From positions 558,001 to 622,000 of the forward strand of contig NZ_CP019646.1 of the NCBI RefSeq assembly GCF_001999965.1: DNA of 64,000 nt. Reading direction: 5' to 3'. Source of the stretch: Limihaloglobus sulfuriphilus (GTDB lineage: Bacteria; Planctomycetota; Phycisphaerae; Sedimentisphaerales; Sedimentisphaeraceae). Below the pieces are notes generated by a model. The model made no database searches. It was not told where the DNA came from and saw only the letters and a list, made by a program, of their open reading frames with translations. The translations under genes were made by a program, and so were the position numbers. This document shows, one piece after another, positions 1-64,000 of the stretch (its first letter is position 1; each line of letters opens with the position of its first letter).

Positions 1-1034
1 TTTTCGTTGCATTTTTCCACGAATCTTGCTGCCGCTACAGGGTTTATGGTTTCTGTGTAACTGTTCAGCAGGTCTGACTGATCTGTATTGACAATGAAAT
101 CAACGCCTGATGAAAGTCTTAGCAGGTCTGAAAAAGCGGAGATGATTATGTTTATCATCATTCTTTGAGCTCTGCGGGAGAGATCCGACTTGCTTGTCTC
201 GCTGTAAAGCTGAGCCAGCAAAGCGGATACGTTTTTTACCTGCTGAGAGATCCAGTCTGCAAACTCGAGGGTTTCGGGCAGTTTAAGCTCAAAAACCATT
301 TTAATCAGATTCTGTTTCATTTTAAAGCAGTCGAACTCCTGGTTTTTGAGTTTTGCCGCTTCTAACGATTCGCCGAGACTGCCCTGTGTAAAGCCGGCCC
401 AGTAAAGAGCTTCTTGTTCCCGGCATCCCTGATCAACCAATCGGGATACTATCAGCCGGCGGTCAACCATACCGAACCGCACCTGTTGACAGCGTGAGTG
501 TATTGTAGGCAGCAGTCTGTCGGGCTTGGAACACAGAAGTATTATTGTGCAGAAGGTCGGCGGCTCCTCGAGAGTTTTCAGGAGTGCGTTCTGACTGAAA
601 GCATTCATCTTTTCCGATTCACTCACGACAAAAACTGTATGTTCAGACTTAACAGGCTTCATGTTTACTTTGTCGATAAGATATTCCTGTACAACATCTT
701 TTGGCATATCAACCGGTGAAGTTCTTGAGCTGTAGCTCTTTGATGAAAACTTCACTAACTCCTTGTAAATATGATTGAAGTCTGGATGGCCATTGCCCTC
801 AAACAGCAGGCATGAATCACATTTTCCGCATGAATCAAGAAATGGCCGGCTGTTTACTTCTGTTCGAAGGGGGTTGCGGCATAAAATAGTTTTTGCTAAT
901 TCTCTTGCCGTTAGATACTTACCTATGCCTTCCGGTCCAGAAAAAATGTACGCCTGCGCCAAACGGTTGCTTGCGAGCGAGCGTTGCAGCCGCGAAATTG
1001 CTTTGTCTTGACATTTTATGTCTATTAAACTCAT
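1..1034 (-). CDS. holB: DNA polymerase III subunit delta' (partial, 3' end beyond the left edge)
   Basis: I translated this reading frame by hand from the reverse complement of the left edge; it has no stop in the window, so the C-terminus is cut off. It begins MSLIDIKCQDKAISRLQRSL and shows an AAA+ clamp-loader fold: a Walker A motif GPEGIGK at residues 33-39, a zinc-type cluster with CGKCDSC about 30 residues later, the segment NALLKTLEEPP and the SRC motif (HSRCQQVRF). In this family the delta' subunit is the rigid stator of the clamp loader and opens the sliding clamp with gamma/tau and delta. About 344 codons are visible, near the full family length. No good Shine-Dalgarno site precedes the ATG. 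A gamma/tau (DnaX) paralog would be the main alternative, but the length and start fit delta' better. Confidence 0.88.
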   Translation of the reverse strand, partial: MSLIDIKCQDKAISRLQRSLASNRLAQAYIFSGPEGIGKYLTARELAKTILCRNPLRTEVNSRPFLDSCGKCDSCLLFEGNGHPDFNHIYKELVKFSSKSYSSRTSPVDMPKDVVQEYLIDKVNMKPVKSEHTVFVVSESEKMNAFSQNALLKTLEEPPTFCTIILLCSKPDRLLPTIHSRCQQVRFGMVDRRLIVSRLVDQGCREQEALYWAGFTQGSLGESLEAAKLKNQEFDCFKMKQNLIKMVFELKLPETLEFADWISQQVKNVSALLAQLYSETSKSDLSRRAQRMMINIIISAFSDLLRLSSGVDFIVNTDQSDLLNSYTETINPVAAARFVEKCNE

Positions 1035-1376
1035 AGGAATATGCTATTATAAATCAAAGTTATACGTGAGATTTCTGTAATTTATCAAGTGAGCCGGTCA
1101 AAATCTCTATTTCTGAGTCTTTATAAATCACAGAATAACAATTAAACCGGCTAAAAATAATATACAATATTAAACCAAAGATGCCAGATAATCCCAGCTT
1201 TTTATTGTTGAAATTACGCGGGGTTCTGGGTTTCTATTTGTGTGCCCAAAGTAAAGCTATATGCCGATGCTTTATATAATTTGAATATCGTTACCTTCAA
1301 AGCAACGGGCAAGGGATGCGACGGGCTTTGAGAGCAGCATTCAGTTTGTAATGTAACTTGTTGTAAAGCAAGATAT
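1035..1376. other. Intergenic region between the symporter gene and holB
   Basis: These 342 bases hold no supported gene on either strand. On the minus strand a weak promoter-like pair for holB can be read (TTGATA, 18-base spacer, TATAAC) about 35-70 bases before its ATG. The inverted pair AGCCGGT (1092-1098) and ACCGGCT (1146-1152) is 47 bases apart and has no T-run, so I do not call it a terminator. Confidence 0.5.
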
Positions 1377-3272
1377 TTATTTACTGAAACATTTTTCGAT
1401 GTGCTCTTTGTCCGAGGGTTTGGTAATTAATGTCAGAACTATGAAAACCAACAGGGACAGCGGCAGAGCGACAAAGCATGGATCGACGTTCGGCCAGTTG
1501 TGGTGTCCCTCAAGGATTGAGGTTTTTCCGTCCGTAACTATCTGGACCAGACCGATGGCAACAGCTTCCTTTGATTTTACCAGCAGCAGCCAGAATATGG
1601 TAACCGCAACACCCGTTAACATTGAGCCTATCGCCGCAATTTTTGTTACACCCTTGAAGTAAAGCCCGCCAATCAATGCAGGCAGGAAAGATGAAAGGCA
1701 GACACCAAAAAATATGGCTGTAGCACGGGCAACAATGTAGCCTCCCCGGGTAATAAGACTAAGCCATATAGCGATTAACATGCCAACCAGGATACTTATT
1801 CGGGTTACATTAACTGCGGAAGCCTTCTTGTTAGTCAGCATCACAAACACATCGTGCCCGAAACTGCTGCCAAGAGTGTGGAACTGGCTCGATAAAGTGC
1901 TCATTCCCGCAGCAAGAAGCGTCAAAAGCAGTAGAGTGCCAAACCATTTTGGCAGTGCCGAGCCGATAAATTCAGGAATTATACTGTCTGTGTTAAGCAT
2001 CCATTTATCTTGACCAAAAGAGGTTACAGACCTCATAAAAGCTGTCGCCCGAGGTTTGACCTCTATCATGCCGTTTTCCAGATAAGAAATCTCAGCTTTT
2101 GGCAGAATTGGCCGTGTATCGCCTACAACTTGACCATCTTTAACTATTTCAATACCGTTGGCTATTATGTGAACGTCCGGGGCAAGGTCCCCGTTAGTGT
2201 CTATATGCAAAAGCCTGCACGGGATAGTCTTTTCTTCAAGCCTGGTCTTTTTCGCGATTACGGCTGTTTGTTCATCAGCGATGAGTTTTCCCGTAATAAC
2301 CTCTTTATTATAGAAGTATGCGTTAGATAGGCTTGCCACAACAAAAGCGGTTCCGGTCATCAGCAGGATAAAGATAGAGCCGATCATGACACCCCTGTTA
2401 AGCTCCTGCTGTCCTTTAACTGTCATAAAACGGACGCTGAGCTGAGGCTGAGCCAATACTCCAAAGCCTACGCCGCATACAATACTTGAGATGAGAATCC
2501 ACCACAGATCGTATTTAGGATCGCCCCAGCCGAATTCGGGCATTCTTGTCCAGCCTCTGTGGCCTATGGCTTTGAATCCAACAAATACCTGGTCACTCAT
2601 TGCCGTCACCTCTTCGTGGGCCGCGGTAATGCCGCCAAACATTTTATAGCTCATGAAAAGCAACGCAACCATAGAGATCAGCATTATCGTTCCCTGAAGA
2701 GCGTCTGTGTACATAACTCCCTTTAATCCTCCGCTTATTACATACGCGGCAACGATTGAACCAAAAAGAAACAGAGCAACGTTGTAATTGATTTGGAAAT
2801 GGGATGTTATGAATTCACACCCGCCTATGAGAACCGCGGCCGAATAGAGAGGAATAAAAATAGTTATGATCAGTCCGGCCAGTATCTGAATTGATTTACT
2901 CTGGTATCTCTTGCCAAGCAGCTCTGCAAAAGTATGTGCACCGAGATGGTGCCCCATACGCCGCGTACGTCCGCCAATGAAAACGAAACTTATAAAGATG
3001 CCTACAAAAATGTTCAGCACAGTCAGCCACAGTGTTCCCATACCGAACATGCCGGCAACACCTCCAAAGCCCACAATGGCACTAGTTGAGATGAATGTTG
3101 CTCCGTAACTCATAGCCATTACAAATGGGTGGGCATTGCGGCCGGCTACAAGATAGTCTGCCGTGTTTTTAGTTTTTTTGTACCCTAACCATCCAAGGCC
3201 AAGAATAGCAAGAAGATAAATAAAAACAAGAATCAATTCAAAACCAGAAGTCGCGGCTAATACAGACCCCAT
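1377..3272 (-). CDS. Sodium:solute symporter (SSS family) with a large extracytoplasmic insertion
   Basis: The 631-residue product is a polytopic membrane protein with the SSS core: an N-terminal helix followed by GYKKTKNTADYLVAGRN, the helix-1 segment SYGATFISTSAIVGFGG, and the signature GGLKGVMYTDALQGTIM near residues 181-197. The family couples Na+ influx to uptake of sugars, carboxylates or amino acids across the inner membrane. Between two membrane segments (about residues 322-430) lies a hydrophilic insertion of roughly 100 residues, with HIDTNGDLAPDV and further polar, strand-like sequence; this is longer than usual for the loop. A Shine-Dalgarno-like AAGGTAGG precedes the ATG. The gene is divergent from a GntR regulator and a catabolic run, so the imported compound is probably the substrate of that run (inference). 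The substrate cannot be read from sequence. Confidence 0.9.
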   Translation of the reverse strand: MGSVLAATSGFELILVFIYLLAILGLGWLGYKKTKNTADYLVAGRNAHPFVMAMSYGATFISTSAIVGFGGVAGMFGMGTLWLTVLNIFVGIFISFVFIGGRTRRMGHHLGAHTFAELLGKRYQSKSIQILAGLIITIFIPLYSAAVLIGGCEFITSHFQINYNVALFLFGSIVAAYVISGGLKGVMYTDALQGTIMLISMVALLFMSYKMFGGITAAHEEVTAMSDQVFVGFKAIGHRGWTRMPEFGWGDPKYDLWWILISSIVCGVGFGVLAQPQLSVRFMTVKGQQELNRGVMIGSIFILLMTGTAFVVASLSNAYFYNKEVITGKLIADEQTAVIAKKTRLEEKTIPCRLLHIDTNGDLAPDVHIIANGIEIVKDGQVVGDTRPILPKAEISYLENGMIEVKPRATAFMRSVTSFGQDKWMLNTDSIIPEFIGSALPKWFGTLLLLTLLAAGMSTLSSQFHTLGSSFGHDVFVMLTNKKASAVNVTRISILVGMLIAIWLSLITRGGYIVARATAIFFGVCLSSFLPALIGGLYFKGVTKIAAIGSMLTGVAVTIFWLLLVKSKEAVAIGLVQIVTDGKTSILEGHHNWPNVDPCFVALPLSLLVFIVLTLITKPSDKEHIEKCFSK

Positions 3273-3329
3273 ACTACCTACCTTTACAGTTAAATAATAC
3301 TCATGTTTTATGTACCTACGTTGCTTTGT

Positions 3330-3357
3330 ATAGTAACTTTTTCTAAGTGTAATTCAA
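3330..3357 (-). promoter_or_regulatory. Candidate sigma70-type promoter of the symporter gene
   Basis: On the minus strand TTGAAT (3352-3357) and TACTAT (3330-3335) are separated by 16 bases, about 58 bases upstream of the symporter ATG. This is a pattern match only; the surrounding DNA is AT-rich, so chance matches are expected. Confidence 0.35.
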
Positions 3358-3576
3358 GCAAAAAACATAAAGTTGGTATAATTATTTTTATGAGGCAAAT
3401 TTTCAAGGTCTTGCGTATTATAATATTCTCGATTCACAACATAAATGAACCGGATTTTTTTAAGTGATTTATTCAAATGAAATTATCCCGTTAACTGCCG
3501 AGGGGGAAATCTCTATTGTCAGTGTTTAGTAATATGCACGGATGTATTGAAAGAAAATGTTTATAACACAAAAAAG

Positions 3577-3592
3577 TTTTGATGTATCAAAA
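3577..3592. promoter_or_regulatory. 16-bp palindrome over the -35 box, candidate GntR operator
   Basis: TTTTGAT-GT-ATCAAAA is a perfect inverted repeat that covers the -35 hexamer. FadR-subfamily GntR regulators bind short palindromes of this size and often repress their own promoter, so the adjacent regulator is the obvious binder. Assignment to that protein is inference. Confidence 0.5.
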
Positions 3593-3606
3593 ACGCATGT
3601 TATAAT
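3579..3606 (+). promoter_or_regulatory. Promoter of the GntR-led catabolic run
   Basis: TTGATG (3579-3584), a 16-base spacer and a perfect TATAAT (3601-3606) lie 32 bases before the GTG start of the regulator gene. The -35 box falls inside the palindrome at 3577-3592, which suggests direct repression of this promoter. Confidence 0.6.
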
Positions 3607-3608
3607 TC

Positions 3609-3626
3609 AATAAAATATGTTTTATT
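3609..3626. promoter_or_regulatory. Second AT-rich palindrome just after the -10 box
   Basis: AATAAAA-TATG-TTTTATT is a perfect 7-bp inverted repeat beginning three bases after the -10 hexamer. It could be a second operator half or a small RNA hairpin in the leader. Because only A and T form the arms, chance is a real alternative. Confidence 0.3.
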
Positions 3627-3638
3627 CAGATAATTGAT

Positions 3639-4334
3639 GTGGCAAATATAGATTTTCAGACAAAGATAGTTACCGGACAAACTGAAAACACACTTTCACA
3701 GCGTGTTTATAGTCTTTTATGCGACGAAATAGTCAACGGTGAGCTTGTTCCGGGAGAGAGACTTACCCGAAGAGGGCTTAGCAAACGTCTTGGGGTCAGC
3801 CAGAATCCCGTTACAGAGGCGCTGATGCGGCTTGAACGGGACGGTTTTGTGGAAAATAAACCGCTCTACGGCTGCCGTGTCAGGGTGTTGACGATTGAAG
3901 ATGTGGAAAACGATCAGATACTCCGCGAAGCAATTGAATGTCAGCTTGTAAGGCTATGCTGTGAATATGCTTGTAATTCAGACCTTGCAGCCCTGATGAT
4001 GAGGGCGGCAGAGCTTGACAGAATCACCACACAGGGAGACCCTGAATCAAGGCTTGGAATGCGGCTCCATCTGGAGTTTCATATGCTTATTGGAGAGTTC
4101 GGAAAAAAATGCCCGTATCTCGTTAATGAGCTTGAGCGGGTTTGGCTCAGGAGTCTGATGCGGCTCAACTGGGTGAAAAGTGCGTTGTTCTGCGCTCTTC
4201 CTGAAGACTGGCATCAGCAGCTGGTAGAAGTTATTAAGGACCGCAACCCGGATGCCGCTGAGGCCAAAATGCGTAAACATGTAAAAATGAATGAACAGTA
4301 CGATATTAAAACATTAGAGTTTTTAAACAGATAG
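3639..4334 (+). CDS. GntR-family transcriptional regulator, FadR/FCD type
   Basis: The 231-residue protein has an N-terminal winged helix (about residues 18-80; LSQRVYSLLCDEIVNGELVPG, LTRRGLSKRLGVSQNPVTEAL, RLERDGFVENKPLYGCRV), which is the GntR DNA-binding domain. A mostly helical C-terminal FCD-type ligand domain follows (about residues 88-225), with residues that may form the usual metal and carboxylate site (H143, H147, H209). The start is GTG at 3639. No Shine-Dalgarno site is visible, and the ATG two bases earlier is out of frame. It is the first gene of the run and ends 8 bases before the dehydrogenase gene. FCD regulators usually sense organic acids or sugar acids; here it probably controls both the downstream genes and the divergent symporter (inference). 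Confidence 0.9.
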   Translation: MANIDFQTKIVTGQTENTLSQRVYSLLCDEIVNGELVPGERLTRRGLSKRLGVSQNPVTEALMRLERDGFVENKPLYGCRVRVLTIEDVENDQILREAIECQLVRLCCEYACNSDLAALMMRAAELDRITTQGDPESRLGMRLHLEFHMLIGEFGKKCPYLVNELERVWLRSLMRLNWVKSALFCALPEDWHQQLVEVIKDRNPDAAEAKMRKHVKMNEQYDIKTLEFLNR

Positions 4335-4342
4335 AGGTAAAA

Positions 4343-5314
4343 ATGAAACTGAAAGTTCTTGTAGAAGAAGGTATTTATCAACGTTCTTTAGCTGATTTCC
4401 AGCAAGCGGGAGATATAGATTTTGTGCCCGCCGCCCGTGAAGAAAAAGCCCTGGCCGAACAGGTCAAAAGTTCCCAATCGGCGGCAGTGTTACTGGCTAC
4501 AGACAAATATACAGGCCCGCTCTATGATGCCCTGCCCGAGGGTGCTCTGATTGCACGCTACGGTGTCGGACATGACGGGGTTGACAAGGCAATAGCCGCG
4601 AAAAAACAACAACATGTTACAATAACTCCAGGTGTACTGGACGTTTCGGTAGCAGAACATGCTGTATTTCTGATGGGGGCACTCGCCCGCAATATCGCCG
4701 GCACTGATGCGGATATAAAAAAAGGCGGCTGGCTTAAATCTTCCGGCATAGAACTAAAGGACAAAACACTGCTCATACTCGGCTGCGGCATGATAGGCCG
4801 CCGTACCGCCCGAATAGCCAGTTTTGGTTTTGGAATGAATGTAATTGGTTATGATACGGCAGAGCTTGACGCCGAGCAGATGAGAAATGAGTACGGTATT
4901 GGCAAAATAGCGGCATCACTCGATGAAGTTTTGCCGGTTTGTGATTTTGTCTCGGTTCATCTGCCGTCTATAGAAGCGACCAGGGATTTCATTGATGCTG
5001 ATTTTATTTCAAAAATGAAGCCCTCAGCTTTTATTGTAAATACAGCTCGCGGCGGCGTTTTAGATGAAGCTGCACTTTACGATGCGCTGGCAGGCGGTAA
5101 ACTTGCCGGAGCGGCACTTGATGTGTTCAAGAAGGAGCCTTATGAACCGGCGCAGCCGCAAAAGGATCTTCGCAAACTCGATAATGTTGTCCTTGCCTCA
5201 CATCTTGCAAGCAGCACTCTCGAGGCCTCATCACGCATGGCTCAATGTGTTATAAAAAACATCAGAGCATGGGCTAAAAAGGATTACAACAGCATGAATA
5301 TTGTGACGGAATAA
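4343..5314 (+). CDS. D-isomer-specific 2-hydroxyacid dehydrogenase (PGDH-like)
   Basis: The 323-residue protein has the two-domain fold of NAD-dependent D-2-hydroxyacid dehydrogenases. The nucleotide loop is GCGMIG at residues 147-152, and the catalytic residues are in place: R236 (NTARGG), E265 (VFKKEP) and H287 (ASHLASST). These enzymes interconvert 2-hydroxyacids and 2-oxoacids in the cytoplasm. It lacks the C-terminal ACT domain of many biosynthetic SerA proteins, and it sits in a catabolic run after a GntR gene. It more likely handles a pathway hydroxy acid than serine synthesis, although the closest named family is phosphoglycerate dehydrogenase. GAGG lies 8 bases before the ATG. Confidence 0.88.
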   Translation: MKLKVLVEEGIYQRSLADFQQAGDIDFVPAAREEKALAEQVKSSQSAAVLLATDKYTGPLYDALPEGALIARYGVGHDGVDKAIAAKKQQHVTITPGVLDVSVAEHAVFLMGALARNIAGTDADIKKGGWLKSSGIELKDKTLLILGCGMIGRRTARIASFGFGMNVIGYDTAELDAEQMRNEYGIGKIAASLDEVLPVCDFVSVHLPSIEATRDFIDADFISKMKPSAFIVNTARGGVLDEAALYDALAGGKLAGAALDVFKKEPYEPAQPQKDLRKLDNVVLASHLASSTLEASSRMAQCVIKNIRAWAKKDYNSMNIVTE

Positions 5315-5324
5315 AACAAACCAG

Positions 5325-6419
5325 ATGAAATCGGACGTAAATGACTGGGCTTTGGGCAATGCGGGAAAGATTCTCTCCAAAGAGACTCTTAATCATCCTG
5401 GAATAATCTCAAAAGTAAGCAGGCTTGATGTTTATGGAAACACACCAGAAGCCTATCTCAGGGCTTACGAGGCTCTGGGAATAGATATTATAAACCGTGT
5501 TCCTGCGGAAAACGCTCCTGCGCCGGCAGAATTCGCAGAGAAACGTTATCACCCTGATAAACCATATTCATTTACGTCACTGGGTGTTTATGATACAGCT
5601 TTTCGCGAAAGGTTTGAGGTTTCCAGCCCTGAAGATGTCTATTCTCTGGATATTGATTCTCTCAGGTATGACGATTTAATCGTACCTGTGCCGCATCCTT
5701 GCTCTCGTGATGACATCAAATTTCGAGAGAAACTGCTTGGCGGTACGGGCATGTATTACCCTATGCTGTACACTACACTTTTCATGTGGGCGGTTGAGAC
5801 ACTCGGCTGGGAAAATTTTATGGTAGCCGCCATAACGGAGCCGCAACGGTTTACCAGACATTTTTTTGAGCCGTGTGCGGAAAAGTCGCGAAGAATTGTA
5901 GATGAAATAGCAGAGGCGAGTGAAAATCCATTCATTTTTCTGCACGATGACCTTGCCGACGCCAACGGGCCGGTATTCCCGCTGGCCTGGTATGAGGATT
6001 GTATATTCCCGTTTTATAAGAAGATATTCGAGCCGGCAAAAAGGCGGGGCAAAAAGATAATCTTTGTAGCTGACGGTAATATGACCGTTTTTCTGCCGCG
6101 GCTGGTTGAATTGGGCGTTGATGGAATAATGTGCGAAAATCCCGCAACGCCTCTTGAGTCTGTAATGGAGCATTTCGGCGGCAGCGGCGGATATATTATT
6201 GGCGGAATCGACACGGCACGGCTTACGATGTCTTCACCTGATGATATAAGCTTAATGGTGCAGCAAGTTTACAACACGACAAGAGACTGTTCAGGTTTTG
6301 CCGTTTCAAGCTGCGGCGGTCTGCATGGAAATATACCAATGGAAAACTTAGATGCCTATTTTGATGCGAGAGTCCGTATAGGGGCTACGCCGGCAAATTG
6401 GCGAAATTATTTTGATTAA
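5325..6419 (+). CDS. URO-D family protein 1 (methyltransferase-like, atypical active site)
   Basis: The 364-residue protein has the URO-D/MtaA TIM-barrel pattern: HDDLADANGPVFPLAWYED, then IIFVADGNM, then LVELGVDGIMCENPAT and YIIGGIDTARL. Family members are uroporphyrinogen decarboxylases or zinc methyltransferases that move methyl groups from corrinoid proteins. Where the methyltransferases carry a His-x-Cys zinc site, this protein has ADGN (residues 249-252), so it should not bind zinc there. True HemE motifs were not seen, so heme synthesis is unlikely. It lies 10 bases after the dehydrogenase gene and 17 before the aldolase gene, clearly one transcript. The exact reaction is unknown. Confidence 0.8.
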   Translation: MKSDVNDWALGNAGKILSKETLNHPGIISKVSRLDVYGNTPEAYLRAYEALGIDIINRVPAENAPAPAEFAEKRYHPDKPYSFTSLGVYDTAFRERFEVSSPEDVYSLDIDSLRYDDLIVPVPHPCSRDDIKFREKLLGGTGMYYPMLYTTLFMWAVETLGWENFMVAAITEPQRFTRHFFEPCAEKSRRIVDEIAEASENPFIFLHDDLADANGPVFPLAWYEDCIFPFYKKIFEPAKRRGKKIIFVADGNMTVFLPRLVELGVDGIMCENPATPLESVMEHFGGSGGYIIGGIDTARLTMSSPDDISLMVQQVYNTTRDCSGFAVSSCGGLHGNIPMENLDAYFDARVRIGATPANWRNYFD

Positions 6420-6436
6420 CACGAAAGGATGATAAA

Positions 6437-7207
6437 TTGAAAAATAAATTACGTAAATCACTTCTGGATAATGAAATAACACTCGGAGCTTGGATGCAGA
6501 TAGGTCATTGCGGCATAGCTGAGGTATTTGCCAGGGCCGGTTTTGACTGGGTCTGCGTGGATCTTGAGCACGGGGCGATCGACCTCGAAACCATGACGGA
6601 TATTTTCCGCACACTTGATGCTTTTGACTGTGTGCCGGTCGCGAGGCTGCCGCTTAATGATCCGGTGTGGATACACCGCAGTCTCGATGCCGGCGCCAGA
6701 GGCCTTATAATTCCCATGGTGAACTCCGCTCAGGAAGCCGACGCGGCGGTAACAGAGGCTAAATACCCTCCAAGAGGACGCCGCGGTTACGGTTACAGCC
6801 GCGCAAACATGCACGGGATGGATTTTGAAAGTTATATACAGTCCGCTAACGATGAGATTGCGATGATTATGCAGATTGAGCATAAAGACGCCATTGCGAA
6901 TCTCGAGGAAATTGTCAAAGTTGACGGTGTTGACGGTCTGTTTATTGGACCGCTTGATTTAAGCGGTTCCATGGGGATAACCGGCCAAATGCAGCACCCT
7001 GATATGGTCGCGGCACTTGCAAGATACCGCAAAGTCGCCGAGAATGCAGGCCTTAGTTATGGTATGCATATCGTTCGGCCGGACGAGCAGAATATAAAAT
7101 CAAACGTCGCAGACGGTTACACGATGATCGCCCTGGGGCTTGACAACGTTTTTATCGACGAGAGCTCCAAAGCAGCACTAAATGCCGTCGGCAGGAAAAG
7201 AGATTAG
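6437..7207 (+). CDS. HpcH/HpaI-family class II aldolase
   Basis: The 256-residue protein matches metal-dependent aldolases such as HpaI and the 2-keto-3-deoxy-sugar-acid aldolases. Visible motifs are VCVDLEHGAID, VARLPLNDPVWIHRSLDAGA, GLIIPMVNS, IMQIEHKDAIANLEEI (metal-binding Glu) and VDGLFIGPLDLS (metal-binding Asp). Such enzymes cleave 4-hydroxy-2-oxoacids into pyruvate and an aldehyde in the cytoplasm. The start is TTG at 6437 with AAAGGA 7 bases upstream. With the 2-hydroxyacid dehydrogenase it suggests that a hydroxylated or sugar-acid carbon skeleton is broken down here. The aldehyde specificity cannot be read from the sequence. Confidence 0.9.
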   Translation: MKNKLRKSLLDNEITLGAWMQIGHCGIAEVFARAGFDWVCVDLEHGAIDLETMTDIFRTLDAFDCVPVARLPLNDPVWIHRSLDAGARGLIIPMVNSAQEADAAVTEAKYPPRGRRGYGYSRANMHGMDFESYIQSANDEIAMIMQIEHKDAIANLEEIVKVDGVDGLFIGPLDLSGSMGITGQMQHPDMVAALARYRKVAENAGLSYGMHIVRPDEQNIKSNVADGYTMIALGLDNVFIDESSKAALNAVGRKRD

Positions 7208-7208
7208 T

Positions 7209-8279
7209 ATGTTTTATTCAATCGAACAGCGAGTAGAAAACTTTAAAAAGTTTTACAAGCGAGAGAATGACAGGCCGCTGCTGGGTTTTTTTGTAGAATC
7301 GGAATATCCGCTTCACAGGTACCCGGCTTCTAAATCATTGCCGCAAGGGAGGCCGCTTGCGCCGGACGATTTTGTTGTTGAAAATTATCTGGCCGACTAT
7401 GATTCTCTTTTTGACCGGCATGAAGCCGCCGGGGGAGATTTTATCTGGGCGGCCAGTTCATTCTGGGGGATTCCGTGGATAGAAGCCGCTATGGGGTGCA
7501 AAATAATTGCAGACCACAATACCGGTTCAATACATGCTGAAACGCCTGCTGATTTTGATGGGGAAATGCCAGAGTTTGATATTGATAATCCCTGGGTTCA
7601 GAAAGGCATAGAGTATCTGGACAAAATTTCATCGCATTGCAATGGCAGATATCCCCTTGCCACTCCGAGGCTTCGCGGCATATCTGATGTTCTTGCCTGT
7701 CTATACGGGAATGAAAGTTTTGTCTTCAAGTTTTTCGAATCTCCGGAAAAAATCGATGAACAGGCTGCAAAAATTACCGATTTCTGGATCAGTTTTGCCA
7801 AAACGCAACTTGAGCATATTCCTGAATTTCACGGAGGTATCGGCTCATTCTATTATAATATGTGGGCACCGGCCGGCACTGTATGGCTCCAGGAAGATGC
7901 GGCAGCCCTGTTGAGCCCCGATATTTTCCAGCGGCATATCCTCGGCTGCGTTAAACAAATAGTTGCCTCTTTTAACGGCTCTATTGTTCACATGCACCCC
8001 ACAGGATATTATCCTTATGCGGAATACCTGCCCACAGATATGCTGGCTCTCGAACTGCATATTGACGAGGGCGGCCCGTCTGCCGAAGAACTTTTTGAAG
8101 TCCACAGCAAAATACTGGCTCACAAGCCGCTGCTCGTCTGGGGAGCTATACCGGAAAAAGACCTTGACTGGATATTTTCAAAATTGCCGGCAAAAGGGCT
8201 TGCTGTTCTGAACGCACTCGACAGGAAGCAGTTAGAATCAGGTGAAAATGAACGTTTATATGAGAAGTATATACAATGA
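7209..8279 (+). CDS. URO-D family-like protein 2 (divergent)
   Basis: I place the start at the ATG at 7209 (MFYSIEQRVENF) because AGGAAAAGAG stands just before it; an in-frame ATG at 7182 would overlap the aldolase gene. The 356-residue product resembles the URO-D barrel only in outline: the segment around YNMWAPAGTVWLQEDAAALL, then IVHMHPTGYYPYAEYLP, LALELHIDEGG and LLVWGAIPEKDL. At the position of the methyltransferase zinc site it has HMHP (residues 261-264), two histidines instead of His and Cys. Metal binding is possible but would use different ligands. The stop overlaps the next start as ATGA, which indicates translational coupling. The function is unknown. Confidence 0.72.
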   Translation: MFYSIEQRVENFKKFYKRENDRPLLGFFVESEYPLHRYPASKSLPQGRPLAPDDFVVENYLADYDSLFDRHEAAGGDFIWAASSFWGIPWIEAAMGCKIIADHNTGSIHAETPADFDGEMPEFDIDNPWVQKGIEYLDKISSHCNGRYPLATPRLRGISDVLACLYGNESFVFKFFESPEKIDEQAAKITDFWISFAKTQLEHIPEFHGGIGSFYYNMWAPAGTVWLQEDAAALLSPDIFQRHILGCVKQIVASFNGSIVHMHPTGYYPYAEYLPTDMLALELHIDEGGPSAEELFEVHSKILAHKPLLVWGAIPEKDLDWIFSKLPAKGLAVLNALDRKQLESGENERLYEKYIQ

Positions 8280-9358
8280 TGAGCTCAAAAGAACGATTTG
8301 CCGCCGCACTATCCCACAGAGAGCCTGACAGGGTGCCGATAGATTATCTTGCATCACCGCAGGCTGACGCGGCCGTAAAGAAATATTACGACATAAATAC
8401 CGAAACAGAACTGCTCGATATACTCGGCAGCGATTTTTATTATCTTTCTTGCAGAGATATTTCTCAAAATGAATCCTGCCTGCCGTTTTATCGCGGCAGC
8501 AGAGCAAAGATTGACGGAGAGAGGCGTATTTGCCCTTTCGGGATAGAATGGCAAAGGGGGGCGTATGACTCAAAATTCGCGGTTGATGATTCAATTCAAG
8601 GCCCCCTCAAAAATGCCCAGAGTGAGAGTGATATACTTGAATACAGCTGGCCTGAGGTAAGCGAGTTTGATTTTTCCGCTTTCGGCAGCGAGATTGAGGC
8701 GAACAGAGGGCGGGTGATCGTCGGCGGTTTCTGGTCGGGGATTCTTGGCGACTGCTACAGAATGATGGGATTCGAGAATTTCTTGCTGAATATAGCTCTG
8801 AAACCTGACATGGTCAAAACATTGATCAACAGAATGACCGATTTCTACTTAGAAATGAATAACAGTCTATTTACACTTTTTAAAGGTAAAATTGATATCT
8901 GGTTTTTTGGCAATGATTTCGGCTCTCAGTCAGGTCTGCTTTTCAGCAGGGAAATGATAGAGGAATTTTTTGTTCCGGGAATCAGAGTCTTGAGCGATAA
9001 TGCCAAATCTCACGGATTAAATGTTATGATGCATTCATGCGGCGCAATATCAGAGGTTGTACCGATGTTTATTGATGCCGGAGTCGAGATAATTGACCCT
9101 GTACAGGTTACAGCTGTTGGAATGGACCCGCAGAGCTTAAAAGATTCCTGCGGGGACAAAGTTACGTTTCACGGAGGTATTGACACCCAACATCTTTTGC
9201 CAAACGAAGATGCCCAAAGAGTTTATGCCGAATCCAGAAGAATAATCGACATAATGTCAGCAGGCGGCGGTTATATATTTGCCCCGAGCCAGATTCTGGG
9301 CGGAGATATTCCCGCGGAAAATATTGATGCTATGTACAGGGCGGCAAGATCCTGTTAA
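8276..9358 (+). CDS. URO-D family protein 3 (MtaA/CmuA-like methyltransferase candidate)
   Basis: The 360-residue protein starts with MMSSKERFAAALSHREPDRV, the typical opening of URO-D family methyltransferases, and keeps the barrel segments IDIWFFGNDFGSQSGLLFS, NVMMHSCGAI, GVEIIDPVQ and KVTFHGGIDTQHLLP. H253 and C255 fit the His-x-Cys zinc site of MtaA/CmuA-type enzymes, which activate a thiol methyl acceptor. A third cysteine could be C292 or the C-terminal one. The start at 8276 overlaps the previous stop (ATGATG; either ATG is possible). Of the three paralogs here it is the one most likely to be a real methyltransferase. No corrinoid-binding protein is encoded nearby, so the methyl donor is unclear. 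Confidence 0.83.
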   Translation: MMSSKERFAAALSHREPDRVPIDYLASPQADAAVKKYYDINTETELLDILGSDFYYLSCRDISQNESCLPFYRGSRAKIDGERRICPFGIEWQRGAYDSKFAVDDSIQGPLKNAQSESDILEYSWPEVSEFDFSAFGSEIEANRGRVIVGGFWSGILGDCYRMMGFENFLLNIALKPDMVKTLINRMTDFYLEMNNSLFTLFKGKIDIWFFGNDFGSQSGLLFSREMIEEFFVPGIRVLSDNAKSHGLNVMMHSCGAISEVVPMFIDAGVEIIDPVQVTAVGMDPQSLKDSCGDKVTFHGGIDTQHLLPNEDAQRVYAESRRIIDIMSAGGGYIFAPSQILGGDIPAENIDAMYRAARSC

Positions 9359-9381
9359 AGCAGCGGGCGTAATTTTTTTGT

Positions 9382-9387
9382 ATCTGG
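9382..9387. repeat. Left target-site duplication of the IS
   Basis: ATCTGG directly abuts the left inverted repeat and is repeated at 11131-11136 directly after the right one. Confidence 0.8.
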
Positions 9388-9403
9388 GAGCTATTCCGTT
9401 TGT
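9388..9403 (+). repeat. Left terminal inverted repeat of the IS
   Basis: GAGCTATTCCGTTTGT; pairs with the inverted copy at 11115-11130 with one mismatch at the fifth base. Confidence 0.88.
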
Positions 9404-9551
9404 TTGTAAGTTGTTGAGCGGGTGGATTTAGCAACGGCAGTGAAACCGATTTTCCCCCTTTTTCTCTGGCTTCAGGCCTGATTCGAGCGAAAAAAACATT
9501 AAAAAACCTCAAATTGCCCCCATAGAAAAATGGTAAATCATTTTGCATGTG

Positions 9552-9592
9552 ATATAATATAAGACATTAAACCAAAAGAACTTATATTATAT
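9552..9592 (+). promoter_or_regulatory. Hairpin overlapping the transposase -10 box
   Basis: ATATAATATAAG (9552-9563) and CTTATATTATAT (9581-9592) are a perfect 12-bp inverted repeat with a 17-base loop. The left arm contains TATAAT (9553-9558), preceded by TGTGA, a likely extended -10 box. A transcript that reads in from outside would contain the whole hairpin, whose right arm ends 8 bases before the AGGA ribosome site; a transcript from the internal promoter would lack most of the left arm. Insertion sequences are known to use such leaders to block translation from outside transcripts. Confidence 0.55.
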
Positions 9593-9611
9593 TCTACAAA
9601 AGGATTTACCA

Positions 9612-10919
9612 ATGGCTAATATACCACAACCCAGCTTGTTTTGCTACCAAAATGTTGAAAATCTCGGAGATTTAGAGCGGCTCGACCTGTTACTCAAGAC
9701 GCTCGACGATGAACAACTAATGCAAACACTCGAAAAACGCCGCGGCAATGGACGTGATGACTACCCGATACGGGCCAGTTGGAACTCAATGCTTGCCGGC
9801 ATCGTATTTGGGCACAACACCATCGAAGCTCTTCGCCGGGAGCTTTCTCGCAACGGTCAGCTCAGGGATATCTGCGGTTTTGATCCTCTCAAAGAGCACC
9901 CGGTACCATCATCAAACGCCTATACCAACCTGCTCAAGTCGCTTATGGAGTATCCGGCAGAAGTAGCCGGTATTTTCCAGAATCTTCTGGAGTGTCTTGC
10001 CCGGGAACTGCCCGGCTTTGGTCAGCGTATAGCGATTGACAGCAAAGTCATCCAGAGTGCGGCAAACTCCGGTTCAGAAAATAAGCCTGACGGCAGAAGG
10101 GATACTGACGGCGGCTGGGCAACAAAAACTTACACAGATAAAAACGGTAAGATTATCAAAAAAACAACGATATTTGGTTACAAGGTTCATCTGGCAGTGG
10201 ATGCCAATTATGAACTGCCGATAGCACGTATCGTAACGCCGGGTAATGACAATGATATGTTAGAGGCGTACAATCTGGTTGACGCCTGTCCCTCAAAGGC
10301 TCTTGAGAAGTGCGAATATCTCTCGGCAGACAAAGGCTATGATTGCGGCGATTTCAAGCTATGGTTATGGAAGGAGCACGATATACGTGCTGTTGTTGAT
10401 ACTCGCAATATGACGCAGTTGGAACATAGCCCGGTTGAAGGCCTTGACAGGATATATTACAACCAGCAGGGTGAGGTGTTCTGCAAGTGCTGCAAGGGGG
10501 GAGAACTCAACAAGATGTGCAACAGGGGTTTTGAGAAGGATAGAGACAGTATCAAGTTCGGTTGCCCGGCACACCATCAAGGGCTGACATGCCCCGCATC
10601 AGGGAGTTGTCCAATTGGCAAGAGTATCAGGATCGGGTTGGAAAAAGACCCGCGTATCTTTATGGCTTTGCCGCGGGACAGCTATAAATGGAAAGACGAA
10701 TACAAAAAACGGACTTCTGTCGAGAGGGTCAACAGTCGGCTCGATGTCTCCTTTGGTTTTGAAACTCACTATATTCGAGGCCTTAAAAAAATGCAGATGC
10801 GAGTAGACCTGGCACTGATCACGATGTTAGGCACGGCATTGGGGTACGTGAAAACCAAGCAGCCGCACTACATACGCTCACTGGTTAAATCAGAGTCGAT
10901 CAAAATATCAGCCGCATAA
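9612..10919 (+). CDS. Transposase, DDE type (IS1182/IS5-like)
   Basis: The 435-residue protein has an N-terminal helical region of the DUF772 kind (ASWNSMLAGIVFGHNTIEALRREL) and an RNase H-like catalytic core. The likely triad is D143 (IAIDSKVIQS), D240 (LSADKGYD) and E371 (TSVERVNSRLD). Between the last two lies a cysteine-rich insertion, with CKCC at 291-294 and further cysteines to about 333, which looks like a zinc-binding insert. AGGA lies 7 bases before the ATG. The frame is intact over its full length, so the enzyme is probably functional. It catalyses cut-and-paste or similar movement of the element by acting on the inverted repeats. Confidence 0.9.
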   Translation: MANIPQPSLFCYQNVENLGDLERLDLLLKTLDDEQLMQTLEKRRGNGRDDYPIRASWNSMLAGIVFGHNTIEALRRELSRNGQLRDICGFDPLKEHPVPSSNAYTNLLKSLMEYPAEVAGIFQNLLECLARELPGFGQRIAIDSKVIQSAANSGSENKPDGRRDTDGGWATKTYTDKNGKIIKKTTIFGYKVHLAVDANYELPIARIVTPGNDNDMLEAYNLVDACPSKALEKCEYLSADKGYDCGDFKLWLWKEHDIRAVVDTRNMTQLEHSPVEGLDRIYYNQQGEVFCKCCKGGELNKMCNRGFEKDRDSIKFGCPAHHQGLTCPASGSCPIGKSIRIGLEKDPRIFMALPRDSYKWKDEYKKRTSVERVNSRLDVSFGFETHYIRGLKKMQMRVDLALITMLGTALGYVKTKQPHYIRSLVKSESIKISAA

Positions 10920-11114
10920 CAACGCAAATACAAACCAACAAACTACCTGCCACACTATCGGTGCGCCTAAAATCACACGACCAGAAGAAACACACACCAG
11001 GCTCGCCCCGACTGCTCCCCCAAAGCACGCCCGCAAGCCGAGGAAACGCCGATTAATCCGCATTAACCTACTGGGTATCAATAGTATTTTGTGGCAAATT
11101 TTCTGAAAAGCCTT

Positions 11115-11130
11115 ACAAACGGAATTGCTC
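11115..11130 (-). repeat. Right terminal inverted repeat of the IS
   Basis: ACAAACGGAATTGCTC on the plus strand; its reverse complement matches the left repeat at 15 of 16 bases. The 195 bases between the transposase stop and this repeat hold no supported gene. Confidence 0.88.
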
Positions 11131-11136
11131 ATCTGG
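11131..11136. repeat. Right target-site duplication of the IS
   Basis: ATCTGG, identical to 9382-9387. Confidence 0.8.
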
Positions 11137-11201
11137 ATATTATTTTACAAAAAAACTTGCAAAATATTTCTTCCGCTATAAACTTGCGTCATTATTTAAG
11201 C

Positions 11202-11290
11202 GCTAACCCTAAGTGAGTTGCTCTTTTAATCGGGGCCGACAGTTCTCGCGGCATGGTCGGTTCAAGCTCCGGGTTAGACCTTTTCGGCCC
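11202..11290 (+). ncRNA. Unidentified structured non-coding segment upstream of tRNA-Gln
   Basis: A GC-rich island in AT-rich intergenic DNA carries several complementary pairs: CTAACCC (11203-11209) with GGGTTAG (11271-11277), GGGCCGA (11233-11239) with TCGGCCC (11284-11290), and CCGAC (11236-11240) with GTCGG (11256-11260). The first two pairs cross each other, so they form either a pseudoknot or two alternative folds. I tested tRNA, tmRNA, SRP RNA, 6S RNA and RNase P by their known conserved segments, and none fits. No coding frame is supported. Strand and ends are uncertain; it could be a small RNA, a cis-regulatory leader or a decayed RNA gene. Confidence 0.35.
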
Positions 11291-11388
11291 ATTTCTATCG
11301 GGCTCCGCGACAAGCTAATTGTTTGTCAATAAAGTTTTTATAAACAGACAGCGTTTCTGCTTACCGGCAGTTGCTGATTGATATAAAT

Positions 11389-11460
11389 TACCCGGTGGTG
11401 TAATTGGTAACACATGAGTTTTTGGTACTCACGTTTCAGGTTCAAGTCCTGGCCGGGTAA
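11389..11460 (+). tRNA. tRNA-Gln (anticodon TTG)
   Basis: The 72-base cloverleaf folds cleanly. Acceptor TACCCGG pairs with CCGGGTA, the D-arm is GTGT/ACAC with loop AATTGGTA, and the anticodon stem is TGAGT/ACTCA with loop TTTTGGT (anticodon TTG). The variable loop is CGTT, and the T-arm is TCAGG/CCTGG with loop TTCAAGT. U8 is present and the discriminator is A. CCA is not encoded (TTTT follows), so a CCA-adding enzyme must act. It reads CAA and, by wobble, CAG. Confidence 0.95.
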
Positions 11461-11542
11461 TTTTAAGTTTCTATATCGCAGAATTTTAAAGTTCGGCCAA
11501 GGGCTGAAAAATTTAATTTAATAACCGCAAAACGGAAATAAT

Positions 11543-12490
11543 ATGTTCCTTAATGAAACAATGAAGGTTTTTACAGGTAACGCTAATCCTCAGCTTTGCC
11601 AGAAGATATGCAAATATCTCAGGGTTACGATTGGCGGCGCGCGTATAAACAGATTTCCTGACGGCGAGGTCGTTGTAAAAATCGATGATGATGTGCGGGG
11701 CAAAGATTGTTTCCTGGTTCAGCCGACATCTACGCCTGTCAATGAGAATTTGATGGAGCTGCTGATCATGCTCGATTCGCTTAAACGCGCCAGTGCCAGC
11801 AGAATAACAGTTGTTATACCGTACTTTGGTTATGCACGTCAGGACCGCAAAGACGAGGGGCGTGTTCCAATCACTGCCAAGCTGGTAGCAAATCTGCTTA
11901 CCGTAGGCGGCGCCAGCCGTGTGCTTGCAATTGATTTGCACGCCAGGCAGATGGAGGGATTTTTTGATATTCCGGTTGATCACCTCATGGCAGAGCCGGT
12001 TTTATGCAGGTATTTTAGAGACCTGAAGCTGGACAACCTTGTTGTTGTCTCGCCTGATGTGGGTAATGTAAAGACTGCCAGCAGGTATGCTTTCCATCTG
12101 GGGGCAGATCTGGCCATAATTAACAAAAAACGTTTAACCGGCGAAGAAGTAGAATGCGGCGAGATAATCGGTAATGTAAAAGGCCGTAATGTTATAATGG
12201 TAGATGACATGATATCTACTGCCGGGACAGTCTGCAGCGCAGCTAAGCTTGTTAAAGAGCGGGGTGCTTCCAACGTTTTTGTAGGGGCAACTCACGGCCT
12301 TTTTTGCGGACCGGCTATTGAGAGAATCAATGATTCCCCTATAGATAAAATTGTAGTTACCGATACTATCGATTTGCAGGATAAGGCTGCCAAAATCAGT
12401 CAGCTTGAAATACTAACAGTCAGTGAGCTGCTTGGCGAGGCGATTAGACGTCTTCACAGAAACGAATCATTAAGCAGTCTTTTGATTTAA
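11543..12490 (+). CDS. prs: Ribose-phosphate pyrophosphokinase
   Basis: The 315-residue protein makes PRPP from ribose 5-phosphate and ATP for purine, pyrimidine, histidine, tryptophan and NAD synthesis. It shows the class I landmarks: INRFPDGEV near residue 36, the flexible catalytic loop region FGYARQDRKDEGRVPITAK (95-113), the metal site DLHARQ (131-136) and the PRPP-binding loop VMVDDMISTAGT-like segment at 218-229. Length is normal. The ATG at 11543 has GGA 6 bases upstream. It lies 82 bases after tRNA-Gln and leads a housekeeping run. Confidence 0.97.
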   Translation: MFLNETMKVFTGNANPQLCQKICKYLRVTIGGARINRFPDGEVVVKIDDDVRGKDCFLVQPTSTPVNENLMELLIMLDSLKRASASRITVVIPYFGYARQDRKDEGRVPITAKLVANLLTVGGASRVLAIDLHARQMEGFFDIPVDHLMAEPVLCRYFRDLKLDNLVVVSPDVGNVKTASRYAFHLGADLAIINKKRLTGEEVECGEIIGNVKGRNVIMVDDMISTAGTVCSAAKLVKERGASNVFVGATHGLFCGPAIERINDSPIDKIVVTDTIDLQDKAAKISQLEILTVSELLGEAIRRLHRNESLSSLLI

Positions 12491-12508
12491 ACCGCCCAAA
12501 TACAGGGC

Positions 12509-12528
12509 AAGATAGAAATCTTTTTTTT
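12509..12528 (+). terminator. Weak terminator-like hairpin after prs
   Basis: AAGAT-AGAA-ATCTT followed by a run of T (to 12528). The stem is only five A/T-rich pairs, so it may act as an attenuator at most or be chance. Confidence 0.25.
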
Positions 12529-12539
12529 AAGAGGTTAAA

Positions 12540-13181
12540 ATGACAGAAACAATTGCTTTAAATGCAGAGCAGAGGGACCTTGGTACCAAAGTTGCGGCCA
12601 AACTCCGCAGCCAGGGTAAACTGCCTGCGGTGATCTATGGTCACAAACAGAAGCCGGTACATGTTACGGTTGACTATAAGCCGTTTTTTGACGGCGTTCA
12701 TCACGGCAACAGGCTTTTTACGGTTAAAACGGCAGGGAAAAATGAAACTCTGCTTGTTAAAGATCTGCAGTTTGATCATCTCGGCAAGAATATTTTGCAT
12801 GCAGATTTGATGCGTGTCGATATGAACGAGAAAACAAGCGTTACAGTTCCTGTGATTCTTAAAGGTGATGCTGTAGGTTTTCATAAAGGCGGTATTCTCG
12901 AGACAGTTCTTGACCATATTGAGATAGAAACCGTTGTATCGGATATACCTGAAAATCTGACAGTTTCTGTCAAGGATCTGGATATTGGTGATGCTATTCA
13001 CGCAAAAGATATACAGCTTCCTGAAAATGCCGAACTGTTGACTGATCCGGATGCAATGGTAGCAATCTGCCACCTCAAGACTGTTCATCCTGAAGATGAA
13101 GAGGAAGCAGAAGAAGGCGCAGAGGAAGCTCTCGAGCCGGAAGTTATCGGCGAGAAGAAATCTGAGGAAGAAGAGGAATAG
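12540..13181 (+). CDS. rplY: 50S ribosomal protein L25, CTC type
   Basis: The 213-residue protein has the L25 5S-rRNA-binding domain at the N-terminus (LGTKVAAKLRSQGKLPAVIYG, with the KLRSQGKLPAV core) and the C-terminal CTC (TL5-type) beta domain (VPVILKGDAVGFHKGGILE, NLTVSVKDLDIGDAIHAKDI). It ends in a long acidic tail rich in Glu (about residues 184-213). L25/CTC stabilises 5S rRNA in the large subunit and is often next to pth, as here (12 bases apart). AAGAGG precedes the ATG. Confidence 0.95.
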   Translation: MTETIALNAEQRDLGTKVAAKLRSQGKLPAVIYGHKQKPVHVTVDYKPFFDGVHHGNRLFTVKTAGKNETLLVKDLQFDHLGKNILHADLMRVDMNEKTSVTVPVILKGDAVGFHKGGILETVLDHIEIETVVSDIPENLTVSVKDLDIGDAIHAKDIQLPENAELLTDPDAMVAICHLKTVHPEDEEEAEEGAEEALEPEVIGEKKSEEEEE

Positions 13182-13205
13182 TCCTCTTTTAGCGTGGAGC
13201 ATCCT

Positions 13206-13820
13206 GTGTCTGATGTCAAACTAATAGCCGGCCTTGGAAATCCCGGCAGTAAATATCAGGGCTCACGGCATAATGCCGGCTTTGATGTTATTGACATTCT
13301 CGCAAAAGAGCTTGGCTGTGAGGTTCGTGAAAAAAAGTTTTCCGGCCTTTTTGGCTGCTGCTCTTTTGAAGGCTGTAAAATAATGCTGCTCAAACCTCAG
13401 ACATACATGAATCTAAGCGGCCAGTCGATAGCAACGGTAAAAGGTTTTTATAAGCTTGAGCTGAACCAGGTGCTTGTAGTTGCCGACGACATGGCATTAG
13501 AACCGGGCAGAATCAGGCTCAGAGCTGCCGGCTCGGCCGGCGGGCATAACGGGCTTGCAGATATTATCGAGAAGCTCGGCTCAAATCGGTTTGCCCGTCT
13601 TCGAGTTGGAATTGGCCAGAGCAGCTATCCTGACAGCCGGGATTATGTTTTGTCCAGGCCCCAAGGCCAGGAAGCTCAGCTGCTTAAAGAGAGCTTCAAT
13701 ATGGCGGCAAAGGCAGTCAAATACTGGATGCAGTACGGTATAAACAAAGCAATGACAGAATTTAACGGCATGAGTGCCGAAATTCAAACGGAAATAAATA
13801 ACGTCAGGCAGGATACTTGA
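13206..13820 (+). CDS. pth: Peptidyl-tRNA hydrolase
   Basis: I prefer the GTG at 13206 because GGAG (13196-13199) stands 6 bases upstream; the in-frame GTG at 13194 adds four residues and has no ribosome site. The 204-residue enzyme frees tRNA from peptidyl-tRNA that has dropped off ribosomes. The active-site residues are visible: the GLGNPG loop with N12, H22 in SRHNAGFD, the Asp in VVADDMAL, MNLSGQS, and GSAGGHNGLADI. Length is normal for the family. Confidence 0.96.
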   Translation: MSDVKLIAGLGNPGSKYQGSRHNAGFDVIDILAKELGCEVREKKFSGLFGCCSFEGCKIMLLKPQTYMNLSGQSIATVKGFYKLELNQVLVVADDMALEPGRIRLRAAGSAGGHNGLADIIEKLGSNRFARLRVGIGQSSYPDSRDYVLSRPQGQEAQLLKESFNMAAKAVKYWMQYGINKAMTEFNGMSAEIQTEINNVRQDT

Positions 13821-13866
13821 CGAATTTAATCCGAAAATACGTAATTAAGCGTTAGGAGATATTATT

Positions 13867-14340
13867 TTGAATACAGAAACTAAAAGACTTTATGAGGCTA
13901 TGTTCCTTGTTGACACCACAGATGCCGCCGGCAACTGGGAAGGTGTTACAAACCTTATAACAGGTATAATCGAAAAACGCGGCGGCGTAATCGAGAGCCT
14001 CAAGAAATGGGACGAGCGCAAGCTATGTTATGAAATCAAAAAGCTGAGCCGTGGAACATATATTCTGGTTTACTTTAATGCTGAACCCTCCAGCATAACA
14101 GCAATTGAACGCGATGTAAAATTGACAGAAGATATTATTCGTGTTATGATTCTGCGTGCGGATTTCATGGGCGAAGACGATCTTCAAAAAGAGACACCTC
14201 TTGAAAGAGAAGCCCGTCTTGAAAAAGAAGAGGCCCAGGCAGCCAAAGAAGAGGCCCGCAAGAGTGAGCAGAATTATGACGGCGACGATGATGATTACAT
14301 TGACGACGATGATGATTCCGATGACCAGGACAAAGATTAA
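13867..14340 (+). CDS. rpsF: 30S ribosomal protein S6 with acidic tail
   Basis: The 157-residue protein begins at TTG 13867 with AGGAG 8 bases upstream. Residues 1-100 are a normal S6 domain (YEAMFLVDTT, KWDERKLCYEIKKLSRGTYILVYF, IIRVMILRAD). About 55 extra residues follow, first mixed charge and then almost pure Asp (DGDDDDYIDDDDDSDDQD). E. coli S6 is modified by added glutamates at its end; here an acidic tail is genetically encoded. It opens the conserved rpsF-ssb-rpsR-rplI-dnaB order. Confidence 0.96.
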   Translation: MNTETKRLYEAMFLVDTTDAAGNWEGVTNLITGIIEKRGGVIESLKKWDERKLCYEIKKLSRGTYILVYFNAEPSSITAIERDVKLTEDIIRVMILRADFMGEDDLQKETPLEREARLEKEEAQAAKEEARKSEQNYDGDDDDYIDDDDDSDDQDKD

Positions 14341-14402
14341 CTGCATTTGAGATGTTCGTTAATGCGGAAAATCACAAATTTTGGCCTTAATCAGGTGGTA
14401 AA

Positions 14403-14912
14403 ATGGCAAACTTAAATAAAGTTTTTTTAATGGGCAACCTAACCAGAGACCCGCAATATTCTGTAACTCCCAGCCAGGTTCCCGTGGTGGAGTTTGGACT
14501 CGCCGTAAACCGCAAATATCGCGGGCAGAACGGTCAGATGCAGGAGGATACGTGTTTTGTTGATTGTACGGCCTTTGCCGGCCGCGCAGACACGCTGAAT
14601 AAATACATGCGTAAGGGTTCGCCTATTTTTATTGAAGGTCGTCTGCATTATTCCAGCTGGAATGCTCAGGACGGCAGTAAGAGAAGCCGGCTGAGAGTTG
14701 TTATTGACAATTTTCAGTTTCTTGGCGGCGGCGGTGGCGGCGGTCAAGGCGGCCAGAGTTATGGTTCACAGCCGCAGGGCGGCTACGGCGGCGGGCATCC
14801 TGAAGCTCAGAGCGGCCAGTCCGGTTCACAGGGGTACAATCAGCCCTCTCCGATGGATTCTCCTGACCAGCCGCCGGCGTATGGCGAGCTGGATGATGAT
14901 ATTCCGTTTTAA
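14403..14912 (+). CDS. ssb: Single-stranded DNA-binding protein
   Basis: The 169-residue protein has an OB fold (NKVFLMGNLTRDPQYS, EDTCFVDCTAFAGRADTLNKYM, GSPIFIEGRLHYSSW, RLRVVIDNFQFLGG). A Gly/Gln/Ser-rich linker (about residues 110-155) follows, and the tip ends DDDIPF. That tip docks repair and replication partners in well-studied SSBs. It is placed between rpsF and rpsR as in many bacteria. Confidence 0.97.
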   Translation: MANLNKVFLMGNLTRDPQYSVTPSQVPVVEFGLAVNRKYRGQNGQMQEDTCFVDCTAFAGRADTLNKYMRKGSPIFIEGRLHYSSWNAQDGSKRSRLRVVIDNFQFLGGGGGGGQGGQSYGSQPQGGYGGGHPEAQSGQSGSQGYNQPSPMDSPDQPPAYGELDDDIPF

Positions 14913-15015
14913 TGAGATATGGATTAAAATAGCCGGTTAATTATAGAGACTTTTCAATCTTTACAAAAAAGCCGGAATTTTGATAATTATTAAAAATTTT
15001 AAATGAGGCATAAAA

Positions 15016-15279
15016 ATGGCAAAAATGCAAAATAGACCAAACCGTTCAAACCGCAGGAAAAACAGGGTGACGCTGCGTGAGCAGTCAGCCTGCAGGTTCT
15101 GCCGGTCAAAAACAAAGTATATTGATTACAAAGACATAGATACCCTTTCTAAACTTCTTACCAATAGAGGCAAAATATTCTCACGCAAGAGAAGCGGTAA
15201 TTGTGCCGGCTGTCAGCGTAAGTTGCAGAACGCAGTAAAACGTGCCCGTTATATGGCTTTATTGCCGTATCAGGCCTAA
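15016..15279 (+). CDS. rpsR: 30S ribosomal protein S18
   Basis: The 87-residue basic protein shows the S18 core ([52 protein letters not shown]). Four cysteines in CRFC and CAGC keep the zinc-binding form of S18. It binds S6 on the small-subunit platform, in line with its place beside rpsF. The ATG has ATGAGG upstream. Confidence 0.97.
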
Positions 15280-15323
15280 TAGATCAAGTCATTCCCCCTT
15301 TAAAATAATGGAGAATTATACCA

Positions 15324-15869
15324 ATGAAGGTTTTACTTTTAGATGATGTTGAAAAACTTGGCTGGCTCGGTGATATTGTAGAGGTCAAAGACGGTTACGC
15401 ACGTAACTTTCTTGTCCCCTGCGGTTTTGCCGCAATTCCGAGCGAAGCGAATATTAAACAGATAGCTGCCGAAAAAGCCGCCCGTGCGGAGCTGAGACGC
15501 CAGCAGCGTGATAAACTTGAAGCAATCGCAAAGGCTACGGAAGCCGCTTTTGTTTCGATCGAGACAAAAGCAAACGAGCAGGGACACCTGTTTGGTTCAG
15601 TCACAAATGAAATGATAGCTGCTAAACTTCGCGAAGCAGGCTATGAAGTTGCAGACAAAATGGTCGCCCTTGAGAGTCATATCAAGCAGGTCGGCACATA
15701 CGAAGTTGCAATTAAATTCGCGGCTGATCTTTCTTGTATGGTAACAGTATCGGTAATGGCCCCCGGCCTTGAGAGTGAGGAAACTGTTGAGTCAGGACAA
15801 GACACAGCAGAAGAGTCAGCAGAAGAGTCAGAACAAGACTCAGCAGACGAAACAGTCAAAGAAAGCTGA
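15324..15869 (+). CDS. rplI: 50S ribosomal protein L9 with acidic tail
   Basis: The 181-residue protein has the L9 N-domain (MKVLLLDDVEKLGWLGDIVEVKDGYARNFLVP), the connecting helix and the C-domain (GHLFGSVTNEMIAAKLREAGYEV). A 30-residue tail made of repeated Glu/Ser/Asp units follows, encoded by near-repeats of CAGAAGAGTCAG. L9 normally ends near residue 150. The tail-coding DNA is also open in another frame that leads into dnaB. Confidence 0.96.
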   Translation: MKVLLLDDVEKLGWLGDIVEVKDGYARNFLVPCGFAAIPSEANIKQIAAEKAARAELRRQQRDKLEAIAKATEAAFVSIETKANEQGHLFGSVTNEMIAAKLREAGYEVADKMVALESHIKQVGTYEVAIKFAADLSCMVTVSVMAPGLESEETVESGQDTAEESAEESEQDSADETVKES

Positions 15870-15924
15870 ATCATCGCCCCGTTCCCAGGCGGATCAGCTG
15901 GCTAATGTTTCTCTAAACCGAAAA

Positions 15925-17256
15925 ATGCCGGCCTCGGCTGAGGCTGAGGCCGCGGTTTTGGGCTCTATGATGCTCGACCGTGACTGCATCGGCGATGTTG
16001 TCCGTATTCTCAAAGCTGAATCTTTTTATCGTGTTGAAAATCGTATCCTCTATGAAACTATCGTAGAGCTTTATGAGAATAAACCGCCGGATACGGACAT
16101 TGATGCGGTTTTAGTTCGTGCGGATCTGACAAAGCGGGGAAAGCTTGAGGATGCGGGTGGTGCTGATTATATCCTTAAGCTGATTGGTTCTGTCCCGACC
16201 CTGGCCAATACAAAGTATTACGTTGATATTGTTCAGGAAAAACATATACTCAGAGAGCTGATACACGCTTCTAATGATATTCTCAGCGAAGCATGCAGCG
16301 AAGTCGGCGAGCTCAGCGAAAAACTCGACAAGGCAGAAGAGAAGATTTACGCCGTTACCGAGAAAAAGAGTACCGGCAACGCAAAACAGATAAAAGATCT
16401 TCTTATTGATGCCCTTACAGCTATCGATTCCCGCAAGGGGAATACCATTACCGGTATTCCAACAGGGTACGAAGAGCTTGACCATCTTCTTAGCGGTCTT
16501 CACGAAGGTGAAATGATAATAGTAGCCGGGAGGCCAAGTATGGGTAAAACCAGCTTTGCCATGAACGTCGCAGAGCGCATAGGCGTTGACAGTAAAATAC
16601 CTGTGGCGATATTTTCGCTTGAGATGAGCGATGTTCAGCTTACGGAAAGACTGCTTTGCAGCCGTGCTAAGGTGGATTCCCAGTTAGTCAGGCACGGGGC
16701 TCTCGACCAGAACGATTACGAAGAGCTCGTAACTACCTGCGGCGAGCTCAACGAAGCCCCGATTTTCATTGATGACACACCGGGAATGACCCCGCTGGAA
16801 ATACGTGCCAAGGCCAGACGGCTCAAGTCTGCCCATGATATCGGCTGTATCGTTATTGATTACCTTCAGCTGATGAGCCTGGGCGGGCGCATTGACTCTC
16901 GCCAGCAGGAGATAAGCACTATATCCAGATATCTCAAGGCTATGGCAAGAGAGCTGAAGGTTCCGGTGATAGTTTTAAGCCAGCTCAACAGGGCGGCAGA
17001 GCAGAGGGAAGACCATAAGCCCCGAATGAGTGACCTCCGTGAGAGCGGAAGCATTGAGCAGGATGCGGATGTTATTATTCTTCTGCACAGGGAGGATTAT
17101 TACCATCGCAACGACCTTGAATACGAGCCGGATAACAGGGCTCTTGTAATAATAGCCAAGCAGAGAAACGGGCCAACCGGGGCGATCGAGCTCTCATTCC
17201 TGGGTCAATACACCAGATTTGAACCTATTAATCTTCATGCGGTAGAACCGTATTGA
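15925..17256 (+). CDS. dnaB: Replicative DNA helicase DnaB
   Basis: The hexameric helicase unwinds DNA ahead of the replisome and recruits primase. The N-terminal domain begins MPASAEAEAAVLGSMMLD. The RecA-like motor has Walker A GRPSMGKTSF (about residues 202-211 of this start), DYLQLMS (Walker B) and the loop SQLNRAAEQREDHKPRMSDL. I use the ATG at 15925 (443 residues), which keeps the whole conserved domain. The frame stays open back to 15769 (495 residues from TTG 15769), with a TTG at 15787 that has GAGG 6 bases upstream; that start would add 46 Gln/Lys/Ser-rich residues overlapping the L9 tail. Confidence 0.93.
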   Translation: MPASAEAEAAVLGSMMLDRDCIGDVVRILKAESFYRVENRILYETIVELYENKPPDTDIDAVLVRADLTKRGKLEDAGGADYILKLIGSVPTLANTKYYVDIVQEKHILRELIHASNDILSEACSEVGELSEKLDKAEEKIYAVTEKKSTGNAKQIKDLLIDALTAIDSRKGNTITGIPTGYEELDHLLSGLHEGEMIIVAGRPSMGKTSFAMNVAERIGVDSKIPVAIFSLEMSDVQLTERLLCSRAKVDSQLVRHGALDQNDYEELVTTCGELNEAPIFIDDTPGMTPLEIRAKARRLKSAHDIGCIVIDYLQLMSLGGRIDSRQQEISTISRYLKAMARELKVPVIVLSQLNRAAEQREDHKPRMSDLRESGSIEQDADVIILLHREDYYHRNDLEYEPDNRALVIIAKQRNGPTGAIELSFLGQYTRFEPINLHAVEPY

Positions 17257-17300
17257 TTTAACATTGAATATTGTTGCCAACAGAAAGTGACAGGATTATG

Positions 17301-19616
17301 ATGGGTAAACTTAAGATAACTTATTCAGCGGTAATTGTTTTGCTAATGTGCCTTGGGTCTTCGGTTTTCAGTGCAGAGCTGCGAATCAATGAAATAGAAG
17401 TCACTGGTAATGTAACGCTTGAGCCTGAGGAAATCTTCAGCAAAATTAAACTCCGCAGAAATGATATACTTGCAGAGCAGACCCTTGCTGATGATGTGAA
17501 AAATATTGCTGAGCTTGATGGTGTTGAATACGCTTATTACAATCTTGATGAAGTTGAGGGCGGCGTGAACCTGACTTACGTGGTAGTCGAGCGTGAAGTT
17601 ATACGTGACATTATAATCAACGGCAATAAGAAGTATCGTGACAAGAAACTCATCAAAGAGACCGGATTGAAAAAGGGCGAGTATCTAGACAGAGCGGAGG
17701 TTGGTATTGCCGTTGACATGTTGAAAAATTTCTACATAAAGAAGGGTTTTCCGTTTGTAGAAATATCGCTTGATGAGCTTAAACTCAATAATGCCGTTAT
17801 TGAGATTAACATCGATGAAGGTTCGAAAAAAATCAAAACATACAAGGTCTATGTTCAGGGCAATGAAAAACTTTCAGACAAGTACCTGCTTGACAGGCTC
17901 GAAAGCAAAAAGAAGGCTTTTTTCTTTTTTAAAAAGACGTTTAACAAAGAATACCCGCAGCAGGACATAGAAGCGATAATTGAAAAATGCCGCAACAAGG
18001 GTTTTCTTGACGCAGAGGTTACAAGCAAAGTAAGTTTTGAGCCGAAAGAAGGAAGGGCGGATATAACTTTTATTGTTAATGAAGGCACTCAGTACATTGT
18101 CTCCGATGTTGCTGTATCAGGAAACAGTGTTTTTTCTAATGAAGAGCTCTTGTCAGAAATGAAACTGCGTGAGGATGAGCCTTTTGGTTCTGATAAGGAA
18201 AAGCATGACACCCGCAGTTTGCTCGATAAATATAGAGAAATCGGTTATATTGAAGCAGATGTTACCCTCACAAAAGAATTCCATCAGGGGAATATGGTAG
18301 CTTGCCGGTATGACATAGTTGAAAATGACCGTTACAGGGTCGGCCGTATTACCATTACCGGCAATGAAAATGTACACGACAAAGCCGTTCGAAATGTGCT
18401 TGACGATTACGGCTTCAAACCTGGAGAATGGTATGATGGTTCGCTGGCTTCCGGCGATGGTACCGGAACACTCGAAAACGACCTTAAGCGTGCGGTGTAC
18501 GCAGAGTCGGCGGTAATAACTCCCGTAGAATCCGATGCCGGCACTAAAAATGCAATTGTAGATATAACAGAAGGCCAGACAGGCATGATTATGTTTGGTG
18601 CGGGTGTAAACAGCTCCAGCGGCGTTATAGGCCAGGTGATTCTGGAACAAAGGAATTTTGATCTCTTTGACTGGCCCGACAGCATGTCTGAGTTTCTTAC
18701 CGGCAAGGCCTTTCGCGGCGCCGGACAGAGGCTTCGTCTGACGTTTGAACCCGGTACAGAAGAAACCCGCTACTCGGCGACCTGGACGGACCCGTATCTC
18801 AACGATATGCCGTATGAGCTGACAGTAGGATCTTCAAGTTTTGAGCGTGACTGGGAAGCACATACGGAGAAAAGGCTTTCCGGAAGGTTTTCGCTGGCAA
18901 GGCGGTATGATGACGGCTGGACGTTCGGCACCGGCTTTCGCGCGGAAAACGTAAAGACAGAAGATATTGATTTTGACGCGCCTTGGCAGATTTTCGATGA
19001 AGAAGGCAACAATAACATATATGGTGTACAGGTATTTGTCACCCGTGACACAACAGACAGCCGCTATACCCCTACCGAAGGCGACATCTTTCAGACCAGT
19101 CTTGAGGGTCTGGCCGGCGACTATGACTTTGGCAAGCTGGAATTTACTTACCGTTTCTATCACCCTCTGTGGGAAGATATCAGCGGCAGAAAAACGGTAC
19201 TTGCCAGCAAGCTGCACTACGGCTCAGTGATCGGTGACGCTCCGACATTTGAGAAGTATTATGCAGGCGGTACCGGAAATCTGAGAGGTTTTGAATACAG
19301 AGGTGTAAGCCCGAGAGGTGAAAGCAAAAACATACCCGGGCGTAAAAAAGACCCTGTCGGCAGTGACTGGATCTTCCTGGCAAACACCGAAATGTCCATT
19401 CCGCTCTCAAGCGATATGTTTTCATGGCTGCTTTTCATCGACAGCGGAACTGTCGAAACCGGCCGCTACAGGAGTGCCGCGGGAACAGGTATCGAGATCA
19501 TGATCCCTCAATGGTTTGGTCCGGTTCCTATGCGATTTGAATTTGGAATACCCATTACAGAGGATGATACCGATGACACACAGGTATTCAGCTTCTCTGT
19601 CGGCAGGCTTTTCTAA
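17301..19616 (+). CDS. bamA: Outer membrane protein assembly factor BamA (Omp85 family)
   Basis: I choose the ATG at 17301, 5 bases after AGGA; an in-frame TTG at 17271 has no ribosome site. The 771-residue product has a signal peptide (MGKLKITYSAVIVLLMCLGS, cleavage after VFSA), then about five POTRA repeats (for example LRINEIEVTGNVTLEPEEI, VVEREVIRDIIINGNKKYRD), then a C-terminal Omp85 barrel with KYYAGGTGNLRGFEYRGV. It ends in Phe (FSFSVGRLF), the usual last residue of outer membrane barrels. BamA inserts barrels into the outer membrane. It shows that the organism has a diderm envelope. The placement before ompH and lpxD is widely conserved. Confidence 0.95.
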   Translation: MGKLKITYSAVIVLLMCLGSSVFSAELRINEIEVTGNVTLEPEEIFSKIKLRRNDILAEQTLADDVKNIAELDGVEYAYYNLDEVEGGVNLTYVVVEREVIRDIIINGNKKYRDKKLIKETGLKKGEYLDRAEVGIAVDMLKNFYIKKGFPFVEISLDELKLNNAVIEINIDEGSKKIKTYKVYVQGNEKLSDKYLLDRLESKKKAFFFFKKTFNKEYPQQDIEAIIEKCRNKGFLDAEVTSKVSFEPKEGRADITFIVNEGTQYIVSDVAVSGNSVFSNEELLSEMKLREDEPFGSDKEKHDTRSLLDKYREIGYIEADVTLTKEFHQGNMVACRYDIVENDRYRVGRITITGNENVHDKAVRNVLDDYGFKPGEWYDGSLASGDGTGTLENDLKRAVYAESAVITPVESDAGTKNAIVDITEGQTGMIMFGAGVNSSSGVIGQVILEQRNFDLFDWPDSMSEFLTGKAFRGAGQRLRLTFEPGTEETRYSATWTDPYLNDMPYELTVGSSSFERDWEAHTEKRLSGRFSLARRYDDGWTFGTGFRAENVKTEDIDFDAPWQIFDEEGNNNIYGVQVFVTRDTTDSRYTPTEGDIFQTSLEGLAGDYDFGKLEFTYRFYHPLWEDISGRKTVLASKLHYGSVIGDAPTFEKYYAGGTGNLRGFEYRGVSPRGESKNIPGRKKDPVGSDWIFLANTEMSIPLSSDMFSWLLFIDSGTVETGRYRSAAGTGIEIMIPQWFGPVPMRFEFGIPITEDDTDDTQVFSFSVGRLF

Positions 19617-19647
19617 AACCTGAATTATAATTCTTTTCATAAACCTT

Positions 19648-19675
19648 TTGTCATTGATGTTATTTATGCTAAGAT
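19648..19675 (+). promoter_or_regulatory. Promoter of the ompH-lpx run
   Basis: TTGTCA (19648-19653), a 16-base spacer and TAAGAT (19670-19675) with TG one base before the -10 box. It lies 52 bases before the ompH ATG and may give the lipid A genes a transcript separate from bamA. Confidence 0.5.
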
Positions 19676-19696
19676 GTTAGAGAGATTTTTAACATC
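19673..19696 (+). promoter_or_regulatory. Inverted repeat at the start of the ompH leader
   Basis: GATGTTA (19673-19679) and TAACATC (19690-19696) pair perfectly around a 10-base loop. It overlaps the end of the -10 box and the likely transcript start, so it could be an operator or a 5' stabilising hairpin. Confidence 0.35.
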
Positions 19697-19726
19697 AGTT
19701 TCTGTATTTAAGAAAGGTTTTATTTT

Positions 19727-20311
19727 ATGAGAAAAAAACATTCACTGTTATTAGTTTTAACAGTAAGTCTCTTTTTTGCAATATTTTACGTCAGCTTAAG
19801 GGCGGATGCTGCCAACAGCGGCTCGCCGGCGGGCATAGCAGTTGTCTGCATCCCGGATGTAATAGATCAAAGCAGCTATGTTGATCAGATGCAGAATGGT
19901 GTAAATGAGCAGCGCGAGGCCAAGATAAAGCAGCTCGATAAATTCCAGGCTGACCTTCAGGCGATAAAAGCGGACATTGAAACCCGTAAACGGGGAAGTG
20001 ATGATTATAATCGTCTGAAAAAAGATTATCTCCTTAAAGAGGCTGAAATGAAGGTTCAACGTGATATGCTTCAGGAAGAACTGATGGGACTTCAGCAGAA
20101 AGCAATGGAGCAGGTTTATGAGAAAATCTTAAAAACCGTCGCAAAAGTTGCTCAGCAGCAGGGCTATGAACTTGTCCTTGATAAGGATAAGGTTGAGTTT
20201 CCAGCCGCCAGCGCAAATGAAATGACGCTGACCATTCAAACTCACAAGGTACTCTATCATGCTGATTATATGGATATCACCTCTGAGATTATAGCCGAAC
20301 TGGACAAATAA
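19727..20311 (+). CDS. OmpH/Skp-family periplasmic chaperone
   Basis: The 194-residue protein has a signal peptide or anchor (KKHSLLLVLTVSLFFAIFYV), then a short beta strand (GIAVVCIPDVIDQSSY), then a long charged coiled coil (about residues 60-140) and a return strand (YELVLDKDKVEF). This is the Skp jellyfish layout. Skp carries unfolded barrel proteins across the periplasm to BamA. Its position right after bamA and before lpxD supports the assignment despite low-complexity sequence. Confidence 0.88.
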   Translation: MRKKHSLLLVLTVSLFFAIFYVSLRADAANSGSPAGIAVVCIPDVIDQSSYVDQMQNGVNEQREAKIKQLDKFQADLQAIKADIETRKRGSDDYNRLKKDYLLKEAEMKVQRDMLQEELMGLQQKAMEQVYEKILKTVAKVAQQQGYELVLDKDKVEFPAASANEMTLTIQTHKVLYHADYMDITSEIIAELDK

Positions 20312-20329
20312 TTATTTAAGTAAGCCTCT

Positions 20330-21376
20330 ATGCAGCAATCTTTTACACTTAAAGAAATTGCCGAAATGACAGGTGGCAGACTAATTGCCCCATCCGGCGA
20401 TGCCGCAATAAACCGTGTCAACTCAATTGATTCTGCCGGTTCTGACCAGATTACGTTCATAAGTGACATGAAATATCTGGATAATCTCCGTAAATCTTCT
20501 GCGGCAGCGGTTTTATCACCACAGCAGCTTGAAGATGTCAATATGGCACAAGTGGTTGTAAAGGACGTTAATGCTGCCCTGATAGCCGTGCTTGAGAAAT
20601 TTGCCCCCAGCTTTGATATTACCCCTGGAATACATCCGTCCGCAGTTATAGATGCCGCGGCAAACATCAGCGATACTGCTGCCGTTGGCGCCAACACGTA
20701 TATCGGTCCAAATGTGACTGTGGAGGAGAATGTCTTTATTGGACCAAATTGTTCAATAGTTGCTGATTGTTCGATAGGACGAGGCACAAAAATTGAACAC
20801 AATATTGTCATGTATCCCCATGTTGTTATAGGGGAAAATTGTATTGTACAGTCAGGAACCGTTCTTGGTTCGTGCGGCTTTGGTTACAGACCGGTTGACA
20901 ACATTCCCAGGCTTATACCGCATATCGGAGGTGTTATTATTGAGGATTACGTGGAAATAGGAGCGAACTGCTGCATTGACAGGGCCAAATTCGGCAATAC
21001 AGTCATTGGATTCGGCAGTAAGCTAGACAATCTGATTCAGATAGCTCACAATGCGGTGATTGGCAAATGCTGCCTCATTACCGCCCAGTGCGGCCTTGCG
21101 GGTTCTTCGCGGCTTGGTGACGGCGTAATATTGGGCGGTCACAGCGGAGTTTCTGACAATGTAAGTGTAGGGAGCGGCTCTATGCTTGGAGCCAAGAGTG
21201 CGGTAGTCTCCGATATTGGCCCCGGCAGTAAGGTTATGGGGGTGCCGGCGGTTGATTCAAAGAGATTTTTCAGACGAATTGTCTCAACCGAACGTGTGCC
21301 GGAGTTAAGAAAACAGATTAAACAACTGGAAAAAAGGATCCAATCGCTTGAGAAAGCAGCGAACAATACAAAATGA
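20330..21376 (+). CDS. lpxD: UDP-3-O-(3-hydroxyacyl)glucosamine N-acyltransferase
   Basis: The 348-residue protein has the LpxD N-terminal domain (SIDSAGSDQITFISDMKYL) followed by many left-handed beta-helix hexapeptides (IGPNVTVEENVFIGPNCSIV). The segment GSCGFGYRPVDNIPRLIPHIGGV and the catalytic His in IQIAHNAVIG are typical. A short C-terminal coiled coil ends the chain. It adds the N-linked acyl chain in lipid A synthesis at the inner face of the inner membrane. The ribosome site is weak. Its last 29 bases overlap the next gene. Confidence 0.95.
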   Translation: MQQSFTLKEIAEMTGGRLIAPSGDAAINRVNSIDSAGSDQITFISDMKYLDNLRKSSAAAVLSPQQLEDVNMAQVVVKDVNAALIAVLEKFAPSFDITPGIHPSAVIDAAANISDTAAVGANTYIGPNVTVEENVFIGPNCSIVADCSIGRGTKIEHNIVMYPHVVIGENCIVQSGTVLGSCGFGYRPVDNIPRLIPHIGGVIIEDYVEIGANCCIDRAKFGNTVIGFGSKLDNLIQIAHNAVIGKCCLITAQCGLAGSSRLGDGVILGGHSGVSDNVSVGSGSMLGAKSAVVSDIGPGSKVMGVPAVDSKRFFRRIVSTERVPELRKQIKQLEKRIQSLEKAANNTK

Positions 21377-22649
21377 AGTAACTGCTTCGGGTAAAGGTCT
21401 TTTCAGCGGAGTTGACGCTAAGATCACGTTTAAACCTGCGCCGCAAAACAAGGGCATAGTCTTTTTGCGAACAGATGTTGACCCGCCGGTTGCTATTTCG
21501 GCAACAGTTGATTCTCTGATAACCAAAGACAGGCGAACTGCCCTGGGCAAAGGTGAGCTTGTTGTTGAAATGACCGAACACTGCCTTGCCTCTGCCAGGG
21601 CTCTGCAGATAGACAATATGTACATTGAGATAACCGCCTTTGAGATGCCCGGTTTTGACGCCAGCAGTCTGGACTACTTCAAACTATTGAGGAAGGCGGG
21701 GATTTGCGAACAGAAAGCGGTACAGCCCAAGCTGGTTGTAAAAGAGCCGGTCTTTGTCTCGGAAGGTGACGCGACAATTTGCGCAATGCCGTCAATGTCT
21801 GAGAATCTTCATATAAATTATGATCTTGATTACACCCAGCATACGGGCATCGGCAGGCAGTTATATTCCTCGGATATTACAGAAATAAATTTTGAACGCA
21901 ACCTTGCTGCTGCCAGAACTTTCCTTTTAGAGGCCGAAGCGCTTCAGTTTCAGGCTATGGGAATCGGAAAGCATCTTGGCCCCAAAGATATTCTCGTCAT
22001 TAACTCTGACGGGCCTATAAAAAACTCATACCGTATGCCGGATGAGTGCGTAAAGCACAAAATGCTCGACCTTATCGGCGATTTGGCCCTGGTTGGCGTT
22101 CCTCTGGTGGCTAATATTGCCGCGTACAAGAGTGGCCATTCTCTGAACCAGAAGCTGGCTCTTAAACTGAGAAATCAGTATTTGCGACATATACAGATGG
22201 AGAAGACCGGCACAGACGCTTTGCTGGATATAAAGAGAATACAAAAAATTCTGCCCCACCGGTATCCGTTCCTGCTTGTTGATAAAGTTCTTGAGATTAT
22301 CGGTGACCAGGAGATTGTCGGGCTTAAAAACGTAACTTACAACGAGCTCTTCTTTCAGGGGCATTTTCCCACAACACCAATAATGCCGGGAGTATTGATC
22401 GTTGAGGCCCTTGCTCAGATTTCAGGACTTCTGTTTGCTCAGCGGCTTGAAAACACCGGCAGGATCGCGGTGCTTTTGACAATGGATGGGGTGAAGATCA
22501 GGAAGCCGGTAGTCCCGGGAGACCAGCTCATACTCAGGGCCAAAACCAAAAAGGTTCGCAGCCGCACGGCACAGTGCCGGGCTGAAGCTTTTGTGGGCGA
22601 CTCGGTTGTTGCTGAGGCGGAATTGAAATTTATGCTTATGGATGATTGA
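21348..22649 (+). CDS. lpxC-fabZ: LpxC-FabZ bifunctional fusion
   Basis: The 433-residue protein joins two enzymes. Residues 1 to about 283 are LpxC, UDP-3-O-acyl-GlcNAc deacetylase, with zinc ligands in EMTEHCLAS and KHKMLDLIGD (His and Asp) and the catalytic His in KSGHSLNQKL. Residues from about 288 are FabZ, hydroxyacyl-ACP dehydratase, with ILPHRYPFLLVDKV and FQGHFPTTPIMPGVLIVEAL (His and Glu of the active site). Such fusions are known in Bacteroidota and some other phyla. The start is TTG 21348 inside lpxD with AAGGATC upstream, which indicates coupled translation. The fusion links the committed step of lipid A to hydroxyacyl-ACP supply. Confidence 0.95.
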   Translation: MRKQRTIQNEVTASGKGLFSGVDAKITFKPAPQNKGIVFLRTDVDPPVAISATVDSLITKDRRTALGKGELVVEMTEHCLASARALQIDNMYIEITAFEMPGFDASSLDYFKLLRKAGICEQKAVQPKLVVKEPVFVSEGDATICAMPSMSENLHINYDLDYTQHTGIGRQLYSSDITEINFERNLAAARTFLLEAEALQFQAMGIGKHLGPKDILVINSDGPIKNSYRMPDECVKHKMLDLIGDLALVGVPLVANIAAYKSGHSLNQKLALKLRNQYLRHIQMEKTGTDALLDIKRIQKILPHRYPFLLVDKVLEIIGDQEIVGLKNVTYNELFFQGHFPTTPIMPGVLIVEALAQISGLLFAQRLENTGRIAVLLTMDGVKIRKPVVPGDQLILRAKTKKVRSRTAQCRAEAFVGDSVVAEAELKFMLMDD

Positions 22650-22677
22650 TTTTTTATAATAAGAGGTGATTTTAGTA

Positions 22678-23487
22678 ATGTCGGATACCATCATACATCC
22701 CACTGCTGTTGTTGAAGACAGTGCGGTTATCGGCAGCGGAACTGTTGTCGGGCCAAACTGTTATGTCGGCAGCAATGTCAAAATTGGAAACAACAATGAA
22801 TTACAGGCAAATGCCGTCATTGGTGACGGTACCGTACTCGGAAACGGTAACCGCCTTTTCTCTAATTGTGTGATTGGCAGGGGGCCCCAGATTTTTGTTA
22901 TGGACCCCAATGCCAAATATGGAAAACTTGAGATAGGCGACAATAATACTTTCCGCGAAAATTCTACCGTTCACCCAAGTATGCACGAAGGCGGCCTCAC
23001 CAAAATAGGCAGCGGCAATTTTATAATGATAGGCGTGCATATTGGACATGACTGTATAATCGAAAACCAGATTGTGATGAGTAATTTCTCTCAGATTAGC
23101 GGCCACAGCAAGGTAGAAACCGGCGCATGGCTCAGCGGCATGGTAGTTACTCATCAATTTGTAACCATAGGCAAATGGTCTTATTGTACCGGCCTGACCG
23201 GAGTTAACAAAGACCTGCCGCCGTATCTGATCGGCAACGGCCATTATCCTTTTAGAGTACGTTCAGTAAATGAGAGAGGTATGAACCGCTCTGGACTCAA
23301 TGAAGAAGAGAAAAAGGCCGTCTGGGACGCATTTAAATACCTTTACAGACAAAAGAGCGGCAGCGTTTTAAGCAGAGCAAAAGAACTCGCTGAAAAAGAT
23401 AACCAGATTTGCGTCAAAGAGATCGTAGAGGCTGTGATTAACTCTTCAAAGCATAAGAACGGAAGGTACCTTGAAACCTTCAGATGA
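22678..23487 (+). CDS. lpxA: UDP-N-acetylglucosamine acyltransferase
   Basis: I start at the ATG at 22678 because the upstream GTG at 22666 is part of the AGAGGTG ribosome site. The 269-residue protein has the left-handed beta-helix of LpxA (IHPTAVVEDSAVIGSGTVVG), the segment RENSTVHPSMHEGG, the catalytic region GVHIGHDCIIENQIVMSN, and a C-terminal helical domain (YLYRQKSGSVLSRAKELAEK). It transfers a hydroxyacyl chain to UDP-GlcNAc, or to the 3-amino analogue in some species, as the first lipid A step. Confidence 0.94.
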   Translation: MSDTIIHPTAVVEDSAVIGSGTVVGPNCYVGSNVKIGNNNELQANAVIGDGTVLGNGNRLFSNCVIGRGPQIFVMDPNAKYGKLEIGDNNTFRENSTVHPSMHEGGLTKIGSGNFIMIGVHIGHDCIIENQIVMSNFSQISGHSKVETGAWLSGMVVTHQFVTIGKWSYCTGLTGVNKDLPPYLIGNGHYPFRVRSVNERGMNRSGLNEEEKKAVWDAFKYLYRQKSGSVLSRAKELAEKDNQICVKEIVEAVINSSKHKNGRYLETFR

Positions 23488-23529
23488 TATGCTGCCTTTA
23501 AAAAAAGAGCAGTTAGAAACGGATATACT

Positions 23530-24537
23530 ATGAATAAAATCAGAACCGCTGTTATTGGCGCGGGTAAAATGGGTAATTTCCATTCGCGTGTGTACACTAA
23601 TCTTGAAACATGCAGTCTTGAGGCTATAGCTGATGTTAATATCAGGCGGGCCGAAGAACTCGCGGATAAATATCAAACACGTGCTGTTTCAGACCCAAAG
23701 AAGCTGATAGGCAAAGTCGATGCCGTTACCATATCTGCACCAACAATATATCACCTTGAGCTGGCAAAGCTGTTTATTGAAAACGGCATTTCTGTTCTCA
23801 TTGAAAAGCCCCTTGCCGCCTCAGTTGAACAGGGCGAAGAGATTGTAAGGCTGGCCAAAGAAAACGATGTAGTTGTCGCTGTAGGGCACAGCGAGCGATG
23901 CAATCCGGTTGTGCAGGCTATGAAACGCCTTGAAATTGATCCCAAATTCATTGAGGTAAACCGAGTTAGCCCGTATCCTTTCCGCTCGACCGATATTGGA
24001 GTTGTTCTTGACGTAATGATACATGATATAGATATTATTCTATCACTTGCCAGGAGTTCGGTTACACGGGTGGACGCGACCGGAGTTAATGTTATTGGTG
24101 AGCATGAAGATGTCTGTAACGCACGAATTTATTTTGAAAACGGATGTGTTGCCAATGTTACGGCTTCGCGTCTGGCATTCAAGACTGAAAGGAAAGTTCG
24201 TGTCTTCAGCCGCCAGGCTTATTTAAGCCTCGACTTTTTCCGTAAAGAAGGGCTGGCTGTTACTGCCGCGGGAAATATAAATGTAATTGAGTGGATCAGA
24301 GAAAAACAGAAACAGGAAGATTTCGATTTCAGCGATGTCAACTGGGCTGAACTGCTGACAATAGAGCAGCTCGACATTGACGATAAAGAACCACTGAAAG
24401 TTGAGCAGGACGCATTTATAGCCGCTGTCAAAGACAGGTCTAAAAAACCTGAAGTTACAGGGGAAGATGGTTTGGCGGCTCTAAAATGCGCCCACATGAT
24501 TCTGGAATCTATCCAGTCACATAAACTGATGGATTAG
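23530..24537 (+). CDS. Gfo/Idh/MocA-family oxidoreductase, lpxA-linked
   Basis: The 335-residue protein has a Rossmann NAD(P) site (AVIGAGKMGNFHSRVYTN), the catalytic EKP lysine motif (VLIEKPLAAS) and the second-domain motif VLDVMIHDIDIILSLA. The family oxidises or reduces sugars and sugar nucleotides. Because it follows lpxA after 42 bases, a sugar-nucleotide substrate is likely. One known member, GnnA, oxidises UDP-GlcNAc at C3 to give amide-linked lipid A, but its partner aminotransferase GnnB is not in the window, so this remains a suggestion. Its stop overlaps the stop of the convergent O-antigen ligase gene. Confidence 0.85.
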   Translation: MNKIRTAVIGAGKMGNFHSRVYTNLETCSLEAIADVNIRRAEELADKYQTRAVSDPKKLIGKVDAVTISAPTIYHLELAKLFIENGISVLIEKPLAASVEQGEEIVRLAKENDVVVAVGHSERCNPVVQAMKRLEIDPKFIEVNRVSPYPFRSTDIGVVLDVMIHDIDIILSLARSSVTRVDATGVNVIGEHEDVCNARIYFENGCVANVTASRLAFKTERKVRVFSRQAYLSLDFFRKEGLAVTAAGNINVIEWIREKQKQEDFDFSDVNWAELLTIEQLDIDDKEPLKVEQDAFIAAVKDRSKKPEVTGEDGLAALKCAHMILESIQSHKLMD

Positions 24538-26801
24538 AGATTCAAAGAATTTGAATCAGGCTCTGTTTTGTTTAGAGATTCAATTTTTTCAATCAGCTTC
24601 GAATAATTTTCATCGCCGAGCAGCCTGAAAGTTTTATCCCTCCGGCCGTACATCAGTTTAAATTCCTTTTGGAAAAGCGTCTCGATCTCAAGGGCTTTTT
24701 TGTACTGTTTGTATGCCGCGGCCTCTCTGCCAAGTTTCTCGTAAACATTGCCCAGACGGTAACAGAATTCGGCCTTAGACGGATACAACTCCAGAGCTCT
24801 TTCAAGTGTTTCACAGGCCCGCTCAAGTGCACTAAGCTGCTCTGAGCCGGTTGTGTCATTTGCTCTCTGTTCATATACTGCCGCCAGATCATCTATAGGC
24901 TTAAAGTTTTCAGGGTTTTTCTCAACGGCTTTTTGGGAATAATCTGCCGCCGCATCTAAAAGTTCAACATCAGATTTGAAGTTATGCTGATATTCAGATA
25001 GAATACGTTTGCTCAGCATTGAATAGGGTTTTGATGAGAAGAAATCATACCTTGCTGAGCGTGTAATTGTCTTTTCTGCGGCATCCAGATGGTTTTTCTT
25101 AAGCCCTTTTCCGAGCAGGTCAAGGCTTGCGTAGTATTGCACCGCGACAAAACCTGCCATGCCGGCCGCAATCAGACAAAGCGGAACCAGTGCCTTGCCT
25201 GCCGCTGCCGGAATCGGTTTCTCTTCCGCAGTCTTACCGGTATTTCTCACGGCTGTCACACAGATAAGCATCCATGCATAGGTTATTCCGGGCTCGAAGA
25301 AGGCAAAATCAATGCTGTTATGTATTATTACAGCAATAAGAGCCGCAAAGGCCGCGTATGATAATTCGTCCGAATCTATATCTATTTCGCCCAGACGAAT
25401 AATTAGAATCCCTGCTGCGGCAAACAAAACAGCCGGGAAAAGAAAAACGGTTACAAATATATAGCTCATCACTAAGGCATCGCCGGTAAAGGGTATCTGC
25501 GTCGTAACAAGTCTGAATATCATCGTCAAAACCGCTGTTGCGATAATTATTTTCTTAGACGCATTCCCTTTTTCGCCTTTTTCCTCAGGATAGCTTTCCC
25601 GCTGTTTCGGGCTTAAAGTTTTGTTAATGATTACCATAATAAGAAGCAGAAACCCTGTAAGTCCTATGATTCCGTATTGGCATAGAAAGCTCAGAAAAAC
25701 ATTATGAGGGTCTGAAACGGTTTCAATTGCGCCGGCATACTTATATTTCGGATAGACCTGTCCGTAGTTGCCCGGGCCAACTCCGGTGGGCCAGTGATCT
25801 TTAGCCATTTCAACGCTTGCATCCCAGTACCTCCAGCGTACATGCATTGAGTTGCCGCCGGGAAGACTGCCGTTTTTATACCCGTACGCGAACACCGCCG
25901 CCGCGGCAGCCAGAATCAGCAGCAGGCTTAAAAATACTGCCGGCCTGCGGTACGCCCCAAGCAGTCTCTTGTAACGGTAAAGGATCGCCAGAAGCAGAAA
26001 TCCCGATACAATTGCCGCTGCCGCACCTTTACTGAAAGCCATTGCGAGCCCGCCCAAAAAGACCGCTGTAAGTATGCCCCAGAGAGGTTTAGCAGTTTTG
26101 ATGTTGTTTTTAAATGAATAAACCAGTCCGCCAATGCTGATAAAGAGGCACATAATCAGATATGAGCTCACCGAATTGCTTGTACTGAAGAAGCCCTTGA
26201 TATCCCTGGAATACAGGCGATGCTTGAACATCCACTCACTGATTGAGCCTTTTTCGATTCCAAACTGAGAGAGCATGGCATCAGGATTCTCTTCGTAGCT
26301 TTGAACCAGCATGTCATTGCTGGTAACAAGCTGGTTTGATTCTTCCCAGACGTTGACAACGCCGCCGGCCAGGATTAGAGCCAGAAGCAGCGGAACAAAT
26401 CTTTTGCCGCAGAGACTGTACAAGACAATCCCAAAAGCAGCCCCGGAGAGCAGGTTCGTCCCCTGGGTAATGGCGGCTCGTTTGTCTGATGCGGCAAAGA
26501 AGCCCACAGCAAAAGCGGCGGCAATTATAAGAAAACTGATTTCGAGACCGGAAGAATGTAGTGATTTTTTTTTCACTATCTTGTGAATGGAACAGCCCAT
26601 AAATATAATTATAACTGTACTGCTCATAATTTGCGCAATCGCATTCCAGGTTATCTTCCCCGGTCCGGAAATGACTTCTCCAGAGATACTTTCGGTATTC
26701 ATGCACCGGAAGGTGAAAATCGCCGCCAGTATCGCGATAAGTGTATAAACCGCAAACTGGCCAAGATCAAATTTTTTATCCTGAAATTGATTCTTTTCCA
26801 T
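24534..26801 (-). CDS. O-antigen ligase-like membrane protein with C-terminal TPR repeats
   Basis: The 755-residue protein has about a dozen hydrophobic segments in residues 1-560, including a Wzy/WaaL-type block around RWRYWDASVEMAKDHWPTGV and GPGNYGQVYPKY with SDPHNVFLSFLCQYG. That block fits the large periplasmic loop used by O-antigen ligases and polymerases. From about residue 600 it carries TPR repeats (DYSQKAVEKNPENFKPIDDL, LERALELYPSKAEFCYRLGN, QYKKALEIE). It probably joins or polymerises glycans on an undecaprenyl carrier at the periplasmic face. Its start lies inside the end of the preceding glycosyltransferase gene (26-base overlap). Confidence 0.82.
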   Translation of the reverse strand: MEKNQFQDKKFDLGQFAVYTLIAILAAIFTFRCMNTESISGEVISGPGKITWNAIAQIMSSTVIIIFMGCSIHKIVKKKSLHSSGLEISFLIIAAAFAVGFFAASDKRAAITQGTNLLSGAAFGIVLYSLCGKRFVPLLLALILAGGVVNVWEESNQLVTSNDMLVQSYEENPDAMLSQFGIEKGSISEWMFKHRLYSRDIKGFFSTSNSVSSYLIMCLFISIGGLVYSFKNNIKTAKPLWGILTAVFLGGLAMAFSKGAAAAIVSGFLLLAILYRYKRLLGAYRRPAVFLSLLLILAAAAAVFAYGYKNGSLPGGNSMHVRWRYWDASVEMAKDHWPTGVGPGNYGQVYPKYKYAGAIETVSDPHNVFLSFLCQYGIIGLTGFLLLIMVIINKTLSPKQRESYPEEKGEKGNASKKIIIATAVLTMIFRLVTTQIPFTGDALVMSYIFVTVFLFPAVLFAAAGILIIRLGEIDIDSDELSYAAFAALIAVIIHNSIDFAFFEPGITYAWMLICVTAVRNTGKTAEEKPIPAAAGKALVPLCLIAAGMAGFVAVQYYASLDLLGKGLKKNHLDAAEKTITRSARYDFFSSKPYSMLSKRILSEYQHNFKSDVELLDAAADYSQKAVEKNPENFKPIDDLAAVYEQRANDTTGSEQLSALERACETLERALELYPSKAEFCYRLGNVYEKLGREAAAYKQYKKALEIETLFQKEFKLMYGRRDKTFRLLGDENYSKLIEKIESLNKTEPDSNSLNL

Positions 26802-27846
26802 TTGCCATTTCCAGAATTGCTATCAGACTTAATATCATTATTGTATGGGCAAAGATCAGTACAGACTCCACCAAACCGGCTTTGTAGAGAAATACAGCGC
26901 TTATGCTGGTGCATAATGTCGCCAGATAAAGTGTAAGGGCAACCTGCTTGTCGCTGAGTCCCCGCCGCTTGAGCCTGTGTGAAAAATGCTGGGTATCTCC
27001 CTGGAACGGGCTTCTGCCCTGGCTTATCCTCAGAAGAGTTACGCTGGCAAAATCGTACAGCGGCACTGCCATGATTATAAGCGGGATAAAAACCGCTGTC
27101 AGCGACACATCAGAGCCTTCTATAAAATAATCCGCCCGTATCGTAGCAAAAGCCATGAAATAACCAATGTACATAGATCCGCAATCACCCATGAATATTT
27201 TTGCAGGCGGGAAATTGAAAACCAGAAACCCTATCAGTGAACCGATGAATACCGATAATAGAAGTGAGAGGTGAATCTGGCCGCTTATAATAGTTGCCGT
27301 TAAGACTATTGATCCGGTAATAGCCGCAATGCCGGAGGTCAGGCCGTCCATGTTGTCAAGGAAGTTGAAAACATTTATGAACAGCACCAGCCATATTGCG
27401 GTAAGAAGTGTGGTTACAATTCTGCTTTCAATAAAAAGCTCAATCCTGGTGTCAGTGAAAAAAATACAAAGCAGTGCAGGTATAAACTGAAGAACCAGTT
27501 TGACCGGCGGCCGCGTATGTTTTATGTCATCGTAGAGGCCGATAACATGCAGCAGCAAACCGCAAATCGCAAATATAACTGCTGTGCGTATGCTCATCAA
27601 AGCTGTGTCGCTGCCGGCAGAAAAAACCGTTTCGAATACCACCGCGGCAGTGCCGAGGATTATCGAAGAGAAGACTATTGCTATGCCTCCCCCCAGTGCA
27701 ACAGTCCTGGTATGATACCTGTCTTTCTGGGGGTGTGCGACGAAACCTTTCTTTTCGCAGGTTTTTCTGACTATATGGCTCAAAACAGCAGAAAAAATCA
27801 GCGCTGCCGCGGCAGAAATAAAACAAAATGTAATTGTTTTTTGCAA
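26776..27846 (-). CDS. Undecaprenyl-phosphate sugar-1-phosphate transferase (WecA/MraY superfamily)
   Basis: I start at TTG (27844-27846), 7 bases after an AGAGG site; an in-frame ATG upstream at 27873 lacks one. The 356-residue multi-pass protein has the superfamily motifs: GLYDDIKHTRPP, FNFLDNMDGLTSG and PPAKIFMGDCGSMYIGY. Such enzymes load GlcNAc-1-phosphate or a related sugar onto undecaprenyl phosphate to start surface polysaccharide synthesis. MraY is an alternative, but the neighbouring O-antigen ligase and the WecA-like MGDCGS loop favour a polysaccharide role. Confidence 0.88.
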   Translation of the reverse strand: MQKTITFCFISAAAALIFSAVLSHIVRKTCEKKGFVAHPQKDRYHTRTVALGGGIAIVFSSIILGTAAVVFETVFSAGSDTALMSIRTAVIFAICGLLLHVIGLYDDIKHTRPPVKLVLQFIPALLCIFFTDTRIELFIESRIVTTLLTAIWLVLFINVFNFLDNMDGLTSGIAAITGSIVLTATIISGQIHLSLLLSVFIGSLIGFLVFNFPPAKIFMGDCGSMYIGYFMAFATIRADYFIEGSDVSLTAVFIPLIIMAVPLYDFASVTLLRISQGRSPFQGDTQHFSHRLKRRGLSDKQVALTLYLATLCTSISAVFLYKAGLVESVLIFAHTIMILSLIAILEMANGKESISG

Positions 27847-27904
27847 GTTATCGCCTCTTTGTCCATGCACCACACCTTTTAAGATGTGTCCAGGAATTTA
27901 AAAA

Positions 27905-29641
27905 CTAAACGCTCAGCTCAGACTTTAATGAATCTATTGCCTTTACTGTATATTCAATAATTTCGGAAACTTCTACCTTGACCGCATCGCTCTCTCTGCG
28001 GAGTTTGACCTCAACCTTGTTTTCAGCGAGGGATTTGCGGCCGACGGTAATCCTCAACGGAATACCCAGCAGGTCTGCGTCATTGAACTTCACGCCCCCG
28101 CGGGCGTTTCTGTCGTCCAGAAGGCAGTCAATGCCCGCTTGGGTTAATTTATTATAAATGTCTTCCGAGGCGGCATTTTCTTCTTCTTTGCCGACTGGAA
28201 CGATAATAACTTCGTACGGCGCGATTGAAACAGGCCATATTATGCCGTTATCATCGTTGCCCGTTTCAATTGCTGAAGCAAGTATCCGGTTTATGCCGAT
28301 ACCGTAACAGCCCATCAGCGGCGTCTGCTCCTTGCCGTTAACATCAAGGAAATTGCAGCCTAGTTTGCGGCAGTACTTACTGCCCAGCTTGAATACCTGT
28401 CCGACCTCGATGCCGCGTTTGAAGAGCAGTTTTTTCCCCTGCCAGGTGTCGCCTTCAACAGCATTGCGAACGTCGGTAACGGCAATTTTCTCGCCTTTCA
28501 GCGGAAAGTCCCTGCCTGGAACTACATTCTTTAAGTGGTAGTCTGTTTTGTTGGCACCGGTAATGCCCGCAGCCATCACGCTGACCGCCTGGTCGATGAT
28601 CATGATATCGACTTTATCTTCAATCCCTGCCGGGCCTGCAAAGCCGACATCAGCGCCGGTTATTTCCTTTATTTTTTCCGGCTGGGCAAGCTCGTTTTGA
28701 ATGCCGCCAAGCTGCTGAGTGATTTTTTCTTCATTTGCCTCATGGTCGCCGCGTAAAAGCACAGCAGCGGATTTTCCCTCAGCGGTTGTGTAGATAAGTG
28801 TTTTTATCATCTTTTCCGGGCTTGTTTTAAGAAAATCGCATACATCAGCGATCGTTCCAACGCCGGGGGTGTGAACCTCCTGTATTTGTTCAACCGGTTC
28901 GCCGGAAGGCTCTGCTTTTATTGGGTCAACCGGGGCCTTTTCGATATTTGCGGCAAAATCTCCGTCTTCTGTGTGGACGATAAGGTCTTCGCCCGATTCA
29001 CAAGGAACCGTAAACTGGTGCGAACCGCTGCCGCCCATTTCGCCAGATTCTGCCAGGACAATTACAAACGGCACACCGCAGCGGATAAATACACGCTTGT
29101 AAGCCTCATACATAATCTGATAGCCTTCATCGAGTGATTCCGGCGTGTCATGGAAACTGTAGGCGTCTTTCATTATAAATTCACGTGAGCGGAGTACGCC
29201 AAACCGAGGCCGGAATTCATCACGGAACTTGAAGCTGATCTGATAAATGTTAAAGGGAAGCTGTTTATAAGAATTAAGCTCTCCTGCAACCAGATTGGTT
29301 ACAACCTCTTCTGCCGTAGGAGCCAGAACATTCCAGCGGCCGTGGCGGTCTTTAAACCTGCACATGGTTTCCCCGTAGTCAACGTCGCGGCCGCTCTGCT
29401 GCCAGAGTTCCATCGGCTGAACGCTTGGAAGCAGTATTTCCTGTGCCCCGCAGCGGTTCATCTCTTCGCGGACGATATTCATAATCTTTTGAAGTATTTT
29501 CCAGCCCGCGGGCAGATAAGTGTATGTCCCGCTGGAAAGGCGCCTCATAAGTCCCGCACGTATCATGAGTTTATGGCTTGCCACCTCAGCATCTGAAGGA
29601 ACTTCTTTTACTGTTGGCATAAAAGCTTTGCTGTATCTCAT
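27905..29641 (-). CDS. proS: Prolyl-tRNA synthetase (bacterial type with editing domain)
   Basis: The 578-residue enzyme charges tRNA-Pro. Class II motifs are visible: GTYTYLPAGWKILQKI and VQPMELWQQSGR (motif 1 region), RFGVLRSREFIMKDAYSFH (motif 2) and MGCYGIGINRILASAIE (motif 3). Between motifs 2 and 3 lies the editing insertion (about residues 225-400; LKTSPEKMIKTLIYTT). The anticodon-binding domain ends the chain. AGGAT is 7 bases upstream of the ATG. It is the first gene of a minus-strand run that continues into polysaccharide genes. Confidence 0.97.
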   Translation of the reverse strand: MRYSKAFMPTVKEVPSDAEVASHKLMIRAGLMRRLSSGTYTYLPAGWKILQKIMNIVREEMNRCGAQEILLPSVQPMELWQQSGRDVDYGETMCRFKDRHGRWNVLAPTAEEVVTNLVAGELNSYKQLPFNIYQISFKFRDEFRPRFGVLRSREFIMKDAYSFHDTPESLDEGYQIMYEAYKRVFIRCGVPFVIVLAESGEMGGSGSHQFTVPCESGEDLIVHTEDGDFAANIEKAPVDPIKAEPSGEPVEQIQEVHTPGVGTIADVCDFLKTSPEKMIKTLIYTTAEGKSAAVLLRGDHEANEEKITQQLGGIQNELAQPEKIKEITGADVGFAGPAGIEDKVDIMIIDQAVSVMAAGITGANKTDYHLKNVVPGRDFPLKGEKIAVTDVRNAVEGDTWQGKKLLFKRGIEVGQVFKLGSKYCRKLGCNFLDVNGKEQTPLMGCYGIGINRILASAIETGNDDNGIIWPVSIAPYEVIIVPVGKEEENAASEDIYNKLTQAGIDCLLDDRNARGGVKFNDADLLGIPLRITVGRKSLAENKVEVKLRRESDAVKVEVSEIIEYTVKAIDSLKSELSV

Positions 29642-29788
29642 TGCAAATCCTTAAATTTAGTATAAGTTAAATATTCTGAATTCTAAGAGAGAGTTTATAA
29701 TGTATTATCAAATTTTTGCAAGACAATTAGGCTTAAGGTTATTACAATAATACCCGGATAGAGCGTAAAAAGTTTTTGGATTTCAACA

Positions 29789-30334
29789 ATGCTGAATGTT
29801 ACTTTACCATTATCAAAAGATATTATAAGACAGCTGCACGCCGGAGACGAAGTTCTTCTTACGGGTACAGTTTATACGGCAAGAGACCAGGCACACAAGC
29901 GGCTGCATGAATGCCTTGCCGCCAAAGAGCCTCTGCCGTTTGAGCTGGAAGGTCAGCTGATTTACTATGTAGGGCCGACTCCGTCGAGGCCGGAGGCTGT
30001 TATCGGTGCCGCGGGCCCGACGACTTCTTCCAGAATGGATGCTTTTACACCCGAACTGCTCGAAAAGGGGCTTGCCGGGACAATAGGCAAAGGCTACCGC
30101 AGTCAGGAAGTCATTGATTCTCTCCAGAAAAACACCGCCGTGCATTTTTCCGCCTACGGAGGTGCCGGAGCCTTGCTTGGGCAGTGTATAAAATCATGTG
30201 AAGTAATTGCTTACGATGATTTAGGTACTGAGGCTATACGAAAAATATATGTGGAATCTTTTCCGGCAGTTGTCGCTTACGACTGTTATGGCCAAAATGT
30301 TTACCCTGAGCCATACTTTGGGGAGCCACAATGA
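29789..30334 (+). CDS. Class I fumarate hydratase, beta subunit (two-subunit type)
   Basis: The 181-residue protein matches the C-terminal/beta part of iron-sulfur fumarase and tartrate dehydratase: GDEVLLTGTVYTARDQAHKR, YYVGPTPSRPEAVIGAAGPT, TSSRMDAFTPELLEKGL, IGKGYRS and a C-terminal swivel segment. In the two-subunit form the alpha subunit supplies the 4Fe-4S cluster, but no alpha gene lies in the window. It may be elsewhere in the genome. The stop overlaps the cinA start as ATGA, so the two are translated together. Confidence 0.88.
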   Translation: MLNVTLPLSKDIIRQLHAGDEVLLTGTVYTARDQAHKRLHECLAAKEPLPFELEGQLIYYVGPTPSRPEAVIGAAGPTTSSRMDAFTPELLEKGLAGTIGKGYRSQEVIDSLQKNTAVHFSAYGGAGALLGQCIKSCEVIAYDDLGTEAIRKIYVESFPAVVAYDCYGQNVYPEPYFGEPQ

Positions 30335-31581
30335 ACACCGCGGCAGTAATAAGCGTAGGAAATGAGTTGCTCAACGGGCGATGCCTCGATACTAACCAGA
30401 AATGGCTAAGCGGAAAGCTCGCCGCGATGGGGGTTATTGTACGGGGAGCATATACCTGCCCCGATGAGCTCGATACCGTAAGAGATCTGATCATAAATGT
30501 TTGCGGCAGCGTGGATTTTCTGTTAATAACAGGGGGGCTGGGGCCTACTGATGATGATATAACACGGGAGGCCGTAGCCGCGGCGGCAGGTGTCGATTTA
30601 GAATTCAATCAGGAGCTTTACAATGTTATAAAGGCGTATTTTGACCAACGCGGGCTGGTTATGTCTGAAAAAAACCGGTGCCAGGCGTATCTCCCTGCTG
30701 GTTCCGCGGCTATACCTAATCCTGTTGGTACCGCCCCCGGGGTTCTGGCGGAAATATCTGGCACTTTGGTTGCCTCTATGCCGGGGGTTCCCGCGGAAAT
30801 GTATAATATGTTCACAGGTTACATGGAAGCAATAATATCAAAAAAACTCACAGGCCATACCGTAACACGGCTTGTTAAGTGCATGGGAATCGGAGAATCC
30901 GTCATGGCGGAAATGCTTGGCGACAAGATGCTGCGAGACAGGATGCCCTTAATAAACTGTACCGTAAGTGACGGAATAATAACACTATACATACAAGCAA
31001 CTGCCGGCTCAAAGAAAGAGGCTGATGAGCAGGCAGAAAAAGAAGCGAAGGAAATACGGCAGATTTTGAAACCGTGGATTTTTTCAGAATCCCAGGACGG
31101 TCCGGTGGAGGTGCTTATCAGAGAATTGTCTCGCCGCGGCGAAATGCTCTCGTTGGCAGAATCGTGTACCGGCGGGCTTATCGCAAAAATGATAACTGAT
31201 GTTCCTGGTTCAAGCTCCATTCTTGACAGGGCATGGGTAACGTACAGCAACGAATCAAAAATAGAAGAGTTGGGTGTAAGCTCTTCAATATTAGAGAGAT
31301 ATGGTGCCGTGAGCTCTGAAACCGCAAAGCAGATGGCACTCGGGGCGCTGAAAAACAGCAGGGCCTCCGTTGCAGCCGCGGTTACAGGCATAGCCGGACC
31401 GGCAGGGGGCACTGATGTTAAGCCTGTGGGAACTGTTTATGCGGCAATGGCTTATAAAACTAAATGCTCCGTAAAGAAACTGTTCTATCCGCAGGGAAGA
31501 GAAGTTTGCAGAAACAGAACCGCTCAAAGTGTTCTGTTGATGCTCTTAAATGATTATCTTCACGTTTTGAATCAGCGGTGA
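30331..31581 (+). CDS. cinA: CinA family protein (NMN deamidase/ADP-ribose pyrophosphatase)
   Basis: The 416-residue protein has the N-terminal molybdopterin-binding-like (COG1058) domain (SVGNELLNGRCLDTNQKWL, ITGGLGPTDDDITREAVA, PGVPAEMYNMF), a linker domain, and the C-terminal CinA domain (LAESCTGGLIAKMITDVPGSS, VTGIAGPAGGTDVKPVGTVY). The C-domain deamidates nicotinamide mononucleotide for NAD recycling; the N-domain hydrolyses ADP-ribose in characterised proteins. The full-length fusion of both domains is present. Confidence 0.92.
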   Translation: MNTAAVISVGNELLNGRCLDTNQKWLSGKLAAMGVIVRGAYTCPDELDTVRDLIINVCGSVDFLLITGGLGPTDDDITREAVAAAAGVDLEFNQELYNVIKAYFDQRGLVMSEKNRCQAYLPAGSAAIPNPVGTAPGVLAEISGTLVASMPGVPAEMYNMFTGYMEAIISKKLTGHTVTRLVKCMGIGESVMAEMLGDKMLRDRMPLINCTVSDGIITLYIQATAGSKKEADEQAEKEAKEIRQILKPWIFSESQDGPVEVLIRELSRRGEMLSLAESCTGGLIAKMITDVPGSSSILDRAWVTYSNESKIEELGVSSSILERYGAVSSETAKQMALGALKNSRASVAAAVTGIAGPAGGTDVKPVGTVYAAMAYKTKCSVKKLFYPQGREVCRNRTAQSVLLMLLNDYLHVLNQR

Positions 31582-31707
31582 AATTAAATTTGTTTACCTG
31601 ATATACAATTTTGTTATGAAAAATCTTATTCCGTTCTATGGACATTCACTATAATATTGATAGAATGACAATTCTTAACATGCTAATCACTAATTATTAA
31701 GGATATT

Positions 31708-33411
31708 ATGGCCAGACGAAGAATAGGCGAAATACTATATAAACGCGGTCTTGTAGATAAAAACAATCTTGCAAAAGCTGTCAAAAAGGCTCGCGATGAA
31801 CACAGCCTAACCGGTGAAGTTCTTGTTGCTATGGGTGTTGTCAGCGAGGATGATGTGGCAAGGGCCTTAGCCAAACAGTTTGGAATGCGTTATGTTGATA
31901 TTGATGATATTAAAATACCCGACAAGTATGCCAAACTTCTGCCCGATGATATTCTTCAAAGGCATCAGGTGATCCCATTTGGTGAAGAAGCGGGAAAACT
32001 CAAACTTATTATAAACAATCCTCTTGATCTTGATACTCAGGATTTGATCCGTTTTCGTCTCGGCAAGGACCTTGAATGTTATCTGGCAGCTCCGGCGAAA
32101 ATATCCAATCATATTTCAAAGCTGACAGATGCTGTAAGAGGCAGTATTGACCAGACTACCGAAGAGCTCCAGGAAGAAGGAAAGGCGATCGAAAAAGAGC
32201 TCGAAAAGGTCGCTGAGGGTGAGATTGAGGACGACGGCCCTGTTATACGGCTTACTAATCTCATTATCGATGAAGCGGTTAATATGGGTGCCAGTGATAT
32301 TCATATTGAAGCAATGAGCGATCGGGTCAGGCTCCGCTACAGGATTGACGGTGTCTGCTTAGAACGGGATTCAATCCCCAAAAATATGCAGTCTCCGCTG
32401 ATAGCGCGCATGAAAATTCTATCTGGAATGGATATTGCCGAACGCAGGGTGCCCCAGGATGGACGTATCAAAAGAACTGTAAAAGGAATGGATATTGACT
32501 TCCGTGTTTCATGTCTCCCCGGTTATCACGGCCCGAGTATCGTACTTCGTATATTGCGGCCTGATAATGTCAATATTGGTATCCAGGCTCTGGGTTTCGA
32601 GGGCGAGCTGTTTGACCGTTTCCAGCATATTATCAAGAGGCCCAACGGCATCTTTCTTGTTACAGGCCCAACGGGTTCCGGTAAAACAACTACACTTTAT
32701 TCCGCGCTTAAGGAGCTTAACAGGCCCGATAAGAAAATAATCACTGCCGAGGATCCTGTGGAGTATATGGTACCCGGTATTAACCAGTGCCAGGTAAATT
32801 CTGAGATCGATTTTACTTTTTCAAAGATTCTTCGTTCAATGCTGCGTCAGGCTCCCAATATCATACTGGTTGGTGAAATTCGTGATGGTGAGGTAGCTGA
32901 TATTGCTATACAGGCGGCTCTGACAGGGCACCTGGTTTTCAGCACGCTTCATACCAATGACGCCCCAAGTGCCATAGCCCGTCTTATTGATATGGGTGTT
33001 AAGCCCTTCCTCGTTGCCAGCTCGATTCAGGCCGTTATGGCTCAGCGTCTCGTTAGGCGTATATGCAGCGAGTGCAAGGAGGTTTATGAAAATCCGGATA
33101 AAAGATTTCTCAATCTGGTTGGTATAACCGAGCAGGATATGGAGAAGCATACCATTTACAGAGGCGCCGGCTGCTCACGCTGCAACGGTACCGGCTATAA
33201 AGGCCGTATGGCAATTTTTGAGCTTATGGAGATGAACAACAAACTCAGAGAGCTATCTTTCAACAGAGAACCTACCCAGAGAATACGCAAGGCCGCGCTT
33301 GCCAGCGGAATGCGGGGACTTGTTGACGACGGCAGGGATAAAGTCTTCAGGGGGTTCACAACACCTGAAGAAGTTGCCAGAGTAGCTCAGATTGAAGAAG
33401 TTCAGTTTTAA
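31708..33411 (+). CDS. GspE/PilB-type secretion/pilus assembly ATPase 1
   Basis: The 567-residue protein has an N-terminal MshEN/T2SSE_N domain (GEILYKRGLVDKNNLAKAVK, residues 1-140), the N2 segment, and a hexameric ATPase core. The core shows Walker A GPTGSGKTTT (320-329), EDPVEYMVPGINQCQV, LRQAPNIILVGEIRDGE (Walker B) and the His box TLHTNDAPSA. A zinc-type tetracysteine CSEC...CSRC lies near residue 455-500. It powers pseudopilus or pilus extension from the cytoplasm. A TATAAT stands at 31650-31655, with a poor -35 box. AAGGAT precedes the ATG. Confidence 0.92.
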   Translation: MARRRIGEILYKRGLVDKNNLAKAVKKARDEHSLTGEVLVAMGVVSEDDVARALAKQFGMRYVDIDDIKIPDKYAKLLPDDILQRHQVIPFGEEAGKLKLIINNPLDLDTQDLIRFRLGKDLECYLAAPAKISNHISKLTDAVRGSIDQTTEELQEEGKAIEKELEKVAEGEIEDDGPVIRLTNLIIDEAVNMGASDIHIEAMSDRVRLRYRIDGVCLERDSIPKNMQSPLIARMKILSGMDIAERRVPQDGRIKRTVKGMDIDFRVSCLPGYHGPSIVLRILRPDNVNIGIQALGFEGELFDRFQHIIKRPNGIFLVTGPTGSGKTTTLYSALKELNRPDKKIITAEDPVEYMVPGINQCQVNSEIDFTFSKILRSMLRQAPNIILVGEIRDGEVADIAIQAALTGHLVFSTLHTNDAPSAIARLIDMGVKPFLVASSIQAVMAQRLVRRICSECKEVYENPDKRFLNLVGITEQDMEKHTIYRGAGCSRCNGTGYKGRMAIFELMEMNNKLRELSFNREPTQRIRKAALASGMRGLVDDGRDKVFRGFTTPEEVARVAQIEEVQF

Positions 33412-33452
33412 TACATTATAATCTATAATATATATAATAGGAATTATACAAA

Positions 33453-34589
33453 ATGGCTACAATTCAAATTGACAGATTGCTTGACGCCTGTATTCGAATG
33501 GGCGGTTCGGATATCCACATTGTTGTCGGCAGACCGCCGGTTATTCGTATCGGCGGCAGTTTGAAGTCTCTCGAGACAAAAGTGCTTGATGCTGATGATA
33601 CTGTGGCACTTATGAAAAGTATAACCCCCGAGAAGAACCAGCAGGAGCTCCAGGAGGGCGGTACTACAGACTTCGGTTTTGCCTTTGGCGATTACGGCCG
33701 TTTCCGTGTGGCTGTTTTCAGGCAAAAGGGCTTTGTGTCAATGGTATTGAGGCTGATTCCCTCTAAGTTCCTTAGTTTTGATACTATCGGACTGCCAAAG
33801 CCGATCGCCGGGCTTTGCCGGCGTCCCCGCGGGCTTTTTCTTGTTACAGGGCCGACCGGTTCTGGTAAAACGACTACGCTTGCCAGTATGATTAACTATA
33901 TTAATGAAACAGTAGATAGGCATATTATCACTGTCGAAGAGCCGATTGAGTACTACCACGACCATAAACGTTCAGTTATAAACCAGCGTGAGGTTGGTCT
34001 TGACGTTCCAACCTTCTCCGAGGCACTCAGGCGTTCCCTGCGTCAGGACCCTGATGTAATTCTCGTTGGTGAGCTTCGTGACCTGGAAACGATGGAAGCG
34101 GCCATAAGTGCCGCGGAAACCGGCCACTTAGTATTTGGAACGCTGCATACAACAGGCTGTCAGGGTACTGTAAACCGTATTATTGACGCGTTCCCCGCCA
34201 ACCAGCAGGAGATGATACGTATCCAGCTCAGTACAAACCTAATAGCCGTATTGAGCCAGACACTTTGCCCGCTTAAGGCCGGAAAGGGCCGTGTTGCAGC
34301 CTATGAGTTTATGATTGTTACCTCCGCTATATCTAACCTTATTCGAGAGAACAAAACATACCGTATTGAGTCAACTATCCAGACAAGCCGTAACCTTGGC
34401 ATGAGACTTCTTGACGACCACCTCTATGAGCTTTATCAGGCACAGAAAATTTCTGTTCTGGAAGTACTCGACAAGGCACGAAACCCAGCGGACATGCTCG
34501 CCAAAGTGAAATCTGAATTCCCCAACGATCCGGATCTTGCCGACATTGGACCTGTTCTTGGAGAGATGCAGGGACTTGATCTTGAGTGA
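33453..34589 (+). CDS. PilT-type twitching/retraction ATPase
   Basis: The 378-residue protein has the PilT layout: N-terminal PAS-like domain (GGSDIHIVVGRPPVIRIGG), Walker A GPTGSGKTTT (133-142), IITVEEPIEYYHDHKRSVIN, the AIRAE-like region ALRRSLRQDPDVILVGELRD and the His box GTLHTTGCQGTVNRIID. PilT ATPases pull pili back. Its presence argues for a dynamic, retractable fibre and not a purely secretory pseudopilus. It follows the first GspE gene by 41 bases and has AGGAAT before the ATG. Confidence 0.93.
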   Translation: MATIQIDRLLDACIRMGGSDIHIVVGRPPVIRIGGSLKSLETKVLDADDTVALMKSITPEKNQQELQEGGTTDFGFAFGDYGRFRVAVFRQKGFVSMVLRLIPSKFLSFDTIGLPKPIAGLCRRPRGLFLVTGPTGSGKTTTLASMINYINETVDRHIITVEEPIEYYHDHKRSVINQREVGLDVPTFSEALRRSLRQDPDVILVGELRDLETMEAAISAAETGHLVFGTLHTTGCQGTVNRIIDAFPANQQEMIRIQLSTNLIAVLSQTLCPLKAGKGRVAAYEFMIVTSAISNLIRENKTYRIESTIQTSRNLGMRLLDDHLYELYQAQKISVLEVLDKARNPADMLAKVKSEFPNDPDLADIGPVLGEMQGLDLE

Positions 34590-34796
34590 TTTTGTCTTTG
34601 GCTTTCATTTGCTTTGTATCAAGTTTTGCTGCAAATCTTAAAAGGTAAGTCTTTATTGGTAATATGGTTAATATATAAGCCGTGTATCAGTCTTGAAAAC
34701 CATGTGTCTAACATGTAAAATTATTTGAACAAATAGTTTATATCACTACTATATAAATAATAATCGTAATCGACAAATCACATTACGGAGTCAGCG

Positions 34797-36542
34797 ATGA
34801 GCAAAATGCCGTCACTATCACAATTAAGAGGCCGACAGGTAGGCCGGATACTTATAAAGATGGGGCTTTTAACCCGTCAGAAGGTACAGCATTGCCTTGA
34901 AGTTCAGCAGAATCAGGAAGGCAAAAGGATAGGTGAAATCTTTCTTGAGTTGGGCCTTATAAGCGACGCTGATCTCAGGAAAGCCTTAGCGGCTCAAAGA
35001 GGGATGGATTTTACAGACATTACAGGAATGGATATACCCTCAGATGTTATTTCCGCGATTCCTTCTCAAATGGCGCGTACTTTTCGCGTAGTGCCCATTG
35101 ATTATGACCCTGCGACACAGAAGATCACCATTGCGATTGACAACCCAAATAACTTTCAGGCGACAGATGATCTGGCGACTTTAATGGATTATAATGTAAC
35201 TGCAATCGTGACAACAACTTCGGCTCTAGAGCAGGCTTTTGAACGCTATTACTCCGGTAATGAAGATAATATCAATGACATTATTGGAGAGGCATCTGCG
35301 GACAGTTTTCTTGCCGGTATGGAAGGGCGTGATCAAAGTATCGACCTTGATGAAATCCGCGAACTTGCCGAATCCAACCCAGTTAAGAAACTGCTCAACC
35401 TCGTATTGCTGCAGGCGATACGCGACAAAGCCGCTGATATCCATTTTGAACCGTTCGAGGAAAGTTATCAGCTAAGGTACCGTATTGACGGTGTCTTATA
35501 TAATATGGTTCCCCCGCCCAAGCATATTGCAGTGGCGCTGAGTTCACGTATTAAAGTTATGGCAGAGCTCAATATCGCCGAGAGACGATTGCCGCAGGAC
35601 GGGCGAATCCCGCTCGTTGTAAACGGCAACCAGGTTGATTTGCGTGTAAGTATTTTGCCCACTATGTTCGGCGAGAGTGTGGTACTTCGTATTCTTGACC
35701 GGAGTCAGGTTGACCTGAACCTCGACCAGCTCGGACTCAGCTCCGACAATCGTGAGCATATCAGCCAGCTTATCCACAGACCTAACGGCATCGTACTGGT
35801 TACCGGCCCAACAGGCTGCGGCAAGACGACGACACTTTACTCTGCCCTTCACGAGCTCAATACTATCGACCGTAAACTGATCACCACCGAAGACCCTGTT
35901 GAGTATGACATTCAGGGTGTACACCAGGTGCAGATCCGTGATGATATCGGTCTCAGTTTCGCGGCGTGTCTTCGTTCTATCCTTCGTCAGGACCCGGATA
36001 TCATTCTTGTAGGTGAGATTCGTGACTTCCAGACTGCACAGATATCTGTAGAGGCTGCACTTACAGGCCACCTGGTACTCAGTACGCTCCATACGAATGA
36101 TGCCCCGAGTGTTATTGCCCGTCTGCTTGATTTGGGGCTGGAGAAATTCCTTGTAACAGCAACTGTTGAGGGGGTAGTGGCACAGAGGCTTGTCAGAAAG
36201 ATATGCAGCAACTGTAAAAGAGAGTACGAACCGGATGAAAAACAGCTTGCTGAACTGGGTCTGACTCCCGAAGATATTCAGGGTAAGACGTTTTATTATG
36301 GAAAAGGCTGCGACATGTGCAACAACACCGGCTACAGGGGGCGAGTCGGAATATTTGAGATTATGGTTCTTACCGATGACATGCGTGAGCTGATAATGGA
36401 TGACGCTTCGACTAACGTCCTGCGCCAGGAGGCAAAGAAAAACGGGATGGTTCAGCTGCGTGAAAATGGCCTTGACGCAATTTTTAATGGAATAACAACG
36501 ATTGATGAGGTCTTGAAAGAGACCATTTCAGAAGAAACTTAA
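34797..36542 (+). CDS. GspE/PilB-type secretion/pilus assembly ATPase 2
   Basis: A second, distinct assembly ATPase of 581 residues. It has the MshEN domain (GRILIKMGLLTRQKVQHCLE, residues 12-150), an acidic linker, Walker A GPTGCGKTTT (337-346), EDPVEYDIQGVHQVQI, LRQDPDIILVGEIRDFQT and TLHTNDAPSVIARLLD. The zinc tetracysteine is CSNC...CDMC, spaced as in GspE. CGGAG lies before the ATG, and a 207-base AT-rich gap separates it from pilT, so it may have its own promoter. Its closeness to gspF suggests that it is the main motor of this cluster. Confidence 0.93.
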   Translation: MSKMPSLSQLRGRQVGRILIKMGLLTRQKVQHCLEVQQNQEGKRIGEIFLELGLISDADLRKALAAQRGMDFTDITGMDIPSDVISAIPSQMARTFRVVPIDYDPATQKITIAIDNPNNFQATDDLATLMDYNVTAIVTTTSALEQAFERYYSGNEDNINDIIGEASADSFLAGMEGRDQSIDLDEIRELAESNPVKKLLNLVLLQAIRDKAADIHFEPFEESYQLRYRIDGVLYNMVPPPKHIAVALSSRIKVMAELNIAERRLPQDGRIPLVVNGNQVDLRVSILPTMFGESVVLRILDRSQVDLNLDQLGLSSDNREHISQLIHRPNGIVLVTGPTGCGKTTTLYSALHELNTIDRKLITTEDPVEYDIQGVHQVQIRDDIGLSFAACLRSILRQDPDIILVGEIRDFQTAQISVEAALTGHLVLSTLHTNDAPSVIARLLDLGLEKFLVTATVEGVVAQRLVRKICSNCKREYEPDEKQLAELGLTPEDIQGKTFYYGKGCDMCNNTGYRGRVGIFEIMVLTDDMRELIMDDASTNVLRQEAKKNGMVQLRENGLDAIFNGITTIDEVLKETISEET

Positions 36543-36658
36543 GAAGCGATGTTTGAAAACAATATTAACAGCTTACAAATACAGCCTCAGGGCTGGTTAT
36601 TCAGCCAATAAAGGGCACTTTTAACGTGTTCTAAGAAACTCGTTAAGGAGATTCTATT

Positions 36659-37921
36659 ATGCCAGTTTTTCAATATGATGCATTAGATGCTAACGGCAAG
36701 CCGGTTAAGGGTGAGATTGAAGCCCTTACGAGCAAGGAAGCCAGCAGTAAGATCAGAAACCAGGGCTACTTCCCGACAGCGGTAAAGGCCAAGGGCGGCA
36801 GCAAAAAGGTCGCTGTATCTACCGGTACACGCAGGTCTCGCCCGGGTGCTAACAGGAAGGTGAAGATCAAAGTCGTAACCCAGTTCGCCCGCCAGCTGAG
36901 TATTCTCCAGGATGCGGGACTTTCCGTTCTGCGTTCTTTGAGAATCCTTCAGGAACAGCAGAAAAAGGGCAAATTCCGCAATATACTCGGATATGTTGCC
37001 GAGGACATTGAGGCCGGTTCTACGCTTTCTGAGGCGATGGCCCGTTATCCAAGGTGTTTTGACAACCTCTTTAGCAACATGGTTGCCGCCGGCGAGGTCG
37101 GCGGTGTTCTCGACATTATTCTTAACCGTGTTGCCGACTTCATGGAGAAAGCTGAAAAGCTCAAAGCGCGTATCAAGGGTGCTATGATTTACCCTGCGGT
37201 GGTTTTATTCGCCGCGATGGTGATCCTGCTTGGTCTTATGATTTTTATCATCCCGACTTTTGCCGAGGTTTTGACAGACATGACCGACGGCGGAGCGCGT
37301 CTTCCCGGGCTTACCCTTGCGTTGATGAGCTTCAGTGACTGGATACTTAACGGGTTTGGTTTCCCCGGCGGCGGTGCTGTAGTAATTCTTGTTGCACCGT
37401 TTGTGCTTGTTTTCACCTTAAAATTCTTAAGGCGGTTCAAATTCATGAGATATCTCTTTGACCGCATTAAGCTCAAGATGCCCATTATCGGCAAACTTAC
37501 TTATCTGGTCGCGGTTGCCCGCTGGACAAGAACGCTTGGAACCCTTATCAGTGCCGGCGTGCCGATTCTGGAAGCTATCAATATTACAAGGGATACTTCA
37601 GGTAATGAGGTCTATGCCCGTATGCTTGACAGGGTGCACATGGCTATCCGCCAGGGCGACACGTTTGCAAATCCTTTGAAACAGTCAAAAACAGTTGATA
37701 CGCTTGTGGTTAACATGATTGACGTTGGCGAGGAGACCGGTGAAATTGATAAAATGATGTATAAAATCGCGGACAACTATGATGAACAGGTTGATGTTCT
37801 TGTTGGTTCGCTTATGTCGCTGCTTGAGCCGGTTATGATTATTGTGCTCGGCGGCATTGTTGGTGTTATCGTACTGGCAATGTTCCTGCCGATGGTTACG
37901 ATCATCACAAGTCTTATGTAA
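36659..37921 (+). CDS. GspF/PilC-type inner membrane platform protein
   Basis: The 420-residue protein has two repeated GspF domains (FARQLSILQDAGLSVLRSLR and ARWTRTLGTLISAGVPILEA) and three hydrophobic segments (about 180-205, 225-255 and the C-terminal VMIIVLGGIVGVIVLAMFLP). This is the membrane platform on which the assembly ATPase acts. The N-terminal segment VFQYDALDANGKPVKGEIEA is typical. AAGGAG stands before the ATG. It is the only platform protein here for three ATPases. Confidence 0.95.
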   Translation: MPVFQYDALDANGKPVKGEIEALTSKEASSKIRNQGYFPTAVKAKGGSKKVAVSTGTRRSRPGANRKVKIKVVTQFARQLSILQDAGLSVLRSLRILQEQQKKGKFRNILGYVAEDIEAGSTLSEAMARYPRCFDNLFSNMVAAGEVGGVLDIILNRVADFMEKAEKLKARIKGAMIYPAVVLFAAMVILLGLMIFIIPTFAEVLTDMTDGGARLPGLTLALMSFSDWILNGFGFPGGGAVVILVAPFVLVFTLKFLRRFKFMRYLFDRIKLKMPIIGKLTYLVAVARWTRTLGTLISAGVPILEAINITRDTSGNEVYARMLDRVHMAIRQGDTFANPLKQSKTVDTLVVNMIDVGEETGEIDKMMYKIADNYDEQVDVLVGSLMSLLEPVMIIVLGGIVGVIVLAMFLPMVTIITSLM

Positions 37922-37922
37922 A

Positions 37923-37954
37923 AATTAAGAATTAAGAATTAGGAATTAAGAATT
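37923..37954 (+). repeat. Heptanucleotide repeat (AATTAAG)n
   Basis: Four units (AATTAAG, AATTAAG, AATTAGG, AATTAAG) plus a partial fifth, starting two bases after the gspF stop. Similar arrays lie at 41415-41442 and 43233-43260. Confidence 0.85.
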
Positions 37955-38000
37955 CAAAAATATAAACGACTGTTATCATAAAAGTTGAAAGGATATTTCA

Positions 38001-38909
38001 ATGAACAAGTTCAATCAGACAAAAGGTTTTACAATTGTTGAGCTGCTGACTGTGATGTCAGTAATAGCCATCCTTATGGGATTGCTTGTGCCGGCATTGC
38101 AGGAAGTGCGGCGTGTTGCCCTGGAAACAAAACAAAAGGCTCAGTTCCATGCTATTGATGTGGCGATTGAGATTTTCCACAGCGATGAGGAGGAATATCC
38201 CTCGTCCACCAGTAAAGATGATGTTACCGTAGGAAACGGTGGCATCGTTACAGGCGCTCACAGGTTGACCGAGGCCCTTGTCGGCCGCGACCTTCAGGGT
38301 TATGACCCGATGCTTTCCTGGGATGTTAATACCTGGCAGGACACTCTTGATTCTGACCGAAGTCGCCAGCGGAGGAAAGGCCCCTATCTGAATCTGGAAA
38401 ACGTGGGCGCTTTTGACGCATCGTATCTTTACGATAATATGACCGGTGATTTGTATGCGGACGGATATGACGGCGACAACCCCTCGCCGCTGCTCTCGGA
38501 CGCTTTCCGCAGGAAGAAAATCCAGATACTCGATCCTAATACCGGTAATGTGAAAACCACTGTCAAATCCGGTTCGCCTATCCTGTATTTTAAGGCAAAC
38601 AGAAGCGGCAGCGAGTTTATATACGACGAAGCTCCGGGTGATAATCAGGAAGCCATGCGGGACGGCTGGGTTTACAACTACTATGACAATGAAGCGTTCT
38701 TCTACTGCGGCACGGTTAAAGATCCTCAGTTGACGGGCGTTCACCCGTTTGAGACTCCGGAAAACTTCTACGAGGCTATATGGAATCCGCAGATTACTAC
38801 TCTGGAAGACGGGATGCCTTATAATAGAGATACTTATATCCTGCTCTCTGCCGGCTATGATCTGCAGTTTGGAACTGCCGATGACATCTGGAACTTCGGC
38901 AACGAATAA
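38001..38909 (+). CDS. Type II secretion pseudopilin, GspG-like (first copy)
   Basis: The 302-residue protein starts with a short basic leader and a prepilin peptidase site (KG-FTIVELLTVMSVIAILMG; Glu at +5), then a hydrophobic helix and a globular domain. The C-terminus has YILLSAGYDLQFGTADDIWN, which resembles the C-terminal calcium loop of GspG major pseudopilins. It is about twice the length of a classical GspG. GAAAGGA precedes the ATG. It should be cleaved at the Gly-Phe bond and packed into the pseudopilus. Confidence 0.9.
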   Translation: MNKFNQTKGFTIVELLTVMSVIAILMGLLVPALQEVRRVALETKQKAQFHAIDVAIEIFHSDEEEYPSSTSKDDVTVGNGGIVTGAHRLTEALVGRDLQGYDPMLSWDVNTWQDTLDSDRSRQRRKGPYLNLENVGAFDASYLYDNMTGDLYADGYDGDNPSPLLSDAFRRKKIQILDPNTGNVKTTVKSGSPILYFKANRSGSEFIYDEAPGDNQEAMRDGWVYNYYDNEAFFYCGTVKDPQLTGVHPFETPENFYEAIWNPQITTLEDGMPYNRDTYILLSAGYDLQFGTADDIWNFGNE

Positions 38910-38932
38910 TATTCGCTCAGGTTTATACTTTC

Positions 38933-39613
38933 ATGAACACGCACTGCAAAACAGCTTTTTCCCTCGTCGAGGTTTTTGTCGCGATGGCAATTATCGTCAT
39001 TGCCGCTGTTCTGTTTATGCCTGTGGCGGATAAGCTGGGCGACAGCAACGCGGAAAAGACTACGGATATGACGCTGGCAGTGCTGGATTCGGCTCTTGAG
39101 AAGTATTTTGAAACCGGCAAACGCCTATATTCGCCGGCCGATCAACAGGAATATATAGATTTCTATTCAAAGCATCGCTTCCCGTTCGACTGCCGCGACC
39201 ATGTCGAAGCTGCTGATACTGACCCTCAGCGTTGGAATGAGGATGACGATGTAACTAATGTTTTAAATCTGCAAGACTGCGAGGACATTCTCGGCATAAA
39301 AATAGAGTATTTCCCCGCGTCTATTCTTGACGGCTCGGATGAGTTCATAAATGTTATGCTCTGCCTTCAGTTGTGGCTGGTTCCCGAGTGCAGGGAAATA
39401 CTTGAAACGCTGCCGTCCAAATGTATTGAACGCAGTTTTGGCGGCGAGATAATCGAGCCTGATATCGACGAAGAGCCGGCGGCAATCTATTTGATAACGG
39501 ACGGCTGGGGCAAGCCGCTGGATTACTGGTATGACGGCAGAATGAGCTTTCCGCTGCTGCGATCTGCAGGGCCGGACGGCGAGTTTGACACTGATGACGA
39601 CATTTATAAATAA
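38933..39613 (+). CDS. Type II secretion pseudopilin-like protein (second copy)
   Basis: The 226-residue protein has a prepilin signal (KTA-FSLVEVFVAMAIIVIAAV, Glu at +5) and a C-terminus with LLRSAGPDGEFDTDDDIYK, the same calcium-loop motif as its neighbours. The cleavage site has Ala instead of Gly at -1, which prepilin peptidases tolerate poorly but do accept in some proteins. It lies 23 bases after the first pseudopilin gene. Its ribosome site is weak. Confidence 0.85.
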   Translation: MNTHCKTAFSLVEVFVAMAIIVIAAVLFMPVADKLGDSNAEKTTDMTLAVLDSALEKYFETGKRLYSPADQQEYIDFYSKHRFPFDCRDHVEAADTDPQRWNEDDDVTNVLNLQDCEDILGIKIEYFPASILDGSDEFINVMLCLQLWLVPECREILETLPSKCIERSFGGEIIEPDIDEEPAAIYLITDGWGKPLDYWYDGRMSFPLLRSAGPDGEFDTDDDIYK

Positions 39614-39666
39614 AAATTTATTATGGAGATCACAGAGAATAAAAAGTGAATATGTGATAAGCAATA

Positions 39667-39999
39667 ATGGGAACTGAAATACAAGCAAAATTTAACGAGA
39701 TCCAGGAAGTTGCCGGCAGAGTTGGCCAGGCGTCAAACGCTCAGGCAGTTGTGCTTTTTGGTTCTCATGCGCGTGGTGATTGGGGTAAATACAGTGATGT
39801 AGATATACTCGTCATCGCAAAGACAGATTTGCCGTATTTCAGGAGAACCAGAAGCCTTTGCAACATCTTACGGGACTTTTCATTTCCGGTAGATCTGCTT
39901 GTTTATACTCCGCAGGAATATCGGAAATTGAAAGCAGATAAAACATCAATTGCCTATCGGGCTTCCAAAGACGGAAAGATACTGTATGGAAACCTTTGA
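39667..39999 (+). CDS. Minimal nucleotidyltransferase (MNT domain), antitoxin-like
   Basis: The 110-residue protein is a single DNA polymerase beta-type nucleotidyltransferase domain: VVLFGSHARGDWGKYSDVDI with GS at 32-33 and metal ligands D44 and D46. Proteins of this kind pair with HEPN proteins; in the studied MntA-HepT systems the MNT protein modifies the HEPN partner with AMP to silence it. It overlaps the HEPN gene by 14 bases, which supports a working pair. It sits inside the pseudopilin run with no other link to secretion. Confidence 0.88.
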   Translation: MGTEIQAKFNEIQEVAGRVGQASNAQAVVLFGSHARGDWGKYSDVDILVIAKTDLPYFRRTRSLCNILRDFSFPVDLLVYTPQEYRKLKADKTSIAYRASKDGKILYGNL

Positions 40000-40390
40000 A
40001 GCAGCAAAAAAGTGGTTCGACAAAGCGGCAAATGATATGAAGGCCGTTGAGATAATACTAAAAGCTGAAGGTGAAGTTCCCTATGATGTGGTATGTTTTC
40101 ATTGCCAGCAGGCGGCGGAAAAACTGCTCAAGGGTTACATGACAAATATAGAGTGTGAGTTTCCTTTTACTCACAACCTTACAATGCTTTCCGGCTCTCT
40201 TGCCAGATTTAAAGGCGAGAGCGGGATTGAAAGGATGTTCATTTATTTTGATATACTTGAACCCTATTCCGTTGCTGCCAGGTATCCGGGAGATATCAGC
40301 GTTCCAGGCAGAGAAGATGCTTTAGAGGCTGAGATGGCCATAACAGAGATATTTAACTGGATTGAGGGTGAACTACCCGAGTTCTTTTAA
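39986..40390 (+). CDS. HEPN-domain protein, partner of the MNT protein
   Basis: I start at the ATG at 39986, 7 bases after GGAAAG; an upstream in-frame ATG at 39950 is deep in the MNT gene. The 134-residue helical protein carries CFHCQQAAEKLLKGYM (37-52), FTHNL and VAARYPG, typical of the PF05168-type HEPN family. I find no Arg-x(4-6)-His, the RNase motif of toxic HEPN proteins, so RNase activity is doubtful. It could be a toxin with other chemistry or a substrate-binding partner for the nucleotidyltransferase. Confidence 0.85.
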   Translation: METFEAAKKWFDKAANDMKAVEIILKAEGEVPYDVVCFHCQQAAEKLLKGYMTNIECEFPFTHNLTMLSGSLARFKGESGIERMFIYFDILEPYSVAARYPGDISVPGREDALEAEMAITEIFNWIEGELPEFF

Positions 40391-40430
40391 TAATGAATTC
40401 TGCAATTTAAAGACCAGAGGAAAATATAAA

Positions 40431-41408
40431 ATGAAACGATATGTAAAGTACAGAAATAACGGTTTTACGCTGGTTGAGATAATGACCGCTGTTGTTATTA
40501 TCGCAATTCTGGTCGGCGTGCTCATACCGGCTTTGAGCGGGGCACGCCAATTAGCCAGAGAAATTCGCCAGAAATCTCAGTTCACTGCCATCGGCACAGG
40601 GCTGGAGATGTTCAGAAACGATTTCGGTCAGTACCCCGATTCATATCCCTTTGATGTTAATGGCGATGAATATACCGGCGCCCAGATACTGGCAGAAGCG
40701 ATGGTCGGCCACGATACACTCGGTGTCAGCAAGTACACCCGTTTCCGCCTGGACGGCAGGGGAGATGTTGACGGTGACGGCGTGGTAGGCAGCAACGAGT
40801 ACCTCTATTTTGCGCCGGATGAGGATCCAAACCAAAATGAGATTGCAGAAAGGCTCGCCGAACGCAAAGGCCCCTATGTAGAACCTGACAAGCTGGGCAT
40901 ATATACCGTTGAAGACCTCTACGGAAACACCAGAAGGCCGCTCGGCGATGAAACTGTACTTATAACAGACACTTTTATGAAAAAAAATATCCACATCTCA
41001 GAGGCTGTCCAGGACAGAACCGGTGAATACAAAACCGCCAAGGCTGGTATGCCCGTGCTATATTTCCGCGCGGATACAACAAAAATACTCCAGAACCAGT
41101 TTCAGAGGGGTGATTTTACTCAGAGAGAAAGCATCTACTGTTACGAAGACAACGAAAGTGTCTTGATTGCAGATATACCGTGGAGTATCAGCCAGGATGA
41201 AAGCGACAATTACTGGTCAAGCGCGGACACCTATGACCTGGCGGGAACTGCGGCGGCAACCAAATTCAACACTTTTATAGTAAACGATAAAATGAGCACA
41301 TCTGCCCGGGATGTTCCCTATAATCCGAACTCTTATATACTTATGAGTGCCGGCCCGGACGGCTTGTTCGGCACGGAAGACGATATGTTCAACTTTGATA
41401 AAGAATAG
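40431..41408 (+). CDS. Type II secretion pseudopilin, GspG-like (third copy)
   Basis: I start at the ATG at 40431 (MKRYVKYRNN) with AGAGG about 10 bases upstream; the in-frame ATG at 40362 overlaps the HEPN gene and would put a long leader before the signal. The 325-residue protein has NNG-FTLVEIMTAVVIIAILVG (Glu at +5) and the C-terminal YILMSAGPDGLFGTEDDMFN calcium-loop motif. It is a paralog of the gene at 38001. From here the order G-H-I-J-K of classical type II systems follows. Confidence 0.9.
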   Translation: MKRYVKYRNNGFTLVEIMTAVVIIAILVGVLIPALSGARQLAREIRQKSQFTAIGTGLEMFRNDFGQYPDSYPFDVNGDEYTGAQILAEAMVGHDTLGVSKYTRFRLDGRGDVDGDGVVGSNEYLYFAPDEDPNQNEIAERLAERKGPYVEPDKLGIYTVEDLYGNTRRPLGDETVLITDTFMKKNIHISEAVQDRTGEYKTAKAGMPVLYFRADTTKILQNQFQRGDFTQRESIYCYEDNESVLIADIPWSISQDESDNYWSSADTYDLAGTAAATKFNTFIVNDKMSTSARDVPYNPNSYILMSAGPDGLFGTEDDMFNFDKE

Positions 41409-41414
41409 TGTAAT

Positions 41415-41442
41415 AATTACGAATTACGAATTACGAATTAGC
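41415..41442 (+). repeat. Heptanucleotide repeat (AATTACG)n
   Basis: Three perfect AATTACG units and one AATTAGC unit, starting seven bases after the pseudopilin stop. It is a variant of the array at 37923. Confidence 0.85.
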
Positions 41443-41461
41443 AAGAAAAAGCAATTAAATA

Positions 41462-41489
41462 TAATCCTGTAAATCTTGTTAATCCTGTC
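41462..41489 (+). repeat. Dispersed repeat, copy 1
   Basis: The core AATCTTGTTAATCCTGTC (41472-41489) recurs at 43381-43398, and a close inverted copy lies at 43263-43290. Confidence 0.75.
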
Positions 41490-41539
41490 CAATATTTTTT
41501 AAAACCAGAAATTGGAATTCGACAGAATCCATTGATACT

Positions 41540-42403
41540 GTGAAAAATAAAACCAAACAATTGAATCATGAAGAACACGCCGGCAAGAGCGGTTTTACGC
41601 TGGTTGAAAACCTTGTGGCTCTCTCGATCATTGTAATCGTGGGCAGCTTAGGGCTGTTCAGCATCCATTCGTTTCTTGATTCGTATGAATCCGGCGGCCA
41701 GACCCAGTTCCAGATCGCCGCGGCACTGTCCAACGCCCGTGCCATAGCCGCCAGAGAAGGCCGCTGTGCAGGCGTGCGTTTTCAGCGTGAATATGACCCT
41801 CAGGGGTTCGGCAAGGCAGATCAGTATATGATATTTATCATAAAATCCGATTTGAACAATGCTTCAAGCTATGATATGGATTCTTTCCACGCAGTCGATG
41901 GCAAGAAACCTATAAAACTCTCCGGCTCTGTTATGGTAATGTCAACAGAGACCGGAAGCTACGGCGGTCCTGTCAGTTCAGATTCAAGTATCGACACCGA
42001 AGAAGAGCTCAGAGATGCCCTTACCTTTTCGGTCGTATTTTCCCCTTCCGGCAGGCTTATAAAACCGCAGGTGCTGGTCCGCAACAGAGATAACGCCGCT
42101 AACCCTGATAACGAAGGCGGCAGCTCTATCTCGTACGATGCTGTGTTTAATTCGTTTAGAAATGTAACTTCGCAAGACAAATTCTACCAGGCAGGACAGT
42201 TCTTTCAGGATAACGCCAATTCAGGAGCGGTTGACCCGATAGACGGACTCGAACAGGAAGCCGCGGTGGACGCATTGATGCTCTTCAGCCGCGAGGACTT
42301 TGAGAATGTCGATCCCGGTTACCGCTGGAGCGATTTCCTGGTGTTCGTAAAACCCTTTAATATAAACACTTATTCGGGAGAGCTGATTGATCCAGAAAGC
42401 TGA
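41540..42403 (+). CDS. Type II secretion minor pseudopilin, GspH-like
   Basis: The 287-residue protein starts at GTG 41540. It has a prepilin site (KSG-FTLVENLVALSIIVIVGS, Glu at +5) and a GspH/FimT-like beta domain (AALSNARAIAAREGRCAGVR; LTFSVVFSPSGRLIKPQVLV, the typical F-x-P-x-G-x-motif). GspH is a minor pseudopilin near the fibre tip. The ribosome site is weak. The next gene overlaps its end by 17 bases. Confidence 0.85.
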   Translation: MKNKTKQLNHEEHAGKSGFTLVENLVALSIIVIVGSLGLFSIHSFLDSYESGGQTQFQIAAALSNARAIAAREGRCAGVRFQREYDPQGFGKADQYMIFIIKSDLNNASSYDMDSFHAVDGKKPIKLSGSVMVMSTETGSYGGPVSSDSSIDTEEELRDALTFSVVFSPSGRLIKPQVLVRNRDNAANPDNEGGSSISYDAVFNSFRNVTSQDKFYQAGQFFQDNANSGAVDPIDGLEQEAAVDALMLFSREDFENVDPGYRWSDFLVFVKPFNINTYSGELIDPES

Positions 42404-43238
42404 CAAAAGCACGGGCCCTGTGCCCGCCGCATACCGAACGCGTTACAGCGGCTTTTCCCTTACTGAGGTGCTTGTCGCCGCGGGGATACTCACCGTAGGC
42501 ATGATGCTCGTGCTTACGCTTTTCCCCCTGGGAATACAGCTTACGGCAGAGACGGTTAAGCAGAATATGGCATCTGTTGTCGCCTCCGAGGCGTTTGCCA
42601 AGGTGCGGCTGCATATTGTAAACGTGGAGAGCTTCATAGATGCCAACGATGATACAGAAAAAACAGAGCTTTTTGACAATGCTGCAGGCGGCGGTGTCAA
42701 TATAAGAGACTGGGACTTTTATTACCCATCTACCCCGCTGCGTGCTGCGGATGCGAGTGACCAGCCGGAGTCATCACGTTACTTCTGGTCGGCTCTTATC
42801 AGGCCTGTCAACCCCCAGACCGGCATCTTCCAGGTTACCGTTCTGGTTTTTTACCGTCAGGACATGCAGTCTGAATTTTATACTGAAACCGGCACAGATG
42901 ATGAGCTTGAGCTGATTGAGGTAAGTGTCACTGACCCCGGAATGGTTGACATTGAAAGCTGGCTTGAGTATGGCGGAGATCATTGGCTGATAACAGAAGA
43001 CTCGCCGATTATAGACAGCAAGACCGGCAGGATATACCGTGTCATGGAAAAACGCGTTGAAAACAACGATGCCGTTTTCCGCATTGACCGCGGCTGGGTA
43101 GAGCGGTACGGCGACCCCGATCAGAGCAGCACCAATTCTGACCTGCCGGCAGATGTCTGGATAGTACCGCCGCCGGTGGGAGCCTCGGGAACCAACTGTA
43201 TAGGTGTGTTCCAGCGGGTTATGAGCGTTGAGAATTAA
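42387..43238 (+). CDS. Type II secretion minor pseudopilin, GspI-like
   Basis: The 283-residue protein starts at TTG 42387, 6 bases after GGGAG, inside the end of the previous gene. It has RYSG-FSLTEVLVAAGILTVGMM (Glu at +5). In classical systems GspI nucleates the tip complex with J and K. The assignment to I rests on gene order (H, I, J, K), since sequence similarity outside the signal is low. The first unit of a heptanucleotide repeat supplies its stop codon. Confidence 0.78.
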   Translation: MIQKADKSTGPVPAAYRTRYSGFSLTEVLVAAGILTVGMMLVLTLFPLGIQLTAETVKQNMASVVASEAFAKVRLHIVNVESFIDANDDTEKTELFDNAAGGGVNIRDWDFYYPSTPLRAADASDQPESSRYFWSALIRPVNPQTGIFQVTVLVFYRQDMQSEFYTETGTDDELELIEVSVTDPGMVDIESWLEYGGDHWLITEDSPIIDSKTGRIYRVMEKRVENNDAVFRIDRGWVERYGDPDQSSTNSDLPADVWIVPPPVGASGTNCIGVFQRVMSVEN

Positions 43239-43260
43239 GAATTAAGAATTAAGAATTAAA
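43233..43260 (+). repeat. Heptanucleotide repeat (AATTAAG)n
   Basis: Three AATTAAG units and one AATTAAA unit. The first unit begins inside the last codons of the GspI-like gene and contains its TAA stop. Confidence 0.85.
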
Positions 43261-43262
43261 TA

Positions 43263-43398
43263 GACATGATTAACAAGATTTACAAGATTATAAATAGTCG
43301 ATAGTTAATAACTAAGAGTGATGAGTGACGGATTCCATAATTCTTAGCTCTTCAATTTTCACTCTTAACATTATCCTGTTAATCTTGTTAATCCTGTC
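43263..43398. repeat. Palindromic dispersed-repeat element (MITE-like)
   Basis: Inverted copies of the same 28-base repeat (43263-43290 and 43371-43398, similar but not identical) enclose a second inverted pair, AAGAGTGA (43314-43321) and TCACTCTT (43359-43366). The whole 136-base stretch forms an imperfect long palindrome with no coding frame. It resembles a small non-autonomous element or an intergenic repeat unit, but no target duplication was found. Confidence 0.55.
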
Positions 43399-43441
43399 AA
43401 ATTAGATTAAGAGAAAATTTGAGCCGGCAAAAGATAATACA

Positions 43442-44642
43442 ATGCAGAATTTTAAAAACATACAGGCTATAAACGACAGTGATAAACGCAGGCTTTATGC
43501 TTTCACGCTTGTTGAGCTGCTTGTGGCGCTGGCCCTTGTTGTGATTATGCTGGGAATTTCGGCACTGGTTTTTTAAAACCGCTGTTGAAGCTCACCGCTT
43601 ATCTGACGCTGCGGCAGAGATTTCCGGTAAACTCAACATCATAACATCACAGCTCGACCGCGATCTCAAAGGTCTCCGCAAGGATGCCGAAATATTCGCC
43701 ATCTGGCGTGCGGGCGATACAGAGGAAAACGGCAGGCTGCCCAGATTTGACATGATGATGTTCTACTCGCAGGGCAGTTTCGAGACATTCAACAGTTACG
43801 GCTATTCTGACCACGAGGACAACGATTATACCGGAACCATAAAGAGTAATCTTGCCAGAATTACTTACGGTCTGGCGGATTCACAGGACGGCACTCAGGT
43901 TGTCAAGATACAAAACCAGACTCCCGAAAAGCGTATGCTCTATCGGAATATGCACGTTGTAACCAATTTTGATGCGGGTGAGGTTGATGCCGACGGGGGA
44001 GACGGCGAAATAAGCCCCTACGACTTCGAAACCAGCGGGTACACATTTAACGCCGCCGAGTTTAAGAGGCATAACGAGGAAAAAGAATACGATGAAATCG
44101 GCCCGGCCCAGTGGATGCGGATTCCGGACTCCGACAAACGGGATATCTGGGCGGTTCTGGCTGATGTTGAGATCGATATCCAGGGACTCCCAAACAGTAC
44201 GGTAACGCCCGGCACAAATGAAACCGGTCTGCTGCTGGATAACAGCAGGCCCGAAACACTGCACAACCTGCTTTGCCGCGGCATAGGCCAGTTCAAAATA
44301 CAGGGCTGGTACTACGACCAGACCGGCAGCCCAAGTGTGTGGCGGTGGGTTCCCGAGATTGACCCTGACGGAGACGGCGATTTTTCAGACAGCGATTTTG
44401 AAACCTCCGGCCCCTCACAGCTGGATTACTCCAAACTCCCCGGGATAATATACCCCGCAGTAGGTCTGCAGATGGATAATGTCCCCCAGGAGCAGCTCGA
44501 CCCTGAATCGCTTGTCATGGGTAACTTCAACAATATACCGGGCCTTGGAAGGGCACTGAAATTTACGTTTACAATTTATGATTCCAGAGGCATTATACCT
44601 GAGGGAAAAACCTTCACGCATATTGTCTATCTCGATGAATAA
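43442..44642 (+). CDS. Type II secretion minor pseudopilin, GspJ-like, with a +1 frameshift at 43571-43576
   Basis: The first frame (43442-43576, 44 residues) encodes a complete prepilin signal, RRLYA-FTLVELLVALALVV, with cleavage after A20 and Glu at +5, and the membrane helix. It stops at TAA inside GTT TTT TAA AAC. Skipping one T gives GTT TTT AAA ACC and an open frame of 355 more residues to 44642 (KTAVEAHRLSDAAAEISGKL onward), the expected soluble domain. The joined protein has 399 residues and fits GspJ by position between I and K. The site has six Ts and four As with a stop in the A site, so it could be programmed +1 slippage, transcript slippage, a real mutation or a sequencing error. 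Confidence 0.82.
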
Positions 44643-44668
44643 CCGCTGTTCTATTTGAGGTATTTACT

Positions 44669-47600
44669 ATGAAGAACAGTACACAGATAACATATAGAAG
44701 GGCTAATAACTTGCGTAATAACAGAAGAGGTTCGGCATTGATCCTTGCTGTAGTAATGACGACGCTGCTTGCCATCGTCGGCATGATATTTGTAATGGTT
44801 GCCAGGGTTAATGAATCGGCAAGCTCTTCTCAAACCGTTTCAGCCGAGCTTGACAATGCCGTCAATACGGTTATAGGCCACATATCAAGAGAGCTGAGTG
44901 AAGATGTCCCCGGCGTTGATGACTCTGAATACTACGATTACCCCGGCGACAATGACCGATGGCTTGCCAATATTGAGCCGTACCTGCCCCAGGATAATCA
45001 GGGGGCTATAACCAATTCAGAATCCGCGACAGAACAGCTGGAAAACTGTATCTGGCAGCAGATAAGCGATGTGACGGGATATCTGACAAATAATTACGGA
45101 AAATCAAATTATGACCCTATCAAAAACGTAAATGTTATGCCTGGTGAATTCGACCCTGACAGCGCTGACAATGCCTACAGATACAACGCCGCGGCAAAAT
45201 ATATCCCCGAATACCCACAGCTTTATTTCAATGAAGACGGTGAGCTCATGGAACAGCTCGCGGACGCTGACGGCGACGGCATAGCAGATTCCAAATGGAT
45301 TGAGCTTGAAGATGTTACAACGGCTAAGGGCGAGCAGGTTTTCGCCGCGGTCAGGGTCATTGACAACTGCGGTATGCTGAATTTAAATACCGCTGCTTTC
45401 CTTGACATGGAGAGTGATACAGAGCCCGAAAATAAAAAGCTCATAGACGGCTCCTCGCTTCTGCATACTGACCTCTCGGGCATACTTCTAAAGACTGTTA
45501 ATGAGCCGTTCAGCAACACGCAAAGGCCGCAGGACAGCGGGTTGTTTTATCTCTTTGATGGCATTAAAGAAGGAACAATCGGCGAAGAATACTCTATAAG
45601 AGGGCGGACTCAGCCCGACAGCGGCAATGACGACTGGTATGAAGATCCAGAGTCATTTATTGCTCTGAACCAGTATTACATCTGGCAGCTGGAAAAAACC
45701 GCTTCAATGCTCAGTCCGGATGAGGCTTACATACTGGGAGGCGGACAGGAATATTACGGCCGTGAAGGCGTAAAGATTAGAGATAACAACTCGGCGGCGG
45801 ATCTGGATGATTACTTCAGTTTTTTCAAACCGTTTGATGTTTCCGACGAATTGTCGCTGCGGCACAGGTTCTGCATTGACTCCCCGGAGTGGTCCCGCGT
45901 CAAACATCTCTGGCCGATGCGTGATATAGATTCAGACCGAGACGATTATATGCTTCTGCCCAGAAGCCGGCCGTATGCCACAGCCGACGGCAAACTTGAA
46001 TACTGGATAAACCGTCTTGCCGTTGACGACCGATATCTTGATCCGACAACACAGGTAGAGGTAGAGGGCAGCGGCAGTCAGGAAGAAATTTTTAAATCAT
46101 CTGATATCAAACATCTGCTCACGGCCTACAGTTTTGACAGGACTATCGCACCAGACGGTACAAAGCAGTTTGCCCTTAATATTGATCCTACAGCCGAGGC
46201 CAGGCTGCTCGACCGGCGGGACGGCGTGCCGGAGAATTACAGCCAGAGAACTGCCGAAGTCCTCTACTATACGCTTGTTAAAGCAAGGTGCGAGGGCATG
46301 GGCGAAGTTGAGGGCCAGAGCGGAAATTCAAGCGAAGATCTTGATGAAGACGAGCTTATCAGGCTCGGCCAGCTTGCTGTAAACATAGTTGATATGCGTG
46401 ACCTCGATACGGATATTACATGTCTTGACCTCCGAATCGAGAACGCTAAGTTTTCAGACCCAAGGTATAATCATCTTAATCCTGATGTCTGGCTTGATTC
46501 CAGCGACGATGATCCGACAAATGTTATAACCGGTACAGATACCTATGTATATGGCGTAGAGACACAGCCGGTAATCAGCGGCATAGCGATAGCTTATGAG
46601 CCGCTTCTTTCAGAAGACCCGGAAAACCCCGTTGACTACAGCGAACAGGAGCCTGTATCACATTATGCGGTTGAGATATACAACCCCTTTGATTCGCCGA
46701 TTCAGCTTCGCAGGGTGGATGATTTTGCCATTGAGACACGCGACAGAATGACCTGGTCTCCCGACAGACGTGATACCTGGAGGTATTTCATTGACAGGGG
46801 CAGCAGCGGCATAGTTGAAATACCCGCCCGCGGTTTTATTATCGTCTGCGACAGTGCTAATTTCTGGGCACCCTACATTGAGAACAACGCGGATACGGTT
46901 GTTGTCCAGTGGGCAAACCTAAAGCTCAGTTACAGCCTTTCTATAGAAGACCGCCACACGGGCCAGAGCGGCAGGCGAATGGTTGATTCGCGTGTTCGCA
47001 TCCCCGGCGAGGTGCTGATAAGCCGCAGAGTTGAAAATATTTACACCGATTATCGCAGGGCATTTACCGACCGTCAGCCCATACAGCCCCGCATGGTGGA
47101 ATGGGACTGGACAAGTGATGAGGTTCAAATCAAATATTACCGCAGAAATGTGATGGGCTCTGACAGTTCACACATTTACAAAAATGATGCGTGGTGGTTC
47201 TGCGCATGGCAGGAAATGGCCTACATTGGTGATCCGTCAAAGTCCGAAGACTTAAGGCTCGGAACGGAAAACCCCTCCGGCGGAGATGATACGCCGGGTG
47301 AGAATGAGATTCTTGTGCGAGAAACACCGGAGACTGATCTCTCAATGCCGTTTGCCAGGTACGAAGACCAGATTCAGTACTTCCATTCTACTCTCTCCGA
47401 CCGGCCCGAGGAAAACGACAGGCGAATAGAGGGCAGAACGATTCTTCATTTCAACAACGTTGGTGAAATCTCGCGTATCTGGGCAGTCGGTCCCAGGGAG
47501 TGGCAGGATGTAGAGCCGATTATGGACAGGCTCGACAGTGAGTTTACAAACTATATCGATAATGAGCTGAACTACTCAGAGCTTATGGATGCGCTTGGCG

Positions 47601-48640
47601 GCACTGACCCTGAAAATCCGCAGGAACCTACCTATGACTGCGATGATTTTATAAAGTGGCAGTATTATTATAGTTATGAGGATCCGGACAGCGAAGAAGC
47701 CATCACCTATTTTGATGATTATACGGTCATGGACAGGCTCAAGTATGTCAGTCCCACCGGTTTGACGGATTTCTCTATTGAGGAATCGGAAGTCCGCCTG
47801 GATCTGAGTGACCCAAGATATGCTAATATTTTTAATTATCTAACTGTTTTTGATCCCGAAAACGACTACATCGACAACGATGGCGACGGTATTGTTGATG
47901 AAGAATGGTTTGATGACGGCATTGATGATAACCCCGACAGGGATGTTGCTGATTTAGAGGTGCAGCGGCCCGGCGTAGAATGGAAAATTCCCGGCAGGAT
48001 AAACATCAACACCGCTCCCTGGTTTGTCATAGCCCAGCTGCCCTGGGTAAAAGCCGACAAAGATAACCCCGATGAAGTCTCTGATGATGTCACAAAAGAA
48101 GAATTTGCCCTCGCCCATGCCATTACCGCTTACAGAGACATGATTCAGGTGGACGAGAGCCCCGAATATGACGATCGCTGGCAGGTTATCGGCAGTGAGC
48201 TTGGAAACGAGATTGACAGCGATGATGTCAGGGGGATGCCGGGTTTTGCTTCGATAGGCGAGCTCAACCTTGTCCTGAACACCAGCAATGACGATTACCG
48301 AATAGACAAGCTGGGGCAAAACAACAAAGACATTGACGGATTCCCGGATATTTACAGCTATGGAGGCAACGGTGATGACGCGATTGACGATTTCGAGGAA
48401 AAAGATCTGATATTTACCCGCCTTAGCAATAACGCCACTGTGAGAAGTGATGTATTTACCGCTTATATCCTTGTGAGAGTTGGAGTTAACGGCCCTCAAA
48501 AAAGAGTCATCGCCATCCTTGACAGGGGGAATGTCCACCCGAATTATGACAATGACGGTGGAGTCGAACAGAACAAAAAGACGGTAGGAAAAGTAAAGAT
48601 AGTGGGCATGAAAACCATAACTGATACCGGAATGCCCTGA
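44669..48640 (+). CDS. Giant GspK-like minor pseudopilin (1323 aa)
   Basis: The N-terminus has a basic leader and RRG-SALILAVVMTTLLAIVGM, a prepilin-type helix without Glu at +5, as is usual for GspK. Two segments match the GspK helix-hairpin-helix context: CGMLNLNTAAF near residue 232 and GRININTAPWFVIAQLPWV near 1108. Known GspK proteins have about 300-350 residues; here roughly 850 residues lie between the two motifs, rich in Asp/Glu and with EF-hand-like DNDGDGIVDEEWFDD near 1070. GspK caps the pseudopilus tip and may touch cargo. The large middle part is not recognised. TTGAGG precedes the ATG. Confidence 0.82.
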   Translation: MKNSTQITYRRANNLRNNRRGSALILAVVMTTLLAIVGMIFVMVARVNESASSSQTVSAELDNAVNTVIGHISRELSEDVPGVDDSEYYDYPGDNDRWLANIEPYLPQDNQGAITNSESATEQLENCIWQQISDVTGYLTNNYGKSNYDPIKNVNVMPGEFDPDSADNAYRYNAAAKYIPEYPQLYFNEDGELMEQLADADGDGIADSKWIELEDVTTAKGEQVFAAVRVIDNCGMLNLNTAAFLDMESDTEPENKKLIDGSSLLHTDLSGILLKTVNEPFSNTQRPQDSGLFYLFDGIKEGTIGEEYSIRGRTQPDSGNDDWYEDPESFIALNQYYIWQLEKTASMLSPDEAYILGGGQEYYGREGVKIRDNNSAADLDDYFSFFKPFDVSDELSLRHRFCIDSPEWSRVKHLWPMRDIDSDRDDYMLLPRSRPYATADGKLEYWINRLAVDDRYLDPTTQVEVEGSGSQEEIFKSSDIKHLLTAYSFDRTIAPDGTKQFALNIDPTAEARLLDRRDGVPENYSQRTAEVLYYTLVKARCEGMGEVEGQSGNSSEDLDEDELIRLGQLAVNIVDMRDLDTDITCLDLRIENAKFSDPRYNHLNPDVWLDSSDDDPTNVITGTDTYVYGVETQPVISGIAIAYEPLLSEDPENPVDYSEQEPVSHYAVEIYNPFDSPIQLRRVDDFAIETRDRMTWSPDRRDTWRYFIDRGSSGIVEIPARGFIIVCDSANFWAPYIENNADTVVVQWANLKLSYSLSIEDRHTGQSGRRMVDSRVRIPGEVLISRRVENIYTDYRRAFTDRQPIQPRMVEWDWTSDEVQIKYYRRNVMGSDSSHIYKNDAWWFCAWQEMAYIGDPSKSEDLRLGTENPSGGDDTPGENEILVRETPETDLSMPFARYEDQIQYFHSTLSDRPEENDRRIEGRTILHFNNVGEISRIWAVGPREWQDVEPIMDRLDSEFTNYIDNELNYSELMDALGGTDPENPQEPTYDCDDFIKWQYYYSYEDPDSEEAITYFDDYTVMDRLKYVSPTGLTDFSIEESEVRLDLSDPRYANIFNYLTVFDPENDYIDNDGDGIVDEEWFDDGIDDNPDRDVADLEVQRPGVEWKIPGRININTAPWFVIAQLPWVKADKDNPDEVSDDVTKEEFALAHAITAYRDMIQVDESPEYDDRWQVIGSELGNEIDSDDVRGMPGFASIGELNLVLNTSNDDYRIDKLGQNNKDIDGFPDIYSYGGNGDDAIDDFEEKDLIFTRLSNNATVRSDVFTAYILVRVGVNGPQKRVIAILDRGNVHPNYDNDGGVEQNKKTVGKVKIVGMKTITDTGMP

Positions 48641-48686
48641 TTTGATTTAAATAATGTTTAATGCCGGATATTACGAGGCACTAATT

Positions 48687-51600
48687 ATGAAAAAACAGCT
48701 TTTTGTACTTTTACTATTGTTATGCAGCCTGCCGGCTTTTGGCAGGTTGTTTGATAACCGTCCTGTTCAGCTCGTTCAGCCCGACGGCACGGCGATCAAG
48801 GCGTTCATCAGCGGGGATCAATTCTATATGGATATACGTCTGGCTGATGGAACTTCCATTGTAAAAGACCCCCAGAGCGGCTTTTACTGTTACGGAGTAA
48901 TCGCTGACGACGGCAGCCGCATCGTATCCACAGGTGTTCCGGCAGGCTATTGGGGTATGAAGTCTTCTTCTGCGGGCTCAAAGGCCCTGCTTTCAAAAGA
49001 GGCCCGGGATTCCATTCGTAATGAAGCCATCGAAGCCCTTTTTGATGATTCTGATACAACACAAAGCTCAATGTTAAAAACAGCCGAGCCGGCCGAGGAA
49101 GGCTATTTTTATGATGCGCTGGGAGTAAAGACCGGACTGGTGCTTTTAGTGTATTTCCAGGACGACATTGATGGAAACCCCGATCTGCCGGAATACTCCG
49201 GTTATGCTCCAAATGCCGTTGAAGTTGCCGATTTTTGCAACCTTCAGGGCTATGAAGGCCTGGATATGAACGGTTCGGTGAGGGATTATTTCAGCGATGT
49301 TTCCCTTGGTAATCTGGATTTAAATTTCACTGTTTCCGGGTATTACATGTCGCAGAACGAGCAGGCCTATTATGAAACATATTCAGAAGATAACCCGGAA
49401 GCCGGCAAAGACGGCGCTGATGTCCTGTTTGAGGAAATAATCGCCTCGGCCTCGGTAACACCGTCTGATTACGATACGGTTATCCTTGTTTACGCCGGCT
49501 CGACCGGCAATTTGAGCGATATCCTCCCCAAGACTGATTTTTCACCCCAAGAGGGCGTTTATTACACATTACTGGATACAGATTACACATTCGGCCTGGG
49601 CAATTTCGCCTATTCAACCGCTCTGACCGGCCTGGGCTGGAGACAGAGTGTCGGCGGTGAGTACTGCCTTATGGACGACGGGGCTTATTTCTATAATCCT
49701 GTCAAACCCAATGCCGGTATGAGAGTGCTTTCCGGTTGGATTATTCCCGAGGAGCTTACCGATAGCGACTTAGACACAACAGTAACATGTGAACCGGACC
49801 AGATATATATCGTTAAAAGATATGATGACCAGGGTCAGCCTTACGAGCCGCAGGAATATTTTCTCCTTGAAAACCGTTCTTCACAGGAGGGCAGCCGGGA
49901 TGAACGGATTCCGGGCAGCGGCGGGTTGACAATCTGGCGTGTCAGAAATAATAACATCTCAATGATCACGCCGTACTATTATTATGAACCGAATCCCTGG
50001 TATAACAGAGATTGGACGCCGACAACCATACCCGGTACCGAGTGGTCAGATTACACAATATCGCATCTGGCCTTTACAAACATAAGCTCGCCGGGTATTG
50101 TTATGTCGTTTAATTTCGGCCAGGAGTTCCCGCCTCCATCTACAGGGAATATATACATCATGCAAACTGACGGAACCGTCGGTCAAACAGCTTACGCAGA
50201 AATTCAGTCGGCCGTAAATGCCGCTCAACCCGGAGAAGAGATCCTTCTTGAACGCGGCGGGACATTCTATGGAAATCATGTTATTGTTAACAAGAATATT
50301 ACAATCCGAAGCTACGACGAAACGGAGCCCGATGCAATATTTCCAGAAGAAACAATTGTTGAAGGTTATTATAACAAACCTGTCTTCGATCTGAGAGATT
50401 CTGATAATGTAACTCTAAGAGGTCTAACGATTACAAACGGCAATTCCGTTTTAGGCGGGCTTATGCCGTCTATGGGTGAGCACGGCGGCGGCATCTATTG
50501 CCTTGGCGGAGAGGCAAATATTGCTGATTGTATTATACACAGCAACTACGCTTACCGCTCCGGCGGCGGAATATACCTCAACAGCTGCCTGGCATCGATT
50601 GAACGCTGCCGCATTTTTAACAACACGGCCGAAATCGCAAGCGGCGGGGGAGTCTTTTCTATCTGGGAGGGCAATCCCAATCAGCATCGCCGCGACAACC
50701 TGAGCACTGTGAAAAATTGCGAGATCTTCGCCAACACCGCAAACTGGGGCGGGGGCATAAGCTCGGTATATGAAAGCTGGCTGGAAGTGGTTTTCACTAC
50801 AATCGCATACAATAACGCCGTTACAGAGGGCGGCGGCGTTGACTGCCAGGACGGCTCTGCCATGCTCATGAACAGCATTATCTGGGGCAACATGGTAAAC
50901 GGCGATATGAACAGCTGGCAGCTGAGCATGAGAAATCTCAGTTCTTTTTCAGCTGTTTATCTCCATTACAGCTGTATGCAGAAAAACCAAGTCAATATCG
51001 GCACGGAAGAGGAACCTGTTTATGAATACAGCTTTGCGCATCCGTGGGATACGGAAGTCAGTTACCGCAGTGTACTTTCAACTGATCCGCAGTTTGCACT
51101 GCCGGTAGTTGAGCTAGAATATAAAGGCCTTCTGGAAACTTTGCAAGAAGCCGTAGATAACGGCACAGAGCTTGAAATAGAGATAGCCCGCCAGGCGATT
51201 CTGGATTATTTAGCATTAAGGGATTTTCACCTTAAATCAGCCCAGGGTCGATGGACAGGTGCAGGTTTCGAAAACGACGGTGTTACCAGTCCCTGTATAA
51301 ACGCAGGAAATACCAGTCCGTATGAGCCGAATGAAGATAATCCTTACAGCGATTTTTATGCTTTAGAGCCAGAGCCCAACGGCGAAGTTGTGAATCTCGG
51401 CCGCTACGGCGGAACAGAACAGGCAAGCAGATCAACACTAACGATCGACCTTGGCTATTATGAGTATCTTGCCGCAGACTATAACCAGAGCGGCGTTGTT
51501 GACATTGATGATTACGATGTTTTTAATGGTTTATATGCCAATTATCCCGGTGAATTTGATCCGGAAACAGATTACAATTCTGATGGTGAAGTTAACGTTG

Positions 51601-51869
51601 ATGACTGGATTCATTTCCAGATGTTTGATCTTAAAGCTGATAACCTAATTGAGAATATAGACCTGAAGTCTTTCCTGCATCTTTACAACGGTTATATAGA
51701 GACTTTTGACATTGACGGCAGCGGCGATATAGGAAACGGAGATTATGCTGTCTTTGCAGCGGATTATTCCGGTGATTATAACGAGAGGTCAGATTTTAAC
51801 GGCGACGGTAAAATAGACTTTACCGATTTGAGCATGTTTACACAAATATGGCTTTTCTATCAACTGTGA
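48687..51869 (+). CDS. Secreted protein with M6-protease-like region (no HExxH), beta-helix and dockerin-like repeats
   Basis: I start at the ATG at 48687 after ACGAGG. A signal peptide (MKKQLFVLLLLLCSLPAFG) leads the 1060-residue product. Residues 20-430 resemble M6 (immune inhibitor A-type) proteases: PVQLVQPDGTAIKAF, TGLVLLVYFQDD, SVRDYFSDVSLGNLDLNFTV, YFLLENRSSQ and GGLTIWRVR. The zinc motif HExxH is missing; the expected place reads FAYSTALTGLGW (about 307-318). Residues 480-740 form a right-handed beta-helix (GGGIYLNSCLASIERCRIFN). The C-terminus has two pairs of dockerin/EF-hand-like loops (DYNQSGVVDIDDYDVF; DFNGDGKIDFTDLSMF). It follows the GspK-like gene by 46 bases and is a likely secretion cargo. 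Confidence 0.82.
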   Translation: MKKQLFVLLLLLCSLPAFGRLFDNRPVQLVQPDGTAIKAFISGDQFYMDIRLADGTSIVKDPQSGFYCYGVIADDGSRIVSTGVPAGYWGMKSSSAGSKALLSKEARDSIRNEAIEALFDDSDTTQSSMLKTAEPAEEGYFYDALGVKTGLVLLVYFQDDIDGNPDLPEYSGYAPNAVEVADFCNLQGYEGLDMNGSVRDYFSDVSLGNLDLNFTVSGYYMSQNEQAYYETYSEDNPEAGKDGADVLFEEIIASASVTPSDYDTVILVYAGSTGNLSDILPKTDFSPQEGVYYTLLDTDYTFGLGNFAYSTALTGLGWRQSVGGEYCLMDDGAYFYNPVKPNAGMRVLSGWIIPEELTDSDLDTTVTCEPDQIYIVKRYDDQGQPYEPQEYFLLENRSSQEGSRDERIPGSGGLTIWRVRNNNISMITPYYYYEPNPWYNRDWTPTTIPGTEWSDYTISHLAFTNISSPGIVMSFNFGQEFPPPSTGNIYIMQTDGTVGQTAYAEIQSAVNAAQPGEEILLERGGTFYGNHVIVNKNITIRSYDETEPDAIFPEETIVEGYYNKPVFDLRDSDNVTLRGLTITNGNSVLGGLMPSMGEHGGGIYCLGGEANIADCIIHSNYAYRSGGGIYLNSCLASIERCRIFNNTAEIASGGGVFSIWEGNPNQHRRDNLSTVKNCEIFANTANWGGGISSVYESWLEVVFTTIAYNNAVTEGGGVDCQDGSAMLMNSIIWGNMVNGDMNSWQLSMRNLSSFSAVYLHYSCMQKNQVNIGTEEEPVYEYSFAHPWDTEVSYRSVLSTDPQFALPVVELEYKGLLETLQEAVDNGTELEIEIARQAILDYLALRDFHLKSAQGRWTGAGFENDGVTSPCINAGNTSPYEPNEDNPYSDFYALEPEPNGEVVNLGRYGGTEQASRSTLTIDLGYYEYLAADYNQSGVVDIDDYDVFNGLYANYPGEFDPETDYNSDGEVNVDDWIHFQMFDLKADNLIENIDLKSFLHLYNGYIETFDIDGSGDIGNGDYAVFAADYSGDYNERSDFNGDGKIDFTDLSMFTQIWLFYQL

Positions 51870-51941
51870 CGGCCGAGTTACATGTAACAGGAACAGATTC
51901 ACGCAAATCGGTTATGGCTTAAACATAGGGATCTGCTCTGT

Positions 51942-52205
51942 TCATTTCAGCCAGTCGTTAATATTTGACGCAAGAACAGCCGGGTCTTTTTTTTCAAGAA
52001 TGTGTTTTCTGATGGATGCCGGAATTTCGATGGCGGCCATCGCCTTATCTACACGTTTCCAGAGGTTCTCTCGTTTGGATTCAGAATCTGCGAGGTACAA
52101 TTCAGTAACAAGCTCCTGAAGTGACTGAAGTTTTATAGCGTCAAGGTTCTTATAATAATCACTGATTATTTTTTCCTGTGTGCGGCTGTATTCTTGTTTT
52201 GCCAT
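51942..52205 (-). CDS. Small helical protein of unknown function
   Basis: An 87-residue charged protein (MAKQEYSRTQEKIISDYYKN...) predicted to be all helix, with no signal peptide or cysteine. AAAGG lies before the ATG. I do not recognise the family. It is convergent with the secreted beta-helix gene and lies after the terminator of the aminotransferase gene, so it is its own transcript. A regular codon pattern and a good ribosome site make it a likely real gene. Confidence 0.7.
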   Translation of the reverse strand: MAKQEYSRTQEKIISDYYKNLDAIKLQSLQELVTELYLADSESKRENLWKRVDKAMAAIEIPASIRKHILEKKDPAVLASNINDWLK

Positions 52206-52233
52206 TTGTCGGCCTTTTATGTGATAATAATGA

Positions 52234-52266
52234 AAAACCGGCTGAGAATATCTCTCAACCGGTTTT
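52234..52266 (-). terminator. Rho-independent terminator after the aminotransferase gene
   Basis: AAAACCGG-C-TGAGA and TCTCA-A-CCGGTTTT form a 13-pair stem with one mismatch around the loop ATATC. On the minus strand it is followed by TTTTT and ends the transcript about 40 bases after the aminotransferase stop. The A-rich flank could also serve the plus strand. Confidence 0.8.
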
Positions 52267-52305
52267 ATAGTTTGTTTTATGAGCCGTTTCCGGCATTACA
52301 GTCTA

Positions 52306-53394
52306 TTAAAGCTCATCATCAATCCAGCCGAGAAGCTCGGTCAGGTCATTGATGGTAATATCACCCATGTGGGCTATACGGAAAGATTCTTCTTTGAGTT
52401 TGCCGTAACCGTTGCCAAAGGCCGCATTGTGTTTTTCTTTGACAGCTGAAATGACCTCAGCAACGTTTATGCCTCTGGTGTTTTTGACAGCGGTCAGTGT
52501 GTTTGACGCGTATTTCTCGTCCTCGGCAAAGAGTGCAAATTTGTCCTTTGCCCAGCCGCGAACCAGCTCCGCCATTTTCTTGTGTCTTGCCCATACGTTT
52601 TCCATGCCTTCGGCAAGCATCTTCTCGCACTGGAAGTTCAGCGCCATTATCTGCGGTATTGCAGGAGTTGTCGGCGTCTGGTCTTTTTCAGCGGCTTTTG
52701 CGAACTGAAGCAGGTCAAAATAGTAACCTCTGTTAGGCACAGTTTCGGCCTTTTTCATAGCTCTTTGGCTCACTGCGAATATTGCAAGTCCCGGCGGAAT
52801 GGCGAATGCCTTCTGAACCGAGGCAAAAGCAAAGTCCCAGCCCCATTCATCAAATTTCAGCGGCAGACCGGCCATAGCAGATACACAGTCAACAAATACC
52901 AGGACATCTGGATATTTTTCCTTAAGCATTTTGCTGATCTCAATTACCGGATTTGTTACGCCGGTACTTGTTTCGTTATACGCAAATGTAACCGCGGCGT
53001 ATTTTCCCGATGCGAGTTTTTCGTCTATAAGCTCCGCGGTAACCGCACGGCCCCAGTCAACCTTAAGCTCATCGACATTCTTGCCGCAGGCCTTAGCCAC
53101 TGATGAGTATTTGTCACTGAAAGCACCGCACATGCAGCATAGAACGGTTTCGTCGTCTTTGACCAGGTTTCTCATGGAAGCCTCCCAGCCGCCGGAGCCC
53201 GACGATGTGCTCAAGAATATATTCTGCTCGGTAAAGAGCATTTTTTTGAGCTTTGCCACGGTATCGCCGTGCAGCTGTGAGTATTCCTTCGCCCTGTGGC
53301 CTATGGTGTACCTGGATAGCTGTTCGAGTACTTCAGGTACCACATGTACGGGTCCCGGGATAAAGAGTTTTGGTGGTTTTTTCCAGTCAACCAT
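52306..53394 (-). CDS. Class V aminotransferase (serine/alanine-glyoxylate type)
   Basis: The 362-residue PLP enzyme starts KPPKLFIPGPVHVVPEVLEQ, the standard opening of the SPT/AGT group. It shows FLSTSSGSGGWEASMRNLV, the cofactor Asp in VFVDCVSAMAGLPLKFDEW and the lysine in FASVQKAFAIPPG. The family moves amino groups between serine, alanine, glyoxylate and pyruvate; some members replace SerC in serine synthesis. AGGAG precedes the ATG. The upstream neighbour is a DUF1015 protein, a combination that in many genomes goes with serine metabolism. Confidence 0.9.
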   Translation of the reverse strand: MVDWKKPPKLFIPGPVHVVPEVLEQLSRYTIGHRAKEYSQLHGDTVAKLKKMLFTEQNIFLSTSSGSGGWEASMRNLVKDDETVLCCMCGAFSDKYSSVAKACGKNVDELKVDWGRAVTAELIDEKLASGKYAAVTFAYNETSTGVTNPVIEISKMLKEKYPDVLVFVDCVSAMAGLPLKFDEWGWDFAFASVQKAFAIPPGLAIFAVSQRAMKKAETVPNRGYYFDLLQFAKAAEKDQTPTTPAIPQIMALNFQCEKMLAEGMENVWARHKKMAELVRGWAKDKFALFAEDEKYASNTLTAVKNTRGINVAEVISAVKEKHNAAFGNGYGKLKEESFRIAHMGDITINDLTELLGWIDDEL

Positions 53395-53465
53395 GAGTTA
53401 TTCTCCTGATAAAATGTTTTTTAACATATTTTAAATACCGCTTTTATCGGTATGTTATCCGTAAT

Positions 53466-54764
53466 TTACAGTTTATTTATTACAAGTCCGGTAAATATTT
53501 TTGGGTAGAAAAATGTAGATTTCTGGGGCATTTTCTCACCCGCGGCGGCTACCCCTTGAACCTGCTCTATACGTGTCGGGTTCATAAAGAAAACAGCCTG
53601 TTTCTCTCCGCTGTCAACAAGCGCTACAGAGCGGTCAATGGCATCGCCTATGTCTTTAATATACTCAAGGTTACTCTCGCTTGCAAGTGCCTGTTCGTTA
53701 ATTCCAAGAATTCCTTCAAGAATAAGCCTGTGGAGAACTGTCACGTCAAGTTTCTGCGAGGCTTCGCTGAGCCCGTCGGCAACCTGCTGAATACTTTTGA
53801 TATCCTTTAAGACAGCTCTGCTGAAAGTGCCGGAATTGTCGTATATACCGAAAGAAATTCCGGCTTGATCAAAATCTTTCTTTAAGTCTGCAAACATTTG
53901 ATCTTTGTCGGTATTTTTATCTTTTCCGTAAACCGTAACATCAAAATCTCCGCTGAGCTTAGTTTTAAGCTCTTTCGGGTCAAAATCAGCAAGGTTTCCC
54001 ACAAGCCGGTGTGTCGGCAGTATAACGAGGCCCTCGTTGTGCATATTGACAAAAGTCATCATCCTGAAAGCCGCTTCGGGTTTACCGGTTTCATTGAAGT
54101 AGTTCAGGGCAGTTTCATACCGATGGTGCCCGTCCGCAATCACCGCATCTTTATCCGCCATCATCGCGGCAATGTCGGTGATATTAGCCTCGCCGGTTAT
54201 GGCGTAGAGCGAATGAGTTACATTTTCGTCATCCACAAAGCTCAGAAGCGGCTGATTCTTAGCAGCTTCGGCAATAATGGCATCGGCAATGCACTCAGGG
54301 TCATCGTAAAGCATAAATATCTGTCCAAACTGAGCTTGTGTTGCACGCATAAGATTTAGACGGTCTGCTTTAGGCCCGTCAAGCGTCTTCTCGTGCGGGC
54401 GGACGCCCTTGCCGAACTGCGCCAGCTTGCCAAGAGCTATAAAACCGCTTCTCGTATAAGACTTATCCTGCGCCTCGAAGCTCTGAACATAGGCGTATAT
54501 CGAATTTTCAGGGTCCTGTTTGAGGGCTCCGGACTCTATCCAGCTCTCGAAATAATCCGATGCCCGGGAGTAAACGTTGTTGCCCTCTTCGTCGAATTCT
54601 GCCGTTTTGCCTTTTGTGACGCGTACTATGTTGTACTCGTTCTGCTGATAGAGCTTTTCCTGCTGCTCGTCGTTGATCACATCGTAGGGCGGAGCGATGC
54701 AATCCGCAGAATTGCCCACTACGTCATTACTGAATCTGTAACCTTTAAATGACTTTATTTCCAT
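53466..54764 (-). CDS. DUF1015 family protein
   Basis: The 432-residue protein begins IKSFKGYRFSNDVVGNSADC-like with APPYDVI, and carries the family hallmark ADGHHRYETAL. The biochemical role of DUF1015 is not established; the conserved DGHHR looks catalytic or metal-binding. It is 71 bases upstream of the class V aminotransferase gene on the same strand, so a shared role in amino acid metabolism is likely. No ribosome site is visible before the ATG. Confidence 0.9.
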   Translation of the reverse strand: MEIKSFKGYRFSNDVVGNSADCIAPPYDVINDEQQEKLYQQNEYNIVRVTKGKTAEFDEEGNNVYSRASDYFESWIESGALKQDPENSIYAYVQSFEAQDKSYTRSGFIALGKLAQFGKGVRPHEKTLDGPKADRLNLMRATQAQFGQIFMLYDDPECIADAIIAEAAKNQPLLSFVDDENVTHSLYAITGEANITDIAAMMADKDAVIADGHHRYETALNYFNETGKPEAAFRMMTFVNMHNEGLVILPTHRLVGNLADFDPKELKTKLSGDFDVTVYGKDKNTDKDQMFADLKKDFDQAGISFGIYDNSGTFSRAVLKDIKSIQQVADGLSEASQKLDVTVLHRLILEGILGINEQALASESNLEYIKDIGDAIDRSVALVDSGEKQAVFFMNPTRIEQVQGVAAAGEKMPQKSTFFYPKIFTGLVINKL

Positions 54765-54932
54765 GGTTTGTTTACTTATATTAAATAACTAATAATTTCT
54801 CAAGCCGCGATTGTTATCGCAGTATCGAAATTCTAAAGAAAAAACAGCAGTTTTCAATAAAAAAGACTTCAACTGTCCTTTAATCTTCAATTTTGCCGCT
54901 TTATAAGCAAAAATATACTGTTTTAAGTATTT

Positions 54933-55505
54933 TCAGGCCAATTCAAGTGTGTTTGAGATTGCAAAATGATACAAAATGCCCCAGGCTTTAGCCGCGACAA
55001 ATTTATCTGATTGAAGCAGTGCAGAGAGATCCTCAACACTCATTAACAATGTTTCAATATCTTCATTGCCTTTGAGGTATTTATTGGACACTTCTCCCTC
55101 AGCCTCAACTATTGCCATTATGCAGGATTCGTCTGTCATGCCAGATGAAGAAAAGACAGGTTTGCTCGTATGTTTCACACACTTGAGCATTAACCCTGTT
55201 TCTTCTTTCAGTTCTCTGCCGGCGGCATCTTCTACAGATTCGCCGGGGTCGATCAGTCCCGCCGGGAAACCGTATTCATAGCCGCCAATAGGCACCCTGA
55301 ATTCTTTGGTTATAACAAGCCTTCTGCCTCGCGGCGTATCTATCAAAGGTATAATGACAACCGCATCAGGTGCCGCGGCCTTTTCAATGGGTGTCTCCTT
55401 ACGGGAAGACATCAGCCATTTGCCGCTGCGATTGTTATGCTTATACTCAATCTCATACAGATTCAGCCATTTGGAATCTGTTAGTTTTTCTATTTTGTAT
55501 TCCAT
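54933..55505 (-). CDS. NUDIX hydrolase (ADP-ribose pyrophosphatase-like)
   Basis: The 190-residue protein has a full Nudix box (GLIDPGESVEDAAGRELKEE followed by TGL), with the catalytic REL-EE glutamates, in a layout close to ADP-ribose pyrophosphatases (VVIIPLIDTPRGRRLVITKE; EYGFPAGLIDPGES). It cleaves nucleoside diphosphates linked to another group. It starts 20 bases after the sulfatase stop on the same strand and may share its transcript. The exact substrate is not readable. Confidence 0.9.
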   Translation of the reverse strand: MEYKIEKLTDSKWLNLYEIEYKHNNRSGKWLMSSRKETPIEKAAAPDAVVIIPLIDTPRGRRLVITKEFRVPIGGYEYGFPAGLIDPGESVEDAAGRELKEETGLMLKCVKHTSKPVFSSSGMTDESCIMAIVEAEGEVSNKYLKGNEDIETLLMSVEDLSALLQSDKFVAAKAWGILYHFAISNTLELA

Positions 55506-55525
55506 GGTGATGCTCTGTCCAAAGC

Positions 55526-56908
55526 CTATCGGCGGATAAATTCGGGATTTGCGTATTTCCAGTTCTTATAAATACTTATCAGCTCGTTTACCTTTTGAGG
55601 TTTTTTGTCGGCAAGATTTGTCTTTTCCTCGGGGTCCTCGCTTAGATTGACAAGAAAAATCGGCTCGATTTTATCATCGAGGGTTTCTTTGCTGCTCGTA
55701 TCCCAGGCATTTCCGATTAGTTTCCAGTCGCCCTTTCTGACAGCCCACTGCTCCCCGATCTGCCAAACGTAGTGTTCATGCTGGTTTGGGCTATGCGGGT
55801 CTTTTAACATCCCTTTAAGGCTTTTACCGTCAAGCTCTCTTATCTCGTGCCGGATACCGCAGAGATCTGCTATTGTAGGCAGCCAGTCAACTTCAAACGC
55901 CGGCTGGTTAATTACCTGATTTCGCGGCAGCTTTCCGGGCCAGCTTATTATGGCAGGTACCTTTATGCCGCCTTCAAAAAGGCTGAATTTTGCGCCGCGA
56001 TGAATCCCGGCAGAGCCGCCGCCCCAGCCGCAGCGCTCTTCAGTTGAGTGGCCGTGATCAGACTGGAGCACAAATATGGTGTCATTTTTCAGCCCGAGCC
56101 GCTCTATTTCGTCTATTAAGATCCCGATTCTCTCGTCGATGGTGGAAACGAATGCCGCGTAGTCCCTTCTCTGTTCGGGAAGATTTTTGTAATAATCACG
56201 CCATTTCGGTGCGGGCTGAACAGGGTAGTGCGGCAGGTTAAAGGCAAAATACAAGAAAAACGGATCACCGGAATTCTCATTGATATATTCTAATGCCTTT
56301 TCAGTCATCAGGTCGGGGAAGTACTCACCGTCAAGAAAGACTTCTTCCCTGTTTTCATGAAGGTCGTGGCGGTTAGGTCCGTACCAGTAGAAAAAATGTG
56401 AATAATTGTCAATACACCCGCCCATATGGCCGAATGAGTAGTCAAACCCTTGAGCGTTGGGCATCGTATCTTCGCTGTAGCCCAGGTGCCATTTGCCTAT
56501 GTGTGCGGTTTTGTAGCCGGCGGATTTCATTACCTCGGAGATAGTTACCGTTGATGAGGGCATACCGGCATTACCCTTGGAGGAAGGAGCATTTCCCGGC
56601 ATTCCGGCGGCTTGTGGAGTCTTGCCGGAAAGAAAAGCCGCCCGTGAAGGCGAACATATAGGGGACGCGGCATAAAATTGCGTAAACCGGCTGCCTTCCG
56701 AGGCAAGTTTGTCCATATTAGGCGTATAAAGGTCCTTCGCGCCGTAGCAGTTCATGTCGATTGTGCCCTGGTCATCGGTCAGGATGTATATCACGTTAGG
56801 TTTTCGCCCCGACGAGCGGCTAAGAGAAGCAGAACAGCCTGAAATGTTTATCGCTGCATAGCTTAGAGATACGGCTGTGATTTGTTTTAAGAAGTCTCGT
56901 CTGTTCAT
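55526..56908 (-). CDS. Type I sulfatase, Tat-exported lipoprotein
   Basis: I start at the ATG at 56908 with AGGAG upstream; an upstream in-frame start would add 15 residues before the signal. The 460-residue product begins MNRRDFLKQITAVSLSYAAI, a twin-arginine signal, followed by the lipobox-like NISGC (C25). The sulfatase signature CSPSRAAFLSG has the cysteine (C85) that becomes formylglycine. Metal-site segments NVIYILTDDQG and QSDHGHSTEE are present. It probably removes sulfate from a polysaccharide in the periplasm, a common planctomycete trait. No maturase is encoded nearby. Confidence 0.93.
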   Translation of the reverse strand: MNRRDFLKQITAVSLSYAAINISGCSASLSRSSGRKPNVIYILTDDQGTIDMNCYGAKDLYTPNMDKLASEGSRFTQFYAASPICSPSRAAFLSGKTPQAAGMPGNAPSSKGNAGMPSSTVTISEVMKSAGYKTAHIGKWHLGYSEDTMPNAQGFDYSFGHMGGCIDNYSHFFYWYGPNRHDLHENREEVFLDGEYFPDLMTEKALEYINENSGDPFFLYFAFNLPHYPVQPAPKWRDYYKNLPEQRRDYAAFVSTIDERIGILIDEIERLGLKNDTIFVLQSDHGHSTEERCGWGGGSAGIHRGAKFSLFEGGIKVPAIISWPGKLPRNQVINQPAFEVDWLPTIADLCGIRHEIRELDGKSLKGMLKDPHSPNQHEHYVWQIGEQWAVRKGDWKLIGNAWDTSSKETLDDKIEPIFLVNLSEDPEEKTNLADKKPQKVNELISIYKNWKYANPEFIRR

Positions 56909-57066
56909 GGTTAAGCTCCTGATGGAAATAACATAATACAAAACTGTTAACAAGAATGCTATAATATAATTCTTGTAGATTTTTTCAATTAGTTTATTAT
57001 TTCAAGCAAGCGGTTGAGCAAACTTTTGGTTGCTGTTCGAGTTATAAAAATTTTTGGGATATATCC

Positions 57067-58452
57067 ATGATATCATTTTCGCTTCTATGTGTTTTGCTTG
57101 TACTTGGTAATGTTATCCGTCTCAAATGGCGGCTGATGCAGCGGCTGTATCTGCCCAGTTGTGTTATTGGCGGCGTGCTGGGACTCATTGTAATTCAGGC
57201 ATTCCGGCTGGCGGCAGGTTCCGGCGGATGGTTTGAAACGTTTTACTCGCATATAAACGAGTGGACTGCGCCATGGAGTCAAATCCCCGGACTGCTCATA
57301 AACATTGTGTTTGCGTGTCTTTTCCTCGGAGTAAAGATACCCGGTATCAGAACTATCTGGCAGAGAAGCGGCCCGCAGGTAGCTTACGGTCAGTTTGTTG
57401 CATGGGGTCAGTATTTCGTCGCTATAGCACTGTGGCTTTTTGTACTTCGGGCGGTATTTCCCGATCTTCCGGCGATGTTTGCAGGTGTTCTGCCTGTTGG
57501 ATTTGAAGGCGGACACGGCACAGCCGGCGGGCTTGGGCCTACTTTTGAACAGTATAACTGGTCCGCAGGCAAAGATTTTGCTTTGACCAGCGCAACCTTC
57601 GGTATCGTCAGCGCTATCGTCATAGGAACTGTACTGATAAACTGGGCGGTACGCAAGGGTTACACTGTACATGCCAAATCACCCGTTGACATGACAGAAG
57701 ATGACACGATAGGCATTATTCCGGTAGGTCAGCGGCCATCGGCAGGCAGAATTACTATAAACACAGACATCATCGAGGCAATGAGCGTACATTTAGGGCT
57801 TGTCGGCATTGCGTGTCTGATAGGAATAATTATACAGAAATCGCTGATTGGCTTCGAAAATTCCATAGAACCCATGGCTAAACTTGGCCTGCTCAAAGGT
57901 TTCCCGCTTTTTCCTCTCTGTATGATCGGCGGGCTTACAGTACAGAAGTTCTTTGACAAGTATGATAAGCATAATCTCATTGATCTTGGCCTTATCCGCC
58001 GGATACAGAACACAGCGCTGGATTTTCTGGTGGTAGCCGCCATCGCAACCATTCGAATTGAATTAGTAGCCAAGGGTATAGTCCCTCTTATCCTTCTTGC
58101 TGTTGTTGGTATCGCCTGGAACGTCGGTGCGGTTATGTTTATAGCCAAAAGATTCCTCCCCGATGCCTGGTTCGAAAGGGCAATAGCCGAAATGGGACAG
58201 AGCATGGGTGTAACGGCTACCGGACTGCTGCTGCTGCGGGTGGTTGATCCTGATTACAAAACATCAGCCGCGGACGCATTCGCTTATAAACAGATTATCC
58301 ATGAACCGTTTATGGGCGGCGGCCTGTGGACCGGCATGGCGATACCGCTGCTGGCAATAAAGGGCGGCTGGTTTGTTCTGGCTATATCAACCTCGGCACT
58401 GATAATCTGGCTGGCGGTTTTGTTCGTTTTCAAGTCTAAGCAAAAACCCTAA
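57067..58452 (+). CDS. GltS-type sodium/glutamate symporter family protein
   Basis: The 461-residue protein has about ten to twelve membrane helices in two halves and family segments such as QRLYLPSCVIGGVLGLIVIQ, GPQVAYGQFVAWGQYF, GFEGGHGTAGGLGPTFEQ and MGVTATGLLLLRVVDP. GltS carriers bring in glutamate with Na+. This protein belongs to the wider family with a longer middle loop, so the substrate may be another carboxylate. It stands alone between divergent and convergent neighbours. Confidence 0.88.
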   Translation: MISFSLLCVLLVLGNVIRLKWRLMQRLYLPSCVIGGVLGLIVIQAFRLAAGSGGWFETFYSHINEWTAPWSQIPGLLINIVFACLFLGVKIPGIRTIWQRSGPQVAYGQFVAWGQYFVAIALWLFVLRAVFPDLPAMFAGVLPVGFEGGHGTAGGLGPTFEQYNWSAGKDFALTSATFGIVSAIVIGTVLINWAVRKGYTVHAKSPVDMTEDDTIGIIPVGQRPSAGRITINTDIIEAMSVHLGLVGIACLIGIIIQKSLIGFENSIEPMAKLGLLKGFPLFPLCMIGGLTVQKFFDKYDKHNLIDLGLIRRIQNTALDFLVVAAIATIRIELVAKGIVPLILLAVVGIAWNVGAVMFIAKRFLPDAWFERAIAEMGQSMGVTATGLLLLRVVDPDYKTSAADAFAYKQIIHEPFMGGGLWTGMAIPLLAIKGGWFVLAISTSALIIWLAVLFVFKSKQKP

Positions 58453-58485
58453 AAGAGGGCGGCTGTTATATTGCTTTACTGCGAA

Positions 58486-59580
58486 TCACGGCTGATTTAT
58501 CTGCCGGAACGGCCTGGGCTTTGTGCAGCTTGAACGAACTATAAGGGTTTTACTCTGGTTTGATGAGTTTATTATTGAGTGCATTGTATCGAGTACGTGA
58601 TACGCCATTCGCCCATTAGCGCAGTGGGTATAACCCGAATCTATGCAGGCGGCCATATCCGCGACACCTATGCCGCGGCTGTTTTCCGCGAAACCGCCAA
58701 TGAGCCCAATATCCTGCCATTGCTTTTTATCTTTAGTATAGAGTTTTACCACGCCGCCAAAGCCGTTAGGATCCGGCACAGAGAGTGAGCCTTCGCTGCC
58801 GTATATCTCGATTCGGGGCAGGCTGCTTTGCCAGATATCAAAACTCATTACCATAGTTCTCATTGCACGGCATTCCATTTCAATCAGGCTCATAACATGT
58901 GTATCCACCTCAACATCAATGATTTGCCCTTTTTTCGGCTCGCTTGTTATCATTCTCTGTTTTCGCGGCATTGAAGCCATGCCGCTGACAGCATGAACCG
59001 GGCCCAGCAGAGTAATAAGTGCTGACAGATAATACGGGGCCATGTCGAACAGCGGCCCGCCGCCGGTTTTGTAATAAAATTCAGGGTCGGGATGCCAGCT
59101 TTCGGTGCCGGAGCTGGTCATAAAAGCTGTGAATGAGAGCGGTCTGCCGATTGCTCCCTCATCGATCAGCTTCCTGCAAGTCTGAATGCCCGCCCCCATC
59201 ACTGTATCAGGAGCACAGCCTGTCAGGAGGCCCTTTTTGTCTGCAAGTTCAAGTATTTCAAGGCCTTGCTCCCTCTCATTTGTGAAGGGTTTTTCATTAT
59301 ATACATGTTTGCCGGCCTCTAATGCCTGTTTTGCAATTGAGTAGTGCGCCGCGGGCACTGTAAGGTTCAGTATAATTTCAATGTCATCTGAAGCCATTAT
59401 TTCTTCAACGGTGCAGGCTCTGGGTATGTTGTATTTGGCAGCCTTTTCTTCCGCACGCTCAAGCACCAGGTCAGCACAGGCTCTCACATCTACGTTTTCA
59501 AGTTTTGAAAGGGTTTGGAAATATATGTCGCATATCTTGCCGCACCCGACTATGCCGATATTTCTTATTTTGATGCCCAT
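58486..59580 (-). CDS. Gfo/Idh/MocA-family oxidoreductase, ThuA-linked
   Basis: I start at the ATG at 59580 (MGIKIRNIGIVGCG) after AAAGAGG; the frame is open further upstream inside the ThuA gene. The 364-residue product has the Rossmann loop IGIVGCGKICDIYF, the catalytic YNEKPFTNEREQG (EKP lysine) and a GGGPLFDMAPYYLSALITLL segment typical of sugar dehydrogenases in this family. It overlaps the ThuA gene by 16 bases. Together they probably oxidise or rearrange a sugar; the substrate is unknown. Confidence 0.88.
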   Translation of the reverse strand: MGIKIRNIGIVGCGKICDIYFQTLSKLENVDVRACADLVLERAEEKAAKYNIPRACTVEEIMASDDIEIILNLTVPAAHYSIAKQALEAGKHVYNEKPFTNEREQGLEILELADKKGLLTGCAPDTVMGAGIQTCRKLIDEGAIGRPLSFTAFMTSSGTESWHPDPEFYYKTGGGPLFDMAPYYLSALITLLGPVHAVSGMASMPRKQRMITSEPKKGQIIDVEVDTHVMSLIEMECRAMRTMVMSFDIWQSSLPRIEIYGSEGSLSVPDPNGFGGVVKLYTKDKKQWQDIGLIGGFAENSRGIGVADMAACIDSGYTHCANGRMAYHVLDTMHSIINSSNQSKTLIVRSSCTKPRPFRQINQP

Positions 59581-60218
59581 AGCATACCTCTTTTCAGTAT
59601 TGTTTGTATCTGCGGTATTTCCAATTCTTTTGCGGTGTGTCCAAGTGCCAGGTAAAAAACGCGGCCGCTGCCCCATCTTTTTTTCCACGCAACCGGCATA
59701 ACCACGCCTTTTATCCAGTCTATACCGTCATGTTCGCCGGAAAATTCGGTTTCTGCAAGAACATCAACTCCAGGATCGACATGCAGGTAGTATTGTTCGC
59801 TGGTATGCGAAAAGTTCTCAATCCCGGCCATTACAGGGTCCTGCGGCTTTGTGATGTTTACAGTATAGCTTACTTTGTCGCCGCCGGGGTGTGAGACCCA
59901 TTGGCCGCCTGTCATGAAGTGGTATTCGGTGCAGTTCCTGAAAGAATCGCAAAGGCCGCCGTGCCAGCCGGCCAGACCGGTGCCGGATTTAACGGTTTGA
60001 ATAAGAGATTCTGCCTGCTCATCGGTAATCTCTGCCATGGTTGTACATTGAACGATCAAATCTGCCCATGCCATTAACTCATTGTCCAGATAGCTGTTGA
60101 GCGAGTCGGAGAGAACAGTCTCAAAACCTGAATCCTCAAGGATCTTTTGAGCCGCCAGAGTGCATTCCTTTGGTTCGTGTCCTTTCCAGCCGCCATAAAT
60201 CATAAGTGCTTTTTTCAT
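59565..60218 (-). CDS. ThuA-domain protein (trehalose-utilization-like)
   Basis: The 217-residue protein has a class I glutamine amidotransferase-like fold typical of ThuA: LMIYGGWKGHEPKECTLAAQ, DLIVQCTTMAEITDEQ, GTGLAGWHGGLCDSF, PVAWKKRWGSGRVFYLALGH. ThuA homologs commonly sit with Gfo/Idh/MocA enzymes in disaccharide catabolism and form keto-sugar pathways. AAAGGAATAGAGA precedes the ATG. It is the first gene of the pair. Confidence 0.87.
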   Translation of the reverse strand: MKKALMIYGGWKGHEPKECTLAAQKILEDSGFETVLSDSLNSYLDNELMAWADLIVQCTTMAEITDEQAESLIQTVKSGTGLAGWHGGLCDSFRNCTEYHFMTGGQWVSHPGGDKVSYTVNITKPQDPVMAGIENFSHTSEQYYLHVDPGVDVLAETEFSGEHDGIDWIKGVVMPVAWKKRWGSGRVFYLALGHTAKELEIPQIQTILKRGMLWASK

Positions 60219-60367
60219 TCTCTATTCCTTTTGTAAAGTTCTTATTACGGAACATGATAGGAGAATCACCCGGCGCTATCAATAAAAAACATGAAAATTC
60301 GCATTTTACTACCTTAACCGCAACATTCTTGATATAATTTTGCCTTTGATTATCATAATAAAATAAT

Positions 60368-61636
60368 ATGCCGAAAATGAAGAAAAAACAGAAAATAACT
60401 GAGCGCATAAACGCTATCTCTGATATGGCCGCGGGCAAATCTTCTTTGCAGCAGGTTCTTGATCAACTTGCGCAGAGTGCGGCTACATTGAGCAATGTAA
60501 CTGCCAGCTCTATACGGCTTCTCAGCGATGACGGCAAAAGTCTCGAAATGAAAAGCACTTACGGGCTTAGCGAAGACTATCGCAACAAGGGGCCGGTAAC
60601 ACTCGACGACCCTGTTATCGGTGAGGTGTTCAAGGGCAAAGAAATAATCGTTGACGATATGCGGGTTGACAGCCGGGTTGTGTATAAAGAAGCCGCTGCC
60701 GCGGAGAATATCGTCAGCCAGCTTTCAGTTCCACTGCGGTTCCAGGAAAAGGTGATCGGTGTTCTTAGACTTTACAGCACAAACCCCAAGAACTTTGGAG
60801 ATGAAAATGTTGCCATGGCAAGGCTTATAGCCTCCCAGTGCGCTATTTCCATCACCAACGCAAAGCTCTACGCGGCAGCTCTGAGGGGAATCAAAATAAA
60901 CGAACAGATGAAACTTGCAGGAGTTGTTCAGCGGCGAATGCTGCCGCAGAAAACCCCTAATATGCAGGGATTCGGGATCGCCGCCGCGTACAAGCCGTGT
61001 TACAACGTCGGCGGAGATTTATACGATTTTATACAGATAAATGATGACATCTTTGCGGTTGTCATCGCGGATGTCATGGGCAAGGGCCTGCCGGCGGCTA
61101 TTATGATGAGTATGTTCCGCGGCTGGCTGAAGGCTTACACGGCAATGCTTACAGACTGCAATGAGCATGATATACAACGGCTTATCGTGAGGCTGAACAG
61201 GATGATATGCCGTGAGTGTGAGGTAGGCGAATTCGTTACACTGTGCTTTGCAGTGGTCAACCGCAAGGAAATGTCTGTAAGCTATTGCAGCTGCGGGCAC
61301 GACCCAACATATATGATAAGAGACAAAAAGATAACAGAGCTGAATAAAGGCGGCTTAATACTCGGTGTTGAGCCGGATGCCCAATACGAAGTTGAGACTG
61401 TTGCTCTTGAACCCGGCGATGTTCTTCTTTTTTACACCGACGGTCTTGTCGATGCGGAAAACTTTGAAGGTAAATTATGGGGCAGAAAACCCTTCCTCGA
61501 TATCTTGAGCAAATATGACAACTGGTCTGCTGAGGTTACTGTCGGCACTATTCTGGCATACCGGAGACGCTTTACCGGAATCGCCCCTCAAGCCGACGAT
61601 ACCACTATAGTGTGTGTCAGGGTCAAAGCCGAATAA
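60368..61636 (+). CDS. GAF-domain PP2C (RsbU/SpoIIE-type) phosphatase
   Basis: The 422-residue protein has an N-terminal GAF domain (about residues 20-175; LSNVTASSIRLLSDDGKSLE, VSQLSVPLRFQEKVIGVLRL). A short coiled linker follows, and then a SpoIIE/PP2C serine phosphatase domain (VGGDLYDFIQINDDIFAVVI, ADVMGKGLPAAIMMSMF, GDVLLFYTDGLVDAEN, QADDTTIVCVRV). Such enzymes dephosphorylate anti-sigma antagonists in partner-switching stress pathways. No anti-sigma genes are next to it. The leader is AT-rich with no clear ribosome site, so the second ATG at 60377 is also possible. Confidence 0.9.
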   Translation: MPKMKKKQKITERINAISDMAAGKSSLQQVLDQLAQSAATLSNVTASSIRLLSDDGKSLEMKSTYGLSEDYRNKGPVTLDDPVIGEVFKGKEIIVDDMRVDSRVVYKEAAAAENIVSQLSVPLRFQEKVIGVLRLYSTNPKNFGDENVAMARLIASQCAISITNAKLYAAALRGIKINEQMKLAGVVQRRMLPQKTPNMQGFGIAAAYKPCYNVGGDLYDFIQINDDIFAVVIADVMGKGLPAAIMMSMFRGWLKAYTAMLTDCNEHDIQRLIVRLNRMICRECEVGEFVTLCFAVVNRKEMSVSYCSCGHDPTYMIRDKKITELNKGGLILGVEPDAQYEVETVALEPGDVLLFYTDGLVDAENFEGKLWGRKPFLDILSKYDNWSAEVTVGTILAYRRRFTGIAPQADDTTIVCVRVKAE

Positions 61637-61680
61637 GCAGACTGAATAAACACTTATTTTTATTTTACTCTAAGCTGATA

Positions 61681-62358
61681 ATGTCAACGATAATAACAAT
61701 AGACGGGCCTGCGGGCAGCGGCAAAAGCACTGTCTCAAAACAACTTGCGGGCAAACTTGGATATACCTTTCTTGATACCGGGGCTATGTACAGAGCCGTT
61801 ACCTGGGCGGGCATGCGCAGCGGTGTTGATTTAAATGACACCGCCGCGATGACAGAGGTAATTAACAGCAGCAATCTGGATTTCCAGAATTCCGGAGGTG
61901 AGACACTTGTTACCTGCCGCGGCGAAGATATAAGCGATGAGATCAGAAGCCGGGATGTTACTGAAAAAGTTAACGCCGTAGCCGCAAACCCCCAAATGCG
62001 AAACATACTTGTTAAAATGCAGAGAGATTTCGCAGCCAGACACGGTTCCATTGTCACCGAGGGAAGGGATCAGGGAACTGTAGTCTTCCCAGATGCCATG
62101 TTTAAGTTTTTTCTTGATGCAACCCTCGAAGAGAGAAGCATTAGAAGGTATAAAGAGTTTAAAGCCAAGGGGATAGATTACGATCTTGATGAAATTAAAA
62201 AATCAATTGAAAAACGGGATAACTCAGATATAAAACGCAGTTCCGGGCCTCTCAAACCCGCAGATGATGCGGTGAGGATCGATACATCTGAGATGAGTGT
62301 CAAAGATGTGGTTGGATATATTCTGAACCATATAAAGAGCGGCGCAGGGAGGGTTTGA
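61681..62358 (+). CDS. cmk: Cytidylate kinase
   Basis: I start at the ATG at 61681 (MSTIITIDGPAGSGKSTVSK); the frame is open back into the phosphatase gene but family members begin at this motif. The 225-residue enzyme phosphorylates CMP and dCMP. Visible are the P-loop GPAGSGKST, YTFLDTGAMYRAVTW, EGRDQGTVVFPDAMFKFFLD and the lid region RSIRRYKEF. The TTG/TGA junction with plsC shows coupling. Confidence 0.95.
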   Translation: MSTIITIDGPAGSGKSTVSKQLAGKLGYTFLDTGAMYRAVTWAGMRSGVDLNDTAAMTEVINSSNLDFQNSGGETLVTCRGEDISDEIRSRDVTEKVNAVAANPQMRNILVKMQRDFAARHGSIVTEGRDQGTVVFPDAMFKFFLDATLEERSIRRYKEFKAKGIDYDLDEIKKSIEKRDNSDIKRSSGPLKPADDAVRIDTSEMSVKDVVGYILNHIKSGAGRV

Positions 62359-62360
62359 TA

Positions 62361-63038
62361 ATGGCTAAGCAGCGTGATATAAACGGAATAGGGCGTTTCT
62401 GGTATTGCATAATCCGAAAGCTGATGAAGCTGCTTGCCGTAATGTATTTCAGGACAGACTTTAACGGCTCAGAAAATGTCCCCTCAGAGGGGGCGTACCT
62501 GCTTTTGTGCAACCATCAAAGCTATATGGATCCTGTTTTTTGCGCCGCCGCCGTTAAAAACCGAAAGCTCTGTTTTCTGGCCAGAGAGAGCCTTTTCAGG
62601 AACAGATTTTTTGGTGCTTTGATACGCTCGCTCAATGCGATTCCCGTAAGACGCGGCGAAGCTGATATCGCGGCAATGAAACGCGTAATTGCCCGCCTTA
62701 AAGACGGCAAGATAGTTTGCATGTATCCCGAGGGAACAAGGACAGTTACCGGTAAAATTTCACCGATTAAACCAGGCTTTACCCTGCTGTGCCGCCGCGG
62801 CGGGGCCGGCGTTGTGCCTATGGTGATTGAAGGCATGTTTGATGCCTGGCCAAAGGGGCAGAAATACCCCAAAAGAGGCAAAGTCCATGTAAAAATCGGC
62901 GAGCCAATATCTTATGAAGATATAAAGTCGATGAAAGAAGACGAGTTTAATTTTAAAATCAATCTCATAATGCGAAATATGCAGAATGAGCTCAGGGAGA
63001 ACATGGGCCTGGAAAAGATTAAATACCCTGAATCTTAA
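62361..63038 (+). CDS. plsC: 1-acyl-sn-glycerol-3-phosphate acyltransferase
   Basis: I start at the ATG at 62361, 7 bases after GGGAGGG; a TTG at 62355 is also in frame. The 225-residue membrane-bound enzyme adds the second acyl chain in phospholipid synthesis. It has the acyltransferase motifs NHQSYMD (His-x4-Asp) and MYPEGTRT, and FGALIRSLNAIPVRRGEADI. The cmk-plsC order is frequent in bacteria. The gene ends 8 bases before the convergent prfA stop. Confidence 0.93.
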   Translation: MAKQRDINGIGRFWYCIIRKLMKLLAVMYFRTDFNGSENVPSEGAYLLLCNHQSYMDPVFCAAAVKNRKLCFLARESLFRNRFFGALIRSLNAIPVRRGEADIAAMKRVIARLKDGKIVCMYPEGTRTVTGKISPIKPGFTLLCRRGGAGVVPMVIEGMFDAWPKGQKYPKRGKVHVKIGEPISYEDIKSMKEDEFNFKINLIMRNMQNELRENMGLEKIKYPES

Positions 63039-63046
63039 CTTTATGC

Positions 63047-64000
63047 TTAGATATTTTCCAGCCGCTGCTGTTTGTCATACACACGCAGAGCCTGTATGAT
63101 TTCTTCCATTTCACCCATCATTACCTTGTCCAGGCAGTACAAAGTGAGGTTGATTCTGTGGTCTGTAACCCTGTTTTGCGGGAAATTATATGTACGTATT
63201 CTTTGAGAGCGGTCGCCGGAGCCGATCATTGTTTTTCTCGCAGAGTCCCGCTCTGCCCGTTCTTTGCTCATGAAATGTTCATAGATTCTTGAACGCAGTA
63301 TCCGCCAGGCCTTGGCACGGTTTTTGTGCTGGCTTTTCTCATCTCTCATGCTGACTGTTATTCCCGTCGGAACGTGTTCAAGTTTGATTGCACTGTTAAT
63401 CTTGTTGACGCTCTGGCCTCCGGGCCCGCCTGCGCGGCTTACATGCTCGAGAACATCGTTAGGGTCAATGTTAATCTCAACCTCTTCCGGTTCCGGGAGA
63501 ACTGCGACAGTCGCGGCTGATGTGTGGATACGCCCCTGCGATTCAGTTTCAGGAACTCTCTGCACTCTGTGCCCGCCGCCTTCGTAGCCGAGCTCTGCCC
63601 ATACTCCGGAACCCTTGACACTGAATACTACTTCCTTGAGCCCGCCCATTTCCGAGCCGCTGAAAGAGAGATTTTCAACTTTCCACCGATGTTTCTCCGC
63701 GAAACGGGTGTACATGTTGTAAAGATCTCTGGCAAAAAGGGCGGCTTCGTCCCCGCCGGTACCCGGGCGGATTTCCATTATGATTGAATCAACCGCGGCG
63801 TCGTCTGCCATTACAAGTGTATCTTTTATCTCCTGGAGCAATTCTTCGCTTTTGGGCTTGAGCTCGTCAATTTCCATTTCAGCCAGCTCTACCATCTCCT
63901 TTTCAGTGTCATTGTCATTGATCATGGAGTGGGCGTCTTCAATCTGGCTGACAGTGCTTTTGTATTCTCTGTACAGGGTTATGATGTTGCGCATTTTGGC
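63047..64000 (-). CDS. prfA: Peptide chain release factor 1 (partial, 5' end beyond the right edge)
   Basis: The frame stays open to the last base (codons GCC AAA before ATG 63994), and the visible chain starts inside the N-terminal helical domain, so the true start is outside the window. About 317 of the usual 360 residues are seen. Motifs are [39 protein letters not shown] and the peptidyl-tRNA hydrolysis loop with GGQ ([12 protein letters not shown]). Together with [18 protein letters not shown] they identify RF1 over RF2. It ends translation at UAA and UAG codons. Confidence 0.95.

Follow-up and report, generated by a model that had tools for sequence, protein, structure and literature searches.

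What do three divergent barrels of the URO-D superfamily do in a single tight operon with a class II aldolase and a D-2-hydroxyacid dehydrogenase? The glycans of algae and animals and the xylans of plants often contain methylated sugars, but we know of no settled route for opening them anaerobically, and the only route for removal of a sugar methyl ether known to us is the oxygen-dependent P450 attack on 6-O-methyl-galactose. Evidence from the whole genome suggests that UroD-type proteins such as those of this operon may remove sugar methyl groups without oxygen, which would be a new route. The following features were assigned in the window, i.e., the whole 64-kb stretch of DNA that was analysed.

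1377..3272, minus strand: SSF sodium:solute symporter family transporter, probable uptake protein (Pfam SSF 4e-48)
3273..3638, no strand: divergent intergenic control region (consensus matches only)
3639..4334, plus strand: GntR/FCD transcriptional regulator, GTG start (Pfam GntR 3.6e-14, FCD 7.5e-14)
4343..5314, plus strand: HADH, D-2-hydroxyacid dehydrogenase (Pfam 2-Hacid_dh 6e-52)
5325..6419, plus strand: URA, URO-D superfamily barrel (Pfam URO-D 1.8e-13)
6437..7207, plus strand: HpaI, HpcH/HpaI class II aldolase, TTG start (Pfam HpcH_HpaI 3.5e-38)
7209..8279, plus strand: URB, divergent URO-D-fold barrel (Pfam URO-D 18.5 bits, below the 23.9 cut-off)
8276..9358, plus strand: URC, URO-D superfamily protein (Pfam URO-D 3.1e-19; TIGR01463 8e-13)
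9612..10919, plus strand: DDE transposase directly 3′ of the operon (Pfam DDE_Tnp_1 2.3e-12)

The operon, which runs from GntR/FCD through HADH, URA, HpaI and URB to URC with intergenic gaps of 8, 10, 17, 1 and −4 bases and with the symporter gene divergent, is a genuine unit. ORF coordinates and Pfam matches bear out all gene positions of the first-pass annotation, which had taken this tight run of genes for a likely complete route of uptake and breakdown of a compound. A compact, regulated catabolic unit is supported by the tight operon, its regulator, the divergent symporter, the aldolase and dehydrogenase, and a conserved gene set with carbohydrate neighbours; the route is not complete, as dehydratase, kinase and glycosidase are all absent from the operon. 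The SSF transporter did not reach a specific NCBIfam equivalog. The transposase marks the edge of the operon and lies outside its function. Within the control region, a sigma-70-like promoter with an extended −10 element is predicted from its consensus match at 3579-3606 (TTGATG-16-TATAAT). It is overlapped by the inverted repeat TTGAT-GT-ATCAA at 3579-3590, a candidate GntR operator judging from its sequence, which is partly repeated at 3634-3646.

Both enzymes are clear members of their families. HADH scores 176 bits against the D-isomer 2-hydroxyacid dehydrogenase family profile (cut-off 25.1), matches PDB 1wwk over its full length (5e-46) and falls into the phosphoglycerate dehydrogenase / glyoxylate-hydroxypyruvate reductase group; it resembles this family along its whole length, but lies below the equivalog cut-offs, e.g., with 208 bits against TIGR01327. 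HpaI scores 131.5 bits against the HpcH/HpaI family profile (cut-off 25) and aligns with PDB 4b5s over residues 1-246 (4b5s/2v5j, 5e-46). Although solved structures of the HpaI, GarL and YfaU class II aldolases match it full-length, it is below every NCBIfam equivalog cut-off for HpaI, GarL or YfaU sensu stricto (its highest score is 201 bits, where 368.8 are required). Orthologs of HADH are found at 46% in L065 and 51% in G042, and HpaI is 72% and 77% identical in the same two genomes.

The genome-neighbourhood search proposed in the first-pass annotation recovered the gene set in unrelated genomes, indicating that it reflects more than chance. HADH, HpaI and URB lie side by side both in L062, of the Bacillota, and in L065, of the Phycisphaerae, and one 44-kb contig of the planctomycete GWF2_41_51 (G042) carries HADH, HpaI, URA and URB together with a sulfatase-like gene, two BNR_2 proteins, and SASA and GDSL esterases. 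L070 combines HADH, an MR_MLE dehydratase, URB and URC; here and in G050, URB adjoins the gene for the MR_MLE acid-sugar dehydratase, and elsewhere it lies next to a GH20-like hexosaminidase, NagB-like+BNR, or an ABC-transporter ATPase. A crude count of sulfatases near URO-D paralogs showed no significant enrichment (7/143 vs 1/57 ORFs). The openly licensed literature searched yielded no published pathway with this gene set and nothing direct on URO-D proteins in carbohydrate operons or on demethylation of methyl sugars by corrinoid enzymes.

All three barrels belong to the UroD/MtaA superfamily, URA and URC by scores over the Pfam cut-off and URB by its fold and by hhalign against other URO-D proteins (probability 94%). 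The AlphaFold model of URB (pLDDT 90.7) is a URO-D/MtaA barrel that superimposes on MtaA 4ay7 (Z 21.2, rmsd 3.4, 305 residues) and on HemE 6w2o (Z 21.0); a URB profile search of the PDB gave no relevant match, whereas the fold search succeeded. For URA, five distantly related sequences went into a model of low quality (pLDDT 60), and so we place no active-site claim on it; UroD chains head the fold-search list of this poor model at Z about 15. Single-sequence PDB searches with URA, URB and URC returned no relevant matches, and profiles of URA-type and URC-type proteins reach CdmB (PDB 9rui) with E=0.009 and E=2.4e-4, respectively.

At the metal site, the first-pass annotation had read ADGN, HMHP and HSCG. 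When the barrels are aligned with 32 further URO-D sequences from this genome, and likewise in profile-profile alignment, HSCG of URC falls opposite VADG (not ADGN) of URA and H263-P-T-G (not H261-M-H-P) of URB, so that the barrels do differ at this site and HSCG was right, whereas ADGN and HMHP were out of register. The His-x-Cys...Cys positions thus read Val/Asp/Gly in URA, His/Thr/none in URB and His/Cys/Gln in URC. In URA, His is replaced by Val, Cys by Asp (D250) and the third ligand by Gly, with HDD at 207-209; its orthologs in G042, G034 and G057 (57-63%) retain HDD and DG and lack the metal His and Cys. URB has H263 as metal His, Thr for the ligand Cys and no third ligand, and in an alignment with ten relatives H261 and H263 (HxH) are invariant, as are E282 and D286. 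URC, the closest of the three to MtaA/CmuA, keeps the HxC pair (H253, C255), but has Gln where MtaA has the third ligand Cys (APSQ vs APGC, alignment to 4ay7), which leaves its zinc site incomplete.

None of the three barrels therefore carries the His-Cys-Cys set of the zinc S-methyltransferases (MtaA/MtbA/Mlp), a set that L001 and L004 alone among the paralogs possess; of the other 32 URO-D proteins tabulated, 30 depart from it. The earlier claim that only the third barrel fits a zinc methyltransferase does not hold, given the third ligand missing from URC and the existence of zinc-free UroD corrinoid methyltransferases such as CdmB (PMC13222342). Moreover, UroD O-methyltransferases have one or both Cys ligands changed to carboxylates or non-ligands, whereas S-methyltransferases keep H-C-C (Kountz and Balskus 2023, PMC10418091). 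Since known O-demethylases lose Cys ligands and CdmB works without zinc, methyl transfer by the barrels is still allowed, and their ligand pattern, as it appears in the alignments, would be permissive for a UroD corrinoid O-demethylase of the MtvB/OdmB/VdmB/CdmB kind. For URA, devoid of the metal His and Cys, and URB, devoid of Cys and third ligand, methyl transfer cannot be predicted from these positions.

The 64-kb window contains no corrinoid protein or reactivase; there is none in or next to the operon. The first-pass annotation had said as much, which is correct for the window and incorrect for the genome: a single methyltransferase-type corrinoid protein (MtgC-like, 206 bits) is encoded at C1:508222-508845, about 53 kb upstream of the operon, and two AcsV/RamA-like reactivases lie elsewhere outside the window. 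The genome thus encodes the corrinoid protein and reductive activase that a UroD corrinoid O-demethylase calls for; the window has neither a corrinoid protein nor an MT-II clustered with the barrels. Besides the three genes of the operon we found 35 further URO-D genes, 38 in all; some relatives have far more. Across 198 genomes of the class, RACo is present in 74 of the 77 with at least five URO-D genes versus 27 of the 121 others (Fisher p about 3e-27), an association that may stem from shared ancestry and anaerobic life. The only Pterin_bind protein of the genome is DHPS, so that the corrinoid protein, with no methyl-folate:corrinoid methyltransferase, is left without its usual folate-linked donor. 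MetE and a MetH-size protein are absent from the genome as well, and two homocysteine S-methyltransferase-family (PF02574) genes are present.

Taken as a whole, these data are compatible with an operon for sugar or sugar-acid catabolism whose barrels are corrinoid-linked O-demethylases, a reading that we adopt tentatively and hold at somewhat under an even chance. In this anaerobic planctomycete the operon would be substrate-induced, with GntR/FCD repressing the divergent promoters until the substrate is present and the SSF symporter importing it. This compound is probably an O-methylated sugar or sugar acid; the first-pass suggestion, a methylated sugar acid or hydroxy acid, may be right. The barrels, at least URC among them being methyltransferase-like, would pass the methyl group(s) to cob(I)alamin on the one corrinoid protein of the genome, whose gene lies outside the operon and which the two RACo/AcsV-type activases would keep active, and from there the methyl might move to a thiol (homocysteine) via either the homocysteine S-methyltransferases or those URO-D paralogs that have H-C-C. 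The HpaI-type aldolase would split off an aldehyde from the demethylated acid, leaving an acid of the pyruvate or hydroxypyruvate type, and HADH would interconvert 2-keto and D-2-hydroxy acids, e.g., hydroxypyruvate to glycerate. Methyl transfer, a methylated substrate, the direction and order of these reactions and the operator are what we infer. Several points speak against the pathway: genes for a corrinoid protein, an activase and MT-II are not local, URA and URB have lost metal ligands, the association with RACo may have other causes, sulfatases are not significantly enriched near the paralogs, and no neighbour is diagnostic of a methylated sugar. A conserved three-barrel operon and a corrinoid protein lacking a folate-linked donor make anaerobic sugar demethylation directly testable.

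The main rival, which we consider possible but somewhat doubtful, is that the UroD fold has been repurposed and that the barrels attack the carbon skeleton of a sugar acid directly, as a lyase, isomerase, decarboxylase or hydrolase, with corrinoids uninvolved; the alternating H261/H263 and E282/H284/D286 of URB would then hold a different metal, and URA would be metal-free like HemE. The (nearly) invariant HxH and E/D pairs of URB in the absence of Cys, the URA orthologs devoid of metal ligands, the distance of the corrinoid genes and the acid-sugar dehydratase beside URB all fit this view. It is at odds with URC, which has HxCG and matches the MtaA/CmuA models, with the corrinoid activase tracking URO-D expansion across the class, and with what is known of superfamily members besides HemE, which transfer methyl or alkyl groups (PMC13222342). 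If the barrels are not methyltransferases, the HxH site of URB and the metal-less VxD site of URA would represent new UroD-fold chemistry, spread through many environmental genomes where such barrels are named after the heme enzyme family.

It is improbable that a split methionine synthase is all that the corrinoid protein and activases serve, with URO-D co-occurrence incidental and the operon an ordinary pathway for a sugar acid whose accessory barrels have some unrelated role. The lack of MetE and MetH-size proteins, the two PF02574 genes and the RACo genomes with fewer than five URO-D genes (27, 4 of them with none) fit this explanation, but the usual methyl donor is missing and RACo strongly tracks URO-D gene number.

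Among known systems, the methylcobamide:coenzyme M methyltransferases MtaA / MtbA (4ay7) resemble URB in fold and URC-type proteins in sequence, with HxCG kept by URC, but have His-Cys-Cys, and the operon, in its sugar-catabolic context, lacks evidence of a CoM pathway. The UroD corrinoid methyltransferases I (CdmB 9rui, MtvB, OdmB, VdmB, MtoB) share the superfamily, yet act on haloalkanes or methoxylated aromatics with their own corrinoid protein and MT-II, neither of which is local to the operon with its sugar-gene neighbours. Type 1 mlp clusters (type 1 MGCs; Kountz and Balskus 2023, PMC10418091) also occur in anaerobes and group several divergent UroD-superfamily genes without an H4folate methylase. 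Nevertheless, methyl-sulfur or methyl-selenium salvage by mlp-like thiol or selenol methyl transfer is very unlikely here: the genome does have a corrinoid protein and activase, but the operon does not bring together Mlp2+Mlp3, corrinoid protein and Ram, none of its barrels has the His-Cys-Cys that type 1 Mlps almost invariably keep, sulfur and selenium genes are lacking, and HADH and HpaI, present instead, are absent from MGCs. That the barrels are simple HemE (heme) paralogs, a possibility raised in the first-pass annotation, we reject, because beyond the common superfamily and fold none matches TIGR01464 at E<=0.01 and each forms its own supported clade with its orthologs (URA 100/100, URB 100/98, URC 100/100), none pairing with E. 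coli HemE.

More speculatively, and rather doubtful at present, the expanded UroD superfamily of anaerobic planctomycetes and relatives could supply a whole array of O-demethylases for sugars, all dependent on corrinoid, each embedded in an operon for a glycan or sugar acid, sharing one corrinoid protein and sending methyl to methionine, with the operon of the window as one such unit with three active-site designs. Recent triplication of one gene as the origin of the three barrels is ruled out by the tree.

Genes for a GntR/FCD regulator, a D-2-hydroxyacid dehydrogenase (HADH), an HpaI-type class II aldolase and three URO-D-superfamily barrel proteins (URA, URB and URC) form a single tight plus-strand unit with gaps of 8, 10, 17, 1 and −4 bases, bearing out the gene content and order of the first-pass annotation. 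A 366-base region separates this operon from a divergent sodium:solute symporter (SSF) gene and includes an extended −10 promoter-like site at 3579–3606, overlapped by the inverted repeat TTGAT-GT-ATCAA (site and overlap by consensus match only).

Genes of the operon and its flanks (window coordinates).
1377–3272, divergent from the operon, SSF symporter
3639–4334, plus strand, GntR/FCD regulator
4343–5314, plus strand, HADH
5325–6419, plus strand, URA
6437–7207, plus strand, HpaI aldolase
7209–8279, plus strand, URB
8276–9358, plus strand, URC
9612–10919, DDE transposase, beginning 254 bases past the operon end

The genome-neighborhood search proposed in that annotation showed that the gene set is conserved. 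An adjacent HADH-HpaI-URB run recurs in Bacillota (locus L062; identities 38, 44 and 54%) and Phycisphaerae (L065; 46, 72 and 54%), and a wider set in genome G042 (same contig as GWF2_41_51 MHXZ01000105.1, 44 kb), where URB, URA (62%), HADH (51%) and HpaI (77%) share one region that also encodes a sulfatase-like protein, two BNR_2 proteins, SASA and GDSL esterases, an extra URO-D protein and an MFS-like transporter. URA orthologs (57–63% identity) are present in three genomes of the order, and URB orthologs (50–61%) on contigs of Planctomycetes, Phycisphaerae, Spirochaetes, Bacillota and Verrucomicrobia. Elsewhere, URB (54%) and URC (50%) accompany IclR, HADH (33%) and an MR_MLE dehydratase (L070), a URB relative accompanies MR_MLE and an HADH relative (G050), and URB lies near a GH20-type hexosaminidase (L068, read from sequence), NagB and BNR (L067; BNR Pfam-confirmed, NagB read from sequence) or an ABC-transporter ATPase (L069). 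The shared theme of these neighborhoods is carbohydrate catabolism, none singly naming a substrate. A second conserved context, on two planctomycete contigs (L064, L066), places URB before a large calcineurin-like phosphoesterase-like gene and a glycerophosphodiesterase-like gene. Genes of the Nramp family, or resembling it, adjoin URB or lie in the vicinity of URA in L063, L065 and L110, those near URB being in L063 (by eye) and L065 (Pfam-confirmed); their products perhaps transport an organic solute rather than a metal.

The operon very probably serves carbohydrate-acid catabolism, importing and degrading a sugar or sugar acid. HpaI-family aldolases convert 4-hydroxy-2-keto acids to pyruvate, some related ones using hydroxypyruvate, and HADH falls in the group of phosphoglycerate dehydrogenase and glyoxylate/hydroxypyruvate reductase, which suggests a natural pairing of the two: aldol cleavage would free a 2-keto acid for reduction by HADH, e.g., hydroxypyruvate to glycerate. 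That the barrels add corrinoid-linked O-demethylation to such an operon is our tentative overall reading. They could then act on three methyl positions or three substrates, or URC could be the methyltransferase while URA and URB carry out other steps.

The barrels are not simple HemE paralogs, the alternative raised at first pass: none reaches E≤0.01 against TIGR01464, the HemE model, and a tree of 50 proteins places each of them in a well-supported clade of its own, together with orthologs from other genomes and away from E. coli HemE, which groups with paralogs L001–L003 (support 95/81, long branch). URC matches MtaA/CmuA models. URB scores below the Pfam URO-D cut-off (18.5 versus 23.9 bits), yet its predicted model (pLDDT 90.7) indicates a UroD/MtaA barrel, aligning with MtaA 4ay7 (Z 21.2, rmsd 3.4, 305 residues); HemE structures tie with MtaA in this fold search, and MetE follows (Z 15).

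Somewhat more doubtful than the O-demethylation reading is its main rival, that the barrels are not methyltransferases at all. As judged from aligned residues, none of the three has a full His-Cys-Cys site. Alignment to other URO-D proteins of the genome and profile-profile alignment gave another register than the ADGN/HMHP/HSCG comparison made earlier: URC HSCG (H253, C255) pairs with VADG in URA, where Val replaces His and Asp replaces Cys, and with H263-P-T-G in URB, where the His is retained and Thr replaces Cys. At the position of the third MtaA ligand (Cys of APGC) URC has Gln and URA has Gly, and URB has no counterpart, so that URC, previously singled out as fitting a zinc methyltransferase, is incomplete too. 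Such sites are nevertheless compatible with methyl transfer, since UroD-superfamily S-methyltransferases have His-Cys-Cys whereas in O-methyltransferases one or both Cys are replaced by carboxylates or non-ligands (Kountz and Balskus, PMC10418091), and CdmB, a chloromethane methyltransferase of the superfamily, is zinc-free (PMC13222342). An additional invariant His in URB, H261, two residues before H263, could together with H263 and the likewise invariant E282/D286 build a different metal site.

The single-contig genome (3.87 Mb) holds 38 URO-D genes (35 Pfam matches, URB and two found with URB). Among the 35 tabulated proteins His-Cys-Cys occurs in just two (L001, L004) and His-Cys-His in eight; the remainder vary. 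The reported absence of corrinoid protein and reactivase holds for the window and not for the genome: elsewhere on the contig lie genes for two AcsV/RamA-like activases and for a single methyltransferase-type corrinoid protein of 207 aa, to which the MtgC/MtbC models are nearest. Genome-wide, neither MetE nor a MetH-sized protein was found, the sole Pterin_bind protein is dihydropteroate synthase, and two genes belong to the homocysteine S-methyltransferase family. No folate-linked enzyme able to load the corrinoid protein was found, and among the families searched URO-D proteins are the obvious loading candidates. Of 198 genomes of the class, 77 have five or more URO-D matches, and 74 of these carry corrinoid reductive activase (RACo), versus 27 of the 121 others; among the matches listed, 35 of 53 genomes with at least five URO-D have a stand-alone corrinoid protein as their best B12-binding_2 match, and 60 of 64 without URO-D have a MetH-sized one. 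These trends are correlations to which anaerobic life and ancestry may contribute.

Functionally, the operon comes closest to the three-component UroD methyltransferase systems MtvB, OdmB, VdmB and CdmB, from which it differs in having no local corrinoid protein or second methyltransferase (MT-II). With type 1 mlp clusters it shares several divergent UroD genes in one operon, but it lacks a local corrinoid protein, Ram and His-Cys-Cys, the defining features; we therefore assign it to neither group. A literature search covering few subscription journals turned up no described pathway that combines these genes, the match that would have refuted the first-pass reading. The operon is real, conserved and, as far as searched, undescribed, a new combination of known enzyme families with a putative function.

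URB is rare in the phylum (3 of 392 genomes at E≤1e-25, its own included) and had no match in four same-family genomes searched; with the DDE transposase immediately downstream, horizontal acquisition is possible.

The ~38 URO-D genes differ widely at metal positions (H-C-H, H-C-D, H-C-N, D-D-H and others), and many adjoin regulators, symporters or sulfatase-like genes (L001–L030, L079–L094), or GH106 in L079 and sialidase-like or kelch-like genes in L080; class relatives have up to 80 first-look candidates. The lone corrinoid protein gene (L075:9223–9846; G000 508–511 kb) adjoins a divergent hydantoinase/acetophenone-carboxylase-alpha-like gene (10118–12181) and no methyltransferase gene. At L002:1429–3138 (G000 1925610–1927319) a 569-aa fusion protein joins an MtaA-like URO-D domain to two thioredoxin-like domains; a CobW-like GTPase gene comes next, and this is a possible redox-linked methyl acceptor unit. 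FAD_binding_2-type oxidoreductases with starts alike by eye are encoded in this genome near a URO-D gene and KDG-kinase/KDPG-aldolase-like genes (L083:6519–8546) and on a Bacillota contig near URB (L062:7396–9372).
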